Origin: Campylobacteraceae bacterium
Lineage (GTDB): Bacteria > Campylobacterota > Campylobacteria > Campylobacterales > Sulfurovaceae
Assembly: GCA_027081405.1 (NCBI GenBank)
Contig: JALWKO010000050.1
Span: 1 to 43,158, forward strand
Reading direction: 5' to 3'
Length of the DNA stretch: 43,158 nucleotides
Shown here: positions 1 through 43,158 of the stretch, piece after piece
How the letters are laid out: the number at the start of each line of letters is the position of its first letter
Position numbering within the stretch: the first letter of the stretch is position 1
The notes under the pieces: generated by a model
Told to the model about the DNA's origin: nothing
The model's input: only the letters and a program-made list of their open reading frames with translations
Databases searched by the model: none
Translations under genes and position numbers: made by a program

Positions 1-1725
1 AAACTGGTGGCCACCCCCGGCCATCCTCTCTACAACGGTGCCCTGTGCCGATTGCTCAACAAAGAGATCCATGAAGCCCCCCGGATCACGACCCCGAGGA
101 TCGACGGGAAAGCGGTAAGCATGGACGAAGCGCTGGAGGCGATCGCCGAGGCGCTGGGGGTGGAGAAGAAACTGCTCTGGCGGGGATCGGGCAATTTGGG
201 GGTGATGCAGCAGGTGACCGATCTGCTGATGGAAAAAATCGGCGGAACCCTCACCCACGGATCGCTCTGCGACGGCCCGGGACAGGCGGGGATCCGGGAA
301 GGGAGGGGGATCAACCGGCAGCTCCCTCCCGAGCAGATCGCCAAGGCCGACGTCATCGTCGTCTGGGGGCGCAACCTCCCGGTGACCAACGCCCACCTCA
401 TGCCCCTCATCGAAGGGAAAACCCTCGTGGTGATCGATCCGGTCCGCACCACGCTGGCGAAAAAAGCCGATCTGCATATCCAGCTCAAACCCCGCAGCGA
501 CGTCTATCTGGCCCTGCTGCTGGCCCGTTTCATCACCATGGAGGACAGCCAGAACGACGAATGGCTCGGGGAGTGGGGGACGGAGTTCGACGAATTCTAC
601 GACTTCACCCGGACCTTCCGGATCAAAGCGCTGCTGGAGTATATGGGGCTGAGTCTGGATGATATGGGGGACCTGCTTTTGCTGCTGCAAAAAGAGCGGG
701 TCGTCTTCCTCGTCGGCGGCGGGGTGCAGAAATACTCCATCGGCCACTACACCCTCTGGGCGATCGACTCGCTGGCGGCGACGCTGGGGCTTTTCGGCCG
801 GGAGGGGTGCGGCGTGAGCTTCCTGGGGGAGTCGCGGCAGGGCTTTGACAATCCCTTCGCCGTCAAGACCCCCACTGTGCCGATTGTGACCGCTCCCTTC
901 GACCGTTTCGAGACGGTTCTGGTGCAAGGGGGCAATCCGGCGGGAAGCATGCCCGGCAGCGGCGAAGTGATCGAAAAGCTGCAAAAGGTGAAAAATCTGA
1001 TCTATTTCGGCCTCTACGAGAACGAAACCAGCGAACTGGCCCGGATCGTCCTGCCGGCCAAAAGCTTTCTCGAAAAAGAGGATCTGCGCCTGAGCTACGG
1101 CCATCATGCCGTGACGCCGATGCATAAAGCGATTGAGAGCGAGATCGGTATCAGTGAGTACGATTTCACCGCCGAGATGTTCCGGCGTCTGGGGCTGGAG
1201 GGATTGAAAAGCGAAGAGGAGTATATGCAGATCTGGCGGGATCAGTGTCTCGAGCGCGACGGCAAACTGCTGCTGCCCGATTACGAGGAGCTCCCCTACA
1301 CGGAGGGATTTGGGGAGGATGGGGGAGAGGAGTTCGTCTTTATGGACGATTTCGACGACGATTTCGAAGACACCCGCCGTTTCCGCAAAGCCCGCAAGCT
1401 CAAAAACAAAGAGGAAGCGATTACAGAATATTGGCTTCTTACTCCCAAACAGAGCCACTCCCTCAATACCCAGTTTGAGCGTTCTGAGCGGATCCACCTC
1501 CCCCCCGAAGCGGGCTTCGTAGAGGGGGAGAAGGTCCTCGTCTTTTCCGAATACGGGGAGATCACCCTCGTCGCCCACGTCGACGAGCGGCTCCGGCGTG
1601 ACTGCGTCCTGATCCTCGCCGGAACCAGAGGGGTCAACCACCTCACCCCGCCGATGCTTAGCGAAGAAGGGGACGGGGCCTGCTATCAGGAGGTGAAGGT
1701 GAAAATAGTGAGGAGTGAGGAGTGA
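1..1725 (+). CDS. Molybdopterin oxidoreductase (formate dehydrogenase-like), 5' end outside window
   Basis: The reading frame is open to base 1, so the N-terminus is missing. The first visible residues (PGHPLYNGALC) look like the end of the N-terminal Fe4S4 domain of molybdopterin oxidoreductases, with the Cys as a likely last cluster ligand. Then come a dinucleotide-binding region (VIVVWGRN, about residue 118), the motif LCDGPGQAGI (Cys near residue 88), which matches the Cys/Sec molybdenum-ligand loop of formate dehydrogenases, and a C-terminal molydopterin-binding domain (NTQFERSERIHLPPEAGF onward). A very acidic stretch (DDFDDDFED) followed by a basic one separates the last two domains and is unusual. 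No nuoH follows, so a standard NuoG is less likely. The substrate cannot be told. The last residues, VRSEE and the stop, are encoded by a heptamer repeat array. Confidence 0.75.
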   Translation, partial: KLVATPGHPLYNGALCRLLNKEIHEAPRITTPRIDGKAVSMDEALEAIAEALGVEKKLLWRGSGNLGVMQQVTDLLMEKIGGTLTHGSLCDGPGQAGIREGRGINRQLPPEQIAKADVIVVWGRNLPVTNAHLMPLIEGKTLVVIDPVRTTLAKKADLHIQLKPRSDVYLALLLARFITMEDSQNDEWLGEWGTEFDEFYDFTRTFRIKALLEYMGLSLDDMGDLLLLLQKERVVFLVGGGVQKYSIGHYTLWAIDSLAATLGLFGREGCGVSFLGESRQGFDNPFAVKTPTVPIVTAPFDRFETVLVQGGNPAGSMPGSGEVIEKLQKVKNLIYFGLYENETSELARIVLPAKSFLEKEDLRLSYGHHAVTPMHKAIESEIGISEYDFTAEMFRRLGLEGLKSEEEYMQIWRDQCLERDGKLLLPDYEELPYTEGFGEDGGEEFVFMDDFDDDFEDTRRFRKARKLKNKEEAITEYWLLTPKQSHSLNTQFERSERIHLPPEAGFVEGEKVLVFSEYGEITLVAHVDERLRRDCVLILAGTRGVNHLTPPMLSEEGDGACYQEVKVKIVRSEE

Positions 1726-1980
1726 GGAATTTTGGTGCGCCGCATGGCAGCGCAGTCCAAATGAGAAATGAGAAATTTCGGTGCGCCGTGAGACGGCGCG
1801 ATTTGATGATGGATGATGGATTTTGGATGTTGGATTAAAAGATGTTGTAGCGCAACGTCTCCGTATGTCTAACAACTAGCGACTATCGACTGGTGACTAG
1901 CGACGTTGCCGAAGGCAACACGATTCGCGACGTGAGGCCCGTAGGGCCGTGCTTGCGACTATTGACTTAATGTTTTCCCC
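1707..1980. repeat. Heptamer-array/hairpin mosaic downstream of the oxidoreductase
   Basis: AGTGAGG three times at 1707-1727, overlapping the oxidoreductase stop. AATGAGA twice at 1760-1773. GGATGAT/GGATTTT/GGATGTT units at 1811-1836. CGACTAG-type units at 1873-1904. Between them lie GC-rich mini-palindromes: GTGCGCCG/CGGCGCG around 1781-1800, GTTGCC-GAA-GGCAAC at 1905-1919, and GGCCC-GTA-GGGCC at 1936-1948. No gene is visible. Confidence 0.85.
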
Positions 1981-2112
1981 TTCATTTGTTTTTCTTTGTT
2001 CACGCGACAAAGAAAAACGAAACGAAGCAAAGAAAAAGAAAACGCGAGGTACTGGCGTCTGGGTGGAGATACCATGCTTTGGCGAAACCGTCTAGCGGGA
2101 TTGTGATCCCAT
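1981..2112. repeat. Dispersed element R, copy 1
   Basis: The first 83 bases (1981-2063) are identical to 15068-15150; similarity continues more loosely to the GGGAT-TGTG-ATCCC hairpin near 2098. The element opens with a 15-bp inverted repeat, T-rich arm 1985-1999 and A-rich arm 2007-2021, with one T-G pair and a 7-base loop TCACGCG. A purine-rich stretch follows, then GCGAGGTACTGGCGTCTGG. A degenerate third trace lies at 9973-9991. Short open frames through it are not supported as genes. Confidence 0.85.
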
Positions 2113-2118
2113 TAGGGA

Positions 2119-2326
2119 ATGGAGGATTGAGAATGGAGAATGGAGAATTTTGGGGCGCCGCAGTATTTGAATGAGAAATGAGAAAAGAGAAATGAGAAAT
2201 TGCGGGGCGTTGCGTTGCAACGCGTATTTTTGGAAGCGGGAATTCATTCCCGCATTGCAGGGCGAAAGTCCTGCCTCCAATACACCAATAGACCAATAAC
2301 GTCGCCGAAGGCGACACTTCTTGCGA
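2119..2326. repeat. Heptamer arrays with double-hairpin module, copy 1
   Basis: ATGGAGA-type units at 2119-2146 and AATGAGA-type units at 2170-2197, then GCGTTGC-GTT-GCAACGC. The double-hairpin module spans 2232-2278: GCGGGAAT-TC-ATTCCCGC followed by GCAGG...CCTGC. CCAATA repeats follow at about 2276-2298, then GTCGCC-GAA-GGCGAC at 2301-2315. Confidence 0.8.
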
Positions 2327-2875
2327 CTACGCCGTAGATGCCGCTTTACATTCTCCCCCCGTCGCCTCTTCGAAGATCCTTCGGCTCTCTTCACTGTGGA
2401 AGATGAAGGTTACCTCCATTTCGGGGTGGCTCTCCAGAAATTTCCGTACGGTCCGGCAGGCGATCCGGGCGGCCCGGTCGGCGGGGAAACCGTAGATTCC
2501 GGTGGAGATGGCGGGGAAGGTGACGCTGCGGCATCCGAGCTGCCGGGCGAGAGAGAGGCTGTTGCGGTAGGCGTCGGCCAGGAGCAGGTCGCACACTTCT
2601 TCGCCGCTGCAACGGCCCCAGATGGGACCCACGGTGTGGATCACGTAATGCGAGGGCATCCGCCCTGCCGTGGTGGCGACCGCCTGGCCGGTGGGGAGGC
2701 TGCCTGGGAGCCGTTCGCGTCGGATCCGTTTGCACTCCTCCAGGATCTCCGGTCCGCCGGCGCGGTGGATCGCCCCGTCCACCCCGCCTCCGCCCATGCA
2801 GGAGGAGTTGGCGGCGTTGACGATGGCGCAGCTTCCCTCCCGGGTGATGTCTCCGGTTTTGATCTGAATGGGCAA
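2327..2875 (-). CDS. Macro-domain protein, probable O-acetyl-ADP-ribose deacetylase
   Basis: A single macro domain of 182 residues, the usual length for YmdB-type enzymes, which bind ADP-ribose and hydrolyse O-acetyl-ADP-ribose or remove mono-ADP-ribose. Visible family signatures are GDIT at the N-terminus, NAANSSCMGGGGVDGAI (about residues 20-36; ADP-ribose loop with catalytic-type Asn and Asp), and ISTGIYGFP for the second phosphate-binding loop. The start is TTG at 2875, six bases after a good Shine-Dalgarno (GGAGGA). It stands alone between two repeat-rich spacers. The stop codon lies in a small palindrome (CTACGCCGTAG). Cytoplasmic; the physiological substrate is unknown. Confidence 0.88.
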   Translation of the reverse strand: MPIQIKTGDITREGSCAIVNAANSSCMGGGGVDGAIHRAGGPEILEECKRIRRERLPGSLPTGQAVATTAGRMPSHYVIHTVGPIWGRCSGEEVCDLLLADAYRNSLSLARQLGCRSVTFPAISTGIYGFPADRAARIACRTVRKFLESHPEMEVTFIFHSEESRRIFEEATGGECKAASTA

Positions 2876-2888
2876 TTTTTTCCTCCAG

Positions 2889-3116
2889 ACAAATTAGAAA
2901 TGAAGAGTTAGAAATGAGGAATTTTGGGGCGTTGCGTCGCAACGCGATTGCTTGGAAGCGGGACTTCAGTCCCGCATTGCAGGGCTGAAGCCCTGCCCCC
3001 AATGACCAGTGACCAATGACGAATGACGTTGCCGAAGGCAACACGATTCGCGATGTGAGGCCCGAAGGGCCGTGCTTGTGACTTTAACTCTGCCGACTGC
3101 CGACTGTCGACTGCTT
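2889..3116. repeat. Heptamer arrays with double-hairpin module, copy 2
   Basis: ATTAGAA/ATGAAGA/GTTAGAA/ATGAGGA units at 2893-2920, then GCGTTGC-GTC-GCAACGC. Double-hairpin module at 2954-3000: GCGGGACT-TC-AGTCCCGC and GCAGGGC-TGAA-GCCCTGC. AATGACC-type units at 3001-3028, GTTGCC-GAA-GGCAAC at 3028-3042, GGCCC-GAA-GGGCC at 3059-3071, and CTGCCGA units at 3090-3114. Confidence 0.85.
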
Positions 3117-3117
3117 C

Positions 3118-3243
3118 GCCCAAAACTCCTCACCAACAGAAAAATTATAACCACTTCACACCCCAGCAGGAGCCAGTGCAGATCGTAGACTTTGGCTTCA
3201 GGGGTTGTGATGCCTTGGTGTAGAGGAGCCGGCTGTGCCGGCG
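3118..3243 (-). pseudogene. Decayed partial copy of the 3943-4548 membrane protein gene
   Basis: On the minus strand this stretch still reads GITTPEAKVYDLHWLLLG and a hydrophobic tail matching the C-terminus of the intact gene at 3943-4548. It lines up base for base with about 3959-4100 but lacks roughly 26 bases and has no start or upstream domain. It is a non-functional duplicate fragment about 700 bp from its parent, with the small lipoprotein genes in between. Confidence 0.8.
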
Positions 3244-3401
3244 AAGAAGAATCAACGAGTGATTGGACCTCCATTTCTTTGGATAAGTAGAGTGATTTTT
3301 TGGAAATGGATCCCCAAATATATAAGCAAAAATACAGCTTGTCCAGGTACAATGCCTGTCGATTTTGATAGATTTTGTATGAGATCTTAAGGAGATAGGC
3401 A

Positions 3402-3587
3402 ATGAAAAAAATATTTGTTTTGACGTCTATCGTTCTGGTGTTGGTACTGAGCGGATGCAACGCTAAAAGCGAAGCCAAAAATACTGAGCACAACACAAGC
3501 GTCAATTCCCAACGATCTGATTCTGCAAAAGCGATGGATAGCGATCTCTTGCCGGAGGGAGGAGGGAAAAAACTTCCTATGTTCTAG
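3402..3587 (+). CDS. Small lipoprotein 1
   Basis: 61 residues: a basic start (MKK), a hydrophobic core and a lipobox LSGC with Cys19, so it should be exported, lipidated and anchored as a short hydrophilic peptide of about 42 residues. A Shine-Dalgarno (AAGGAG) ends about 8 bases before the ATG. The next small lipoprotein, 135 bases downstream, shares the same signal peptide pattern (M-[KR]-K-I-F-V-L) and a short tail ending in PM plus one residue, so the two look like paralogues. Local base composition is clearly more AT-rich than the neighbouring genes. Function unknown; size is in the entericidin range but no family is recognised. Confidence 0.65.
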   Translation: MKKIFVLTSIVLVLVLSGCNAKSEAKNTEHNTSVNSQRSDSAKAMDSDLLPEGGGKKLPMF

Positions 3588-3722
3588 GCAATTACCACTA
3601 AACTGGAGGTGTGGAGGTGTAACAGTGTACTTTTGCCTTTGGGATGAACAGTGATCAAGATTTGTCGAGAGTAAGGGGCAACTTGCCCAAAATTTTAGAA
3701 CTAACATAACAAGGAGATGAAA

Positions 3723-3845
3723 ATGAGAAAAATCTTTGTACTTGCGTTGATTTTGGCTTTGGGGATGGGAGTGAGCGGTTGCGGGAAACAACGGACGCAC
3801 CACTTCGAAAAAACAAATCCTGATAATGATGTACCGATGCCTTAA
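3723..3845 (+). CDS. Small lipoprotein 2
   Basis: 40 residues. MRKIFVLALILALGMG is followed by VSGC with the lipobox Cys at position 20, then a 20-residue polar tail ending VPMP. A clear AAGGAG lies six bases before the ATG. It is probably a paralogue of the gene at 3402-3587, giving two tiny lipoprotein genes in tandem. Its function is not recognisable. It is convergent with the membrane protein gene at 3943-4548. Confidence 0.55.
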   Translation: MRKIFVLALILALGMGVSGCGKQRTHHFEKTNPDNDVPMP

Positions 3846-3942
3846 GAGATGATTTAGGGAAAAATCTTTGAGTGCATAGTTGAAAACTGAACGATACCGG
3901 GGTGGGTCGGCTACGCAACGCTATACCCATTCCGGTTAAATA

Positions 3943-4548
3943 TTATCGTCTTTTCCTCTCAAAACTCTTCACCAAAAAAGCAATGATAACCAGTTCGCAC
4001 CCTAGCAATAGCCAGTGCAGATCGTAGACTTTTGCTTCGGGGGTTGTGATACCCCGGTGTTCCAGAAGTTTGTAAAAAAGCCAGGAGCCGGCCATGCCGA
4101 GGAGGTAGCCGATCTGTTTGGCACTGTCGACCCGGCGCAGCAACTCGTCGTCGTCCAGCGCCAGGGTCTCTGCGCGGACCAGATAACTGCCAAAAGAGAA
4201 AGTCACCTGATAGCCCGCATAGACCAGTATCGCTGTCAGCCAGGTGTAAGGCTTGGCAAGAAACCAGAGCACCATTGCCAAGACCACCAGCTCCACCAAA
4301 AGGCTGATGCGGAAAAACCAAGGTAGGGTCATGATTCGGCCGTAGAGCTGGGCGACGGCCAGCATCGCCACCGCCAGGGCGATTCCGCCAAGAGAGTAGA
4401 TCGAAGGGTCCAGGGGCTTGTAGATCGTGAAGATCGTCCCGACGCTGAGCCCCAGAAAGAGGGAGTTGAAAAGTTTGTAGTACACGTACGGCCGCGGCAG
4501 TAGCCGCCACCCTTGGGATCGCATCGCGGGGGTGAGTCGGGAGTCCAT
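3943..4548 (-). CDS. Multi-pass membrane protein downstream of the TonB receptor
   Basis: 201 residues with about five hydrophobic segments (roughly 30-48, 52-70, 75-97, 102-125 and 165-190). The segment DDDELLRRVDSAKQIGYLLGMAGS resembles a half-size major-facilitator-type protein, but I cannot assign a family. Its start lies 9 bases after the stop of the TonB-dependent receptor, so the two are probably one transcript and may act on the same imported substrate. The C-terminal end was once duplicated at 3118-3243. Conserved-looking but uncharacterised. Confidence 0.75.
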   Translation of the reverse strand: MDSRLTPAMRSQGWRLLPRPYVYYKLFNSLFLGLSVGTIFTIYKPLDPSIYSLGGIALAVAMLAVAQLYGRIMTLPWFFRISLLVELVVLAMVLWFLAKPYTWLTAILVYAGYQVTFSFGSYLVRAETLALDDDELLRRVDSAKQIGYLLGMAGSWLFYKLLEHRGITTPEAKVYDLHWLLLGCELVIIAFLVKSFERKRR

Positions 4549-4557
4549 CGGAGAGCT

Positions 4558-6393
4558 TTAGAAACGGTATTCGACCCGACCGTACAAGGTCCGCCCCGGA
4601 GAGGAGTAGCCGTGGGCGGTTTCGTAATCCCGATCGAGGAGGTTGCGCACGCCAAGGCTCAGATCGAGATGTTCGCCGAAATGCTGTCGATAAGACAGAT
4701 CGACGAGGGTGTAAGCTCCCAGCGTGAAATTTCCGTAATCGATCCGTTTGGAGAGATAACGCACCCCGGCGCTCACCGTCGCATCGGGCGTGATATGATA
4801 GGTGACCCGCAATGTCCCTTCGTTGCGCGGAACCCGCAGGATCGGATTGCCGGCATCATCGGTGAGGGAGAACATATGGGTCCATCCGGCATGGATATCC
4901 AGTCCGATCGAAGTGAAACGGTAGCCCCCTTCGATTTCGATCCCGTCGAGGGTGTACGAAGCGGGGCTGTTGAAATAGCTCCAGGTGGCAAAATCGTAAT
5001 CGAACCGATCCTCAATCCGGTTTCGGAAATAGGTGACTTTCACAAGATCCTCATATCCCAGAATCAGTTCGAGGCTCCGGGTCGATTCGGGTTTGAGGGC
5101 GTGGTTGGTGCTGTACTGATAGAGGCTGGGGGCACGATAGGCAGTGGCGTAGTTGGCGGCACAGTACAGCCCGGGCAAGAAATTGGATTGCCGCTTGATC
5201 CCGAGCCGATAAGTGGTCTTGCCGGAGAAGGTACTGAAGTCGTCGCGGCGTATCGCCGCGCTCAGGATCGTGCGAGCACCGAGAAGGTCGTCGAAAATAT
5301 AGCGGTAGTCTCCATAGAATCCCCGGTTGTCGTAAGATGCTTCCGGACTATAGGTATTGCTCCCTTCGTATCGGTTGTAATCGATCCCCAAGCCGATCCG
5401 TTGAGAACGATCGATATTCCAGCTGGCATGCAGCGTCGCCCGCTGGCCGTTTCCGTGGAAATCCATCGCTCCCCAGGCCGAATCGTCCATATGGCGATCG
5501 ATCGTATTGTTGCTCAGCATCCCTTCGACGCGGAAGGTGCCGTCGTCATAGAGCAGTTCGAGCCCTTCGATATGCTCTTGGAATTTCCCTTCGCTGTCGG
5601 GATCGTTCGGGTCGATGGAGGGGAATCCCGAGTCGTAATCGAAATTTCCTTCGATACGATGGGCGAACACGGTAGCGGTCAAATCGGGGCCGGCACGCAA
5701 AGAGCCGCGGAAATGGTAGGTGTCGTTTCGGTAGTGGTCACTTTCGGCGCCGGAGGGGGCGTATGCGGAAATCGAGTGCGTCCGATAATGATCGGCGCTG
5801 AAGAGGAAGCTCCCCGCGGCTCCGGCGGCGGAAAGGTCGATCCCCATTCCTCTGGCAGCGTGTGAGCCCGCTTCGGCCCGGATAGCGACATGGGCTCCGT
5901 GATCGGGGCGTTTGGTGACGATGTTGATCACTCCGGCGGCCGCATCGGCGCCCCAGAGGCCGCTTTGGGCGCCTTTGACCACTTCGATCCGGTCGACGGC
6001 ATCGAGACGCAAATGGGCAAGGCCCGCGGAGAAGGAGGGATCGGTCGGGTCTTTGAGCGGTACGCCGTCGAGGAGGATCAGGATGTTTCCACTGTTCATT
6101 CCGCGCAAAAAGAGCCCGGAAATTTGCCCTTCACCGCCGTTGGATGCGGTGGCGAATCCGGTCAGATCGGCAAGCGCCTCCGAGAGGCTCCGGTATCCCC
6201 GCTTTTGGATCTCTTCGGCTGTGATGACGGTGACGTCGGCCGTCGTGTCGCGCAGCGGTTCGCTCACCCGGTCGGGGGTGATGGTGATGGTCCCCAGTTC
6301 GTCGAGATCGGTCGTGGAGTTTTCATCCGGTGCCGCCTGCAGCGATCCGCAGAGCAGGGCGGCGCACAATACGGAAATGGACAATCGGTTCAT
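4558..6393 (-). CDS. TonB-dependent outer-membrane receptor (BtuB-like)
   Basis: 611 residues. A signal peptide (MNRLSISVLCAALLCGSLQA) precedes a TonB-box-like stretch (GTITITP), a plug domain (ITAEEIQKRGYRSLSEAL; ILLDGVPLKDPTDPSF; IEVVKGAQSGLWGADAAAGV) and a beta-barrel ending in F (RTLYGRVEYRF), as in BtuB/FepA relatives. It should take up a cobalamin-like, siderophore or haem substrate using TonB energy. The start at 6393 is chosen over the upstream ATG because it gives the signal peptide and follows AAGGAA; the extra upstream codons come from a REP-like palindrome. It is followed closely by a membrane protein gene. Substrate unknown. Confidence 0.9.
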   Translation of the reverse strand: MNRLSISVLCAALLCGSLQAAPDENSTTDLDELGTITITPDRVSEPLRDTTADVTVITAEEIQKRGYRSLSEALADLTGFATASNGGEGQISGLFLRGMNSGNILILLDGVPLKDPTDPSFSAGLAHLRLDAVDRIEVVKGAQSGLWGADAAAGVINIVTKRPDHGAHVAIRAEAGSHAARGMGIDLSAAGAAGSFLFSADHYRTHSISAYAPSGAESDHYRNDTYHFRGSLRAGPDLTATVFAHRIEGNFDYDSGFPSIDPNDPDSEGKFQEHIEGLELLYDDGTFRVEGMLSNNTIDRHMDDSAWGAMDFHGNGQRATLHASWNIDRSQRIGLGIDYNRYEGSNTYSPEASYDNRGFYGDYRYIFDDLLGARTILSAAIRRDDFSTFSGKTTYRLGIKRQSNFLPGLYCAANYATAYRAPSLYQYSTNHALKPESTRSLELILGYEDLVKVTYFRNRIEDRFDYDFATWSYFNSPASYTLDGIEIEGGYRFTSIGLDIHAGWTHMFSLTDDAGNPILRVPRNEGTLRVTYHITPDATVSAGVRYLSKRIDYGNFTLGAYTLVDLSYRQHFGEHLDLSLGVRNLLDRDYETAHGYSSPGRTLYGRVEYRF

Positions 6394-6441
6394 ATACGGT
6401 TCCTTTTTTCGTGTTAAGAATTGAGGGAGTTGAAAAACCTC

Positions 6442-6521
6442 CGTCATTCCGGGCTTGAGCCGGAATCCAGGGCTCAAAACTCCCATTAAACCGTGGATCC
6501 TGAATCAAGTTCAGGATGACG
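6442..6521. repeat. REP-like nested palindrome upstream of the TonB receptor
   Basis: Starts with CGTCATTCC and ends with CAGGATGACG. It contains two internal palindromes, CCGG-GCTTGAG-CCGG and TCCTGAA-TCAAG-TTCAGGA, so the whole can fold back on itself. It resembles the CGTCATTCC...GGAATCCAG palindromes dispersed in many proteobacterial genomes. Only one copy is seen in this window. Confidence 0.65.
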
Positions 6522-6550
6522 AGAGCGATCGTTCCGGTTTGCCTGAACGT

Positions 6551-6712
6551 TCAATGTTCGGAAGGGGGAGAGGTTTTGTATTCGTGGTAGAGGAGGGGGC
6601 CTTCGCTGTGGCGGTAGCGGGCGTCGATCCCGCACAGACGGTGCAGGGTCGAATACATCGCGATCGTAGCGAGGGAAAAATACCGTTTGCTGTGGCCCCG
6701 AAGATGTTTCAT
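6551..6712 (-). CDS. Possible small protein of 53 residues
   Basis: The minus-strand frame starts at ATG 6712 with MKHLRGHSKRYFSLATIAMY and ends with TSPPSEH before a TGA at 6551-6553. The composition (basic N-terminus, mixed hydrophobic centre, HRLCGIDARYRH) looks protein-like and the frame fills the gap between a MITE-like element and the TonB receptor region. No convincing Shine-Dalgarno is present, so the call is tentative. Function unknown. Confidence 0.35.
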   Translation of the reverse strand: MKHLRGHSKRYFSLATIAMYSTLHRLCGIDARYRHSEGPLLYHEYKTSPPSEH

Positions 6713-6742
6713 GGGAGCTATTCTATCGTCAAAGCCCTTTAA

Positions 6743-6907
6743 CCCAAATCATTCATTGGCCAGTACGTCATCTGCATCGATCATCGGCGGCATGGGCGAC
6801 ACATCCAAAGCCTCGACGCACTTTTCAAGTGCGCCTCCGTTTTGGCTGTGCATACATACACACCGAGCATCGACACATCTGACGCACTTTCTACTGCATG
6901 GTTTGGG
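6743..6907. mobile_element. MITE-like element, copy A (inverted relative to copy B)
   Basis: 165 bp, the same length as 24812-24976 and similar to it along its full length in the opposite orientation. Ends CCCAAAT...GTTTGGG form terminal inverted repeats, and about 45 bases inside each end are themselves imperfect inverted copies of each other. The central hairpin is CGCACTT-TTC-AAGTGCG at 6817-6833. It encodes no transposase. The right end stops about 14 bases before the dapD -10 box, so it may supply part of that promoter. Confidence 0.75.
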
Positions 6908-6921
6908 TTGATGAAATCGGA

Positions 6922-6927
6922 TATAAT
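6922..6927 (+). promoter_or_regulatory. -10 box of the dapD promoter
   Basis: TATAAT about 40 bases before the dapD start. The region expected for -35 falls at the edge of the MITE-like element and has no TTGACA, as is common in Campylobacterota. Confidence 0.6.
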
Positions 6928-6966
6928 TAGGCATTTTTCAAAACCAATATGACAGTAGGAGTGTTT

Positions 6967-8160
6967 ATGTCCATCCAACCCGTCACGTCCGTCGAAGCGT
7001 TCCGATCTCTGGTGGAGGAGATCCAGTCCCAGGAGGGCTACCGGCAGCCCGTCGCCTTTGGGATCGCCCGGGTCGACCGGGGTCAGAAAAACGCCGACAA
7101 GGTGCTGCAGGCCAACTATGCCGTCGTCAACTGGAAAGAGAATTACGGTTCGGCGGCGATTTTCATCCGGGCGCTGCAGGAGGCGCGGGTCGCCGTCGAT
7201 TTCAGCGGGAGTGAATTCGTCGCGACCCTCAGCGACGAGTTCGTCGCCAACGCCATGGCGGCTTTCGCCCCCTATGTGGCCGAAGCGGTCGGGGACGCCC
7301 ACCGAAACGTGCAGGTGATCAAAGTCCTCTCGGAGATGGGGGATATCGGCAAAGACTATCGGATCTGCTTCCTTTTCGAAGACGCGGCCCCCAAAAGTGT
7401 CGAGGCGGTCTATCTGAAACTCTACGCCCTCTCCCTGGGCAAAGCGCCCCTGCGGGGGGTCAACCTCGAGGGGGCCTTCGGGGTGCTTACCAACGTCGCC
7501 TGGGTGGGGAACAAACCCTACGAGCTGGAGTATCTGCGGGAACACGAGATCGAAATGAAACTCAAGGGGACCTTCCCCAACATCGACAGCGTAGACAAAT
7601 TCCCCCGCTATCTGCAGCATGTCATCCCCGCCGACAACACCCGGATCCTGGACAGCTCCAAAGTCCGCATGGGGGCCCAGCTGGCCCCCGGCACCACCGT
7701 CATGCCCGGCGCCAGCTACATCAACTTCAACGCCGGGACCCTGGGACCGGTGATGGTCGAAGGGCGGATCTCCTCCTCGGCGGTGGTCGGAAGCGGCTCG
7801 GACGTAGGCGGCGGTGCGAGTATCCTGGGGGTCCTCTCCGGGACGGATGGCAACCCCATCAGCATCGGGGAGAACACTCTGCTGGGGGCCAACTCGGTCA
7901 CCGGGATCCCTCTGGGAGACGGCTGCATCGTCGATGCGGGGATCGCCGTACTGGCCGGGACCAAAATCCGCATCGACGAGGATCAGCTCGCCAAGATCCG
8001 GGAGGCCAACCCCGAGGTGGAGCTGGAGGACAAAACGGTCTTCAAAGGGGCCGAACTCCAGGGGCTCAACGGGATCCACTACCGGATCGATTCCCTCAGC
8101 GGCGAAATGATCGCACGCCGCAGCACCCGGGAGGTGAAGCTCAACGAGGAGCTGCATTGA
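6967..8160 (+). CDS. dapD: 2,3,4,5-tetrahydropyridine-2,6-dicarboxylate N-succinyltransferase
   Basis: 397 residues, matching the long epsilon-type DapD. The enzyme transfers succinyl from succinyl-CoA to tetrahydrodipicolinate in the diaminopimelate/lysine pathway, feeding peptidoglycan synthesis. An N-terminal domain is followed by a left-handed beta-helix region (about 235-345) with repeated hexapeptides such as VRMGAQLAPGTTVMPGASYI and ISIGENTLLGANSVTGI. The start is placed at the second ATG (6967) because TAGGAG lies just before it, while the ATG at 6949 has no Shine-Dalgarno. The stop codon sits inside an 11-bp perfect hairpin. dapA occurs elsewhere in the window (42059-42952). Confidence 0.93.
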   Translation: MSIQPVTSVEAFRSLVEEIQSQEGYRQPVAFGIARVDRGQKNADKVLQANYAVVNWKENYGSAAIFIRALQEARVAVDFSGSEFVATLSDEFVANAMAAFAPYVAEAVGDAHRNVQVIKVLSEMGDIGKDYRICFLFEDAAPKSVEAVYLKLYALSLGKAPLRGVNLEGAFGVLTNVAWVGNKPYELEYLREHEIEMKLKGTFPNIDSVDKFPRYLQHVIPADNTRILDSSKVRMGAQLAPGTTVMPGASYINFNAGTLGPVMVEGRISSSAVVGSGSDVGGGASILGVLSGTDGNPISIGENTLLGANSVTGIPLGDGCIVDAGIAVLAGTKIRIDEDQLAKIREANPEVELEDKTVFKGAELQGLNGIHYRIDSLSGEMIARRSTREVKLNEELH

Positions 8161-8181
8161 TCGAAACGGGGTTTCGATCAA
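8157..8181 (+). other. Perfect hairpin over the dapD stop codon
   Basis: 11-bp stem TTGATCGAAAC (8157-8167), loop GGG, GTTTCGATCAA (8171-8181). The left arm contains the dapD stop; the right arm joins directly onto an AGTGAGG heptamer array. There is no following T-tract, so a classical terminator is unlikely, though RNA 3'-end protection is possible. Confidence 0.7.
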
Positions 8182-8275
8182 GTGAGGAGTGAAGAGTGAG
8201 GAGTGAGGAATTGCGTGGCGCCGCGTTGCGGCGCGATGGAAGGAAGGTGGGACTCCAGTCCCGCATTTGGGGTGC
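8181..8275. repeat. AGTGAGG array and hairpins after dapD
   Basis: Four heptamers (AGTGAGG, AGTGAAG, AGTGAGG, AGTGAGG) at 8181-8208, then GGCGCCGC-GTT-GCGGCGCG and a shortened double-hairpin module with GGGACT-CC-AGTCCC at 8249-8262. Confidence 0.8.
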
Positions 8276-8282
8276 GTAAACG

Positions 8283-8522
8283 ATGAACGGCGGACTGGAT
8301 CTGAACAAACGGGTCTTTCTCCTGGGGGTGCTGACCCAGAAAGAGGGGGAGACGATCCGGGATACGATCCTGGCGCTGGCCAATACCGGTATGTTCACCC
8401 CCAAAGAAGGCAAGCGTATCCGTAAGGAGCTCGAAGCCGAAGGGTATCTTCTGGAGGGGAAACTCACGGTCAAAGGGATGATCGAAGCTAAGAGGGCCGA
8501 AGAGGAGTTCCGGCTCTCTTGA
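8283..8522 (+). CDS. Small conserved-looking protein of unknown function
   Basis: 79 residues, highly charged and probably helical (QKEGETIRDTILALANTGMF; EGKRIRKELEAEGYL; LTVKGMIEAKRAEEEFRL). The pattern helix-helix-turn plus a short hairpin would fit a small winged-helix or other nucleic-acid-binding fold, but I recognise no family. No strong Shine-Dalgarno precedes the ATG, and the upstream DNA is the repeat block after dapD. It lies just before an S4 RNA-binding protein gene in the same direction. Confidence 0.6.
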   Translation: MNGGLDLNKRVFLLGVLTQKEGETIRDTILALANTGMFTPKEGKRIRKELEAEGYLLEGKLTVKGMIEAKRAEEEFRLS

Positions 8523-8619
8523 GTGAGGAGTGAAAGAGTGAGGAGAGAGCAGTTGAGGTATGATTTTTTACCGTACTCATTCGACAATCACCATTCATCG
8601 GCGATCGAAGGGAACAGCA

Positions 8620-8865
8620 ATGCGTATCGATAAGTGGCTCAGCAGCGTCAACGTGGTCAAGCGGCGCACCATCGCCCAGGATATGGTCAAAAGCGGCGTG
8701 GTCTACATCAACGGCGTCAAAGCCAAACCCTCCAAAGAGGTGAAGGTGGGCGACCGCATCACCATCGAGTACCTCAAAGGGGCCCGGGAATACGAAGTAC
8801 TGGCGATCCCCACGACCAGGACGATCCCCAAGAGCAAAAAAGAGGAATACGTTCGTGAGCTTTGA
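8620..8865 (+). CDS. S4-domain RNA-binding protein (Hsp15/RqcP-like)
   Basis: 81 residues made almost entirely of one S4 domain: MRIDKWLSSVNVVKRRTIAQ, then SGVVYINGVKAKPSKEVKVGD. This is the layout of Hsp15 (HslR) and RqcP, which bind 50S subunits carrying stalled peptidyl-tRNA. The start at 8620 follows AAGGGA; the earlier ATG at 8560 would add an unlikely tail. The stop codon lies inside a 7-bp perfect hairpin (GTGAGCT...AGCTCAC). trpD begins 38 bases later. Its role in ribosome rescue is inferred from the family. Confidence 0.82.
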   Translation: MRIDKWLSSVNVVKRRTIAQDMVKSGVVYINGVKAKPSKEVKVGDRITIEYLKGAREYEVLAIPTTRTIPKSKKEEYVREL

Positions 8866-8873
8866 GAGCTCAC
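8855..8873 (+). other. Perfect hairpin over the stop codon of the S4 gene
   Basis: GTGAGCT (8855-8861), loop TTGAG, AGCTCAC (8867-8873). The stop TGA is at 8863-8865. A heptamer array begins three bases later. No T-tract. Confidence 0.6.
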
Positions 8874-8875
8874 GG

Positions 8876-8906
8876 ATTGAGAATTGAGAATGGAGAATTG
8901 AGAATG
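8876..8906 (+). promoter_or_regulatory. Heptamer array that forms the trpD ribosome-binding site and start
   Basis: Units ATTGAGA, ATTGAGA, ATGGAGA, ATTGAGA at 8876-8903, then ATGG. The only Shine-Dalgarno (GGAG, 8892-8895) lies in unit 3, and the trpD start ATG (8904) is the first triplet of unit 5. Gain or loss of one unit would alter spacing. Confidence 0.75.
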
Positions 8907-9890
8907 GAACATATATCCCAGGTCAAAAAGGCATTCGAGCGGCTCTTTGCCAACGAGATGGCTGAGGAGGAGGCGCGGGATTTTCTGGTGGGTCTCTACG
9001 AAAAAGGGGAGAGTCCCGAGGAGATCGCCGCCGCGGCGGACGTGATGCGTGCGCATTCGGTGAAGCTGCCGGTGCCCGAGGATCTGCGCGACAAGCTGGT
9101 CGACATCGTCGGCACCGGCGGGGACAAAAGCGGCAGCTTCAATATCTCCACCACCGTAGCGCTGCTGTTGGCCGCTTCGGGGAGCTATGTGGCCAAGCAC
9201 GGCAACCGCTCCATCACGAGCCGTTCGGGGTCGGCCGATGTGCTGGATGCGCTGGGGGTGCGCCTCGATCTGGATCCCGAGCGGCAGGTGCGCCTGCTGG
9301 AGGAGACGGGATTCACTTTCATTTTCGCCATCCACCACCATCCGGCCATGAAGCACATCATGCCGATCCGGAAATCCCTCGATCACCGGACGATCTTCAA
9401 CATCCTGGGGCCGCTGACCAATCCGGCGGGGGCGCGCAAATACCTCCTGGGGGTCTTCTCCCCGGACTTCATCCGTCCGATGGCCGAAGCGCTGGAGCGG
9501 CTCGACGTAATCCGGGCTTTCGTCGTCAGCAGCGAAGACGGGATGGACGAGATCTCCCTGGCGGCGCCGACCCGTTTCGCTTACGTGGAGGGTGGAAAGG
9601 TGAGCGAAGGGGTCATCGAACCCGAAACCCACGGATTCACGCGTGCCCCCAAAGAGGCGATTCTCGGCGGGGAGGCCGAGGAGAACGCCGCCATCACCCG
9701 AGCGATCCTCGGCGGCGAGGAGCGGGGCCCCAAACGGGACATCGTGCTGCTCAACGGCGCCTATGCCCTCTTTGCCGACGGGAGGGCGCGGGATATCCCC
9801 GAGGCGGTCGAGATCCTCATCGACACGATCGAAAGCGGCAAGGCGGCGAAGCACCTGGAGGAGATCGTCCGGATCTCCAACGCGCTGTAA
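8904..9890 (+). CDS. trpD: Anthranilate phosphoribosyltransferase
   Basis: 328 residues, the normal length for the single-domain enzyme, which joins anthranilate and PRPP in tryptophan synthesis. Seen motifs are VGTGGDKSGSFNISTT (about residues 68-84; PRPP/Mg loop), KHGNRSITSRSGSADVLDALG, and DGMDEISLAAPT. It is not part of a visible trp operon, as is often the case where trp genes are scattered. The start ATG and its Shine-Dalgarno are both supplied by a heptamer repeat array. Confidence 0.94.
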   Translation: MEHISQVKKAFERLFANEMAEEEARDFLVGLYEKGESPEEIAAAADVMRAHSVKLPVPEDLRDKLVDIVGTGGDKSGSFNISTTVALLLAASGSYVAKHGNRSITSRSGSADVLDALGVRLDLDPERQVRLLEETGFTFIFAIHHHPAMKHIMPIRKSLDHRTIFNILGPLTNPAGARKYLLGVFSPDFIRPMAEALERLDVIRAFVVSSEDGMDEISLAAPTRFAYVEGGKVSEGVIEPETHGFTRAPKEAILGGEAEENAAITRAILGGEERGPKRDIVLLNGAYALFADGRARDIPEAVEILIDTIESGKAAKHLEEIVRISNAL

Positions 9891-9896
9891 TAACAA

Positions 9897-9966
9897 GTAG
9901 CGAGTAACTAGTAACTAGAAACTAGTAACTAGAAATTAGTAACTAGAAATTAGCAACGAGTAACCG
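9897..9966. repeat. Ten-unit heptamer array
   Basis: The clearest period-7 array in the window. Consecutive units are GTAGCGA, GTAACTA, GTAACTA, GAAACTA, GTAACTA, GAAATTA, GTAACTA, GAAATTA, GCAACGA and GTAACCG, without a single indel over 70 bases. Substitutions sit at recurring positions of the unit. It lies directly after trpD. Confidence 0.92.
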
Positions 9967-9972
9967 ATTGAC

Positions 9973-10049
9973 CTTTGTTCACATGATAAAGCGGGGCGAA
10001 ACCCCATTCCGATGACATTTGGCGACTAGAGACTATCGACTAGCGACTC
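9973..10049. repeat. Degenerate element-R hairpin and GACTA heptamers upstream of tsaE
   Basis: CTTTGT-TCACATG-ATAAAG at 9973-9991 resembles the core hairpin of element R. GGGG-CGAAA-CCCC follows, then GCGACTA/GAGACTA/TCGACTA/GCGACTC at 10022-10049. Confidence 0.65.
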
Positions 10050-10068
10050 CCATAAGCAAGGAACCTCG

Positions 10069-10536
10069 GTGAAATCTTCAGATCCATCAAACGACAAACG
10101 ACAAACGACAAACGACGTTATCGAGATCGAAGCGGGGTTGGGGGAGCTGGATCGTGTGGTCGACGCGATGCGGCGGATGATCCCCTCCGACGCGGTGATC
10201 TCCCTGGAGGGGGATCTGGCAGCGGGCAAAACCACCCTCGTACGGGCGATCGCCGAAGCGGCGGGGACGGCGGGGGCCGTCACCTCTCCCACGTTTTCGC
10301 TTCAGCATCGATACGGCGGGGGACTTTTTCACTACGATCTGTATCGGAGCGGTTTCGACGAACTGGCGGAATTGGGGCTCTTGGGGGAATTCGATGCCCC
10401 CGGCTGGCATCTGGTGGAGTGGATGGACGATCGGCTCAAAGCCTTTTTAACCGCCGCGGGCTATAATCTCTATCGTGTTTCGATCCTTCCGACGGAGGAT
10501 CGGCGAATTTACCGAATCGGACCCCTCGATGCATAG
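10069..10536 (+). CDS. tsaE: tRNA threonylcarbamoyladenosine biosynthesis ATPase
   Basis: 155 residues. TsaE is the ATPase partner of TsaB/TsaD in making t6A on ANN-decoding tRNAs. Visible are a Walker A motif (EGDLAAGKTTL, about residues 47-57), VTSPTF, HYDLYR and LVEW, all typical. The GTG start at 10069 follows AAGGA by six bases and no better start is available downstream. With this start, residues about 8-16 are encoded by four AAACGAC repeats, so the N-terminus is longer than usual and repeat-derived. It overlaps lptB by 8 bases. Confidence 0.9.
   Translation: MKSSDPSNDKRQTTNDVIEIEAGLGELDRVVDAMRRMIPSDAVISLEGDLAAGKTTLVRAIAEAAGTAGAVTSPTFSLQHRYGGGLFHYDLYRSGFDELAELGLLGEFDAPGWHLVEWMDDRLKAFLTAAGYNLYRVSILPTEDRRIYRIGPLDA
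10089..10116 (+). repeat. Perfect heptamer repeat inside the tsaE reading frame
   Basis: AAACGAC four times without mismatch. Because 7 is not a multiple of 3, loss or gain of one unit shifts the tsaE frame relative to its GTG start. Confidence 0.85.
10462..10467 (+). promoter_or_regulatory. Possible internal -10 box for lptB
   Basis: TATAAT inside the end of tsaE, about 62 bases before the lptB start. It is within coding sequence and no -35 is evident, so it may be chance. Confidence 0.3.
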
Positions 10537-11251
10537 ACTCGAAGCCAGGCGGCTCAGCAAAACGATCAAAAACAAAACCATCGTACGCGACATCTCCCTG
10601 CAAGTGGGCAGCGGGGAGATCGTAGGGCTTCTGGGGCCCAACGGCGCGGGAAAAACGACCACGTTCTACATGATCTGCGGTCTGAGCGACGCGAGCGAGG
10701 GGAGTGTGCTCCTCGATGGGGAGGAGATCACCGCACTGCCTCTGAGCCGTCGGGCCCGGATGGGGATCGGCTATCTCCCCCAGGAGTCGAGTATCTTCAA
10801 AGACCTCAGTATCGAAGACAACCTCCGTATCGCCGCCGAGGCGACCGACATGGATGCCGCAGCCTCCAAGCGGCGTATCGACGAACTGCTCGAACTCTTC
10901 AACATCGAGCCGATCCGGGACCGTCTGGGATTCCGGCTCAGCGGGGGGGAGCGCCGCCGGGCGGAGATCGCCCGTTCCCTGGTGGGGCGCCCCAAGTTTC
11001 TACTGCTGGACGAACCCTTCGCCGGGGTCGATCCCATCGCGGTGCTGGATATCCAGGGGATCATCCGACAACTGCGGGACATGGGGATAGGAATTCTTAT
11101 CACCGACCACAATGTCCGGGAGACCCTGGGGATCTGCGAACGGGCCTACGTGATGCGCGACGGGGAGATGCTGGCTCAGGGGAGCAGCGAAGAGATCGCG
11201 GCCGACCCCGAAGTGCGCCGCCATTATCTGGGCGAAGAGTTCCGGCTCTGA
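10529..11251 (+). CDS. lptB: Lipopolysaccharide export ATP-binding protein
   Basis: 240 residues. This is the cytoplasmic ABC ATPase that drives LPS extraction from the inner membrane with LptFG and LptC. Walker A is GPNGAGKTT (36-44), signature LSGGERRR, Walker B FLLLDEPFAGVDP, and H-loop LITDHNV. The composition and the FAGVDP/HNVRETL pattern match LptB rather than branched-chain amino-acid transporters. The start is the ATG at 10529, overlapping the tsaE stop, so translation is probably coupled. The longer upstream frame runs inside tsaE and is rejected. Confidence 0.93.
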   Translation: MHRLEARRLSKTIKNKTIVRDISLQVGSGEIVGLLGPNGAGKTTTFYMICGLSDASEGSVLLDGEEITALPLSRRARMGIGYLPQESSIFKDLSIEDNLRIAAEATDMDAAASKRRIDELLELFNIEPIRDRLGFRLSGGERRRAEIARSLVGRPKFLLLDEPFAGVDPIAVLDIQGIIRQLRDMGIGILITDHNVRETLGICERAYVMRDGEMLAQGSSEEIAADPEVRRHYLGEEFRL

Positions 11252-11259
11252 ATATCGGC

Positions 11260-11895
11260 ATGGATGACAAGCAGATCGCGGACTTTGTCCATTTGTGTTT
11301 GCAAGATCTGCAAAAAGCCCGCGAGATGCTATCGGGGATGCCCGCGTTGGTCGACGTACGCACGAGTATCGATGAGACGCCTTTGTCATTATTGTTGCGT
11401 TGGTATGAACCCGAAGAGTGTAGTGTTGAGCATCTCGTCGAGGCTATGCGTCTTTTGATTGCTAGCGGTGCGGACGTCAATGCCTACAATGCTTGCGGGA
11501 GCAATCCTTTGCACAACGCGATCCGGTCCGGGGTTGTAGAAGCGATCAAGGTATTGCTAGAAAACGGTGCCATCATCGAACCCCCGTTTGGGTTTATGGA
11601 AGAGAAGACCCTCCACATTGCCGTAGAAAGCGGTGATGTGGAGATCATGACTTGTTTACTTGAAAAAGGTGCTCAAATCGACGCAAAAAACGGTTTGGGT
11701 CAAACGCCGTTGCATTATGCGTCTAGTCAAGACGAAAACGCTCCGATTGTCGAGTTGCTGCTTCGATTCGGTGCCGATCCCAATGCGGCGGACGAGTTTG
11801 GTGATACTCCGCTGGATGAGGCTCTCTCAGAAGGTGCTTTGCAGGTGGCCGTGCTATTGAAAAAGTATGGAGCTAGAAGCGGTCATGAACGATAG
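11260..11895 (+). CDS. Ankyrin-repeat protein
   Basis: 211 residues. At least four ankyrin repeats are visible from about residue 65 on, with signatures ASGADVNAYNACGSNPLHNA, LLENGAIIE, LLEKGAQIDAKNGLGQTPLHYA and LLRFGADPNAADEFGDTPLDEA. There is no signal peptide, so it is probably cytoplasmic. Such repeats bind other proteins; the partner is unknown. It starts eight bases after lptB, yet its codon use is noticeably more AT-rich than lptB, which may mean later acquisition. It is convergent with the surface lipoprotein gene. Confidence 0.85.
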   Translation: MDDKQIADFVHLCLQDLQKAREMLSGMPALVDVRTSIDETPLSLLLRWYEPEECSVEHLVEAMRLLIASGADVNAYNACGSNPLHNAIRSGVVEAIKVLLENGAIIEPPFGFMEEKTLHIAVESGDVEIMTCLLEKGAQIDAKNGLGQTPLHYASSQDENAPIVELLLRFGADPNAADEFGDTPLDEALSEGALQVAVLLKKYGARSGHER

Positions 11896-11900
11896 CCGGC

Positions 11901-11938
11901 CCACCGCACCGGATTTGTACTGTGTTCCGGTGAAGTGG
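11901..11938. terminator. Hairpin between convergent genes
   Basis: CCAC-CG-CACCGGA, a 12-base loop, then TCCGGTG-AA-GTGG: a 7-bp stem extended by 4 bp around a mismatch. It sits between the ankyrin gene and the convergent lipoprotein gene but has no T-tract on either side. Confidence 0.35.
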
Positions 11939-11942
11939 AAGA

Positions 11943-13181
11943 TCAGTTTTGCGCCCCGTTGAGGGTACATCCCGATCCGTAGAAGGTGCCTTGGTAGTTT
12001 TCGCCATGGACGTCGGAGAGTTGGGCGTTGCTGATCTCTCCGGTAGAAGGGTCGTAATTGGCCGAAATTTCGGTGCCGTCATCGGCGTTGGCATGAATGG
12101 TACCGTTGCTGTAGGTACCGCTGATTTTGTATGTATGGTTGTCGGAAGTATCATAGGCCAAACCGCTGATTTTTCCCTCGTTGTCGATGTCGATGGAATA
12201 GAGCCCCCCTGCACCGTTATCTGCGACGAAGGTCCCCACTACGCGATAGTGTGCGTTGGGGATACCGGCGATGCGATGCACTTCCCATGAGCCGCCGCCT
12301 TGGTTCAAACTCCATTGTCCGCTCATCGAATCGGGAGAATCGATCGTTCCGTCAAACTTTGCACCCGTATTGACCGAACCCGATACGGTCATGGTGTCGA
12401 GATGGAGCGGATACGGGGTGCGGGTCGTGAAGTATCCTCCGAGATTGTCACTGTAGCCGAGAATGTAAGTTTTCCCATCCTTGGGGGAGATCAGCACTCC
12501 CACTTCACCGTTGTCGTCGCCGTCGTAGATGCCTTTAAATGCTCCGGAGTAGGCACACATCAGAGTGGTTTCCAGATGCTGTTTGGCCGTCTCCATAGAG
12601 GGGAGTTGGTAGCCCGAAACGTTCTCTTGGAACTGCTGATCGAAATTTTCCGAAGCGAAATCGATGTTTTGCCAATTTTGGGCCTCTTGTCTCGTTTCTT
12701 CGGAGATGGTGATTTCGTTGGAGGGATCGTTGTCCTCATCCAGCGCCAGGAGGAAGCGGGTGATGTTGAGTACGGCGGTAGAGTTGACCGTACCGTTTTG
12801 GACCAGATCTACCGGAGTGGTAAGCGAACTACACGCTACCGTGCCCAGTACCACGCTGCCGACGGAGAACGTGACAGTGTTGCCTTCTTCACACTGATAG
12901 CTTCCATTCTCTCCGGTCAATCCGTGGATCGCGCCCGATTGATATTTCAGACCGATGACATTGGTATCCCGGAAATTTCCCGCGACGGTTTTAGCGGAGC
13001 TTGTTCCTCCGTTGTTGGTCGAGCCGTTGTTTCCACCGTTATTTGAACCGCTTGTGCTCGAACTGTGTGTACCTGTGTTGCTTGTATCTGGAGTGTCTCC
13101 GGAACCTCCACCGCCGCATCCGACGAGCGCGAAGGCCAAAATGCCGGTGGCCAGGAGTGTATGTGTATTTTTAAAATGCAT
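11943..13181 (-). CDS. Surface or periplasmic lipoprotein, unknown function
   Basis: 412 residues. The signal peptide and lipobox (ALVGC, Cys22) are followed by a Gly/Ser/Asn/Thr-rich spacer (about 23-70) and a domain starting VAGNFRDTNVIGLKYQSGAI with HGLTGENGSYQCEEGNTVTF, a pattern I recognise from extracellular proteobacterial lipoproteins and adhesin-like proteins. The C-terminal half is rich in beta-strand repeats (ISGLAYDTSDNHTYKISG; ISANYDPSTGEISNAQL). The start at 13181 has a strong AAGGAG five bases upstream. Probably outer-membrane anchored; no enzymatic motif seen. Confidence 0.82.
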   Translation of the reverse strand: MHFKNTHTLLATGILAFALVGCGGGGSGDTPDTSNTGTHSSSTSGSNNGGNNGSTNNGGTSSAKTVAGNFRDTNVIGLKYQSGAIHGLTGENGSYQCEEGNTVTFSVGSVVLGTVACSSLTTPVDLVQNGTVNSTAVLNITRFLLALDEDNDPSNEITISEETRQEAQNWQNIDFASENFDQQFQENVSGYQLPSMETAKQHLETTLMCAYSGAFKGIYDGDDNGEVGVLISPKDGKTYILGYSDNLGGYFTTRTPYPLHLDTMTVSGSVNTGAKFDGTIDSPDSMSGQWSLNQGGGSWEVHRIAGIPNAHYRVVGTFVADNGAGGLYSIDIDNEGKISGLAYDTSDNHTYKISGTYSNGTIHANADDGTEISANYDPSTGEISNAQLSDVHGENYQGTFYGSGCTLNGAQN

Positions 13182-13433
13182 CGAGTCTCCTTTCGAAAAA
13201 AATGTCATGCATTCTACATAGTGTTATGTTTTTATTTATTTATCCAAAAAACTATATGATCTATTTAAGTATTAGAGATGATCGATTCAAATCATTTTTT
13301 GCTCGTTTCGATAGGAGGAATTTGCGTGCTGTGACGAAACGATGTAGCGCAAAAATCGGTCGATAGATCGATCACGGTTGCGCGGTGATTTCCAGAGAAA
13401 TAACGAGAAAAGAAAAAAAAGGTGCTGACATGG

Positions 13434-13455
13434 CGATGCCCCGTAGGGAGCATCG
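13434..13455 (-). terminator. Possible terminator hairpin after rpsR
   Basis: On the minus strand CGATGCTCC-CTAC-GGGGCATCG, a 9-bp stem with one T-G pair, 8 bases after the rpsR stop. A run of eight T follows, but about 15 bases later, so the shape is imperfect for intrinsic termination. Confidence 0.45.
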
Positions 13456-13462
13456 GAGGGGG

Positions 13463-13726
13463 TTACTTGATCAGTTCGAAGGGGTTTTCGATGACCCGTT
13501 TGCGGTCGACGATATACGGAATCAGTGCGACCTGGCGGGCCCGCTTGATGGCGGAGGTGACCATATCCTGGTGTTTTTTGCAGTTTCCGGTCAGGCGCCG
13601 GGGCATGATCTTGTAGCGCTCGGAGAGGCTGTATTTGAGCAGTCCGAGGTCTTTGTAGTCGATGAATTCGACTTTCTGCTCGCAGTAGCGGCAGTAGCGT
13701 TTGCGGAATTTTCTTCTTTCGGCCAT
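13463..13726 (-). CDS. rpsR: 30S ribosomal protein S18
   Basis: 87 residues, typical S18 (KYCRYC-like start, then [17 protein letters not shown] and [12 protein letters not shown]). Cys12 and Cys15 with CKKH near position 49-52 form a likely zinc site, so this is the Cys-containing form of S18. The start at 13726 has AGGAG at the right distance; the longer upstream frame overlaps ssb and is rejected. It is the last gene of the conserved rpsF-ssb-rpsR operon. Confidence 0.96.
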
Positions 13727-13737
13727 GTGGGTGTCTC

Positions 13738-14214
13738 CTAAAAGGGAATTTCTTCTTCGTCGATATCGATTTCGGGTACCTGGGGCTCGGCGGGCGCGGT
13801 ACCGCCTGATTGCGGGGCGCTCTGGGGTTCGCTCGGACGGGGAGCGGGGGCTTCGTATCCCCCCTGGGCTCCTCCGGCGGCCGCTTCGGCGCGGCTGTCG
13901 AGGATCTGGAGGTTGTCCACCGTCACGGAGTGCTTGCTCCGTTTGCTCCCGTCCTGGGCGGTCCACTGCTCCAGGACCAGCCTACCTTCCACGAGGACTC
14001 TGCGACCTTTGTGCAGATACTGGTTGGCGATCTCCGCGGTGCGTCCGAAGAGGGTCAGGTCGATGAACATCACCTCCTCTTTCTGTTCGCCGTCGCTCCC
14101 CTTGAAGCGGCGGTTGGTGGCGATGCCGACCTTGCCGATGGCGGTCCCGCTGGGGGTGTATCGGATCTCGACGTCGCGGGTGAGGTTGCCTACCAGGATC
14201 ACGCGGTTGTACAT
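13738..14214 (-). CDS. ssb: Single-stranded DNA-binding protein
   Basis: 158 residues. An N-terminal OB-fold ([20 protein letters not shown], then [35 protein letters not shown]) is followed by a Pro/Ala/Gly-rich flexible linker and the acidic tip DIDEEEIPF, which recruits replication and repair partners in known SSBs. It lies between rpsF and rpsR, as in most bacteria, with gaps of 18 and 11 bases. Confidence 0.96.
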
Positions 14215-14232
14215 GGTCGCTCCTTGCGATGG

Positions 14233-14694
14233 TTACGCTTCGGCACTTTCGGCTGTCTGGGATTCCTCCTGGGCAGCTTCGGCTTCGGCGGGGGCCGATC
14301 CGGCCTGTGCGGGGGCCTCTTCGGCACTCTCGGCGGGCTGCTCGGCGGGAGCGGCCCCTTTGCCCTTGGCGGCTTCGATCATCTTCTCGAACTGGGCGAT
14401 CTCTTTTTTGTTGGTGTACTTGACGGTCATGAAGCGGAGGATCTCTTCGTTGTAGCGGAGCTGCCGCTCCAGCTCGCCCACCAGGGTGGCGGGGGCGGTG
14501 TAGTACACGACGGTGTAGTAGCCGCGCTCTTGCTTCTCGATGGGATAGGCCAGGCGGCGCATCCCCATCTCGTCGCGGGCCTTGAGTTCACCGCCCTCTT
14601 CGGCGATGATCTCTTCGACACGGGCGATCTGCCCCTTGATCTCTTCTTCGGTAAGGGTCGGCTTGACCACGAAGAGCGTTTCGTAGCAGTTCAT
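14233..14694 (-). CDS. rpsF: 30S ribosomal protein S6
   Basis: 153 residues. The S6 core covers about 1-95 (NCYETLFVVKPTLTEEEI; YTVVYYTAPATLVGELERQL; EILRFMTVKY). An Ala/Glu-rich tail of roughly 45 residues follows, longer than in E. coli S6, and could be a disordered acidic extension. The start at 14694 follows AAGGA; the earlier start at 14760 would add an unlikely extension. First gene of the rpsF-ssb-rpsR operon. Confidence 0.95.
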   Translation of the reverse strand: MNCYETLFVVKPTLTEEEIKGQIARVEEIIAEEGGELKARDEMGMRRLAYPIEKQERGYYTVVYYTAPATLVGELERQLRYNEEILRFMTVKYTNKKEIAQFEKMIEAAKGKGAAPAEQPAESAEEAPAQAGSAPAEAEAAQEESQTAESAEA

Positions 14695-14821
14695 AGCGTT
14701 CCTTCTTGTGGTTTGATAGCCCGTCCTCCCGACCCCCGGGGGCCGGCCAAAAACGAGCAAGAATTTTGGAGCAAATATTTTAGCGGATTTTTATTGAAAT
14801 TGCGATGAGGGGAGATGGGGG

Positions 14822-15067
14822 GGGGAGTTGAGAATTGAGAATGGAGAATTTTGGGGCGCCGTGCAGCGCGACAGATGTTGGATTGTGGGGCGTTGCTTTG
14901 CAACGCGTATCTTTGGAGGCGGGACTTCAGTCCCGCAGTGCAGGGCGAAACCCCTGCCTCCAATACACCAATAGACCAATAACGTTGCCGAAGGCAACAG
15001 TTCTTGCGACTTGCGACGTGGGCCCCGGAGGCCGTGTGTTCGACATTTGATTGGATTGATTTTTCTC
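14822..15067. repeat. Repeat mosaic upstream of rpsF, part 1
   Basis: GTTGAGA/ATTGAGA/ATGGAGA at 14827-14847, then GGCGCCGTGCAGCGCG and GCGTTGC-TTT-GCAACGC. Double-hairpin module copy 3 at 14915-14961 (GCGGGACT-TC-AGTCCCGC). CCAATACA-type repeats at 14960-14981, then GTTGCC-GAA-GGCAAC at 14984-14998. No gene seen between rpsF and leuA. Confidence 0.85.
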
Positions 15068-15203
15068 TTCATTTGTTTTTCTTTGTTCACGCGACAAAGA
15101 AAAACGAAACGAAGCAAAGAAAAAGAAAACGCGAGGTACTGGCGTCTGGGCGGAGATGCCATTGGATGGGGGAATCGTGTAGCGTGGGATTGCGATCCCA
15201 CGG
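15068..15203. repeat. Dispersed element R, copy 2
   Basis: Bases 15068-15150 are identical to 1981-2063, including the long T-rich/A-rich hairpin. After that the copies diverge but both keep a GGGAT-TGYG-ATCCC hairpin near their end (here TGGGAT-TGCG-ATCCCA). Same orientation as copy 1. Confidence 0.85.
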
Positions 15204-15605
15204 GGAGATGGAGAGTGGAGAATTGAGGATTGAGAATGGAGGATGGAGAATTTTGGGGCGCCGCGGGGCGGCACGATGTGAGTGAAGAGTGAAAAATGAA
15301 GAGTGAAGAATGGCGGGGCGCTGTGTAGCACGGTTTGATGATGGATTTTGGATTTTGAATTTTGAATTTTGGATTTTGGATTGCGGGGCGCCTAATGGGC
15401 GCGTTTTGAATGAGAAATGAGAAGATAGAAATGAGAAATTTCTGGGCGTTGCTTCGCAACGCTTCCAATGACGAATGACATCGCCGAAGGCGACACCTCT
15501 TGCGACTTGAGGCCCGTAGGACCGTGCTTGCGACTGAATAAGGGACGAAGCCCCGTTCAAACGACGAACGACGGACATCGTGGCCCGAAGGGCCGAGCGT
15601 GCGCC
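15204..15605. repeat. Repeat mosaic between element R and leuA, part 2
   Basis: ATGGAGA-type units at 15208-15249 (six units), AGTGAAG-type at 15281-15308, GGATTTT/GAATTTT at 15343-15382, and AATGAGA-type at 15409-15436. Each is followed by a GGGGC-led mini-palindrome (for example GGCGCC-TAAT-GGGCGC and GCGTTGC-TTC-GCAACGC). Then TCGCC-GAA-GGCGA at 15481-15493, two AACGACG units near 15562, and GGCCC-GAA-GGGCC close to the leuA stop. Confidence 0.85.
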
Positions 15606-17165
15606 TTAGACGTTCCCTTCCCGGGAGTGGCGCTTTTTGAGCATCCCCTGCATGCTGATGTAGCTGTTGAGCGCCCCCAGGTAGGCCCGGGCGCTGGCGA
15701 GCATGGTGTCGATGCTCAGGCCGTGGCCGATGATGGCCGGTTCGTTGTCGTCGAACTGCACCTGGACCGTGACGTTGGCCAAGGCGTCTTTGCCCCGGGA
15801 GACCGATTTGACCTTGTAGTCCATGAGCTGGCCGTGATAGCCGGTGATCCGGTCGATGGTCTTGAAGACCGCGTCGATGGTACCGTCCCCGATCCCGGCG
15901 TCGGTGATCTCGGTGCCGTCGTTTTTGCGGATCGTCACCGCGGCGCTGGGGACGCCGCCGGTGGAATCCATCAGCTGGAGTGCCACGAGCTCCCAGGTCT
16001 TTTCGATCGTGGTCATCTGGCTTGTGACCAGCGCCCGCAGATCGTCGTCGTAGATCTCTTTTTTCTTGTCGGCCAGCTCCTTGAAGCGCTCAAAAGCTTC
16101 GTTGAGCTCCTCTTCGTCGAGGGTGAAGCCCAGTTTTTCGAGTTTGGCCTTGAAGGCGGCCCGGCCGGAGTGTTTGCCCAGGATCAGCGTGTCGTTGACG
16201 TCCAGGCCGATCTCTTCGGGGGAGAAGATTTCGTAGGTGAGTTTGTTTTTGAGCACGCCGTCTTGGTGGATGCCGCTTTCGTGGGCGAAGGCGTTCTTGC
16301 CGACGATGGCTTTGTTGGGTTGGGGTTCGATCCCGGTGATGGATGCGATGAGCCGACTGGTGGGGTAGATCTCCCGGGTGTTGATCCCCGTCTCCACGTC
16401 GCTGAAGACGTCGCTGCGGACCCGAAGGGCCATGACGATCTCCTCCAGTGCGGCGTTGCCGGCCCGTTCTCCCAGACCGTTGATGGTGCACTCCACCTGG
16501 CGGGCACCCGCCTGGATCGCCGCCAGGGAGTTGGCCACCGCGAGACCCAGGTCGTTGTGGTTGTGCACCGAGATGATCGCCCGATCCCCGATGAACGCCT
16601 TGAGTTCGGCGATCCGGGCTTTGACCTCGTCAGGCAGGAGGATCCCCACAGTATCGGGGATGTTGATCGTACCGGCCCCCGCTTCGATGGTGGCGTCGAT
16701 GATCTCTTTCATGAAGCCCATTTCGCTCCGCCCCGCGTCTTCGAGGCTGAACTCCACATCCTCGACGAAAGTCCGGCCGTACTCGACCGCTTCCACCGCC
16801 CGTCGGATCACTTCGTCGGGTTTCATCCGCAGTTTGTATTCCATATGGATGGGGCTGGTGGCGATGAAGGTGTGGATCCTCTTTTTCGGAGCCGGGGCGA
16901 TCGCCTCACCGGCGGCTTTGATGTCCTTTTCCAGGGCACGGGCCAGGGAACAGACGGTAGACGTTTTGACCCGCTGGGCGATCCGGTGGATGGCGTCGAA
17001 ATCCCCGGGACTCGCCGCGGCGAAGCCCGCTTCGATCACGTCCACCCCCAGCCTTTCGAGTTGGCTCGCGATCTGGATCTTCTCTTCGGTGTTCATGGAG
17101 GCGCCGGGGCTCTGCTCCCCGTCGCGCAAGGTGGTGTCGAATATGATAATGCGTTCTTTGCTCAT
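15606..17165 (-). CDS. leuA: 2-isopropylmalate synthase
   Basis: 519 residues. It condenses 2-oxoisovalerate with acetyl-CoA, the first committed step of leucine synthesis. [16 protein letters not shown] (about 9-24; metal and substrate site), [15 protein letters not shown] (metal-binding His pair) and the glycine-rich [14 protein letters not shown] are present. The C-terminal third ([11 protein letters not shown]... [19 protein letters not shown]) is the LeuA allosteric dimer domain, so leucine feedback control is likely. A TACAAT box lies about 40 bases upstream. Stands alone, flanked downstream by a repeat mosaic. Confidence 0.95.
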
Positions 17166-17203
17166 CGTTTCGCCTTTGATGGTTCAACAGAAGAATCGGG
17201 CCG

Positions 17204-17209
17204 ATTGTA
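17204..17209 (-). promoter_or_regulatory. Likely -10 box of leuA
   Basis: On the minus strand GGATACAATCGG; TACAAT would place transcription start about 30 bases before the leuA ATG. No TTGACA seen. Confidence 0.4.
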
Positions 17210-17435
17210 TCCAAAAGGGGCTAAATCGGCACAGCCGATCGAAAAAAACGGAGAGGAGAGGGATCAGAAGCGAAGCAGGAGGATAGAGCTCGTTTTGTGG
17301 AAATGGTGGTCGAAACGGTTGATGCTAAAGACCATCGGTTCTATCCTCTTTTCAGGGGTTTGATTGTCGAAAGTATAACGGGATTGCACAGGAGAGTCAA
17401 GATAAAGGATAAAAATTTTCCATAGACTCCTTGGC

Positions 17436-17729
17436 TTAGAAAATATGAATCGCTAGCCAGATCGTGCCGGAAGCGGTTTCCAGGACCCGATGGGGGGTGC
17501 CGGCGGGGAGGAAGACCGATTCGCCACGCTGGAGTCTATGCCGTTTTCCGTCGATCTCCAGTACCGCACTTCCCTCCAGGATCACGACCCACTCGTCTTC
17601 CTCCTGACGATAGAATTTCCGATCGGGAGCATCGGAGCTCACGATTCGGATGATTTTGACGTTCTTGTGCTCCAGGAGGGTGGTGAAGGTTTCTCCGTTG
17701 ACAGGGGGAATGCAATTGAAAAGATTCAT
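17436..17729 (-). CDS. Small cupin-domain protein
   Basis: 97 residues forming one cupin barrel. Motif 2 is intact (GESVFLPAGTPHRV), while motif 1 (FYRQEEDEWVVILEGSA) has Gln and Glu where two metal-binding His are usual, so metal binding may be altered or lost. The ATG overlaps the toxin stop (ATGA), so it should be translationally coupled to the toxin gene. That placement is unusual for a cupin. Ligand unknown. Confidence 0.82.
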   Translation of the reverse strand: MNLFNCIPPVNGETFTTLLEHKNVKIIRIVSSDAPDRKFYRQEEDEWVVILEGSAVLEIDGKRHRLQRGESVFLPAGTPHRVLETASGTIWLAIHIF

Positions 17730-18085
17730 CGAAGTGTATAGGTCGGATTGAGTGTTTTGGCGACGGTTTCATGGATTTTTCGAAGCAGATCCGCGTCGAT
17801 CTTCCCAAGCTTTTTGACAAAGCGCTCGTCGGAGAGGTTTTTGATCTGAAAACAGTCGATGGCGGAGCGTTTGTGTAGGCCGTTGGAAAGGTCAGCATCG
17901 ATGGAAAGCATCCAGGGATAATTTGCATATCGCTCTTTCCAATCGGTGATAGGGACGATGGTTTTGAGCGGAAGCTTCCCGATACTATCGTGGCTTATGA
18001 CGATAGCGGGTCTCCGTTTTGCGATTTCGCTCCCTCGCTGAGGGGAGAATTCCACCAGCCAGACCTCTGCCTGGTCAATACTCAT
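17726..18085 (-). CDS. MazF/PemK-family toxin
   Basis: 119 residues. The N-terminal QAEVWLVEF, then GSEIAKRRPAIVIS and KTIVPIT, are the signature of MazF/PemK endoribonucleases, which cut mRNA at short sites. The start at 18085 is chosen because GGAGGGG lies three bases before that ATG; it overlaps the antitoxin stop by 11 bases. Family members are inactive when bound by their antitoxin. The cut site cannot be told from sequence. Confidence 0.85.
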   Translation of the reverse strand: MSIDQAEVWLVEFSPQRGSEIAKRRPAIVISHDSIGKLPLKTIVPITDWKERYANYPWMLSIDADLSNGLHKRSAIDCFQIKNLSDERFVKKLGKIDADLLRKIHETVAKTLNPTYTLR

Positions 18086-18335
18086 AAACCCCTCCGTCAT
18101 CTTCGCCGATTGCTTCTGTGAATCCTTGATACTCCTGATCCACTTTCGCCTGAGAGGCTGCTTTTTCCCAACGTTCCAACTCTTTTCGCTTCAGATACTC
18201 GGCAATCGCCTCATTGTAAATGGATGAGAGCGAAACCCCCATCTCTTTTTTCAAAGCCATTACCTTTTCCTTGAGGTTTCTATCGAGATTGAACGTTACT
18301 TTTTCGATAGAGTGTTCACCGTAGGAAATAGCCAT
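18075..18335 (-). CDS. Ribbon-helix-helix antitoxin
   Basis: 86 residues. VEKVTFNLDR-like beta strand (IEKVTFNLDRNLKEKV) followed by two helices (MALKKEMGVSLSSIYNEAIAEYL) is a ribbon-helix-helix DNA-binding fold; the acidic, probably disordered C-terminus (EAIGEDDGGVYEY) should wrap the toxin. First gene of an antitoxin-toxin-cupin operon. Upstream, three CCATAC/GTATGG boxes surround the -10 element, fitting autorepression. Confidence 0.82.
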   Translation of the reverse strand: MAISYGEHSIEKVTFNLDRNLKEKVMALKKEMGVSLSSIYNEAIAEYLKRKELERWEKAASQAKVDQEYQGFTEAIGEDDGGVYEY

Positions 18336-18373
18336 ACATTTTCTCCATACTTTTTATAAATTATAGCGTATGG
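18332..18373 (-). promoter_or_regulatory. Promoter and probable operator of the toxin-antitoxin operon
   Basis: Minus-strand TATAAT at 18360-18365. CCATAC occurs at 18332-18337 and 18345-18350 and in inverted form (GTATGG) at 18368-18373, so the hexamers flank the -10 box and overlap the antitoxin start codon. This spacing suits repeated ribbon-helix-helix binding. Confidence 0.5.
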
Positions 18374-18390
18374 AATCAAGGAGCGTCAAT

Positions 18391-19011
18391 TTAGAAACTC
18401 ATTGAGATGGCGTCGATTTCCTCCCACCCCATCTGCTTATCGGCCGAATTGCGGTGGCGGAGGATATGATCGACGTAGCGGGCGAAGAGGTCGGTTTCGA
18501 TATTGACCCGGGTGCCGGGGCGGTAGTCGCCAAAGAGGGTGTTTTCGACGGTGTGGGGGATGATCGTCAGACGGAACCAGTCCGTACCCACTTCGTTGAT
18601 CGTGAGGCTCACCCCGTCGACGGCTACCGAGCCTTTGGGGACCAGGTAGGGGATCTGCGCCGGATCGACGCCGATGATGTACTCGGTGGCGTTTTCTCCC
18701 CGCTCGATGCGCCGGATCGTCCCCACGGTATCCACGTGTCCCTGGACGATGTGCCCTTCGAAGCGGTCCCCCATCCGCATCGCCGGCTCCAGATGGACCC
18801 GGCCCCGCAGTTTCTCGGGTGGCACGATCCGGCGGGTTTCGTCCGCTGCTTCCACACGGAAACCGTCCGGAAGTACCTCGGTCACCGTCAGGCAGACCCC
18901 GTTGACGGCGATGGAGTCCCCGATTTCGGGCTTCAAAGACGAGCGGATCGTCAGGATATGGTTCCGGTCGTCGACGACGGTCCCGATCTCGCGGATGAGT
19001 CCGGTGAACAC
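18391..19011 (-). CDS. ribE: Riboflavin synthase, alpha chain
   Basis: 206 residues. Two homologous lumazine-binding barrels are visible: MFTGLIREIGTV with NGVCLTVTEV in the first, and FEGHIVQGHVDTVGTI with DGVSLTINEV in the second. The enzyme dismutates 6,7-dimethyl-8-ribityllumazine to riboflavin. No other rib gene adjoins it. Its promoter faces the mnmG promoter, the two -10 boxes lying 7 bases apart. Confidence 0.94.
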   Translation of the reverse strand: MFTGLIREIGTVVDDRNHILTIRSSLKPEIGDSIAVNGVCLTVTEVLPDGFRVEAADETRRIVPPEKLRGRVHLEPAMRMGDRFEGHIVQGHVDTVGTIRRIERGENATEYIIGVDPAQIPYLVPKGSVAVDGVSLTINEVGTDWFRLTIIPHTVENTLFGDYRPGTRVNIETDLFARYVDHILRHRNSADKQMGWEEIDAISMSF

Positions 19012-19027
19012 AGGGGCTCCCTTTGGA

Positions 19028-19046
19028 TATAATTGCGCAAATTATA
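19028..19046. promoter_or_regulatory. Face-to-face -10 boxes for mnmG (+) and ribE (-)
   Basis: TATAAT on the plus strand at 19028-19033 and TATAAT on the minus strand at 19041-19046. Each would start transcription across the other, so the two promoters probably compete. The ribE ATG is 17 bases from the first box; mnmG starts 129 bases downstream. Confidence 0.5.
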
Positions 19047-19053
19047 ACAAGAG

Positions 19054-19145
19054 AGTGGGTAAGTGGGTAGTGCGCAGTGGGTAATATAAAAAGAAGAAAG
19101 TAAAGCTTTCATCCGAAACTCTTCACTCTTCACTCCTCACTGTCA
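19054..19145 (+). repeat. Heptamer-type repeats in the mnmG leader
   Basis: GTGGGTA-like units at about 19054-19083 and TTCACTC/CTCACTG units at about 19116-19142, the latter being the reverse complement of the AGTGAGG family. They lie inside the predicted mnmG 5' untranslated region. Confidence 0.6.
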
Positions 19146-19161
19146 TTAAAACGGGGTTTTT

Positions 19162-21036
19162 ATGAACTACGACGTAATCGTTATCGGCGGCGGGCATGCG
19201 GGGATCGAAGCCTCCCTGGCCGCCGCCCGGATGGGGGCCAGGACCCTCATGATCACCATTCTGGTCGAGCAGATCGGCGCCAGCAGCTGCAACCCGGCCA
19301 TCGGCGGCCTGGCCAAGGGACATTTGGTCAAGGAGATCGACGCCCTGGGAGGGGAGATGGGGCGCTGTACCGACGCCACGTGGCTGCAGTTTCGCCAGCT
19401 CAACTCCTCCAAAGGCCCCGCCGTGCGCGGCAGCCGGGCCCAGATCGATATGGATCGCTACCGGATCCATATGCGCGACGTCTGCCTGCACACCCCCAAT
19501 CTGGAGGTGCGCCAGGAGATCGTGGAGCGCCTCATCGTCGAGGGGGATACGGTCCGTGGGGTCGAGACCCAGCTGGGCAACCGCTACGAAGCCCCCAAGG
19601 TGATCATCGCCTCGGGGACCTTCCTGAATGGTCTGATCCATATCGGGGAGCGGACCCAGCGGGCGGGTCGACAGGGGGAATTCGCCTCGATCACCCTTGC
19701 CGAGCAGTTACGGAGCATGGACTTCGAGATCGGCCGGCTCAAGACCGGTACCTGCGCCCGCGTCGCCGGGGAGAGCATCGATTTCTCGGTCATGGAGGTG
19801 CAGCCGGGCGACGAGCGGCCGATTCCGTTTTCCTTCCGGACCGACCGGGAGAGCTTCGCGCCCGAGCAGCTGCCGTGCTGGGTGACCTACACCACCGAAG
19901 AGACCCATCGGATCATCGAGAGCAATTTCCACCGCGCGCCCCTATTCAGCGGCCAGATCGAGGGGGTCGGTCCCCGCTACTGCCCCAGCATCGAGGACAA
20001 GATCGATCGCTTTCGGGACCGTCCGCGGCATCAGGTCTTCGTGGAGCCCCAGACCCGGGAGGCCAACGAGTTCTATCTCAACGGCCTGAGCACGTCGCTG
20101 CCGACCGATGTGCAGGAGGCGATGATCCGTTCGATCCCGGGGTTGGAAAATGCTCGGATCGTCCGTTTCGGCTACGCCATCGAGTACGACTTCATCCAGC
20201 CCACCGAGCTGTACCACACGCTGGAGAGCAAAAAGATCCGGGGGCTCTATTGGGCCGGGCAGGTCAACGGCACCACCGGCTACGAGGAGGCGGCGGCCCA
20301 GGGGCTCATGGCCGGGATCAACGCCGTGCTGGCCCTGCGTGGGGAAGAGCCGCTGATCCTGGGGCGGGACGAAGCCTACATCGGGGTGCTCATCGACGAT
20401 CTGGTGACCAAAGGGACCAACGAACCCTACCGGATGTTCACCTCCCGGGCCGAGTACCGTCTGCTGCTGCGGGAAGACAACGCCCATCTGCGTCTGTCCC
20501 ACTACGGGGTGAAGCTGGGGCTGCTGCCCGAATCCTTCGGTCGGCGCGTCGACGAGTTGAAGCGGCAGATCGCCGAGGCGCTGGAGTGGCTCAAAACCCA
20601 CTACGCCACCCCCACCAAAGAGTTCGTCGCCCGACTCGAGGAGATGGGGGAAGAGAAAATCAGCGACAAAACCGCCTGGATCGACGTGCTGGCCCGGATC
20701 AAAGAGCCCAGCAAAGAGAAGCTCCTGCAACTACTGCCCGATTTCACCCGCTACGGCGACGAGGCGATCGAACAGATCCTCATCGAAGCCAAATACTATC
20801 GCTATATCGAGAAGCAGCGGCAGCAGATCGACCGGATGCACGAAATGCACGCCGAGCGGATCCCCGAAGGGTTCGATTTCTCGGCGGTTCAGGGGCTGAG
20901 CAAGGAGGTGGTGGAGAAACTGCAAAAGGCCAATCCCCCCTCGCTTTTCGAAGCTTCCCGGATCAGCGGGATCACCCCGGCGGCGATCGAGATCCTCCAC
21001 GTCTATCTGAAAATGCTTGGCAAAGGAAAGCGATGA
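19162..21036 (+). CDS. mnmG: tRNA uridine-5-carboxymethylaminomethyl modification enzyme
   Basis: 624 residues. The FAD-dependent partner of MnmE that modifies U34 of several tRNAs. The dinucleotide-binding motif is GGGHAGIEA (9-17). Family signatures include [45 protein letters not shown], and the C-terminal helical domain that binds MnmE. Its stop overlaps the next gene (ATGA). I recall the mnmG-petABC neighbourhood from Campylobacter. Confidence 0.97.
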
Positions 21037-21875
21037 TCCATCTCTATGCCCATACCGATTATCGGAGTGATCTCGACGCGCTCCGCCGAATGGGGGCGCT
21101 TCTAAAGGCCCTGCGTGCGGAGGGGGTCGAGGCGGAACTGCTGGTCAACGACTATCGGGCTCAGCTGGCGGGAAGGGAACTGGGACTCCCCCCGGCCACG
21201 ACGATCGAGACGATCCACGATATCGACGCGGTGGCGGGATACGGCGATACGGTGGTGATCGACTCGGAAGAAGACCCCAGCCCGAGTCTGGGGCGTTTCC
21301 GAGAACGCTTCGGGGCGATCTATTTCGTGGGCGAGTCCCCCGAAGGGTGCGGATCGATTCCCCCGTTTGCCGAAGACGGGGCGTTGGTGGAGGAGCGCTA
21401 CGAAGCGGCCCGCGGAGTGGACAAAACGCCCCGAACGGTACTCGTCTACGGCGACAGCGATTACGACCGGACGCTGCTGGAACATGCGCCGCAACTGGGG
21501 GAACTCGGTATGGAGCTCTACTGGGGGACCTATTTTTTCGTCAAATACGAAGAAGAACTCGCCGCGGCGTTCGGGACGATCCACGAGAGCGACGCCTATG
21601 GGGAGCTGATCGAGACGAGCCAGACGGTACTCACCCCGATGGAACAGACCGCACTGGAAGCCGCCGCCGCGGGAGCCCGGACCGTCTGGCTCGATCGGAG
21701 CGATGCGCGGGCACGCCCCTTTGCCAAGTATGCCCGATCACGGGGGATCGAGACGGTTACTTGGGGGGATTGGGACACACTGGAGGAGCTGCTGAGATCG
21801 GATGGAAGCGTCGCTTCGGTCTCGTCCAATGCGCGGGAGTGGGTGCGACAAATCCTCGAGAATAACTCTCAGTAA
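21033..21875 (+). CDS. Unknown protein, possible glycosyltransferase-like (PseG-like) fold
   Basis: 280 residues, overlapping mnmG by four bases with AAAGGA before the ATG. The layout, an N-terminal segment with [21 protein letters not shown] and a C-terminal half with [22 protein letters not shown], resembles the two-domain fold of PseG/GT-B proteins, where a conserved loop precedes an alternating beta-alpha segment. I do not recognise a catalytic motif, and the resemblance is weak. No signal peptide or membrane span. Probably co-transcribed with mnmG. Confidence 0.75.
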
Positions 21876-21990
21876 ATCGGAGTAATTTTATCTGATTTAT
21901 TTCTTAAACTTTTACTTTTGACGAAGAAATTGAGAATAGATGTGAAAAATTTTCACACATCCCCGATTCTTCCCGATTCAATGGGTCGCT

Positions 21991-22004
21991 TTGATCTGGA
22001 TCAA
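21991..22004 (+). promoter_or_regulatory. FNR/CRP-family binding site upstream of petABC
   Basis: TTGATCTGGATCAA, a perfect TTGAT-N4-ATCAA FNR consensus. Its centre (21997.5) is 41.5 bases before the start predicted from the -10 box (about 22039), the classic position for activation by this family. Confidence 0.65.
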
Positions 22005-22026
22005 TCGATTTTTATCCCACCCGTCC

Positions 22027-22032
22027 TATAAT
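22027..22032 (+). promoter_or_regulatory. -10 box of petABC
   Basis: TATAAT about 32 bases before the petA ATG. No TTGACA at -35, where the FNR-type site lies instead. Confidence 0.6.
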
Positions 22033-22063
22033 TAAGCGTCAAATTTTCGAAAAAGGACGCAAG

Positions 22064-22603
22064 ATGAGCGATAGAAGGGATTTCTTCGGCAAAGTGCTCG
22101 GTGCGTACGCCGGATTGGGGGCTCTCGGGGCCCTCTATGCGGCCAAACGGACTTGGGATCCTCTGCCGAGTGTCAAAGCGGCAGGGTTTACGACCCTGGA
22201 TCTGAGCGGACTCGAGGAGAACAAACTCTACGTCGAGAAATGGCGCGGGAAACCGGTGCTGATCATCAAGGTTCCCAAAAACGCCAAACCCGACACCGCC
22301 CCCAACGGCAACGACAAAAACGCCTACGAAGATCCCCGGCTGATCACTGTCGGCGGTCACAAGTTCATGATCGTCATCGGACTGTGTACCCACCTGGGAT
22401 GTATCCCCGACTACTTCCCCGAAAAACACAAATTCATCTGCCCCTGCCACGGGGGTCAGTTCAACGCCGCGGGCGAAGTGCTCAAAGCTCCGCCGCCGAG
22501 TCCCCTGGTCATCCCCCCCTTCAAAGTCGAAGGGACCAAGGTGGTTCTGGGTGAAGCAGGTCCCGAATACAAGAAGATGAAAGAAAAAGGCCTGGTGGCT
22601 TAA
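22064..22603 (+). CDS. petA: Rieske iron-sulfur subunit of the cytochrome bc1 complex
   Basis: 179 residues. A twin-arginine start (SDRRDFFGK) and a hydrophobic N-terminal anchor are followed by the Rieske domain, with CTHLGC (Cys108, His110, Cys113) and CPCHGG (Cys126, Cys128, His129) for the 2Fe-2S cluster. It passes electrons from quinol to the cytochrome c subunit on the periplasmic side. AAGGA precedes the ATG. First gene of petABC, behind a predicted FNR-type site. Confidence 0.96.
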   Translation: MSDRRDFFGKVLGAYAGLGALGALYAAKRTWDPLPSVKAAGFTTLDLSGLEENKLYVEKWRGKPVLIIKVPKNAKPDTAPNGNDKNAYEDPRLITVGGHKFMIVIGLCTHLGCIPDYFPEKHKFICPCHGGQFNAAGEVLKAPPPSPLVIPPFKVEGTKVVLGEAGPEYKKMKEKGLVA

Positions 22604-22618
22604 ATCGAAGGAGAAACA

Positions 22619-23851
22619 ATGGCACATTTCGATCCCAACGCACGACCGTTCTCCCACAAGTGGATGAACGAGCGACTGGCGGTCGATACCCTCAAGCGGG
22701 TATTGTCCACGGAATACTGGATCCCCAAAAACATCAACTTCCTCTGGGCGATGGGGATGGTCCTGGCGGCGACCTTCGGTCTGCTGCTCATCAGCGGGAT
22801 TTTCCTACTGATGTACTATATCCCCGATACCAAGCAGGCCTTTGACAGCGTCAACCACACCATCATGGGCGAGGTGGGCTACGGTTGGCTCTGGCGCCAC
22901 ATGCACGGTGTGGCCGCCTCGGTGGTCTTCCTGATCATCTACATCCACATGTTCACCGGGATCTACTACGGCTCCTACAAGCGGGGTCGTGAACTGATCT
23001 GGCTGAGCGGGATGCTCCTTTTTGTGAGCTTCTCCGCCGAAGCCTTCTCCGGCTATATGCTCCCCTGGGGACAGATGAGCTACTGGGCCGGGATGGTTAT
23101 CACCAACCTCTTCAGTCTGGGATCGCTCGATTGGCAGGGGCTCGTGGAGTGGATCCGCGGTGACTATGTCCCCGGGCAGGCTTTCCTGGGACGCTTCTTC
23201 ATGCTCCATGTCCTGCTGATGCCTTTGATCATTATGGCACTGATCGTCTTGCACTTCGGAACCCTGCGGATTCCCCACGTCAACAACCAGGACGGCGAGG
23301 AGATCGACTTCGAAGCCGAAGCGGAGAAATGGAAAGCGGGTCTGCGCAAAGAGTCGAAGGTGATCCCCTTCAATCCGGTCTTCCTGAGCAAGGATACCTT
23401 CGTTCTGGGGATCTATTTCATCTTCTATTTCTATCTGGTCTTCTACCATTTCGAGTTCGCGATGGATCCGGTCAACTTCGATCCGGCCAACCCCCTCAAG
23501 ACTCCGCCGCACATCTATCCCGAGTGGTACTTCCTCTGGAGTTACGAGATTCTGCGTCCGTTCCCCAAAGATCCCGGTTTGGTCGCTTTCGGGTTCGCTC
23601 AGGTGATCTTCTTCTTCCTGCCGTTCCTGGACCGGAGCCCCAACGTCGCTCCGGCCAACCGCCGGGGACTTTTCAAATTCTGGTTCTGGATCCTGCTGGT
23701 GGACATGATCGTCCTGACGATCATGGGGAAAGTGCCTCCGGTCGGCATCTATACCAAAATCGGAACGGTAGCGGCCTGGACCTTTATCATTCTGTGGATC
23801 CTGCTGCCGTTTATCACCAAAGCGGAAAAAGCTGTGAGGGGGCATAAATGA
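22619..23851 (+). CDS. petB: Cytochrome b subunit of the bc1 complex
   Basis: 410 residues, so an unsplit cytochrome b with about eight membrane helices. The N-terminal half carries the haem-binding helices (HMHGVAASVVFLIIYIHMF; FSGYMLPWGQMSYWAG). HVLLMPLIIMALIVLH supplies further His ligands, and PEWYFLWSYEILR holds the PEWY quinol-site motif. It starts 15 bases after petA and overlaps petC by four bases. It forms the quinol-oxidising core of complex III. Confidence 0.96.
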   Translation: MAHFDPNARPFSHKWMNERLAVDTLKRVLSTEYWIPKNINFLWAMGMVLAATFGLLLISGIFLLMYYIPDTKQAFDSVNHTIMGEVGYGWLWRHMHGVAASVVFLIIYIHMFTGIYYGSYKRGRELIWLSGMLLFVSFSAEAFSGYMLPWGQMSYWAGMVITNLFSLGSLDWQGLVEWIRGDYVPGQAFLGRFFMLHVLLMPLIIMALIVLHFGTLRIPHVNNQDGEEIDFEAEAEKWKAGLRKESKVIPFNPVFLSKDTFVLGIYFIFYFYLVFYHFEFAMDPVNFDPANPLKTPPHIYPEWYFLWSYEILRPFPKDPGLVAFGFAQVIFFFLPFLDRSPNVAPANRRGLFKFWFWILLVDMIVLTIMGKVPPVGIYTKIGTVAAWTFIILWILLPFITKAEKAVRGHK

Positions 23852-24759
23852 AAGAGTTGAAAGTTCTTGCAGTCGTCGTATTCTTCACCCTTGTCACCTA
23901 TTGGGGGGTGGAGCCGTATGCACATAAAGTCATGCACAAAAACGTGGAAGAGGCCACATTCGAAAACTTCCAGTACAAGGATCTCAAAGCACCCGCCAAA
24001 GGGGATCCGGCCAAAGGGAAGGCGCTGATCGCTACCTGTACCTCCTGTCACGGAATCAAAAGCCAGGGGATCAAAGCCCCGATGGATCCGGTCGCCGCTT
24101 CCCAGGCTTACGGCGTCGTACCGCCCGATCTGAGCAATGCCGGTGCGGTGCTGGATGAGAAGTTCATCGCCAACTTCATTGTCAGCCCCACCCATGCCGG
24201 CCTGGTCAAAAAGAGCGCCATGCCCGGTGGGATGGCCGACGCGCAGGGAGCTGCCGACATCGCGGCCTATTTGAAATCGATCGCTCCCAAAGAGATCAAG
24301 CCCAAAGAGGCTTTCGAGTTCGCCTGCGGTCGCTGTCACGCAGTTCGCTACGACAAGTGGACCCAGATCGGGCAAACTCCCAAGACCAAAGCGGACATCA
24401 AAACCGGCGTCGATCTGGCGTTGATGGATTTCAAGAAAAAAGTGGGTCAGTATCAGGTCAAACTGGCCGAATATCTGGGGAAACTTCCTCCCGACCTGAG
24501 CATCATCGTACGGGCACGGAGCGAAGAGTATCTCGAAAAATTCGTCGAGAATCCCCAGCATATCCTTCCCGGTACCGCCATGCCGCGTGTCGGTGTGACC
24601 GAGGAAGGGTACGAGAAGATCTACAAATACCTCGAAGAGGTCGGCGATCCCAGCAAGCCCAAACGGGAAAAAGTGGGTCCCTGGGTTCTGGGATATCTGG
24701 TCCTTTTCGCCTTCCTGGCCTTCCTCTGGTACAAATCCCAGTGGAAAGGGCTCAAGTAA
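23848..24759 (+). CDS. petC: Dihaem cytochrome c subunit of the bc1 complex
   Basis: 303 residues with an N-terminal hydrophobic segment, two CxxCH haem sites (CTSCHG near residue 65 and CGRCHA near residue 163), and a C-terminal membrane helix (WVLGYLVLFAFLAFLW). Two haems and two cytochrome-c domains are the epsilon-type substitute for cytochrome c1. It takes electrons from the Rieske protein. Last gene of petABC, followed by a strong terminator. Confidence 0.94.
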   Translation: MKELKVLAVVVFFTLVTYWGVEPYAHKVMHKNVEEATFENFQYKDLKAPAKGDPAKGKALIATCTSCHGIKSQGIKAPMDPVAASQAYGVVPPDLSNAGAVLDEKFIANFIVSPTHAGLVKKSAMPGGMADAQGAADIAAYLKSIAPKEIKPKEAFEFACGRCHAVRYDKWTQIGQTPKTKADIKTGVDLALMDFKKKVGQYQVKLAEYLGKLPPDLSIIVRARSEEYLEKFVENPQHILPGTAMPRVGVTEEGYEKIYKYLEEVGDPSKPKREKVGPWVLGYLVLFAFLAFLWYKSQWKGLK

Positions 24760-24776
24760 GCTCCCCCTTTCCATCC

Positions 24777-24808
24777 CGGACCTCGCTCTGAGGCCCGTTT
24801 TTTCTTTT
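24777..24808 (+). terminator. Rho-independent terminator of petABC
   Basis: CGGACCTC-GCTCT-GAGGCCCG forms a 7-bp stem with one mismatch, immediately followed by TTTTTTCTTTTT. It ends four bases before MITE-like copy B. Confidence 0.85.
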
Positions 24809-24811
24809 TAT

Positions 24812-24976
24812 CCCAAATTATGCAGTAGAAAGTACGTCAGATGTGTCGATGCTCGGTGTGTAGGGGTGTACAGCCAAAACGTAGGCGCACCCGGAGGGTG
24901 CGTCGAGGCTTTGGATGTGTTGCCCATGCCGCCGATGATCGATGCAGATGGCGTACTGGATAATGCATATTTTGGG
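24812..24976. mobile_element. MITE-like element, copy B
   Basis: 165 bp with ends CCCAAATTATGCA and, inverted, CCCAAAATATGCA. Inner arms remain partly complementary for about 45 bases. Central hairpin CGCACCC-GGA-GGGTGCG at 24886-24902. It is flanked on both sides by TTTAT (24807-24811 and 24977-24981), a likely 5-bp target duplication. No coding capacity for a transposase. It lies upstream of moaA and just past the petABC terminator. Confidence 0.8.
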
Positions 24977-25044
24977 TTTATTTCCCCTTTCTTTTTCACC
25001 CGCTTTTGGATACCCTTTGGAAAAGTTTTTCACGAGGGAGCGGT

Positions 25045-26016
25045 ATGTTGATCGACGGACACGGACGCACCGTCAACTATCTGCGGATCTCGGTTACCGA
25101 GCGATGCAATTTCCGCTGTCAGTACTGTATGCCCGAGAAACCCTTCAGCTGGGTCCCCCAGGAGAATCTTCTTTCGTTCGAGGAGCTCTTCCGCTTCGTC
25201 CGGGTGGCCATCGACCGGGGGATCGAGAAGATCCGTATCACCGGAGGGGAACCCCTGCTGCGCCAGGATCTGGACCGTTTCATCGGAATGATCCACGACT
25301 ATGCCCCCGAGATCGATTTGGCACTCACCACCAACGGCTATCTCCTCCCCGAGACCGCCCCCGCCCTCAAAGCGGCGGGTTTGAAACGGCTCAACATCTC
25401 CATCGATTCCCTCAAACCGGCCGTCGCCGCCCAAATCGCCCAGAAAAACGTCCTCCCGAAAGTCCTGGAAGGGATCGAAACGGCACTGAATCTGGGGCTC
25501 AAAGTCAAACTCAACATGGTACCTCTGCGGGGGATCAACGACGGCGAAATCCTCGATTTGCTGGAGTTTGCCAGAGAGCGGGGGGTGCGGATCCGCTTCA
25601 TTGAATACATGGAAAACACCCACGCCGACGCTTCGATCCAGGGCCTCTACGGCAAGGAGATCCTCGATCGGATCAAACGACGCTATACGATCCGCAAACT
25701 GGGGCGGGAAGGCTCCAGTCCGGCATTTCACTACGAGATTGTCGAAAACGGCTATGTCTTCGGCCTCATCGATCCCCACAAGCACGATTTCTGCGAGAGC
25801 TGCAACCGGATCCGCCTCACCGCCGAGGGGTATCTCATCCCCTGTCTATATTTCGACGAAGCTCAGAGCATCTCCCGGGCGGTCCGGGGCGGCGACATCG
25901 ACGAAGCGGTGGAGATCCTCGATCGGGTCCTTGCCGACAAGCCAAAAGAAAACCGTTGGCGGGAAGGTGATGAAAACGAAGGCTCGGACCGTGCCTTTTA
26001 TGAGACGGGCGGATGA
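25045..26016 (+). CDS. moaA: GTP 3',8-cyclase (molybdenum cofactor biosynthesis)
   Basis: 323 residues. Radical SAM enzyme making the first intermediate of molybdopterin. The N-terminal cluster motif is CNFRCQYC (Cys21, 25, 28), followed by [10 protein letters not shown] and a C-terminal cluster with [19 protein letters not shown]. The chain ends in GG, the functional tail of MoaA. The start at 25045 is preferred over 25006 because GAGGGAG precedes it. The product could serve the molybdopterin oxidoreductase at the left edge. Confidence 0.95.
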
Positions 26017-26021
26017 TTTTC

Positions 26022-26280
26022 AGTGAGGAGTGAAGAGTGAGTTTCCGTCGTTTGTCGTTTGAACGGGGCTTCACCTCTCTTTGTCGTTTGAGACTGGTCG
26101 GTAGTCGGCAGTCGGCAATCGGCAGTAAGTGCGCCTTCGGCGCCGTTATTGGTGTATTGGTGTATTGGTGTATTGGAAGCGTTGCAAAGCAACGCTTAGC
26201 GAAATTCTCAATTCTCAATTCTCCATTCTCCATTAAAAATCGGTTCCTCACTCCTCACTTCTCATTCCTCGCTCCAGAAC
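26022..26280. repeat. Heptamer arrays between moaA and queE
   Basis: AGTGAGG units at 26022-26041. GTCGTTT pairs at 26047-26060 and again at 26083. GTCGGTA/GTCGGCA/ATCGGCA at 26097-26124. GCGCC-TTC-GGCGC at 26131-26143. Period-8 GGTGTATT repeats at about 26149-26175. GCGTTGC-AAA-GCAACGC, ATTCTCA/ATTCTCC units at 26204-26231, and CCTCACT units at about 26246-26275. No gene seen. Confidence 0.85.
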
Positions 26281-26296
26281 AAGGAGTATCCACTTG
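26281..26296 (+). promoter_or_regulatory. Ribosome-binding site that supports the TTG start of queE
   Basis: AAGGAG at 26281-26286 and TTG at 26294, seven bases apart. No ATG or GTG is available at a suitable place. Confidence 0.7.
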
Positions 26297-27055
26297 TTTT
26301 GGCTGACCGAACGTTTCCTTTCCATCCAGGGAGAGGGTCGTTATACGGGAGTTCCTTCGTATTTTTTCCGTACCGGGGGATGCAATCTACATTGCCCCGG
26401 TTTCGGTACGAAATACCGGGTGGAGGGAGAAGTCCGTTCGGGCTGTGATACCTATTTTGCGGTCGATCGATCTTTTGCCGGGTCCTGGGAAGCGGTGGAG
26501 GATGCCGAGATGCTTTTGTCGGAGATGGACCGGGAGTTCGAGGCGCTTGGCTACCTTCCTCATGTGGTCATTACGGGAGGGGAGCCGCTCATTTATGCTA
26601 CCGATGCAATATTCAATTCCGTGATCGAAGGATTGATCCGGCGGGGAATCACCGTGACCTTCGAGACCAACGGAACGATCGCCCCCGATTTCGAACGGTA
26701 TCCCTTTTATGCACGATGTGTGTATGCACTTTCCATCAAATTGTCCAACAGCGGCGAACCCTATGAACGTAGGATCGTCCCTGGAACTTTGCGATCGATC
26801 GCCGAGAATGCTCGGGAGAGTTTTTTGAAATTCACCCTCGATCGGCAGATTGTCGAATCGGGTGCGGCGGAGCAGGAGATCGCACAGATTCGGGTCATGC
26901 TCCCTGAAGCGGAGGTTTTCTGTATGCCTGTGGGGGAGAGCCGCGCCGCGCTGGAGCGGAACGACCGGGCGGTATATGATTTTTGTCTGCGGCATGGATA
27001 CCGTTACGGCGACCGGCTCCATATCCGGATTTTTGATACGACGGTGGGTGTATGA
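26294..27055 (+). CDS. queE: 7-carboxy-7-deazaguanine synthase, variant cluster motif
   Basis: 253 residues, TTG start. Radical SAM enzyme of queuosine/7-deazapurine synthesis. LSIQGEGRYTGVPSYFFRTGG and VVITGGEPL are typical of QueE. The three cluster cysteines are spaced C30-x3-C34-x16-C51 (GGCNLHC ... GCDT) instead of the usual C-x3-C-x2-C, so about 14 residues (PGFG...VRS) are inserted between the last two ligands. It follows moaA across a repeat-rich spacer. I recall queD beside queE in Campylobacter; none is seen here. Confidence 0.9.
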   Translation: MFWLTERFLSIQGEGRYTGVPSYFFRTGGCNLHCPGFGTKYRVEGEVRSGCDTYFAVDRSFAGSWEAVEDAEMLLSEMDREFEALGYLPHVVITGGEPLIYATDAIFNSVIEGLIRRGITVTFETNGTIAPDFERYPFYARCVYALSIKLSNSGEPYERRIVPGTLRSIAENARESFLKFTLDRQIVESGAAEQEIAQIRVMLPEAEVFCMPVGESRAALERNDRAVYDFCLRHGYRYGDRLHIRIFDTTVGV

Positions 27056-27082
27056 ATTTCACGATCGCTTCACATTCTTCGA

Positions 27083-27088
27083 TATAAT
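27083..27088 (+). promoter_or_regulatory. -10 box of the cytochrome c lipoprotein gene
   Basis: TATAAT about 30 bases before the ATG, in an AT-rich gap after queE. Confidence 0.5.
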
Positions 27089-27118
27089 CTCCGAAATGAA
27101 TATGGAGGTACAATGACC

Positions 27119-27772
27119 ATGAAACGGAGTATCGCACTCGGAATCGTCGCATCGGCCCTGATCCTGGGAGGATGCAGCGAAGAGACCAAGAAAAACGTCC
27201 AGCAGGCGGCCCAAAGTGCGTCTCAGGACGCCACCCGGGCCGTTGAGCAGGCCAAAGCCAACATGCCTCAAAACATGGAAGAGGCCAAGAAAAAAGCGGC
27301 CGAAGCACTCGAAGCGGCAAAAGCCAAAAGTGCCGAAGTGGCACAGCAAGCAGCCCAGAAAGGGCAGGAGGTGATGCAAGAGACCGCACAGAAGGCCCAG
27401 GAAGTCGCCGAAGCAGCCAAGGTCAAGTCCCAAGAATTGACGAAAAAGGCTATAGAACTCACCGCCCAGGCCGCCGGAGCCGTCGAAAAGACGGCACATC
27501 AGGTGAAAGCGGCGCTTTCTCCCGTGGAGCAGGGCAAAGCACTCTTTGCCAAATGTGCAGGCTGTCATGGAAGCGACGGCAAGACCCCTGCGTTGGGTAA
27601 ATCGCCCGCGATCGCCGGGCAGAGCAAAGAGGATCTCGTCTCCAAAATCGAAGGGTACAAAGCAGGTACGCGCAACGCATACGGTATGGGGAACGTGATG
27701 CATGCTCAGGTAGAAAGCTACAACGAAGAGCAGATCGAAGCGCTTTCCGCGTACATCTCCTCTCTGAAGTGA
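27119..27772 (+). CDS. Cytochrome c lipoprotein with a long Ala-rich helix
   Basis: 217 residues. The lipobox is LGGC (Cys19). Residues about 22-135 form an almost uninterrupted Ala/Lys/Glu/Gln-rich helix with repeating units such as AAEALEAAKAKSAEVAQQAA, similar to 11-residue amphipathic repeats. A C-terminal monohaem cytochrome c domain follows (CAGCHG, then MGNVMHAQ supplying the likely Met ligand). The helix could act as a spacer that holds the haem domain away from the membrane. ATG 27119 is 9 bases from GGAGGT; ATG 27113 is the alternative. I recall a haem-binding lipoprotein at this position in Campylobacter. Confidence 0.88.
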   Translation: MKRSIALGIVASALILGGCSEETKKNVQQAAQSASQDATRAVEQAKANMPQNMEEAKKKAAEALEAAKAKSAEVAQQAAQKGQEVMQETAQKAQEVAEAAKVKSQELTKKAIELTAQAAGAVEKTAHQVKAALSPVEQGKALFAKCAGCHGSDGKTPALGKSPAIAGQSKEDLVSKIEGYKAGTRNAYGMGNVMHAQVESYNEEQIEALSAYISSLK

Positions 27773-27776
27773 GGCG

Positions 27777-28166
27777 ATGGAGTCTCTCCTTTCGATCCAC
27801 CGCCACCTGGTGGAATTTCTCCTGCTCGTCATCGTCCTGAATGCCTTCGTACCCCTCGTTACACAACGAAACGCGGAACGGATGATCCTCTATACCCGGA
27901 TCGGATTTTTCGCCTTCTGGGCCGCCTGGGCGATGGCGATTTTCAGCGGGCTGATCGTCTGGGTCTTTACCAAAGGGGCGCTTCCGCCGAAAGTATGGGG
28001 GATGATCGCATCCGCCGTGGTGCTGGGGGTATTGGACGCGACGCGTGCTATCGGTCTTCATCGACGGTGGAGGAGGGAAGAGGCGGGCGTGGGATACTCC
28101 TGGGCTCTACTGACTACCGAAGCGGCGTTGATCCTGACGGTGACCCTCTGGGCGGTACGGGGATAG
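27777..28166 (+). CDS. Small integral membrane protein
   Basis: 129 residues with four predicted membrane helices (about 8-28, 40-65, 72-92 and 105-125). Between them lies a basic loop (HRRWRREE). HRHLVEF near the N-terminus contains two His in a helix, but haem binding is only a guess. It starts four bases after the cytochrome c lipoprotein gene and ends four bases before rsmE, so all three are probably one operon. I recall a membrane protein at the same place in Campylobacter. Function unknown. Confidence 0.78.
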   Translation: MESLLSIHRHLVEFLLLVIVLNAFVPLVTQRNAERMILYTRIGFFAFWAAWAMAIFSGLIVWVFTKGALPPKVWGMIASAVVLGVLDATRAIGLHRRWRREEAGVGYSWALLTTEAALILTVTLWAVRG

Positions 28167-28170
28167 GATC

Positions 28171-28839
28171 GTGCGCTTCGTCTATCACCCGGAAGCGGGG
28201 GCCGCGCAGATCCTCCTGGAGGGGGATCCTTTCCGCCATCTTTTCCGTTCCCGCCGGAGTGATCGCAGCGCACCGGTCCTCCTGCGCAATCTCCGGGACG
28301 ATCGCCTCTACACCTATCGGGTGGAAGCGCTGGATCGGCGCCGTGCGATCCTTTCACTGACCGAATCCCGTATCGAACCGGTTCATCCTCCCCGCACGCT
28401 GCACATCGCCTGGTGCGTCGTCGATCCCAAAACGGTCGAAAAGACCCTCCCCTCACTCAACGAGCTGGGGGTCTCGGCGATCACCTTTCTCCCCTGCGAA
28501 CGCTCCCAGCGGGATTTTCGCCTCGATTTTGACCGTCTGGAGCGCATCCTGATCAATTCGGCGCAGCAGTGTGGCCGCAGCACGCTCCCCGTGCTGGAGC
28601 GGAGTGAGAGTCTGGAGCGTTTTCTCGACGCCCACCCCGAAGCGTATCTGCTCGATTTCTCTCCTCGGCCGCTGGAGTGTGCGGAAAGGATCGAGACCCT
28701 CGTGGTGGGCCCTGAAGGGGGATTTTCTCCCGCCGAACGGGAGCGTTTCCCTCGGGAGCGGATCGTGGGGCTGGCGACCCCGACGATCCTGCGGAGCGAA
28801 ACGGCGGTCTGCGCCGCCGCCGCACGGATTCTGCTCTGA
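28171..28839 (+). CDS. rsmE: 16S rRNA m3U1498 methyltransferase
   Basis: 222 residues. SPOUT-type methyltransferase acting on 16S rRNA U1498. The N-terminal PUA-like part (MRFVYHPEAG; DPFRHLF) is followed by the knotted domain with NSAQQCGRSTLPVL, LVVGPEGGFSPAER and LRSETAVCAAAA, all standard RsmE signatures. The GTG start at 28171 lies four bases after the upstream stop. Confidence 0.93.
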   Translation: MRFVYHPEAGAAQILLEGDPFRHLFRSRRSDRSAPVLLRNLRDDRLYTYRVEALDRRRAILSLTESRIEPVHPPRTLHIAWCVVDPKTVEKTLPSLNELGVSAITFLPCERSQRDFRLDFDRLERILINSAQQCGRSTLPVLERSESLERFLDAHPEAYLLDFSPRPLECAERIETLVVGPEGGFSPAERERFPRERIVGLATPTILRSETAVCAAAARILL

Positions 28840-28881
28840 CCCCGGTCCGGGGCGTTTCAAGCAAAGCTAAAAAATCTTCGC

Positions 28882-28887
28882 TATAAT
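28882..28887 (+). promoter_or_regulatory. -10 box of rpmE
   Basis: TATAAT preceding a leader of about 140 bases. It separates rpmE from the rsmE operon. Confidence 0.6.
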
Positions 28888-28893
28888 ACCGCC

Positions 28894-29035
28894 CTGAATT
28901 TCCTCGCCACGGGCGAGCGCGTTGTCTCGCGAATCGCGTTGCAGCGGCCCCTGCGCACCGCGCGGCGGAAGGGCATTTCGATGCCGGAATGGGTTGGTTG
29001 CCCATCACAGAAACTCAATTTGGAAGGTAGAAACG
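28894..29035 (+). ncRNA. Structured rpmE leader, candidate cis-regulatory RNA
   Basis: From the predicted start to the rpmE ATG the RNA could form several clear hairpins: CTCGCC-ACG-GGCGAG (28903-28917), a nested CGCG/GCAG...CTGC/CGCG stem around 28935-28962, GGCAT-TTCG-ATGCC with a UUCG tetraloop (28972-28985), and ATGGG-7 nt-CCCAT (28989-29005). L31 mRNA leaders are known from other phyla; this is a candidate equivalent. Confidence 0.55.
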
Positions 29036-29236
29036 ATGAAAAAAGGTATTCACCCCGAATATGTGGACTGTCACGTGAAGTGTGCCTGTGGAAACGAGTT
29101 CGACGTCAAATCGACCAAGCCCGAGCTCAACATCGACATCTGCAACGAGTGCCACCCCTTCTTCACCGGTAGTGAGAAGATCGTCGACGCCACCGGTCGG
29201 GTCGAAAAATTCAAGAGCAAATACAAGCTCTCCTAA
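29036..29236 (+). CDS. rpmE: 50S ribosomal protein L31
   Basis: 66 residues, typical L31 ([44 protein letters not shown]). Four cysteines (HVKCACGN and CNEC, plus DCH) fit the zinc-binding form. The ATG at 29036 follows GGAAGG; longer upstream frames run through the structured leader. Regulation by the leader is inferred. Confidence 0.96.
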
Positions 29237-29263
29237 GCACTTCCGCCCTTCGGGGCACTCCGT

Positions 29264-30079
29264 ATGCTCACCCTCGTCCCCACGCCGCTGGGAAATCTCG
29301 GCGACATCACCTATCGCGCCGTCGAAACGCTGCGTGAGGCCCAATACGTCCTTTGCGAAGATACCCGGGTTACCCGGAAACTCCTCCGCCTCCTCTCCGA
29401 ACGGCTCGGGATCGATTTCCCCAACATTCCGATCGAATCGTTCCACGAACACAACGGTCCCCGGCGCCTCCCGGAAGTTGCCGAAGCGTTGCGCGGTGAG
29501 CGGGTGGTCTATCTCAGTGACGCGGGGATGCCGGCGATCTCCGATCCGGGGAAGCTTCTGGTGAATTTTTGCCAGGAGGAGGGGATCGATTACGACGTCC
29601 TCCCGGGCCCCAGCGCTGTGGTGACCGCCTACGCCGCCAGCGGATTTTCGGGGCGGTTTGCCTTTTGGGGCTTTCTGCCCCACAAAGGTCCCGAGAGGGT
29701 CCGGAGCTTGCGGGAAGCGTTGGCACAACCGCCGGATGCAATTTTTTACGAAGCTCCGCATCGCCTTTTCAAACTTCTGGAGGCATTGCGCCGTGAAGCC
29801 CCCGATCGCAGAGTGTTCGTCGCCAAAGAGCTGAGCAAGAAACATCAGCGCTACTTTTTGGGGCCGATCGCAGAGGTGTACGAGGCGATCGAAGCCCTGG
29901 GAGAAGCCCGTGGCGAATGGGTCGTCGTCGTGGAGGGGAGGCATCAAACCGAAGCGGTCCTGCGGCTGGAGGATGTGTTGGATCTCGACCTTCCTCCCAA
30001 ACTCAAAGCCAAACTTCTGGCCCGGCTGAGCGACCGGAGCGTCAAGGAGTGGTACGCGCTTCTCACCGGCGGCAAATAG
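29264..30079 (+). CDS. rsmI: 16S rRNA 2'-O-ribose C1402 methyltransferase
   Basis: 271 residues. Tetrapyrrole-methylase-fold enzyme that methylates the ribose of C1402. LVPTPLGNLGDITYRAVETL, CEDTRVTRKLL, SDAGMPAISDPG and LPGPSAVVTAYAASG are diagnostic. It starts 27 bases after rpmE, in the block moaA...hom that I recall as conserved in Campylobacter. Confidence 0.95.
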   Translation: MLTLVPTPLGNLGDITYRAVETLREAQYVLCEDTRVTRKLLRLLSERLGIDFPNIPIESFHEHNGPRRLPEVAEALRGERVVYLSDAGMPAISDPGKLLVNFCQEEGIDYDVLPGPSAVVTAYAASGFSGRFAFWGFLPHKGPERVRSLREALAQPPDAIFYEAPHRLFKLLEALRREAPDRRVFVAKELSKKHQRYFLGPIAEVYEAIEALGEARGEWVVVVEGRHQTEAVLRLEDVLDLDLPPKLKAKLLARLSDRSVKEWYALLTGGK

Positions 30080-30123
30080 CCCCCGCTCCGCGCCGCCGTC
30101 AGGAAAAAATGGTAAAATCCCCT

Positions 30124-30810
30124 ATGATCGTTTACGGAAAGCAGGTCTGCCTCCATGTGCTGACCCGTCACGAAGGCAAGGTCCGACGGGTCTATCTGGC
30201 CAAAAAGGGTCTCTTGGACCGGGATCTTTACGCACGCTACAGGGATCGGATCGTCCCCATCGACAATCGCAGAGCCCAGCAGCTCAGTCGCGGTGGGAAC
30301 CATCAGGGGATCTTGCTGGAGATCGACGAATACGAGCCGGCCGATTTCGAATCGCTCAAACAGGGAGAGTTTCTCGTCGTCCTCGACGGGCTCACCGATG
30401 CGGGGAACATCGGAGCGATCGTGCGCACCGCTTATGCGCTGGGGGTCGACGGGATCGTGGCCACCGGGGTGAATCGGCTGAGCTTCCCGGCACTGGCGCG
30501 GACCAGTTCAGGAGCTCTGTTCGAAATGCCCGTGGCGATCCGCTTCAACATCCTTGATGTCCTCAACGAGTGTGCACAGGTGGGATTCATCCGGTACGGA
30601 GCGACGATGGAAGGAGCTCCTGTCGAATCCAAACACTTCGCCCGCAAGCGGCTGCTGGTCCTCGGTAGCGAGGACAAAGGACTGGGCAAAAAAACCAGAG
30701 AACGCCTCGACGAGGCTATCTCGATCACGATGCGGCGACCGTTTGATTCTCTCAACGTCAGCGCTGCCGCGGCGATCATCATACACAGGATGAGTTATGC
30801 AACTGAATGA
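30124..30810 (+). CDS. 23S rRNA 2'-O-methyltransferase, TrmH/RlmB family
   Basis: 228 residues. SPOUT methyltransferase with LTDAGNIGAIVRTAYALG, LLVLGSEDKGLG and FDSLNVSAAAAI, the three knot motifs of the RlmB/TrmH family. RlmB is the likely type (23S G2251), but the exact target is not certain. Start is MIVYGK at 30124; the ATG at 30109 is an alternative. TAAAAT at 30113-30118 could be a -10 box that would make the message nearly leaderless. Its end overlaps the next gene by 14 bases. Confidence 0.85.
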   Translation: MIVYGKQVCLHVLTRHEGKVRRVYLAKKGLLDRDLYARYRDRIVPIDNRRAQQLSRGGNHQGILLEIDEYEPADFESLKQGEFLVVLDGLTDAGNIGAIVRTAYALGVDGIVATGVNRLSFPALARTSSGALFEMPVAIRFNILDVLNECAQVGFIRYGATMEGAPVESKHFARKRLLVLGSEDKGLGKKTRERLDEAISITMRRPFDSLNVSAAAAIIIHRMSYATE

Positions 30811-32107
30811 ACTACTCGAAGAATATTCGTTGACCAATATCAGCAAAAAAACCCGTATCGCCCCCGAAAATCTCCAGGCGTTGTTTGACGGCAACTGGGA
30901 AAAGCTCCAAAAAGTGCAGGCGTTGGGGTTCATTTCGATTTTGGAACGGGAGTATGGGCTGGATCTGAGCGATCTGCGTAACGCGTGCAAGGCGTATTAC
31001 GAAACCCACCACAAGGGAGAGGAACAGATCTCCGTCGTACCGGATGAACCGATTTCGACCCACGCCGGAGGGTGGCTGGGAAAAGGGATCGTTCTCGTGT
31101 TTCTGGGATTGTTAGCATATGGGGGGTGGTACTTTTTTATCGGAAACAATCGGGCCTTCCAGGGAACAGAGAACAACGCAACGCCCCGTTCAGAGAGTTT
31201 TTTCGGTTCGGTGATTCACACGGTGGACGGATGGATCGGATCGTTCGGGGGGACACAGACGCCCGAAAACAGTACCGAAGAGCCTCCGGCCGTGCATGGT
31301 GCTTGGGCGAAAAAAACCGAGCAGAACCGGACGCAGAGCGAAACGAAGCCAAAGACGGAAACCACCGTCGCCAAGACGCAGGCACATAGCGAAAAAACCA
31401 CGGTAGTTTCCGACACCGCAACCGAAAAGCCTCGGATCGATCAAAACGAAACCATACCGAACGAAACGCCCTCCGTCACCGAGAATCCGAGCTCCGCGAA
31501 CGCGAGCGAAGATATGTTAAACAATCCCAGCGAGGATGAAGCGATCATCAAGCGGGTCAAAGCGCAAGAAGCACGCAAAGAACGGCAGCAAAACCCAACC
31601 ATTCAGGACGTTGCGAGCCCTTCGGTCGAAGAAAATCTCAGCGACAATACACAAGAACAGGTCTCCAAAATGATCGCTGCGGCAACGGCCATCACCACCC
31701 CGAAAAGTACAAGAGAGCACGTAGCGGCCGATTCGAAACAGGCGAAAACGAAAAAAGCGACCGAAACGAAATCGGCACAGAACGGGAACAAACGGTCCGA
31801 AACTAAGGCGGCCCAAACGTCACAAATCGTGGTCTTGCATCCGTTGGCCAAAATTTGGGTAGGATATACCCAACTACGCACGATGAAACGCTTCGCCGGA
31901 GTGACGAACAAAAATATCTCCTTTGATACGAAAAAAGGGGACTATATCGTCGCCACCGGTCACGGAAAACTGGAATTTACGGTAGGGAAGACAACGCTCC
32001 TGAAACGCAACGACGGGAAGAAACACTACTTCATGATCGCCAAAGGGGCGGTCCGGGAAATCTCCCACGAAGAGTTCCAGCGTCTGAATAGAAGCAAAGT
32101 GTGGTAA
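30797..32107 (+). CDS. RodZ-like membrane protein with N-terminal helix-turn-helix
   Basis: 436 residues. An N-terminal helical domain (1-70; ISKKTRIAPENLQALFDGNW) resembles the cytoplasmic HTH of RodZ. One membrane helix (94-116) leads to a long periplasmic linker (about 120-345) of low complexity, rich in Thr, Glu, Lys, Ser and Asn. A C-terminal globular beta domain follows (IWVGYTQLRTMKRF; GHGKLEFTVG), as in RodZ. It may tie the cytoskeleton to the cell wall. Overlaps the preceding methyltransferase gene. I recall a membrane protein at this site in Campylobacter. Confidence 0.8.
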   Translation: MQLNELLEEYSLTNISKKTRIAPENLQALFDGNWEKLQKVQALGFISILEREYGLDLSDLRNACKAYYETHHKGEEQISVVPDEPISTHAGGWLGKGIVLVFLGLLAYGGWYFFIGNNRAFQGTENNATPRSESFFGSVIHTVDGWIGSFGGTQTPENSTEEPPAVHGAWAKKTEQNRTQSETKPKTETTVAKTQAHSEKTTVVSDTATEKPRIDQNETIPNETPSVTENPSSANASEDMLNNPSEDEAIIKRVKAQEARKERQQNPTIQDVASPSVEENLSDNTQEQVSKMIAAATAITTPKSTREHVAADSKQAKTKKATETKSAQNGNKRSETKAAQTSQIVVLHPLAKIWVGYTQLRTMKRFAGVTNKNISFDTKKGDYIVATGHGKLEFTVGKTTLLKRNDGKKHYFMIAKGAVREISHEEFQRLNRSKVW

Positions 32108-32113
32108 AAAACG

Positions 32114-33355
32114 ATGTTTGACGAAATCCAGTTCAACAAAATCAACCGGCTCCCCAAATACATTTTCGCCGTCGTGAACGAGCTCAAGATGGCCGAGCGC
32201 CGCGCCGGTGCCGACGTGATCGACTTCAGTATGGGCAACCCCGACGGTCCCGCTTTCGAGCCGGTGATCGAAAAGCTGGTCGAGAGCGCCCGCAAACCCC
32301 ACACCCACGGCTACAGCGTCTCCAAAGGGATCTACAAGCTCCGTCTGGCGATTTGCAACTGGTATCTGCGCAAATACAATGTGGTCCTCGACCCCGAAAC
32401 CGAAGCGGTGGCGACCATGGGGAGCAAGGAAGGCTACGTCCACCTGGTCCAGGCGATCACCAATCCCGGAGACGTGGCCATCGTCCCCGATCCCACCTAC
32501 CCCATCCACTCCTACGCTTTCGTCCTGGCCGGCGGAAACGTGGAGAAGATGGAGCTCACCTTCGACGAAACGAGTTTCGAGGTGGATCAGGATCGTTTTT
32601 ACTACGATCTGGAGCGGGCGCTGAAAAATTCGGTCCCCAAGCCCAAATATCTGGTGGTCAACTTCCCCCACAACCCCACCACCGCGACGGTCGATTTGGA
32701 TTTTTACAAGCGATTGGTTCAGATCGCGATGCGGGAACGGTTCTACATCATCAGCGACATCGCCTACGCCGATATCACCTTCGACGGTTACAAAACCCCC
32801 TCGATCCTCCAGGTGGAAGGGGCCAAGGACGTGGCGGTGGAGAGTTTCACCCTCTCCAAAAGCTACAACATGGCCGGGTGGCGGGTTGGTTTCATCGTTG
32901 GCAACCCCAAGCTCGTCGGGGCGCTGCAAAAGATCAAATCGTGGCTCGATTACGGGATGTTCACCCCGATCCAGGTAGCGGCGACGGTGGCGCTGGACGA
33001 GTACGAGCACCTGGTGGACGAAATCGTCATCCCCAAATACCAAAAGCGCCGGGACGTCCTCGTAGAGACGTTTCGCAACGCCGGATGGGACGTGGGCAAG
33101 CCCCGGGCGAGCATGTTCGTCTGGGCCAAAATCCCCGAGGTCGCCCGGGGAATGGGATCGCTGGAGTTCGCCAAAGAGCTGCTGCTCAAAGCCCACGTGG
33201 CCGTCAGCCCCGGGATCGGGTTCGGCGAATACGGGGACGAATACGTCCGGATCGCCTTGATCGAAAACGAAAAGCGGATCCGCCAGGCGGCCAAAAATAT
33301 CAAACACTATCTGCGGGAACTCAACAAAGAGAAGGAAGAACAGGCCAATGGTTAA
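32114..33355 (+). CDS. PLP-dependent aminotransferase, class I/II (AlaC-like)
   Basis: 413 residues, fold type I. IDFSMGNPDGPAFEPVIEKL, NFPHNPTTATV, ISDIAYADITFDGY and SFTLSKSYNMAGWRVGF, with Lys of SKSYNM as the PLP lysine, are visible. It is closest in pattern to AlaC (glutamate-pyruvate) and LL-diaminopimelate aminotransferase-like enzymes. The ATG follows the previous stop by six bases and the end overlaps hom, so the three genes are probably one operon. Substrate not certain. Confidence 0.9.
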   Translation: MFDEIQFNKINRLPKYIFAVVNELKMAERRAGADVIDFSMGNPDGPAFEPVIEKLVESARKPHTHGYSVSKGIYKLRLAICNWYLRKYNVVLDPETEAVATMGSKEGYVHLVQAITNPGDVAIVPDPTYPIHSYAFVLAGGNVEKMELTFDETSFEVDQDRFYYDLERALKNSVPKPKYLVVNFPHNPTTATVDLDFYKRLVQIAMRERFYIISDIAYADITFDGYKTPSILQVEGAKDVAVESFTLSKSYNMAGWRVGFIVGNPKLVGALQKIKSWLDYGMFTPIQVAATVALDEYEHLVDEIVIPKYQKRRDVLVETFRNAGWDVGKPRASMFVWAKIPEVARGMGSLEFAKELLLKAHVAVSPGIGFGEYGDEYVRIALIENEKRIRQAAKNIKHYLRELNKEKEEQANG

Positions 33356-34610
33356 AGTGGGAATACTCGGCGTCGGAACCGTCGGAGAGAGCGTCGTGAA
33401 TATTCTGATCGAAAACGGTGACATCATCGAGGCGAGGGCGGGGCGGAGGATCGTCCCGGTCATCGGTGCGGTGCGGGATCTGGGCAAGGCCCGTTCGGTC
33501 GACATTCCCCTCACCGACGATCCGATGGAGGTGATCGAGAGCACCGACGTCGATATCGTCGTGGAGCTCATGGGGGGAGTCGAAGAGCCCTACCGACTGG
33601 TCAAAAAGGCCCTCGAAGAGGGCAAACCGGTCGTCACCGCCAACAAGGCGCTCCTGGCCTATCATCGCTACGAACTGCAGGAGATCGCCGGATCGACCCC
33701 GCTGTTTTATGAAGCGAGCGTCGCCGGGGGGATCCCGATCATCGGAGCGCTACGCAACGGACTGAGCGCCAATCACATCGAGTCGATCAAGGGGATCATG
33801 AACGGTACCTGCAACTTCATGCTGACCAAAATGATCGACGAAGGTGCCGACTACGAGACGGTGCTGGCAGAAGCCCAGGAGCTGGGCTACGCCGAAGCCG
33901 ATCCCACCTTCGACGTAGGGGGGTACGATGCGGCCCACAAGCTGCTGATCCTCGGCTCCATCGCCTACGGGATCGACGCGAAGCCCGAAGAGATCATCAT
34001 CGAAGGGATCGAAAACATCACCGCCACCGACGTGGAATTCGCCCGGGAATTCGGATACGAGATCAAGCTTCTGGGGATCGCCAAAAAGGTTGACGAAGGG
34101 GTCGAGATGCGGGTGCACGCCACGATGATCCCCGCCGGGAGCATGATCGCCAAGGTCGACGGGGTGATGAACGCCGTCAGCGTCGTGGGAGACCGGGTCG
34201 GGGAGACGATGTTCTACGGCCCCGGTGCCGGGGGGGACGCCACCGCCAGCGCGGTGATCGCCGACATTGTGGAGATTGTACGGGGCAATACCGGACCGAT
34301 GCTCGGCTACAAAAAAGGCCTAGAAAGCGGAATGAAGCTTCTCCCCCCCGAGCGGGTCCGGAGCCACTACTATCTCAAACTCAAGGTGGTCGACCGGCCT
34401 GGCGTCCTGGCGGCGGTTACGTCGACGCTGGGAGAGCACGGCATCTCCATCGAATCGATGCTCCAGAAACCCTCCCGTCTGACCGACCGGGTGCGGCTGC
34501 TCTTTACGACCCACGAATGCTACGAATCGGAGATCCGCAAAGCGATCGAAGCGTTGCGCTCGCTGGACGTGGTCGACGATTCGGTGGGAATGATCCGAAT
34601 CGAGAAATAG
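33348..34610 (+). CDS. hom: Homoserine dehydrogenase
   Basis: 420 residues. Reduces aspartate semialdehyde to homoserine on the way to threonine and methionine. The NAD(P) motif is GILGVGTVGESV near the N-terminus. VTANKALLAYH, EASVAGGIPIIGALRNGL, and YAEADPTFDVGGYDAAHKL are catalytic-domain signatures, and the last 90 residues are an ACT domain (RPGVLAAVTSTLGEHGISI), so feedback control by an amino acid is expected. Overlaps the aminotransferase gene. Confidence 0.96.
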   Translation: MVKVGILGVGTVGESVVNILIENGDIIEARAGRRIVPVIGAVRDLGKARSVDIPLTDDPMEVIESTDVDIVVELMGGVEEPYRLVKKALEEGKPVVTANKALLAYHRYELQEIAGSTPLFYEASVAGGIPIIGALRNGLSANHIESIKGIMNGTCNFMLTKMIDEGADYETVLAEAQELGYAEADPTFDVGGYDAAHKLLILGSIAYGIDAKPEEIIIEGIENITATDVEFAREFGYEIKLLGIAKKVDEGVEMRVHATMIPAGSMIAKVDGVMNAVSVVGDRVGETMFYGPGAGGDATASAVIADIVEIVRGNTGPMLGYKKGLESGMKLLPPERVRSHYYLKLKVVDRPGVLAAVTSTLGEHGISIESMLQKPSRLTDRVRLLFTTHECYESEIRKAIEALRSLDVVDDSVGMIRIEK

Positions 34611-34625
34611 ACGGAGGGAAACGGT

Positions 34626-35132
34626 ATGGCCAAAGCGAAAGAACACTATTTCGACATCAGCGCCAAGCTGGACATGATGGAGATGAAAAACGCCATCGAG
34701 CAGGCCAGAAAGGAGGTCTCCACCCGTTTCGATTTCAAAGGGATCGAGACCGCCATCGAGCTGAACGAAAAAGCTAAAACCCTCTCTCTTGTGAGCTCCA
34801 GCGACTCCAAAATCGACGCTCTCAAAGACATCCTCCTCTCCAAAATGATCAAACGGGGACTCTCCCCCAAATCGCTCGATGAGGTCAAGCGGGAAGGGGT
34901 CAGCGGCGGCAAGGTCAAGGTGATCTATCGGATTGTCGACACCATCGACCGGGACGAAGCCAAACGGATCGTCAAGGCGATCAAAGAGAGCAAACTCAAA
35001 GTCACCCCCGCCGTCCAGGGGGATGAGATCCGCGTCAGCGGAAAGAAAATCGACGATCTGCAGGCGGTGATCGCCCTCGTCAAAAAAATGGAAGACCTCA
35101 AAGCTCCCCTGGTATTCGGCAATTTCCACTGA
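34626..35132 (+). CDS. YajQ-family nucleotide-binding protein
   Basis: 168 residues of two related ferredoxin-like domains: HYFDISAKLDMMEMKNAI with STRFDFKGIE in the first, and DEAKRIVKAIKESKLKV with GDEIRVSGKKIDDLQAVI in the second. This is the YajQ family; members bind cyclic di-GMP or other nucleotides and RNA in some bacteria. It starts 15 bases after hom with GGAGGG upstream. Its role here is not known. Confidence 0.92.
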   Translation: MAKAKEHYFDISAKLDMMEMKNAIEQARKEVSTRFDFKGIETAIELNEKAKTLSLVSSSDSKIDALKDILLSKMIKRGLSPKSLDEVKREGVSGGKVKVIYRIVDTIDRDEAKRIVKAIKESKLKVTPAVQGDEIRVSGKKIDDLQAVIALVKKMEDLKAPLVFGNFH

Positions 35133-35159
35133 TCGGTTCCGTTGCGTCCCCTCCTGGGA

Positions 35160-35165
35160 TATAAT
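35160..35165 (+). promoter_or_regulatory. -10 box of the phosphoribosyltransferase-dtd unit
   Basis: TATAAT 54 bases before the ATG at 35220, between yajQ and the next gene. Confidence 0.5.
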
Positions 35166-35219
35166 GGGTGAAAAAAGGATCCTGCATGTCGGGATTGGTC
35201 GTAGCCGAAGGAGGAGCCC

Positions 35220-35861
35220 ATGTTCGAGAACCGAAAGGATGCCGGCAGACGGCTGGGGGAGGCCCTCGAGCCCTATCGCCGCTACCATCCCCTCGTACTG
35301 GCGATCCCCCGCGGGGGTGCGGAGGTGGGCTTCGAGGTGGCCCGGGTGCTGGATGCCGATTTCGATCTGATCATCTGCCGGAAACTTCCCTATCCCTTCA
35401 ATCCCGAAAGCGGCTTCGGTGCGATCGCCGAGGACGGGACCGCCTACATCAACCCCCGGGCGTCGATCCCGATGAGCTGGGAGGAGATCGAAGCGATCAT
35501 CCGGGAGCAACACGCGGAGATCGAGCGGCGGATTCGCGTGTTGCGCGGCGGTCGTCCCATCACCCCCATCGAGGGGCGCACCGTGATCCTGGTCGACGAC
35601 GGGATCGCGATGGGTTCGACGATGCACGCGGCGCTGGCGATGTGCCGCCATCACAACGCCGAGCGGGTGATCGTCGCCGTCCCCGTCGCCGGTCCCTATT
35701 CGGTGCGAGAATTCTCTCCCATCGCCGACGGTCTCGTCGTCCTCGAATCCCCTCCCGATTTCCACGCCGTGGCCCAGGTCTACCGCAACTGGTACGACGT
35801 GAGCGACGAAAAGGTTCTACAGATCATGGAGCGGTGGCGTCGGTTCAAAGAGGGGCGATGA
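35220..35861 (+). CDS. Phosphoribosyltransferase-family protein
   Basis: 213 residues. The PRPP-binding motif is VILVDDGIAMGSTM (about 120-133), and LAIPRGGAEVG near the N-terminus is the other typical loop. Proteins of this kind are often annotated as predicted phosphoribosyltransferases and the base substrate is unknown. A strong Shine-Dalgarno (AAGGAGGAG) precedes the ATG. Its stop overlaps the dtd start (ATGA). Confidence 0.88.
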   Translation: MFENRKDAGRRLGEALEPYRRYHPLVLAIPRGGAEVGFEVARVLDADFDLIICRKLPYPFNPESGFGAIAEDGTAYINPRASIPMSWEEIEAIIREQHAEIERRIRVLRGGRPITPIEGRTVILVDDGIAMGSTMHAALAMCRHHNAERVIVAVPVAGPYSVREFSPIADGLVVLESPPDFHAVAQVYRNWYDVSDEKVLQIMERWRRFKEGR

Positions 35862-36301
35862 TCGCACTGTTGCAACGGGTCTCCCGCAGTGCCGTCCGGG
35901 TAGAGGGGGAGACGATCGCCCGGATCGGACCGGGGGTGACGATTTTGCTGGGAGTACTCCTCGATGACCGAAGCGCGGACATCGACAGGCTGGTGAAAAA
36001 GATCCCCTTTTTACGGATATTCCCCGACGAAAAAGGGCGGATGGACCGCAGCCTCGTCGATATCGGAGGCGAAGCTCTGGTGGTGAGCCAGTTCACCCTC
36101 GCCGCCGATCTGAGGCGCGGAAGGCGCCCGAGTTTTGATGCCGCCATGCCCCCCGATCCTGCCCGGGAACTCTACGAAGAATTTTGCCGTCGTTTGGCGG
36201 AGCATGTACCGGTGAAGCGGGGGATCTTCGGAGCGATGATGGAGGTGGAAATCCTCAATGACGGACCGGTCACTCTGATCCTCGACAGTCGGAAACTGTA
36301 G
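35858..36301 (+). CDS. dtd: D-aminoacyl-tRNA deacylase
   Basis: 147 residues. Removes D-amino acids and misattached glycine from tRNA. VVSQFTLAADLRRGRRPSF contains the conserved SQFTL motif, NDGPVTLIL is the Gly-cisPro-type motif, and IALLQRVSRSAV is the standard N-terminus. Coupled to the preceding phosphoribosyltransferase gene by a four-base overlap. Confidence 0.95.
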   Translation: MIALLQRVSRSAVRVEGETIARIGPGVTILLGVLLDDRSADIDRLVKKIPFLRIFPDEKGRMDRSLVDIGGEALVVSQFTLAADLRRGRRPSFDAAMPPDPARELYEEFCRRLAEHVPVKRGIFGAMMEVEILNDGPVTLILDSRKL

Positions 36302-36398
36302 TAAGAATAGTGTCAGGATCCTTGGACTGTATCCGAATCTACTATCGTCGGGAAATGGCAGGGTGTGATATTCAAACCGTGCGATCTACTTGCCTGGT

Positions 36399-36404
36399 AT
36401 AATC
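36399..36404 (+). promoter_or_regulatory. -10 box of ruvA
   Basis: TATAAT 27 bases before the ruvA ATG, in the 129-base gap after dtd. Confidence 0.5.
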
Positions 36405-36430
36405 TCCAAAACTCCTCAAAGGATCCAAGG

Positions 36431-36994
36431 ATGATCGTCGGAATCGAAGGCAAAGTGGAGTTTCGCGACCCCACGCGGCTCCATCTCAATGTAGGCGGGT
36501 TGATCTACGAAGTGAACGTCTCTGTCAATACCTCCAACGCCGTGGCCGGCAAAGAGAAGGTACGGCTGCACGTGACCCAGATCATCCGCGAAGACGCCGA
36601 TCTCCTCTACGGTTTCGCCGAACCGAACGAAAAGAAGATGTTCGACACCCTGCTCAAAATCAACGGCGTGGGCCCCAAAGTGGCCCAGGCGGTCTGCTCC
36701 ACCTTCACCCCCGAGACCTTCGCCAAGGTGGTGGCATCCAAGGATGTGACGCTGCTCAAGCGGGTCCCCGGCATCGGCCCCAAGGCCGCCAGCCGGATCC
36801 TGGTGGAGCTGGCCGATTTCATCGTCGACGGCTCCGAAGGGGCCACGGGCGGAGGAGCCGATCACCACGAAGCGATGATGGCCCTCGAGAGCCTCGGATT
36901 CAAAAAAGAGGCGATCCGCAAAGCCCTGGCCGGAGAGAGCGGCGACACCGCCACCCTGGTCAAAGCCGCCCTCAAGAAACTCCAGCGCCTTTGA
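36431..36994 (+). CDS. ruvA: Holliday junction branch migration protein RuvA
   Basis: 187 residues. OB-fold ([20 protein letters not shown]), two helix-hairpin-helix motifs ([32 protein letters not shown]) and a C-terminal RuvB-contact domain ([20 protein letters not shown]). Binds four-way junctions and loads RuvB. The ATG at 36431 follows AAAGGA; the upstream frame from 36365 is rejected. ruvB is not in the window. Confidence 0.96.
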
Positions 36995-37000
36995 GGCTCT

Positions 37001-39451
37001 ATGGGCCCCACTTTTCCCGTCCATTCGGTCCTCGACGATCTGCGCGACGCGCAGGCGACGCGTCGGACGGCGATCCTGCAGGCGGCTCCCGGAGCGGGGA
37101 AAACCACCGTCGTGCCGATCGCGTTGATGGAAGAGCCCTGGCTCAAGGGCAAAAAGATCCTACTCCTCGAACCCCGTCGCCTGGCCGCCCGCTCCGCCGC
37201 CGAACGGATGGCCGAGACCCTCGGCGAAGCGGTGGGTGTGCAGGTGGGCTACCGGATGCGGGGAGCCCAGCGGATCGGTCCCGAAACACGGATCGAAGTG
37301 ATCACCGAGGGGGTTCTAGGGGCGATGCTACGCAGCGATCCGGCACTGGAAGATGTGGGGCTCGTGATCTTCGACGAATTCCACGAGCGCTCCCTCGAGG
37401 CCGATACGGGACTGGCGTTGACGCTGCAGGTGCGGCAGCTCTTTCGGGACGATCTGCGGCTGCTGGTGATGTCGGCGACTCTCCCGGAGGGGATCGGGCG
37501 GGTTTTGCCCGACGCGCCGCGGATCGAAGCGCCGGGCAAGATGCATCCGGTGCGGATCCTCCACCGCGATCCCAGAGCTCCCCGCGTCACTCCCGCCACC
37601 GTCGCCGACGAAGTGGCTTCGGAAACCCTCCGGGCCCTCAAAGAGGAGGAGGGGGATATCCTGGTCTTCCTCCCGGGGATGCGGGAGATCGTGCGTGCCG
37701 AGGCGATCCTGAAGGGGCGTGTGGGGGAAGGGGTGTCGATCCTTCCGCTGCACGGTTCGCTCCCGGTTCAGGCGCAGCGGGCCGTGTTGGCGCCCGCTGC
37801 GGAAGGGGGCCGCAGGGTGGTCCTCGCCACCAACGTGGCCGAAACCTCCCTCACCATCGAGGGGACACGGGTGGTGATCGACGGAGGATACGAGCGGAGT
37901 GTCGTCTACGACCCCACGCTGGGATTTCCCCGCCGCGAAACACGCCCCATCAGCAGGGACTCCGCCATACAGCGTGCCGGTCGTGCGGGACGGACCGCTC
38001 CGGGGAGTTGCCGCCGCCTGTGGGAAGAGGGGCGCGCATTGCCCCCTTCGCGCATCCCCGAAATTCTCCGGAGCGATCTGAGCGCGCTTTGTCTGGAGCT
38101 GGCCGCCTGGGGCGCCCGCCCCGACGAACTGGCATGGATCGACCCTCCGCCGGAACATGCGGTACGGGAGGCGGAGCGGGTATTGATATTATTGAATATG
38201 ATTACCGAAGAGGGGGCGATCACCCCGTATGGGGAGCGGGCTCTGGCTTCGGGACTTCCTCCGCGGCTGGCCCACATGCTCCTGAAGGGGGATGCGGAGG
38301 GGTACGGTTACGAAGCGGCGCTGCTGGCCCTGTGGTGGCAGGAACGACCCGAAGGGGTCGCCCACGCCGACCTCCGGATCGTCCTGGAGCGGATCCACGC
38401 ACGGCTCCGCCGTGACGAACGGCTGCGTCGGGCGCTGGAGCGGATCCTTCGCAGAAGTTCGATCGCCCCGTCCCATCGGATCGAAGTCGAGGCGGCCGGA
38501 AGGCTGACGGCACTGGCCTATCCCGAACGGATCCTCCGCCGAAAGGAGCGGGAGCGCTTCGTTTCGGTGGCGGGGAGAGGGGCCCGGGTGATGGATGGGG
38601 CCCTGGCGGAGGAGCAGTGGCTGGCCGCCGCCGGAATGGGGGGCGAGGGGGTTGAAGCCCGGGTCTATGAAGCGGCTCCGGTGGAGGAGTCGTGGGTGCG
38701 GGAACGCTACGCCGCGCGGATCGAGTCGGAGGAGCGGATCGCCCTGGACGAGCGAAGGGGCCGGATCGAAGCGTATGCACTGGAGCGGCTCGGAGCGATC
38801 GAGCTGGAGCGCCGGCCTCTGCACGAACCGGATATGAAGACGGTCGCAAGGCTCTGGTGCGGTTATCTGCGCGAGCTCCCCCCGGAGCGATGGCCCGTGG
38901 GGGAGAAGGCCCGAAGGCTCCTCGATCGGCTCCGATTCGCGGCCCTGTACGATCCGGAGCGGTTCGGCGGGATCGCAGAGGGGCTGCTTGCGCAGTGTGA
39001 GGAGACCGTCGGAGAGTATCTGGGATCGGCGCGGAGTGTGGAAGAGCTAGAGCGGATCGATTGGCCCGGGATCGTCATGGGGGTACTGGGGTGGAAGCGC
39101 TCCAGGGAGCTGGATCGCTTCGCGCCCGAACGGATCGAGATCCCCAGCGGCAGGACGGTGCGCATCGACTATACCGATCCTGCCCACCCGGTCCTGGCGG
39201 TGAAGCTACAGGAGCTTTTCGGATGGAGGGAGACTCCCCGGATCGCCGCAGGGAAGGTCCCGCTGCGGATCCACCTCCTCTCTCCGGCGGGGCGGCCGGT
39301 GCAGATCACCGAAGATCTGGAACATTTCTGGCGCCACGGCTACCCCGAAGTGCGCAGAGAGCTCCGGGGCCGCTACCCCAAACACCCCTGGCCCGAAGAC
39401 CCCTTCACCGCGCCCCCCACGCGGGGAGTGAAATTGAGAGTTGAGAATTGA
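37001..39451 (+). CDS. hrpB: ATP-dependent helicase HrpB
   Basis: 816 residues, the family length. Motif I AAPGAGKTT (about 29-37), motif II DEFHER (the DEAH variant used by HrpB), MSATLPEG, TNVAETSLTIEGTRVVIDGG, and QRAGRAGRTAPG, followed by the HrpB-specific C-terminal domain (ERIEIPSGRTVRIDYTDPAHPVLAVKLQELFG). RNA/DNA helicase of unclear role. It starts six bases after ruvA. The last residues (LRVEN) and the stop are encoded by a heptamer array, beyond the end expected for the domain. Confidence 0.94.
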   Translation: MGPTFPVHSVLDDLRDAQATRRTAILQAAPGAGKTTVVPIALMEEPWLKGKKILLLEPRRLAARSAAERMAETLGEAVGVQVGYRMRGAQRIGPETRIEVITEGVLGAMLRSDPALEDVGLVIFDEFHERSLEADTGLALTLQVRQLFRDDLRLLVMSATLPEGIGRVLPDAPRIEAPGKMHPVRILHRDPRAPRVTPATVADEVASETLRALKEEEGDILVFLPGMREIVRAEAILKGRVGEGVSILPLHGSLPVQAQRAVLAPAAEGGRRVVLATNVAETSLTIEGTRVVIDGGYERSVVYDPTLGFPRRETRPISRDSAIQRAGRAGRTAPGSCRRLWEEGRALPPSRIPEILRSDLSALCLELAAWGARPDELAWIDPPPEHAVREAERVLILLNMITEEGAITPYGERALASGLPPRLAHMLLKGDAEGYGYEAALLALWWQERPEGVAHADLRIVLERIHARLRRDERLRRALERILRRSSIAPSHRIEVEAAGRLTALAYPERILRRKERERFVSVAGRGARVMDGALAEEQWLAAAGMGGEGVEARVYEAAPVEESWVRERYAARIESEERIALDERRGRIEAYALERLGAIELERRPLHEPDMKTVARLWCGYLRELPPERWPVGEKARRLLDRLRFAALYDPERFGGIAEGLLAQCEETVGEYLGSARSVEELERIDWPGIVMGVLGWKRSRELDRFAPERIEIPSGRTVRIDYTDPAHPVLAVKLQELFGWRETPRIAAGKVPLRIHLLSPAGRPVQITEDLEHFWRHGYPEVRRELRGRYPKHPWPEDPFTAPPTRGVKLRVEN

Positions 39452-39690
39452 GGATGGAGAATTTCGGGGCACCGCGTGGCGGCACGATGTGAGTGAAGAA
39501 TGAAAAATGAAAAGTGAAGAATGGCGGTGCGCCGCGTGGCGCGGATTGATGATGGATTTTGGATTTTGGATTGTGGGGCGTTGCGTTGCAACGCGTTTTC
39601 AAACGATACACAACGTATCCCCAATGACCAGTGACCAATGACGAATGACGTTGCCGAAGGCAACAGTTCTTGCGACCAGAGGCCCGAAGG
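39433..39690. repeat. Heptamer-array/hairpin mosaic after hrpB
   Basis: ATTGAGA/GTTGAGA/ATTGAGG/ATGGAGA at 39433-39460 (covering the hrpB stop), AGTGAAG/AATGAAA units at 39492-39519, GGATTTT units at about 39553-39571, GCGTTGC-GTT-GCAACGC, AATGACC-type units at 39622-39649, GTTGCC-GAA-GGCAAC at 39650-39664, and GGCCC-GAA-GGGCC at 39681-39693. No gene seen. Confidence 0.85.
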
Positions 39691-39731
39691 GCCGTGTGTG
39701 CGACTCGATCGTATTTTGCATGTGAACCGTC

Positions 39732-40478
39732 TCAGAGTTCGATCCCGAGTCGTTTGGCCAGTTCCCGGGCCGCGACGGTGGCTTTGTCCTCCAGATACAG
39801 ATCGGTCCGATCGGCGGTGTAGCGGGAAGGTTCGACGTTGATCTCGATCATCGGTGCGCGGGTCTGATACGGCAGCATCGAGGCGGGTGCCACTTCCCCC
39901 GTGGTCCCCACGACGATCAGGAGATCGGCCTCACCCAGGAGCCGTTCCGATTCGCGCCACGCTTCGGGGGGAATCGATTCGCCGAAAAAGACGAAATCGG
40001 GCTTGAGCACTCCGCCGCATCGGGTGCAGCGGGGCGGAAGCTCGCTCAGGTCGTGCTCGGTGAAGGGGGTGCGATCCCGACATTCGGTACACACGAGGGT
40101 CCGGGCGGTGCCGTGAAACTCCACGACGGTGCGGCTCCCCGCTTCCTGATGGAGGTTGTCGATGTTCTGGGTGATGACGCCGATGAGCGATCCGGCCTCC
40201 TCCAGCCGGGCGAGGAAGCGATGGGCCGCGTTGGGTCGGGCGTTGGCCCCCATGTAGTCGTAAAAAATCTCCCGGATCGCTTCCCATGACTCCCGCGGGT
40301 GGGCGAAAAAATACCCCAGATCGAGGATCTTGGGGTCGTAGCGGCTCCAGAGCCCTTCGGCACCGCGGAAGGTGGGGATGCCGCTCTCGACCGAGATTCC
40401 GGCACCGGTGAAAGCGACGATCCGCCGGGCCTCGTCGATCATCCGTGCCGCTTCGTCGTACTGTCCTTTCGTAGCCAT
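39732..40478 (-). CDS. cobB: Sirtuin-type NAD-dependent protein deacylase
   Basis: 248 residues. FTGAGISVESGIPTFRG (about 31-47) binds NAD; TQNIDNLHQEAG, EFHGTARTL with the catalytic His, and two zinc Cys pairs (CTEC, CTRC) are all present; KPDFVFFGE follows. This is the class III sirtuin layout. The start at 40478 follows AAGGAG by five bases. Downstream of pgsA, 72 bases away, with a possible own promoter (TACAAT on the minus strand at 40517-40522). Confidence 0.92.
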   Translation of the reverse strand: MATKGQYDEAARMIDEARRIVAFTGAGISVESGIPTFRGAEGLWSRYDPKILDLGYFFAHPRESWEAIREIFYDYMGANARPNAAHRFLARLEEAGSLIGVITQNIDNLHQEAGSRTVVEFHGTARTLVCTECRDRTPFTEHDLSELPPRCTRCGGVLKPDFVFFGESIPPEAWRESERLLGEADLLIVVGTTGEVAPASMLPYQTRAPMIEINVEPSRYTADRTDLYLEDKATVAARELAKRLGIEL

Positions 40479-40550
40479 CACGACTCCTTGTTCGGGGAAG
40501 TGGTGGGGTAAAAGGTATTGTACTTTATCTCCGGCTCGGCGGGGACGGGA

Positions 40551-41096
40551 TCAGTGCAGGGCGGTCTGGCGGAAATAGTCCCGGACGTACTCGTAGCCGC
40601 TGTAGAGGGTCAGCGCTACGGCGATCCAGAGCAGGAGGGTGCCGCCGGGCCACTCCATGAGGAGGAACCCGATGGCGAACATCTGGCTGACCGTCTTGAC
40701 CTTGCCCATCCAGCTGGCCGAGACCTTGAGCCCCCGTCCCGCGGCGGAGACCCGAAGCCCGGTGATGAAAAGTTCGCGGGTGAGGATCAGATAGATCGCC
40801 CAGGGGTCGGCGCGCCCCAGCAGCATCAGCCCCAGAAATCCCGCCAGGGTGAGCATCTTGTCGGCCAGCGGGTCGAGAATCTCCCCCAGGGGGGTGATCT
40901 GGTCGAAGGTGCGGGCGATATAGCCGTCGAAAAAATCGGTCGCGCTGGCGAGGACGAAGAGAAACGCGGCACCGTAATCGAGCCAGCTGTAGTGGATCCC
41001 CTCGAAAACGCTCCAGTCCCGATCGACCAGGAGCAGATACATCAGCGGCGCCATCAGGAGGCGGATGAACGCCAGGACGTTGGGCACGTTAACCAT
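40551..41096 (-). CDS. pgsA: CDP-diacylglycerol-glycerol-3-phosphate 3-phosphatidyltransferase
   Basis: 181 residues, five to six membrane helices. The CDP-alcohol phosphotransferase motif is present as DFFDGYIARTFDQITPLGEILDPLADK in spread form (D-G-x2-AR-x8-G-x3-D-x3-D). Makes phosphatidylglycerol phosphate. The ATG at 41096 is chosen because AGGAG lies five bases upstream. That Shine-Dalgarno lies in the loop, and the ATG in the stem, of an 18-bp perfect hairpin. Confidence 0.93.
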   Translation of the reverse strand: MVNVPNVLAFIRLLMAPLMYLLLVDRDWSVFEGIHYSWLDYGAAFLFVLASATDFFDGYIARTFDQITPLGEILDPLADKMLTLAGFLGLMLLGRADPWAIYLILTRELFITGLRVSAAGRGLKVSASWMGKVKTVSQMFAIGFLLMEWPGGTLLLWIAVALTLYSGYEYVRDYFRQTALH

Positions 41097-41124
41097 CCGC
41101 ACTCCTGTGCGGATGGTTAACGTG
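41085..41124 (-). promoter_or_regulatory. Perfect 18-bp hairpin holding the pgsA start codon
   Basis: Arms 41085-41102 and 41107-41124 are exact inverted copies; the loop on the message is AGGA (41106-41103), part of the Shine-Dalgarno AGGAG. The start codon (41096-41094) is paired inside the stem. The outer arm joins directly to a GGATTTT heptamer array. Confidence 0.85.
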
Positions 41125-41261
41125 GATTTTGGATTTTGGATTTTGGATTTTGGATTGAAGGATTATAAATTGAAGATTATTGCTTGAAAAAAACCTCTCA
41201 AACCAATACACCAATACACCAATACACCAATACACTAAAAAATTCATTCTCAATCCTCCAT
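41124..41261. repeat. Tandem repeats between pgsA and the reductase gene
   Basis: GGATTTT four full units plus a partial at 41124-41157; CCAATACA four units of 8 bases at 41203-41234; then ATTCTCA/ATCCTCC units up to the hairpin at 41262. Confidence 0.85.
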
Positions 41262-41284
41262 TCCGCTGATACAATCAGCGGAAC
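41262..41284 (-). other. Perfect hairpin over the stop codon of the FabL-like gene
   Basis: Plus-strand arms TTCCGCTGAT and ATCAGCGGAA with loop ACA. The stop (TGA on the minus strand, 41275-41277) is inside the right arm. The left arm abuts a heptamer array. No T-tract. Confidence 0.7.
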
Positions 41285-42054
41285 GTCGTTCCCCCGTCGA
41301 CCACGATCGTCTGGCCGGTGATCCAGCTGGCGTCGTCGGTGCAGAGGAAATAGATCGCCCCGGCGAGATCTTCGGGGGTCCCCATCCGGTTGAGGGCCGA
41401 GCGTTTGATCGTTTCGGCTTTGACCTCTTCGTAGTTGGTGAAGGCTTTGAGGGCGTCGGTCTCGATGGGGCCGCCGCTGACGGCGTTGACCCGGATGTTC
41501 CACTCCCCCAGCTCCACGGCGGCGTAGCGGGCCATCGCCTCGACGGCCGCTTTGTTGGTGCCGTGGCCGGCGTAGTTTTCGATGTAGATCAGATTGCCGG
41601 TGGAGCTGAGCGTGACGATGGATCCGCCACCCACTTCTTTCATCCGTTTGGCCGCCTCCTGGCTCCCGGCGACGAAGGCGCCGACGGTGGCCATGTAGAT
41701 GTTGGCCAGCCCTTTTTTGGGGCGGAGTTTCATGAATTTGCCGTATCCCCCGACGACGGGGCGGCCGTAGATCATGGCGTTGGAGACGAAAAAATCGACC
41801 CGGTCGAAATCCCGGTCGATCGCTTCGAAGAGGGGTTTGAACTGGTCGGTGTCGAGGATGTCCAGGGGGTAGCAGCGGGCTTTGACGCCGTAGCGCTCTT
41901 CCAGCTCTCCGGCGAACTCCTCGGCCGCTTCTTTGTTGGTATTGTAGGTGAATGCCACGTTGACGCCGTTGCGGGCGAATTTTTCGGCGGTGGCCCGGCC
42001 GATTCCGCGGGTCCCTCCGGTGATGACGAGGGTCTTGCCTTTCATTTCGCTCAT
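41275..42054 (-). CDS. FabL-like enoyl-ACP reductase (SDR family)
   Basis: 259 residues. Rossmann motif VITGGTRGIGRATAEKF near the N-terminus; the active-site pattern is Y-x6-K (YAGHGTNK), as in enoyl-ACP reductases; RVNAVSGGPIETDALKAF and TGQTIVVDGG closely follow the FabL pattern of Bacillus. Probably reduces enoyl-ACP in fatty-acid synthesis, though another oxidoreductase role is possible. It starts four bases after dapA. I recall an oxidoreductase behind dapA in Campylobacter. Confidence 0.85.
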   Translation of the reverse strand: MSEMKGKTLVITGGTRGIGRATAEKFARNGVNVAFTYNTNKEAAEEFAGELEERYGVKARCYPLDILDTDQFKPLFEAIDRDFDRVDFFVSNAMIYGRPVVGGYGKFMKLRPKKGLANIYMATVGAFVAGSQEAAKRMKEVGGGSIVTLSSTGNLIYIENYAGHGTNKAAVEAMARYAAVELGEWNIRVNAVSGGPIETDALKAFTNYEEVKAETIKRSALNRMGTPEDLAGAIYFLCTDDASWITGQTIVVDGGTTFR

Positions 42055-42058
42055 GGGG

Positions 42059-42952
42059 TTACGCTCCGGGAATGGTGTAGTTTTTCATCGCCTCTTCGAT
42101 CTGTTTCATGTGTTCGGCGCTGGGGGGGACCAGCGGGAGGCGGTATTCGAGGGTGGGAATGAGCCCGGCGATGTACATTGCCGCCTTGACCGGGATGGGG
42201 TTGGATTCGACGAACATCGCTTTGTTGATGGGGTAGAGGGAGTCGTTGATCGCTTTGGAGGTCTTCAGGTCCCCCTCCAGGGCGGCGTGGACCAGTTTGG
42301 ACTTGAGATCCGGCAGGAGGTTGGCTGTGACCGAGATCACCCCTTTGGCTCCGTTGGCCAGGAGGGGATAGTCGATGGCGTCGTCTCCGCTGACGAGGCA
42401 GAGGGCGGGGCGGGCCGCCAGGAGATCGACCGCCCGCTCCATCGAGCCGGTGGCCTCCTTGATGGCGTAGATGTTCTCCACTTCGTCGAAAAGGCGGAAA
42501 ACCGTCGCGGGCAGCAGATCCACCGAGGTGCGTCCCGGGACGTTGTAGAGCATCACCGGGATCGAAACCGCTTCGGCGATCGCTTTGTAGTGGCGGTAGA
42601 GCCCTTCCTGGGAGGGTTTGTTGTAATAGGGCGTCACCGAGAGGATCCCGTCGGCTCCGCACTCCTGGGCGTGGCGGGCGATGTCGATCGCTTCGTGAGT
42701 GGCGTTGGAGCCTGCGCCGGCGAGGACCCGCACCCCGGTGCCGCGGCACACCTCCACGGCGATTTCGATGCACCGTTTGTGCTCGTCGTGGCTGAGCGTC
42801 GCGCTCTCACCGGTCGTCCCCACCGGGACCACCGCGTCGATGCCGTGGCGGATCTGTCGCCGGATGAGGGAGGCGTAGGTCTCTTCGTCGAGTTTACCGT
42901 TGCGAAAAGGGGTGATCAGCGCCGTCATGGCGCCGCAGATGGGGGAACTCAT
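42059..42952 (-). CDS. dapA: 4-hydroxy-tetrahydrodipicolinate synthase
   Basis: 297 residues, standard TIM-barrel enzyme condensing pyruvate and aspartate semialdehyde for lysine/diaminopimelate synthesis. GTTGES (45-50), Tyr136 in LYNVPGRT and the Schiff-base Lys165 in YAIKEATG are present. Its ATG overlaps the stop of the preceding peptidase gene (ATGA), so it is in the same operon. Acts before dapD (6967-8160). Confidence 0.97.
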
Positions 42953-43158
42953 TTCGATTCGCTCCTGAGAATGACGGTGGTCGAGAGGTTGTGGTCGAAG
43001 TACTTGCGTGCCACCTCCCGGACCCGTTCGGGGGTAATTTTATCCAAATTCTCCTCATAGTGCAGGAGGGGCGTGAGGTCTCCCCGGGCCAGATAGGAGC
43101 CGAAGAGATCGGCGGTGGAGGAGGAGCTTTCCAGCTCGTGGAGGAAGTCCACCTTGGT
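42949..43158 (-). CDS. M16-family zinc peptidase, C-terminal end only
   Basis: The frame is open to the right edge, so only the last 69 residues are seen. [21 protein letters not shown], then [15 protein letters not shown] and STTVILRSE, match the C-terminal part of M16 peptidases (second, non-catalytic half). The zinc site HxxEH lies outside the window. First visible gene of the M16-dapA-reductase unit. Confidence 0.7.

Follow-up and report, generated by a model that had tools for sequence, protein, structure and literature searches.

Hairpins copied from gene edges at the borders of G-rich heptamer arrays in Sulfurovaceae are consistent with recurrent fold-back template switching

Genes, hairpins and arrays in the window

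The window, that is the whole stretch of DNA that was analysed (43,158 nucleotides, contig JALWKO010000050.1 of a Sulfurovaceae genome), contains five hairpins in which the first or last bases of a gene are mirrored outside it, together with tandem arrays of short G-rich repeats. Gene names other than those supported by Pfam are putative assignments from the protein sequences; mnmG was identified by Pfam GIDA. The features are as follows.

6949..8160, + strand, dapD (tetrahydrodipicolinate N-succinyltransferase; Pfam THDPS_N/THDPS_M), stop codon within the inner arm of the hairpin
8157..8181, + strand, gene-copy hairpin at the 3' end of dapD, TTGATCGAAAC-ggg-GTTTCGATCAA, 11-bp arms, loop GGG
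8181..8211, + strand, heptamer array AGTGAGG, G-rich strand directed out of dapD
8620..8865, + strand, S4-domain gene (Pfam S4)
8854..8874, + strand, gene-copy hairpin at the 3' end of the S4 gene, CGTGAGCT-ttgag-AGCTCACG, 8-bp arms, loop holding the stop codon
8874..8905, + strand, heptamer array GATTGAG/GAATGGA, directed out of the S4 gene
19117..19141, - strand (the G-rich strand being the minus strand), heptamer array AGTGAAG/AGTGAGG, directed out of mnmG
19143..19165, + strand, gene-copy hairpin at the start of mnmG (ATG 19162), TCATTAAAAC-ggg-GTTTTTATGA, 10-bp arms with one mismatch, loop GGG
40551..41102, - strand, pgsA-like CDP-alcohol phosphatidyltransferase (Pfam PF01066)
41085..41124, - strand, gene-copy hairpin at the start of pgsA, 18-bp arms, loop of 4
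41123..41158, + strand, heptamer array TGGATTT, G-rich strand directed out of pgsA
41199..41240, - strand, octamer array ATTGGTGT, within the FabL-pgsA spacer
41244..41260, - strand, degenerate heptamers TGGAGGATTGAGAATGA, abutting the FabL-like hairpin and not called as an array
41261..41283, - strand, gene-copy hairpin at the 3' end of the FabL-like gene, TTCCGCTGAT-aca-ATCAGCGGAA, 10-bp arms, loop of 3
41275..42054, - strand, FabL-like enoyl-ACP reductase (SDR family; Pfam adh_short_C2)

The hairpins of dapD, the S4 gene, pgsA and the FabL-like gene had been claimed in an initial annotation of this DNA and are present essentially as it described them. Its coordinates were exact for dapD and pgsA and off by one base for the FabL-like gene, whose 10-bp arms were as given, while the hairpin of the S4 gene was found with arms of 8 bp (8854-8874) instead of 7. 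A further case proposed at the stop of a macro-domain gene (CTACGCCGTAG, 2327-2337) was dropped as too weak to count: its arms measure 5 bp, its loop is a single base and the closest array that was called (2170-2200) ends at a distance of 127 nt. The hairpin at mnmG had been overlooked. The claim that an array lies at or near the outer arm holds for dapD, the S4 gene and pgsA, where the arrays start at 8181, 8874 and 41123; the hairpin of the FabL-like gene is followed only by some two degenerate heptamers and then the octamer array. No Rfam match was obtained anywhere in the window.

Hairpins are also present at the orthologous dapD ends of G001, G002, G007, G009 and G011. The hairpin of pgsA has the start codon within its arm and AGGA in its loop on the gene strand; the RNA fold of the 81 nt containing it reaches -37.8 kcal/mol, and its arms are species-specific in eight orthologous copies with arrays.

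The arrays are heptameric short tandem repeats of the STRR type, being intergenic head-to-tail heptamers with the G-rich strand running outward from genes, and some ten unit types alternate. G exceeds C on the outgoing strand at 63 of 72 3' edges and 32 of 43 5' edges. Since this strand points outward at both gene ends, spacers such as that between the FabL-like gene and pgsA, which has a hairpin at each end, are mirror images. The phase of the array right after the outer arm tends to be constant (AGTGAGG, AATGAGG or GATTGAG; seen in the window at 8182, 8875 and 41125, and also at other loci), and the arrays behave as though they were given a defined start.

Other repeats were recorded alongside these. 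The octamer unit TATTGGTG is common to 26147-26178 and 41199-41240, and octamers also adjoin gene-copy hairpins in loci L065 and L187. Some arrays overrun the stop codon (1704-1731 in the window, and genome-wide), with the TGA or TAA of the unit itself apparently used as stop; among 3' edges with an array and no hairpin, 15 of 64 arrays begin at or before the stop. Several copies of a GC-rich hairpin, GCGTTGC-nnn-GCAACGC, are present, at 2207-2223, 2929-2945, 14890-14906, 15446-15462 and 39578-39594, often near another of the form GCGGGAC-ttca-GTCCCGC. Since 59 of the 156 arrays have GCGTTGC in their 3' flank, the arrays may belong to some larger unit resembling REP elements. In addition, one 12-bp hairpin, GTTTTTCTTTGT-tcacgcg-ACAAAGAAAAAC, occurs twice in the window (1988-2018 and 15075-15105).

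Anatomy of the junction

Hairpins were scored as arm length minus 2 per mismatch, with a threshold of at least 8. In G000 and in G011, a complete congener consisting of a single contig of 2,101,285 bases, the order gene, inner arm, loop, outer arm, array is seen at 37 of 138 array-bearing edges (25 of 99 in G000 and 12 of 39 in G011); at about three quarters of such edges (101/138) no hairpin reaching a score of 8 stands where the array begins. All outer arms lie within 7 nt of the array start by construction of this search; in 17 of the 37 hairpins the outer arm ends 0 or +1 nt from it. The inner arm takes in at least 3 nt of coding sequence in 28 hairpins, and 21 are located at gene starts. 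True loops measure 0-15 nt, most commonly 3, and two hairpins have a true loop of 0. The arms differ at every locus and have no sequence in common. As in template-switch mutation, each of these 37 hairpins at array borders amounts to a reverse-complement copy of the adjacent sequence across a short spacer.

Hairpins at array boundaries across the genome

The genome sample comprised 1,257,779 of 1,930,504 bases, window included. Gene calls came from a simple script based on codon usage, so that starts are approximate; arrays were called by a period of 7 or 8, degenerate arrays being missed by the caller. Hairpins were counted when their end lay no more than 6 nt from the array boundary.

Of the 156 intergenic arrays in these 1.26 Mb, 28 had a hairpin scoring at least 8 at the G-rich 5' boundary and five had one at the 3' boundary, while eight of 1922 array-free gene edges had one; such hairpins are about 40 times commoner at the 5' boundary than at array-free edges. 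Dinucleotide shuffles gave a mean 5'-boundary count of 0.55 and a maximum of 2. The imbalance is kept outside the window (24/138 against 3/138 at the 5' and 3' boundaries) and in 400 kb of G011 (9/48 against 0/48, with 5/588 control edges). The association of hairpins with the array 5' boundary beyond chance is confirmed.

Counted by gene edge, hairpins with arms of at least 8 occurred outside the window at 8 of 39 5' edges with an array and 5 of 601 without (p=9.5e-8), and in G011 at 8 of 25 and 5 of 184 (p=1.2e-5); with arms of at least 12, they occurred at 5 of 43 gene starts with an array and none of 623 without. Enrichment at gene ends is modest. With arms of at least 10 the counts were 6/72 with an array against 6/506 without when the window was included and 4/65 against 6/485 outside it (p=0.022), and in G011, with arms of at least 8, the difference of 3/28 against 6/157 was not significant (p=0.14). 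Array-free congeners gave 2/102 edges (G008) and 0/162 edges (G003) with arms of at least 10. The genome-wide scan that the initial annotation had proposed finds hairpins together with arrays above expectation, and not at equal frequency at array-free gene edges. Its other contrary outcome, conservation as terminators in relatives, was not seen either: hairpins occur in 2 of 25 array-free cells of the orthologue comparison in G003, G004, G008 and G012, both with one mismatch and positioned elsewhere. In a further cell beyond these 25, that of the ABC transporter gene in G004, an array was called and the hairpin beside it has one mismatch.

Orthologous edges in relatives

Nine orthologous edges (dapD, S4, FabL-like, pgsA, truB, ispE, xseA, rho and an ABC transporter, abc) were compared in up to 13 genomes, dropping partial hits and hits without 70 nt of flank. 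By our own classification G000, G001, G002, G005, G006, G007, G009, G010 and G011 are array-bearing and G003, G004, G008 and G012 array-free; G009 and G010 have other heptamers and almost no TGGATTT arrays. Where an orthologous edge has no array, the hairpin is usually missing too: array and hairpin were found together in 46 cases, array only in 13, hairpin only in nine and neither in 32 (p=4e-8), and the same categories numbered 45, 13, 7 and 9 in the array-bearing species alone (p=0.014). By eye, several of the nine hairpins without a called array have degenerate heptamers.

Across the genus (Nitratifractor-like, Sulfurovaceae) the outer arm tracks the codons of each species. The transporter gene ends in GCCCGAATGAT, GCCAGAATGAT, GCACGAATGAT or GCTCGAATGAT, each mirrored outside the gene, and per-species arms are also seen at pgsA, ispE and S4. 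In orthologues of equal geometry, to which the pairing test was limited (7 of 12 for abc and 5 of 9 for xseA), pairing with the species' own outer arm was 0.945 (abc) and 0.963 (xseA), against 0.853 and 0.863 with the outer arm of another species. Homogenisation of the arms over evolution, as expected of template switching, is thereby seen at these two edges; selection would predict likewise. The arms of the transporter are imperfect in G007 and G002 (10 and 12 of 13 paired), which indicates that upkeep of the hairpin is not constant. In the xseA gene of G006 (L246) a TGA interrupts the frame that was matched.

The 3' coding arm of the transporter gene encodes A-R-M-I-stop, array-free G003 included, while the outer arm is found in array-bearing species only. 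The presence of the coding arm in array-free relatives that do not have the outer arm shows that the gene is the template and that copying runs from the gene to the outside. At the 3' end of rho the hairpins of G000, G005, G010 and G011 are unrelated to those of G002 and G007, and G001 has by eye a further, imperfect one, so that several independent births, at least two, seem to have occurred there. The dapD loop is GGA in G002 and TCC in G001 and G007. As the sole instance of spacer inversion this may be due to chance, and it was dropped as proof.

Relation to the birth of arrays

The initial annotation had proposed a fold-back template switch during array birth. The switch is the best-fitting mechanism; its tie to array birth is half supported. 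Flush junctions (17/37) speak for such a tie, as does the co-variation of hairpin geometry with array type, the observed link being reached in 9 of 5000 within-species-pair permutations over 138 orthologue pairs; geometry and array type switch together most plainly at rho and pgsA. Against it, the hairpin outlives replacement of the array at xseA, ispE and abc, where it is retained beside units that differ between species, and arrays of identical heptamers in viral contigs are without gene-copy hairpins, the two hairpins found (2/93) being built of array units. Among other Campylobacterota, for which same-genus loci were excluded and 16 of 30 loci used, hairpins of score 8 stood at the 5' boundary of 3 of 16 arrays and the 3' boundary of none. 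Arrays evidently do not require hairpins, as the viral contigs and these 16 loci indicate. At array borders the hairpins seem to be a local trait of Sulfurovaceae, and generality across phyla was set aside as unsupported beyond this family. Viral contigs L307-L340 carry AGTGAGG and TCATTGG arrays.

Origin of the hairpins

Good evidence supports the view, first suggested for this DNA, that the hairpins reflect a process and not a shared element: the arms show no relation from one locus to another, differ between species and reproduce the edge of the gene. A shared mobile element, REP or MITE was rejected, the copies having no common arm sequence. We consider it probable that the process is recurrent fold-back template switching, directed outward from the gene, at borders of genes and heptamer arrays, a mechanism deduced from anatomy and covariation. 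At such a border a strand with its 3' end pointing out of the gene would fold back recurrently on its own recently copied sequence, or switch to it; 7-18 nt of the gene edge would be copied in reverse before synthesis resumes in the array, leaving gene, inner arm, short loop, outer arm and array. Later fold-backs would re-copy the arm, and the hairpin could keep up with the changing codons of the gene. Template switching is described as creating and maintaining hairpins (in the available text of PMC8794818) and as homogenising arms and inverting spacers (in that of PMC8604942). Beside the observed anatomy, polarity, flush junction, gene-to-outside copying, covariation and array dependence, we infer which strand is involved and at what step of replication or repair, and also that re-copying, not selection, is the cause of upkeep. 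The fold-back model requires no function, and a hairpin at a gene start would bury the start codon if transcribed. Several points count against it. Selection on the hairpin itself would predict the covariation just as well, and loop-less hairpins (2/37) are awkward because a lone 3' end folds with difficulty. Spacer inversion, a hallmark of template switching at inverted repeats, was seen at dapD alone, enrichment at 3' edges is modest, most array-bearing edges (101/138) have no such hairpin, and nine hairpins stand where no array was called. V(D)J P-nucleotide palindromes are loop-less, and a likeness to them was rejected on this same rarity of zero loops.

SbcCD is a hairpin nuclease, and its loss may let palindromes persist. 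SbcD scored above the cut-off in none of the nine array-bearing genomes and in two of the four array-free ones. G003, where SbcD was not over the cut-off, has no arrays, which means that loss of SbcD is not sufficient; the link is moreover confounded with phylogeny.

Alternatively, the hairpins may be kept by selection as RNA structures, protecting the 3' end or acting in attenuation at gene ends and masking the start codon at gene starts, with the arrays belonging to the same regulatory element. Covariation of the arms over up to eight orthologues, persistence of the hairpin through array replacement and, at four of the five window sites, RNA folds stronger than those of shuffled sequence (z -2.4 to -7.0) fit such upkeep by selection, which we nevertheless regard as unlikely, since there is no folding at mnmG (z 0.69), 5' and 3' edges of unrelated genes are affected alike, the arms reach arbitrary codons with an offset that varies between species, and the hairpins follow the G-rich 5' boundary of the array and not the direction of the transcript. 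Mismatches in mRNA sense numbered 5 G.U, 4 A.C and 6 others among 15, and 3, 2 and 5 among 10 in a second set; in these small samples the lack of a G.U excess over A.C speaks mildly against selection on the transcript. That the hairpins are ordinary intrinsic terminators which happen to begin at stop codons is scarcely credible: bacterial genes often have hairpins near their ends and those of dapD, the S4 gene and the FabL-like gene do span stop codons, yet 21 of 37 stand at gene starts, purine arrays follow them in place of T runs, and in the two window regions scanned no GC-rich stem with a sense-strand T run was found, none being called in the sense direction and that of pgsA in antisense only.

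Array and hairpin could also have been born together by the healing of broken gene borders, whose 3' ends were extended in two stages, a self-primed copy of the gene edge being made first and heptamers being synthesised after it, before two ends were joined. The outward G-rich strand at 3' and 5' edges (63/72 and 32/43), the mirror-image FabL-pgsA spacer with its two hairpins and the joint switching of geometry and array type would all agree with healing. Heptamer units common to several loci and other taxa, however, look copied and not locally made, and hairpins survive array replacement. Ku was found in none of 13 genomes, nor was RVT_1 found in any of the nine array-bearing ones, its two occurrences among the 13 being in array-free genomes, so that neither Ku-dependent end joining nor telomerase-like or reverse-transcriptase addition is indicated; healing appears quite improbable. 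It is similarly doubtful that a two-step 3'-end extension remakes gene borders, with a fold-back copy of the gene edge made first and G-rich heptamers then acquired from other arrays; if true, each gene or operon would have telomere-like capped edges, joined head to head in spacers. Fold-back template switching is retained as the preferred reading.

Comparison with known systems

REP/BIME and MITE elements are multi-copy intergenic hairpins. The GC-rich GCGTTGC...GCAACGC hairpin that often follows the arrays resembles them, whereas the gene-copy hairpins share no sequence between loci. PMC2817692 and PMC3116915 concern such elements.

Template-switch (quasipalindrome) mutations, which create or repair hairpins (PMC8794818, PMC8604942 and PMC7202029, in the text available), share with the present loci a perfect reverse-complement copy beside its source, a short loop and arms kept alike in evolution, possibly also the spacer inversion at dapD. 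The cases in the available portions of those reports concern RNA genes, yeast coding genes and reporter assays. In the present genome, by contrast, copying concentrates at a single boundary of the heptamer arrays, recurs at many gene edges and runs from the gene to the outside.

The G-rich heptamers of Xanthomonas and Nostoc (Rehm et al. 2015, PMC4692102) are, in the available text, intergenic near gene edges and form convergent pairs, with the G-rich strand sense after stops and antisense before starts, the same outward polarity as here. Their unit, GGGAATC, differs, and that text describes no gene-edge copy between gene and array. The TAACTGA heptamers of Beggiatoaceae, cyanobacteria and Bacteroidetes (PMC4679880) are likewise described, in the text available, as intergenic, near start codons and patchy across phyla, with one dominant unit, whereas here some ten alternating types are preceded by gene-copy hairpins. 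No description of gene-edge copies at heptamer arrays was found in the literature searched, most subscription papers being outside its scope.

Significance

Compensatory base changes are usually read as proof of a selected RNA structure. For the clean compensatory arms at many of these gene edges, copying linked to repeat arrays seems the better explanation, and the reading as a process is supported. If copying explains the arms, covariation near repeats needs a control before it is read as functional. The loci would then be a natural genome-wide record of template switching, with its strand and a possible link to a hairpin nuclease. They would also offer a clue to how heptamer arrays, which occur in several phyla, come to be seated at gene borders.

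Follow-up and report, generated by a model that had tools for sequence, protein, structure and literature searches.

Elhai and colleagues are said to have described, in 2008, tiny hairpin repeats of Nostoc that often lie inside heptameric tandem repeats, and mobility was reportedly inferred for them. Among the longer tandem repeats, heptanucleotides are the most frequent class in most of the bacterial genomes examined (Mrazek et al. 2007, summarised in PMC4679880 and PMC4692102), and a proposal standing since 2007 links their excess to the contact length of DNA polymerase (Mrazek et al., summarised in PMC4679880). Multicopy sites made of four octamers or five heptamers, mostly in opposite-strand pairs, are described for Geobacter metallireducens as putative sites of a global regulator, with binding by IHF/HU as a proposal (PMC2700814). 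Direct repeats of TAACTGA are common to marine Beggiatoaceae, cyanobacteria and Bacteroidetes, and horizontal transfer is suspected; they consist of 2-6 tandem heptamers, mostly intergenic and mostly just upstream of start codons (PMC4679880). REP and REPIN elements, which occur with RAYTs, are short dispersed intergenic palindromes, also found as inverted pairs (PMC3116915).

Here, we describe heptamer arrays in the window, i.e. the whole stretch of 43,158 nucleotides that was analysed, which is contig C50 of a 1.93-Mb genome (G000). We consider it probable that these arrays belong to a modular repeat family that is scattered between genes and spread by copying, and whose vocabulary is small and shared. 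The features of the window are collected in Table 1, where the letters A to E and T refer to the word families defined below.

Table 1. Heptamer arrays, 8-bp arrays and hairpins of the window
Coordinates	Strand	Feature	Unit or sequence	Context
1704..2200	+	composite		TRF, sequence, grammar, cross-locus alignment
1704-1730	+	A array	AGTGAGG	1704..2200
1759-1776	+	A array	AAATGAG	1704..2200
1805-1828	+	B array	GATGATGG/TGGATTT	1704..2200; hairpins between arrays
1875-1904	+	D array	ACTAGCG	1704..2200
2122-2148	+	A array	GAATGGA	1704..2200, after ~150-bp dispersed element (~1970-2115)
2170-2200	+	A2 array	AATGAGA	1704..2200, 3' part
2203..2315	+	hairpins, before 8-bp array	GGGGCGTTGC..GCAACGCG, GCGGGAATTCATTCCCGC, GCAGGGC..CCTGC	
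2277-2298	+	8-bp array	CCAATACA/CCAATAGA	2203..2315
2301-2315	+	hairpin	GTCGCCGAAGGCGAC	after 8-bp array
2893..3114	+	composite	hairpins GGGGCGTTGC..GCAACGCG, GCGGGACTTCAGTCCCGC, GCAGGGCTGAAGCCCTGC	degenerate A array
3003-3028	+	C array	CCAATGA	2893..3114
3028-3042	+	hairpin	GTTGCCGAAGGCAAC	2893..3114
3055-3074	+	hairpin	GTGAGGCCCGAAGGGCCGTG	2893..3114
3090-3113	+	D array	CTGCCGA	2893..3114
8181..8211	+	A array	AGTGAGG	then GC-rich hairpin
8874..8908	+	A array	GAATTGA/GAATGGA	5' end of trpD
9891..9964	+	flagship array	TAACTAG family, 10.6 degenerate units	3' of trpD stop codon
10022..10048	+	D-family array	GCGACTA	
10085..10116	+	E array	CAAACGA, 4 units	within 5' coding end of tsaE
14825..15017	+	composite		A array, hairpins
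14960-14981	+	8-bp C array	CCAATACA	14825..15017
14984-14998	+	hairpin	GTTGCCGAAGGCAAC	14825..15017, end
15003-15017	+	D array	CTTGCGA	14825..15017, end
15204..15530	+	composite		hairpin after each array
15208-15252	+	A array		15204..15530
15280-15309	+	A array	GAGTGAA	15204..15530
15342-15382	+	B array	TGGATTT	15204..15530
15409-15439	+	A2 array	AATGAGA	15204..15530
	+	end of 15204..15530	CCAATGACGAATGAC; hairpins ATCGCCGAAGGCGAC, GAGGCCCGTAGGACC	
19054..19141		inverted pair	AGTGGGTA forward, ACTCTTC (A family) reverse	before mnmG
26022..26275	-	composite		between moaA-like and queE-like genes
26245-26275	-	A array	TCCTCAC	26022..26275
26200-26234	-	A array	AATTCTC	26022..26275
	-	hairpin	GCGTTGC..GCAACGC	26022..26275
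26147-26176	-	8-bp C array	TATTGGTG	26022..26275
26095-26126	-	D array	GTCGGCA	26022..26275
26047-26061	-	E array	GTCGTTT	26022..26275
26022-26040	+	A array	AGTGAAG	26022..26275, last array
39432..39700	+	composite		between hrpB and Sir2-family gene
39432-39463	+	A array	AATTGAG	39432..39700; hairpin follows
39491-39518	+	A array	GAGTGAA	39432..39700; hairpin follows
39548-39576	+	B array	TGGATTT	39432..39700; hairpin GGGGCGTTGC..GCAACGCG follows
39625-39650	+	C array	CCAATGA	39432..39700
39650-39664	+	hairpin	GTTGCCGAAGGCAAC	39432..39700, end
	+	hairpin	GGCCCGAAGGGCC	39432..39700, end
41123..41235	+	array group		
41123-41156	+	B array	TGGATTT	41123..41235
41202-41235	+	8-bp C array	ACCAATAC	41123..41235; A-like reverse units next

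The period of these arrays is sharply defined. TRF on the window returned 57 rows, 32 of which have period 7, against 0.65 period-7 rows per shuffled window at unchanged settings. A 309-kb sample of the genome (the window plus stretches L026-L042; 16% of the total) contains 56 exact lag-7 runs of 10 bases or more, and an order-3 Markov copy contains none; besides lags 7, 14 and 21, every lag has at most nine runs. Autocorrelation therefore bears out the fixed period of 7 proposed in the initial annotation, with an excess at 7 and its multiples only. The ten indel-free heptamers that it gave as its example are also there, within a TRF row (9891-9964) of degenerate units with 76% identity. Among 25 further array positions that it listed, 23 match a period-7 TRF row and two, 2893 and 26083, do not; faint 7-bp echoes are visible at 2893. 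Left out of that list were period-7 arrays at 8521, 15003, 19054, 19118, 26047, 26245 and 39553, as well as four 8-bp CCAATACA arrays at 2277, 14960, 26147 and 41202.

The arrays are longer than chance and mainly intergenic, as is characteristic of heptamer LSSRs: 1911 of 2281 array bases lie between genes, where intergenic status and gene edges were taken from the calls of a simple home-made model. The 74 intergenic arrays have a modal size of 4.0-4.5 units, with one above seven units, and the expected number of arrays is 1.2. The genes of the window are ordinary housekeeping genes (trpD, tsaE, leuA, mnmG, cytochrome b, moaA-like and hrpB), and Rfam at gathering thresholds gave no match in the whole window. 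The hrpB-type helicase (37001-39451) has its best named match in Roseivirga, at 39% identity, with Marinomonas and Treponema behind; from these matches the gene may have been transferred horizontally, and records from its own genus may be hidden from the match search.

The units had been taken for many unrelated sequences, but they form about seven families of related words: A (GARTGAR, GAATTGA and GAATGGA), B (GGATTTT), C (CCAATGA, plus the 8-bp form CCAATACA), D (CTNNCGA), E (CAAACGA), T (TAACTAG) and O (GTGYTAM). Both the families and the polarity rule given below were defined on the arrays of three species, G000 and the same-genus genomes G011 and G001. At least 132 of 135 arrays from these species differ from a reference unit by no more than one mismatch (the full tally is 138, with 135 within one mismatch and three at two), which contradicts the idea of a free unit; the reference units account for 2.7% of all 7-mers exactly and for 40% within one mismatch. 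An exact word match was found in 60 of 97 arrays from seven genomes outside the training set. The four 8-bp C arrays of Table 1 fill the slot that 7-bp CCAATGA takes elsewhere, so one word family has two period lengths.

Orientation follows the gene edges. Seen from the nearest gene edge, families A, B, T and O point inward, towards the intergenic region, and C, D and E point outward. This rule is obeyed by 121 of the 135 training arrays within one mismatch, and by 62 of 66 when each region contributes a single array. Since it holds alike at 3' (77/87) and 5' (44/48) gene edges, polarity is independent of transcription. Applied unchanged to other genomes, the rule holds for 83 of 91 arrays, including 14 of 15 in G039, which belongs to a different family of the same order; these 91 arrays are not fully independent, because the seven comparison genomes include five congeners, whose arrays may be shared by descent, and the G039 loci were partly picked by one word. 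Same-family pairs across region midpoints number 10 inverted and 8 direct, with some clear opposite-strand examples. Stop-codon placement was dropped as a cause of polarity, as B, C, D and E have no regular stops. The earlier remark on stops in all three frames is right for units with TGA, TAA or TAG and wrong for TGGATTT, CCAATGA and CAAACGA; in three species, the CAAACGA array is an open stretch of coding sequence at the tsaE N-terminus.

The arrays alternate with small GC-rich hairpins, in the recurring order A, hairpin, A, hairpin, B, hairpin, double hairpin, C, hairpin, D, hairpin, D, E. RNA folding of the composite at 2890-3115 gave a z of -3.55, which we read as driven by the hairpins, and DNA folding of another whole composite gave an unexceptional z of -0.89. 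Two types of hairpin are embedded in arrays of a single word, in the TTGCGAC and CAAACGA modules of several species, with the forms CTTGCGAC[GT]TGA-stem-loop-CGTGCTTGCGAC (type 1) and CAAACGACAAAGA-GGGGCGAAGCCCC-GTTCAAACGACAAACGAC (type 2). The stem of type 1 varies in sequence between and within species and keeps its pairing: there are 23 double-changed cells against 9.5 in shuffles, and none of 500 shuffles was as high, with rows gathered by flank pattern without a pairing requirement and 20 of 26 then chosen for clean alignment. Separately, a dispersed element of ~150 bp (CTTCATTTGTTTTTCTTTGTTCACGCGACAAAGAAAAACG...) lies between composites at 1970-2115 and 15060-15205.

Copying was assessed by an all-against-all alignment of intergenic regions within the 16% genome sample. 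By this test, 33 of the 62 intergenic arrays belong to stretches that align over 100 bp or more with a different intergenic region. One such pair, L033:5776-6548 and L037:19028-19700, shares 431 bp at 92% identity across several array positions and the hairpins between them. Variant units also recur at the same place across loci. At 3003 and 39625, both C arrays run CCAATGA-CCAGTGA-CCAATGA-CGAATGA, the 8-bp arrays at 2277 and 14960 have the identical order CCAATACA-CCAATAGA-CCAATA, and the penultimate unit is an ATAG/ATCG variant in 7 of 10 A2 arrays ending AAATGAGAAATT (manual count). Independent slippage at each site would not produce this recurrence, which, taken with the long alignments, means that module copying explains many arrays that slippage alone does not. 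The alignments show that long composites were copied whole between unrelated intergenic sites.

The initial annotation had argued that copying could not explain the arrays, and had named their turning out to be copies of a few longer elements as one result that would overturn its reading. The first statement is not supported, and the second situation obtains for about half of the arrays (33/62); the other 29, the flagship among them, are in no long alignment within the sample. Of that reading, the excess at period 7 stands; the step to a process acting on a free unit fails for about half of the arrays and is doubtful in the others. No insertion footprint or target duplication was found at the arrays, and a plasmid BLAST with the core of one composite gave no match. 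Elsewhere in the sample, L026 1-587 and L028 2295-4234 (contig C49) share a 512-bp repeat of 94% identity that looks prophage-like.

Arrays of A words are present in nine genomes of the genus, G000 included, and in several genera of the same family. They are absent from the congeners G003, G004, G008 and G012, which have no period-7 arrays in the sampled stretches and no A word genome-wide. The reversed A-word pattern is unusable as a control, since, being degenerate, it also fits units such as GAGTGAG. Among 298 genomes of the phylum, four (G000, G001, G011 and G039) carry three copies of CCAATGAC in a row, with 79 matches in G039 and none in the G039 congeners searched, and the GGGGCRAAGCCCCGTTC hairpin is limited, among 60 genomes, to G039 and the congeners that have arrays. 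Word families and polarity recur in other species, in other genera and in one other family of the order. Within the phylum as sampled (stretches L026-L042, L073-L112, L156-L170 and L185-L204), heptamer arrays occur in higher-GC genomes and are almost missing from low-GC ones, with a GC of ~0.41-0.58 in genomes rich in arrays and mostly 0.26-0.39 in arrayless ones; G003, with a GC of 0.49 and no arrays, is an exception. The initial annotation knew of no heptanucleotide repeat in Campylobacterota, but one is on record for Helicobacter pylori (cited in PMC4692102).

The orthologous moaA-queE regions of G000, G001, G005, G006, G007, G009, G010 and G011 were compared. The A, E, D and C8 parts are common to G007 and G000, and several arrays are near four units. 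G007 has an extra block consisting of a double hairpin, a hairpin, B, a hairpin and an array, and G001, compared with G007, is short of one B-plus-hairpin unit. Arrays are missing here from G005 and G009, and G010 has a short remnant only. At this one orthologous region, species differ by whole blocks and by one hairpin-plus-array unit. In the trpD-tsaE interval, G001 carries the flagship TAACTAG array at the orthologous site, with fewer units, and G007 has a relative of the ~150-bp dispersed element in its place. The CAAACGA array in the N-terminal part of tsaE has four units, in frame, in G000, G001 and G007, although gain or loss of a single unit would break the reading frame. In G011, ~26 CTCAACT units adjoin a TAACTAG array (L080 4086-4433). 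Very long perfect arrays in G011 and in G039 show that slippage also acts, strongly in these two genomes.

One rival account is that each array was made independently in situ by 7-bp slippage, e.g. through a polymerase footprint, so that the unit is whatever sequence was local and any resemblance comes from composition. The restriction to period 7 and its multiples, the polymerase-footprint hypothesis in the literature, the very long arrays of G011 and G039, and the shorter flagship of G001 all agree with it. As a general account we nevertheless regard it as unlikely, and as the sole explanation of the composite arrays it is refuted: it leaves unaccounted for the word families and polarity common to other species and one other family, the same order of variant units in different loci and the 431-bp copies, and it sits badly with a length mode near four without a decaying tail and with a tsaE array that keeps four units in three species. 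That same length peak, ~28-32 bp, is what would be expected if the arrays were binding sites of a nucleoid or regulatory protein reading about four 7-bp steps, with selection fixing length, words and mirror polarity. The independence of polarity from transcription fits such sites, as does, weakly, the slight majority of inverted same-family pairs, and the paired Geobacter metallireducens sites of four octamers or five heptamers, with their proposed IHF/HU binding, offer a parallel (PMC2700814). We hold this to be rather improbable, in view of the orthologous regions without arrays in G005, G009 and mostly G010, the four congeners without period-7 arrays in sampled stretches and without the A word genome-wide, the many different words that one protein would have to read, and the copying of hairpins and whole composites along with the arrays.

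Two enzymes were weighed as agents. If the modules were REP/REPIN-like elements moved by a RAYT, i.e. a Y1 transposase, one would understand the dispersed intergenic palindromes with conserved flanking bases and the covarying stems, and a Y1 protein (an open frame of ~257 aa) is indeed present in G000, G001 and G011. There is, however, no Y1 match in G002, G005, G006, G007 and G009, all of which have A-word arrays (G005 is 99% and G009 96% complete), and there is one in the arrayless G003 and G008. Y1 presence thus does not track the arrays, Y1 was rejected as the mover, and we rate this account as very unlikely. A telomerase-like reverse transcriptase laying down heptamers from a short RNA template would give a fixed step with several words, and such enzymes are conceivable by inference only. 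RVT_1 has no match in the nine array-bearing genomes of the genus, and it does match in the arrayless G004 and G008, so that at the sensitivity of PF00078 a reverse transcriptase as maker is refuted, and its chances seem to us close to nil.

We return to a copied, modular repeat family. A module would consist of about four tandem copies of one heptamer word, drawn from a set of about seven, with a short GC-rich hairpin that lies next to the copies or interrupts them, and modules would chain in fixed order and polarity. We suggest that tandem duplication and slippage first form the arrays and still change some of their lengths; slippage probably founded and lengthened some of them, the flagship included. 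Copying may afterwards carry the modules to further sites, by way of intermediates, single-stranded or arising in recombination, that use the hairpins; an enzyme acting in trans may take part, and insertion would be tolerated mainly between genes. More tentatively, the heptamer-hairpin modules might form a class of their own among very small mobile elements, with words and polarity common to unrelated bacterial families, moved by machinery that is neither RAYT nor reverse transcriptase and perhaps transferred horizontally. Should many heptamer arrays prove to be copied modules with common words and a fixed polarity, a model of slippage alone would be wrong for them, and attention would shift to the agent of copying and to the reason why module orientation tracks gene edges rather than transcription. 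The shared vocabulary, the polarity rule and the module structure appear to be new detail; a search of literature text for the heptamer word strings gave one unrelated match.

Among known systems, the small dispersed repeats of Nostoc, in another phylum, resemble the present modules in layout; a small hairpin within a heptamer array, with the same word on both sides, is what the TTGCGAC and CAAACGA modules have. The likeness to REP/REPIN elements lies in short dispersed intergenic palindromes and inverted pairs, and the difference in a RAYT/Y1 gene that does not track the modules (PMC3116915), five array-bearing congeners having no cognate Y1 match. Compared with the heptanucleotide LSSRs of Mrazek (summarised in PMC4679880 and PMC4692102), the words here are few and common to loci and species, polarity and order are fixed, hairpins are attached and arrays are copied as composites. 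The Geobacter sites likewise have four to five tandem units of 7-8 bp, with different words, and the alternation with hairpins and the ordered chain seen here are not described for them in the accessible part of that report (PMC2700814). TAACTGA is absent as an array unit from the unit lists of the sampled genomes. The present arrays resemble the TAACTGA repeats in being tandem heptamers, mostly intergenic, with one word recurring in distant lineages, and differ from that one-word system in having about seven words, hairpins and positions at both 3' and 5' gene edges (PMC4679880).

Follow-up and report, generated by a model that had tools for sequence, protein, structure and literature searches.

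Why should the start codon of pgsA, an essential gene of lipid synthesis, lie within an 18-bp perfect inverted repeat, and how would ribosomes reach it there? The question arose in a 43,158-nucleotide stretch of a Campylobacteraceae genome (the window), in which dapA, a fabI-like enoyl-ACP reductase gene, pgsA and a sirtuin gene follow one another in this order, all on the minus strand. The features at and around the start of pgsA are as follows.

40551..41096, minus strand: pgsA, CDP-diacylglycerol--glycerol-3-phosphate 3-phosphatidyltransferase (TIGR00560, E 2.8e-43, above the cut-off)
41085..41124, minus strand: palindrome of 18-bp perfect arms, exact inverted copies of each other (41085-41102 and 41107-41124), with a 4-nt loop (41103-41106); on the pgsA message, 5' arm 41124-41107, loop AGGA 41106-41103, 3' arm 41102-41085
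41123..41156, minus strand: heptamer array flush with the palindrome, (AAAATCC)n on the message, that is, (GGATTTT)n outward from pgsA
41162..41190, minus strand: promoter-like site TTTTCA-17-TATAAT, by consensus match only
41202..41235, minus strand: octamer array, (ACCAATAC)n on the plus strand and (GTATTGGT)n on the message
41261..41283, minus strand: second palindrome, TTCCGCTGAT-TGT-ATCAGCGGAA, from the fabI 3' end including the stop codon
41275..42054, minus strand: enoyl-ACP reductase gene (fabI-like), upstream neighbour of pgsA (NF006267, E 2.8e-142)

The sequence-only reading had described two exact inverted arms, a loop of AGGA, an AUG paired in the stem and a very stable structure, and in all of this it was right. 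With the base composition of the window, an 18-bp repeat with a loop of 3-8 nt is expected by chance about 6e-6 times per window and 2.6e-4 times in the 1.93-Mb genome, and no other perfect inverted repeat longer than 12 bp (loop of at most 20 nt) occurs within the 43 kb. The predicted fold of a 111-nt message stretch had an energy of -42 kcal/mol (z -7.6; no shuffled sequence equalled it), and that of the local 63 nt at the pgsA start reached -33 kcal/mol. The AUG (41096-41094) lies within the 3' arm, and the Shine-Dalgarno (SD) sequence lies within the loop. A GUG at 41102 is also in the pgsA frame; since it directly adjoins the SD sequence, the AUG is the likelier start, and the homologous codon in relatives is AUG, GUG or UUG. 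The promoter-like site, a consensus match only, would place both array and hairpin in the pgsA leader. The gene is the single TIGR00560 match in the whole genome. An Rfam search of positions 40400-42100 yielded no credible match above the gathering score; IRES_Bip fell below the threshold and was judged spurious. Reading the left arms, which are the inverted codons of the protein start, as a TATAAC-like -10 element fitted some loci only and was dropped.

The closest relatives of this pgsA were found in Nitratifractor metagenome-assembled genomes (MAGs), and the start hairpin was present at all eight pgsA loci (from seven genomes) of the repeat-bearing core clade of that genus, with 11-18 pairs: 18 in the window, and 18, 18 (one G-U), 11/12, 18, 12, 16 and 15 (one bulge) elsewhere. 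One of these genomes, G003 (L110, L119), contributes two divergent pgsA copies and has 7% contamination; it is probably a mixed MAG. Every one of the hairpins adjoins a heptamer array, of several types, and the local fold energies at the eight starts range from -17 to -33 kcal/mol. The arms differ among species, with complementarity kept by double changes, so that the inverted arm proved to be conserved in relatives, as the sequence-only reading had proposed to check. Three loci have a CCAAAAT spacer in common; of the 54 pairs in their stems, 53 are Watson-Crick and a single one is G-U, and four columns show compensatory changes, even though the gene bodies have diverged by 33-36% at four-fold sites. 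Between L110 and L112, and between L111 and L119, the gene bodies are 94% identical and the arrays and hairpins are different. The SD sequence sits in the loop at only about half of the pgsA loci and in the stem at four. Two basal members of the genus (L116, L117) have a short spacer, without array or pgsA start hairpin, and a comparable start hairpin was absent from about 60 further Campylobacterota pgsA loci, some of which have an ordinary upstream hairpin. Equivalents of the palindrome at the fabI end covary in relatives as well (TTTCGC/GCGAAA in one species, TTCCGC/GCGGAA in others).

The pgsA hairpin is a member of a wider class of array-linked palindromes. Our survey drew stretches from two genomes, 414 kb from the window's own (a total that includes the window) and 400 kb from a single-contig relative. 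Among 314 array edges, nine had a palindrome of 9 bp or more flush with them and the other 305 had none; of 2029 random points, one had such a palindrome (Fisher p 1e-7). At 12 bp or more, the counts were five array edges and no random point. Some of these structures were found at stop codons (window 8157-8181, L092, L094, L104) and others at the starts of an oadG-like gene and of pdxA. In the window, palindromes at 8157-8181 and 8854-8874 each end a plus-strand gene and are each flush with a heptamer array. At L094 (5855-5879), the inverted copy itself provides the stop codon according to the open reading frame (ORF) call, which implies that the palindrome would have rewritten the C-terminus of the protein. 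Hairpin scores of at least 8 were obtained at 5 of 17 starts just downstream of an array versus 6 of 644 coding controls in the own genome, and at 2 of 7 versus 4 of 624 in the single-contig relative; called starts may be off, as the ORF caller used a simple codon score. A general rise of start-site structure beside arrays was not significant (p 0.13), and stop sites beside arrays were slightly less structured. The oadG-like gene combines an SD sequence in the loop with an AUG in the stem in two of six species, and its long start hairpin is likewise kept in two of six. Palindromes at the pdxA start were seen in three species, one using AUG and another UUG with the left arm altered to match. 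The common denominator of these hairpins is thus the flush heptamer array, not the start codon.

This was clearest in an lnt-like gene (a name inferred from a weak Pfam CN_hydrolase match, under its cut-off), where five species carry a palindrome of 19-21 bp that directly abuts a heptamer array. Both arms and the array sit within one translated ORF, with no start codon involved, in a variable linker whose flanking conserved segments are joined in frame in basal species too. All 99 pairs in these five species are Watson-Crick, and eight columns vary. Related genomes appear to preserve the steps that lead there: G009 (L150), without a clear array, has just a natural 7-bp seed (TAAAAGG..CCTTTTA) in the lnt-like codons; G002 and G008 have the array and short pairing at the site (8 bp in G002); and in the five species the seed is extended to the array edge. 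A quasipalindrome would be expected to become a palindrome by just such a series, in which a shorter imperfect inverted repeat comes before the perfect one; it was found here for the lnt-like gene. The heptamer arrays in frame inside this ORF (L146-L154) encode a repetitive linker, for example PSSIFHL units.

Fold-back template switching during replication, at the edges of arrays, offers the best explanation of how these palindromes are made and re-perfected, and we put its probability at roughly 60%. A replicating strand that had already copied the 5' end of pgsA would arrive at the edge of the heptamer array, fold back, copy about 18 nt of its own sequence and then proceed into the array. 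The product would be the gene start followed by the loop, then the inverted copy, then the array. After each mutation, further switching from one arm to the other may restore perfect pairing, so that the arms could change in sequence and still match each other. Palindromes flush with arrays at other starts, at stop codons and within the lnt-like ORF could have the same origin. Such a mechanism would cover the array-flush position, the use of local gene sequence, the perfection of the arms, the scarcity of G-U pairs, the double changes and the indifference to start, stop or linker. In keeping with it, the pgsA trio and the lnt-like gene carry near-perfect Watson-Crick inverted copies of the adjacent sequence, multi-base changes occur in both arms together (four columns in the pgsA trio, eight in lnt-like) and a shorter imperfect inverted repeat is found beforehand at the lnt-like gene. 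Template switching is reported to create and re-perfect hairpins (PMC8794818) and to homogenise the arms of inverted repeats inside coding genes (PMC8604942). We infer both this replication mechanism and the way in which translation copes with the pgsA hairpin. The start structure of -33 kcal/mol would be tolerated by the cell, ribosomes probably entering by way of the SD loop and of the unstructured array beside it, or else the pgsA transcript may begin inside the palindrome.

That an RNA stem is functional is ordinarily proved by compensatory change. A cis-acting RNA hairpin selected to control pgsA translation, with the SD sequence in the loop, the AUG hidden and ribosomes entering through the array as a standby site or by unwinding, has in its favour the hairpin at eight of eight core-clade loci with compensatory changes, the start codon or SD sequence in a stable stem at all eight, as expected of a start hairpin or RNA thermometer, and the SD sequence in the loop at the oadG-like and pdxA starts of some species. 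A single-stranded repeat leader beside a sequestered ribosome-binding site also resembles the tisB standby site, as far as the available part of that report describes it (PMC7708055). We nevertheless consider this account unlikely. Confinement to translation starts was not found, the palindromes being as perfect at stops and inside the lnt-like ORF; the SD sequence is in the stem, not the loop, at four pgsA loci; genes with an array before their start are not significantly more structured; and the hairpin belongs to no Rfam family. Selection on RNA only should leave more G-U pairs, so their near-absence favours switching at the DNA level, in a comparison with RNA-selected stems that is qualitative. 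The proposal that the hairpin exists as a translation lock was not supported: stop codons have palindromes of the same class, the lnt-like ORF has them just as perfect and covarying, and the SD sequence occupies the loop at only about half of the pgsA loci. As read from the sequence, a translational lock at pgsA is possible and superfluous for explaining the palindrome; hairpins that appear wherever 7-base repeats meet genes look like the mark of a copying mechanism, not a purpose-built pgsA switch. The retention of the hairpin at all pgsA loci, versus 5 of 9 core-clade genomes for the long lnt-like palindrome and 2 of 6 species for the oadG-like gene, leaves room for some selection at pgsA, and the centring of several start hairpins (pgsA, oadG-like, pdxA) on the SD sequence is only weakly predicted by a purely mutational account. 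A more speculative combination, which we hold to be improbable, is that gene borders in Nitratifractor are composite units of a fold-back copy of the gene edge and outward G-rich heptamers, made and repaired by a dedicated or strongly biased DNA synthesis, and now used at pgsA and a few other genes as SD-in-loop start hairpins that would load ribosomes.

Array and palindrome might also be a single mobile or end-joining product, in which DNA ends were healed by fold-back synthesis and addition of G-rich heptamers; healing of this kind would give identical outward polarity at every gene edge. Indeed, of 63 arrays in the own genome, 59 have their G-rich strand pointing away from the gene edge, whether they precede a start or follow a stop (p 1e-13), the array type and hairpin switch together between the loci with 94% identical gene bodies, and arrays, GCGTTGC hairpin and start hairpins are jointly missing from basal members of the genus. 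However, most array edges (305/314) lack a flush palindrome of 9 bp or more, the enzyme is a postulated one, and the heptamers of Xanthomonas and Nostoc have the same polarity (their G-rich strand is antisense shortly before ORFs and sense directly behind stops), such palindromes not being described in the accessible part of that report (PMC4692102). The outward polarity is thus not new in itself, and we regard this origin as quite improbable. Termination of transcription is a far weaker candidate. On the plus strand, the stem and the GATTTTGGAT behind it are picked up by a consensus scan, but the T run is merely the GGATTTT array, palindromes within the lnt-like ORF cannot terminate, and no gene precedes the structure on that strand; a plus-strand terminator would serve none of the minus-strand genes dapA, fabI, pgsA and sirtuin, and an intrinsic terminator was rejected. 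Least credible is an artefact of assembly or amplification: the window, like most of its relatives, comes from a draft genome, but a single-contig genome of the same genus (2,101,285 bp) carries its own 18-bp version and independent MAGs carry different, gene-matched arms, so this explanation was ruled out. Replicative template switching remains our preferred reading of the palindromes.

Among known systems, hairpins formed by template switching at quasipalindromes (PMC8794818, PMC7202029, PMC8604942) share with ours the perfect inverted copies of adjacent sequence, the homogenised arms, the multi-base double changes and the occurrence inside coding genes, whereas the Nitratifractor palindromes are linked to heptamer-array edges and lie genus-wide at gene borders, covering starts and stops. 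The intergenic heptamers of Xanthomonas and Nostoc, in the part of the report available (PMC4692102), resemble these arrays in their 7-bp unit, about four copies and polarity; the units here are less G-rich, with many types together, and array-flush palindromes copied from the adjoining gene are not mentioned in that part. Mitochondrial genes of Nematomorpha also contain perfect inverted repeats within coding sequence, but these are mitochondrial, reach up to 284 bp and, in the accessible text, have no stated link to heptamer arrays (PMC6649704). The E. coli tisB standby site likewise places a stable structure over a start beside a single-stranded leader, and its function was tested according to the text available (PMC7708055), whereas the pgsA hairpin is known from sequence. 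The perfect, covarying stems at array edges, whether at starts, at stops or within an ORF, suggest that covariation by itself can, in bacteria, be a product of template switching at the DNA level. Nitratifractor provides natural replicates, with the same gene and site, different arms, and before and after states, and lets one test both the origin of palindromes and the translation of an essential gene from a start hairpin of -33 kcal/mol.

Other repeats accompany the arrays. A REP-like hairpin, GCGTTGC-NNN-GCAACGC, is dispersed between heptamer arrays (e.g., window 26180-26200 and 39577-39593), with 57 copies in the own genome, 35 in the single-contig relative and none in four basal members of the genus. 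An intergenic hairpin, GTTTTTCTTTGT-TCACGCG-ACAAAGAAAAAC, lies between arrays in the window (1988-2018, 15075-15105) and at L099 (19391-19421), and CTTTGT...ACAAAG stretches resembling it precede pgsA in some Sulfurovum loci.
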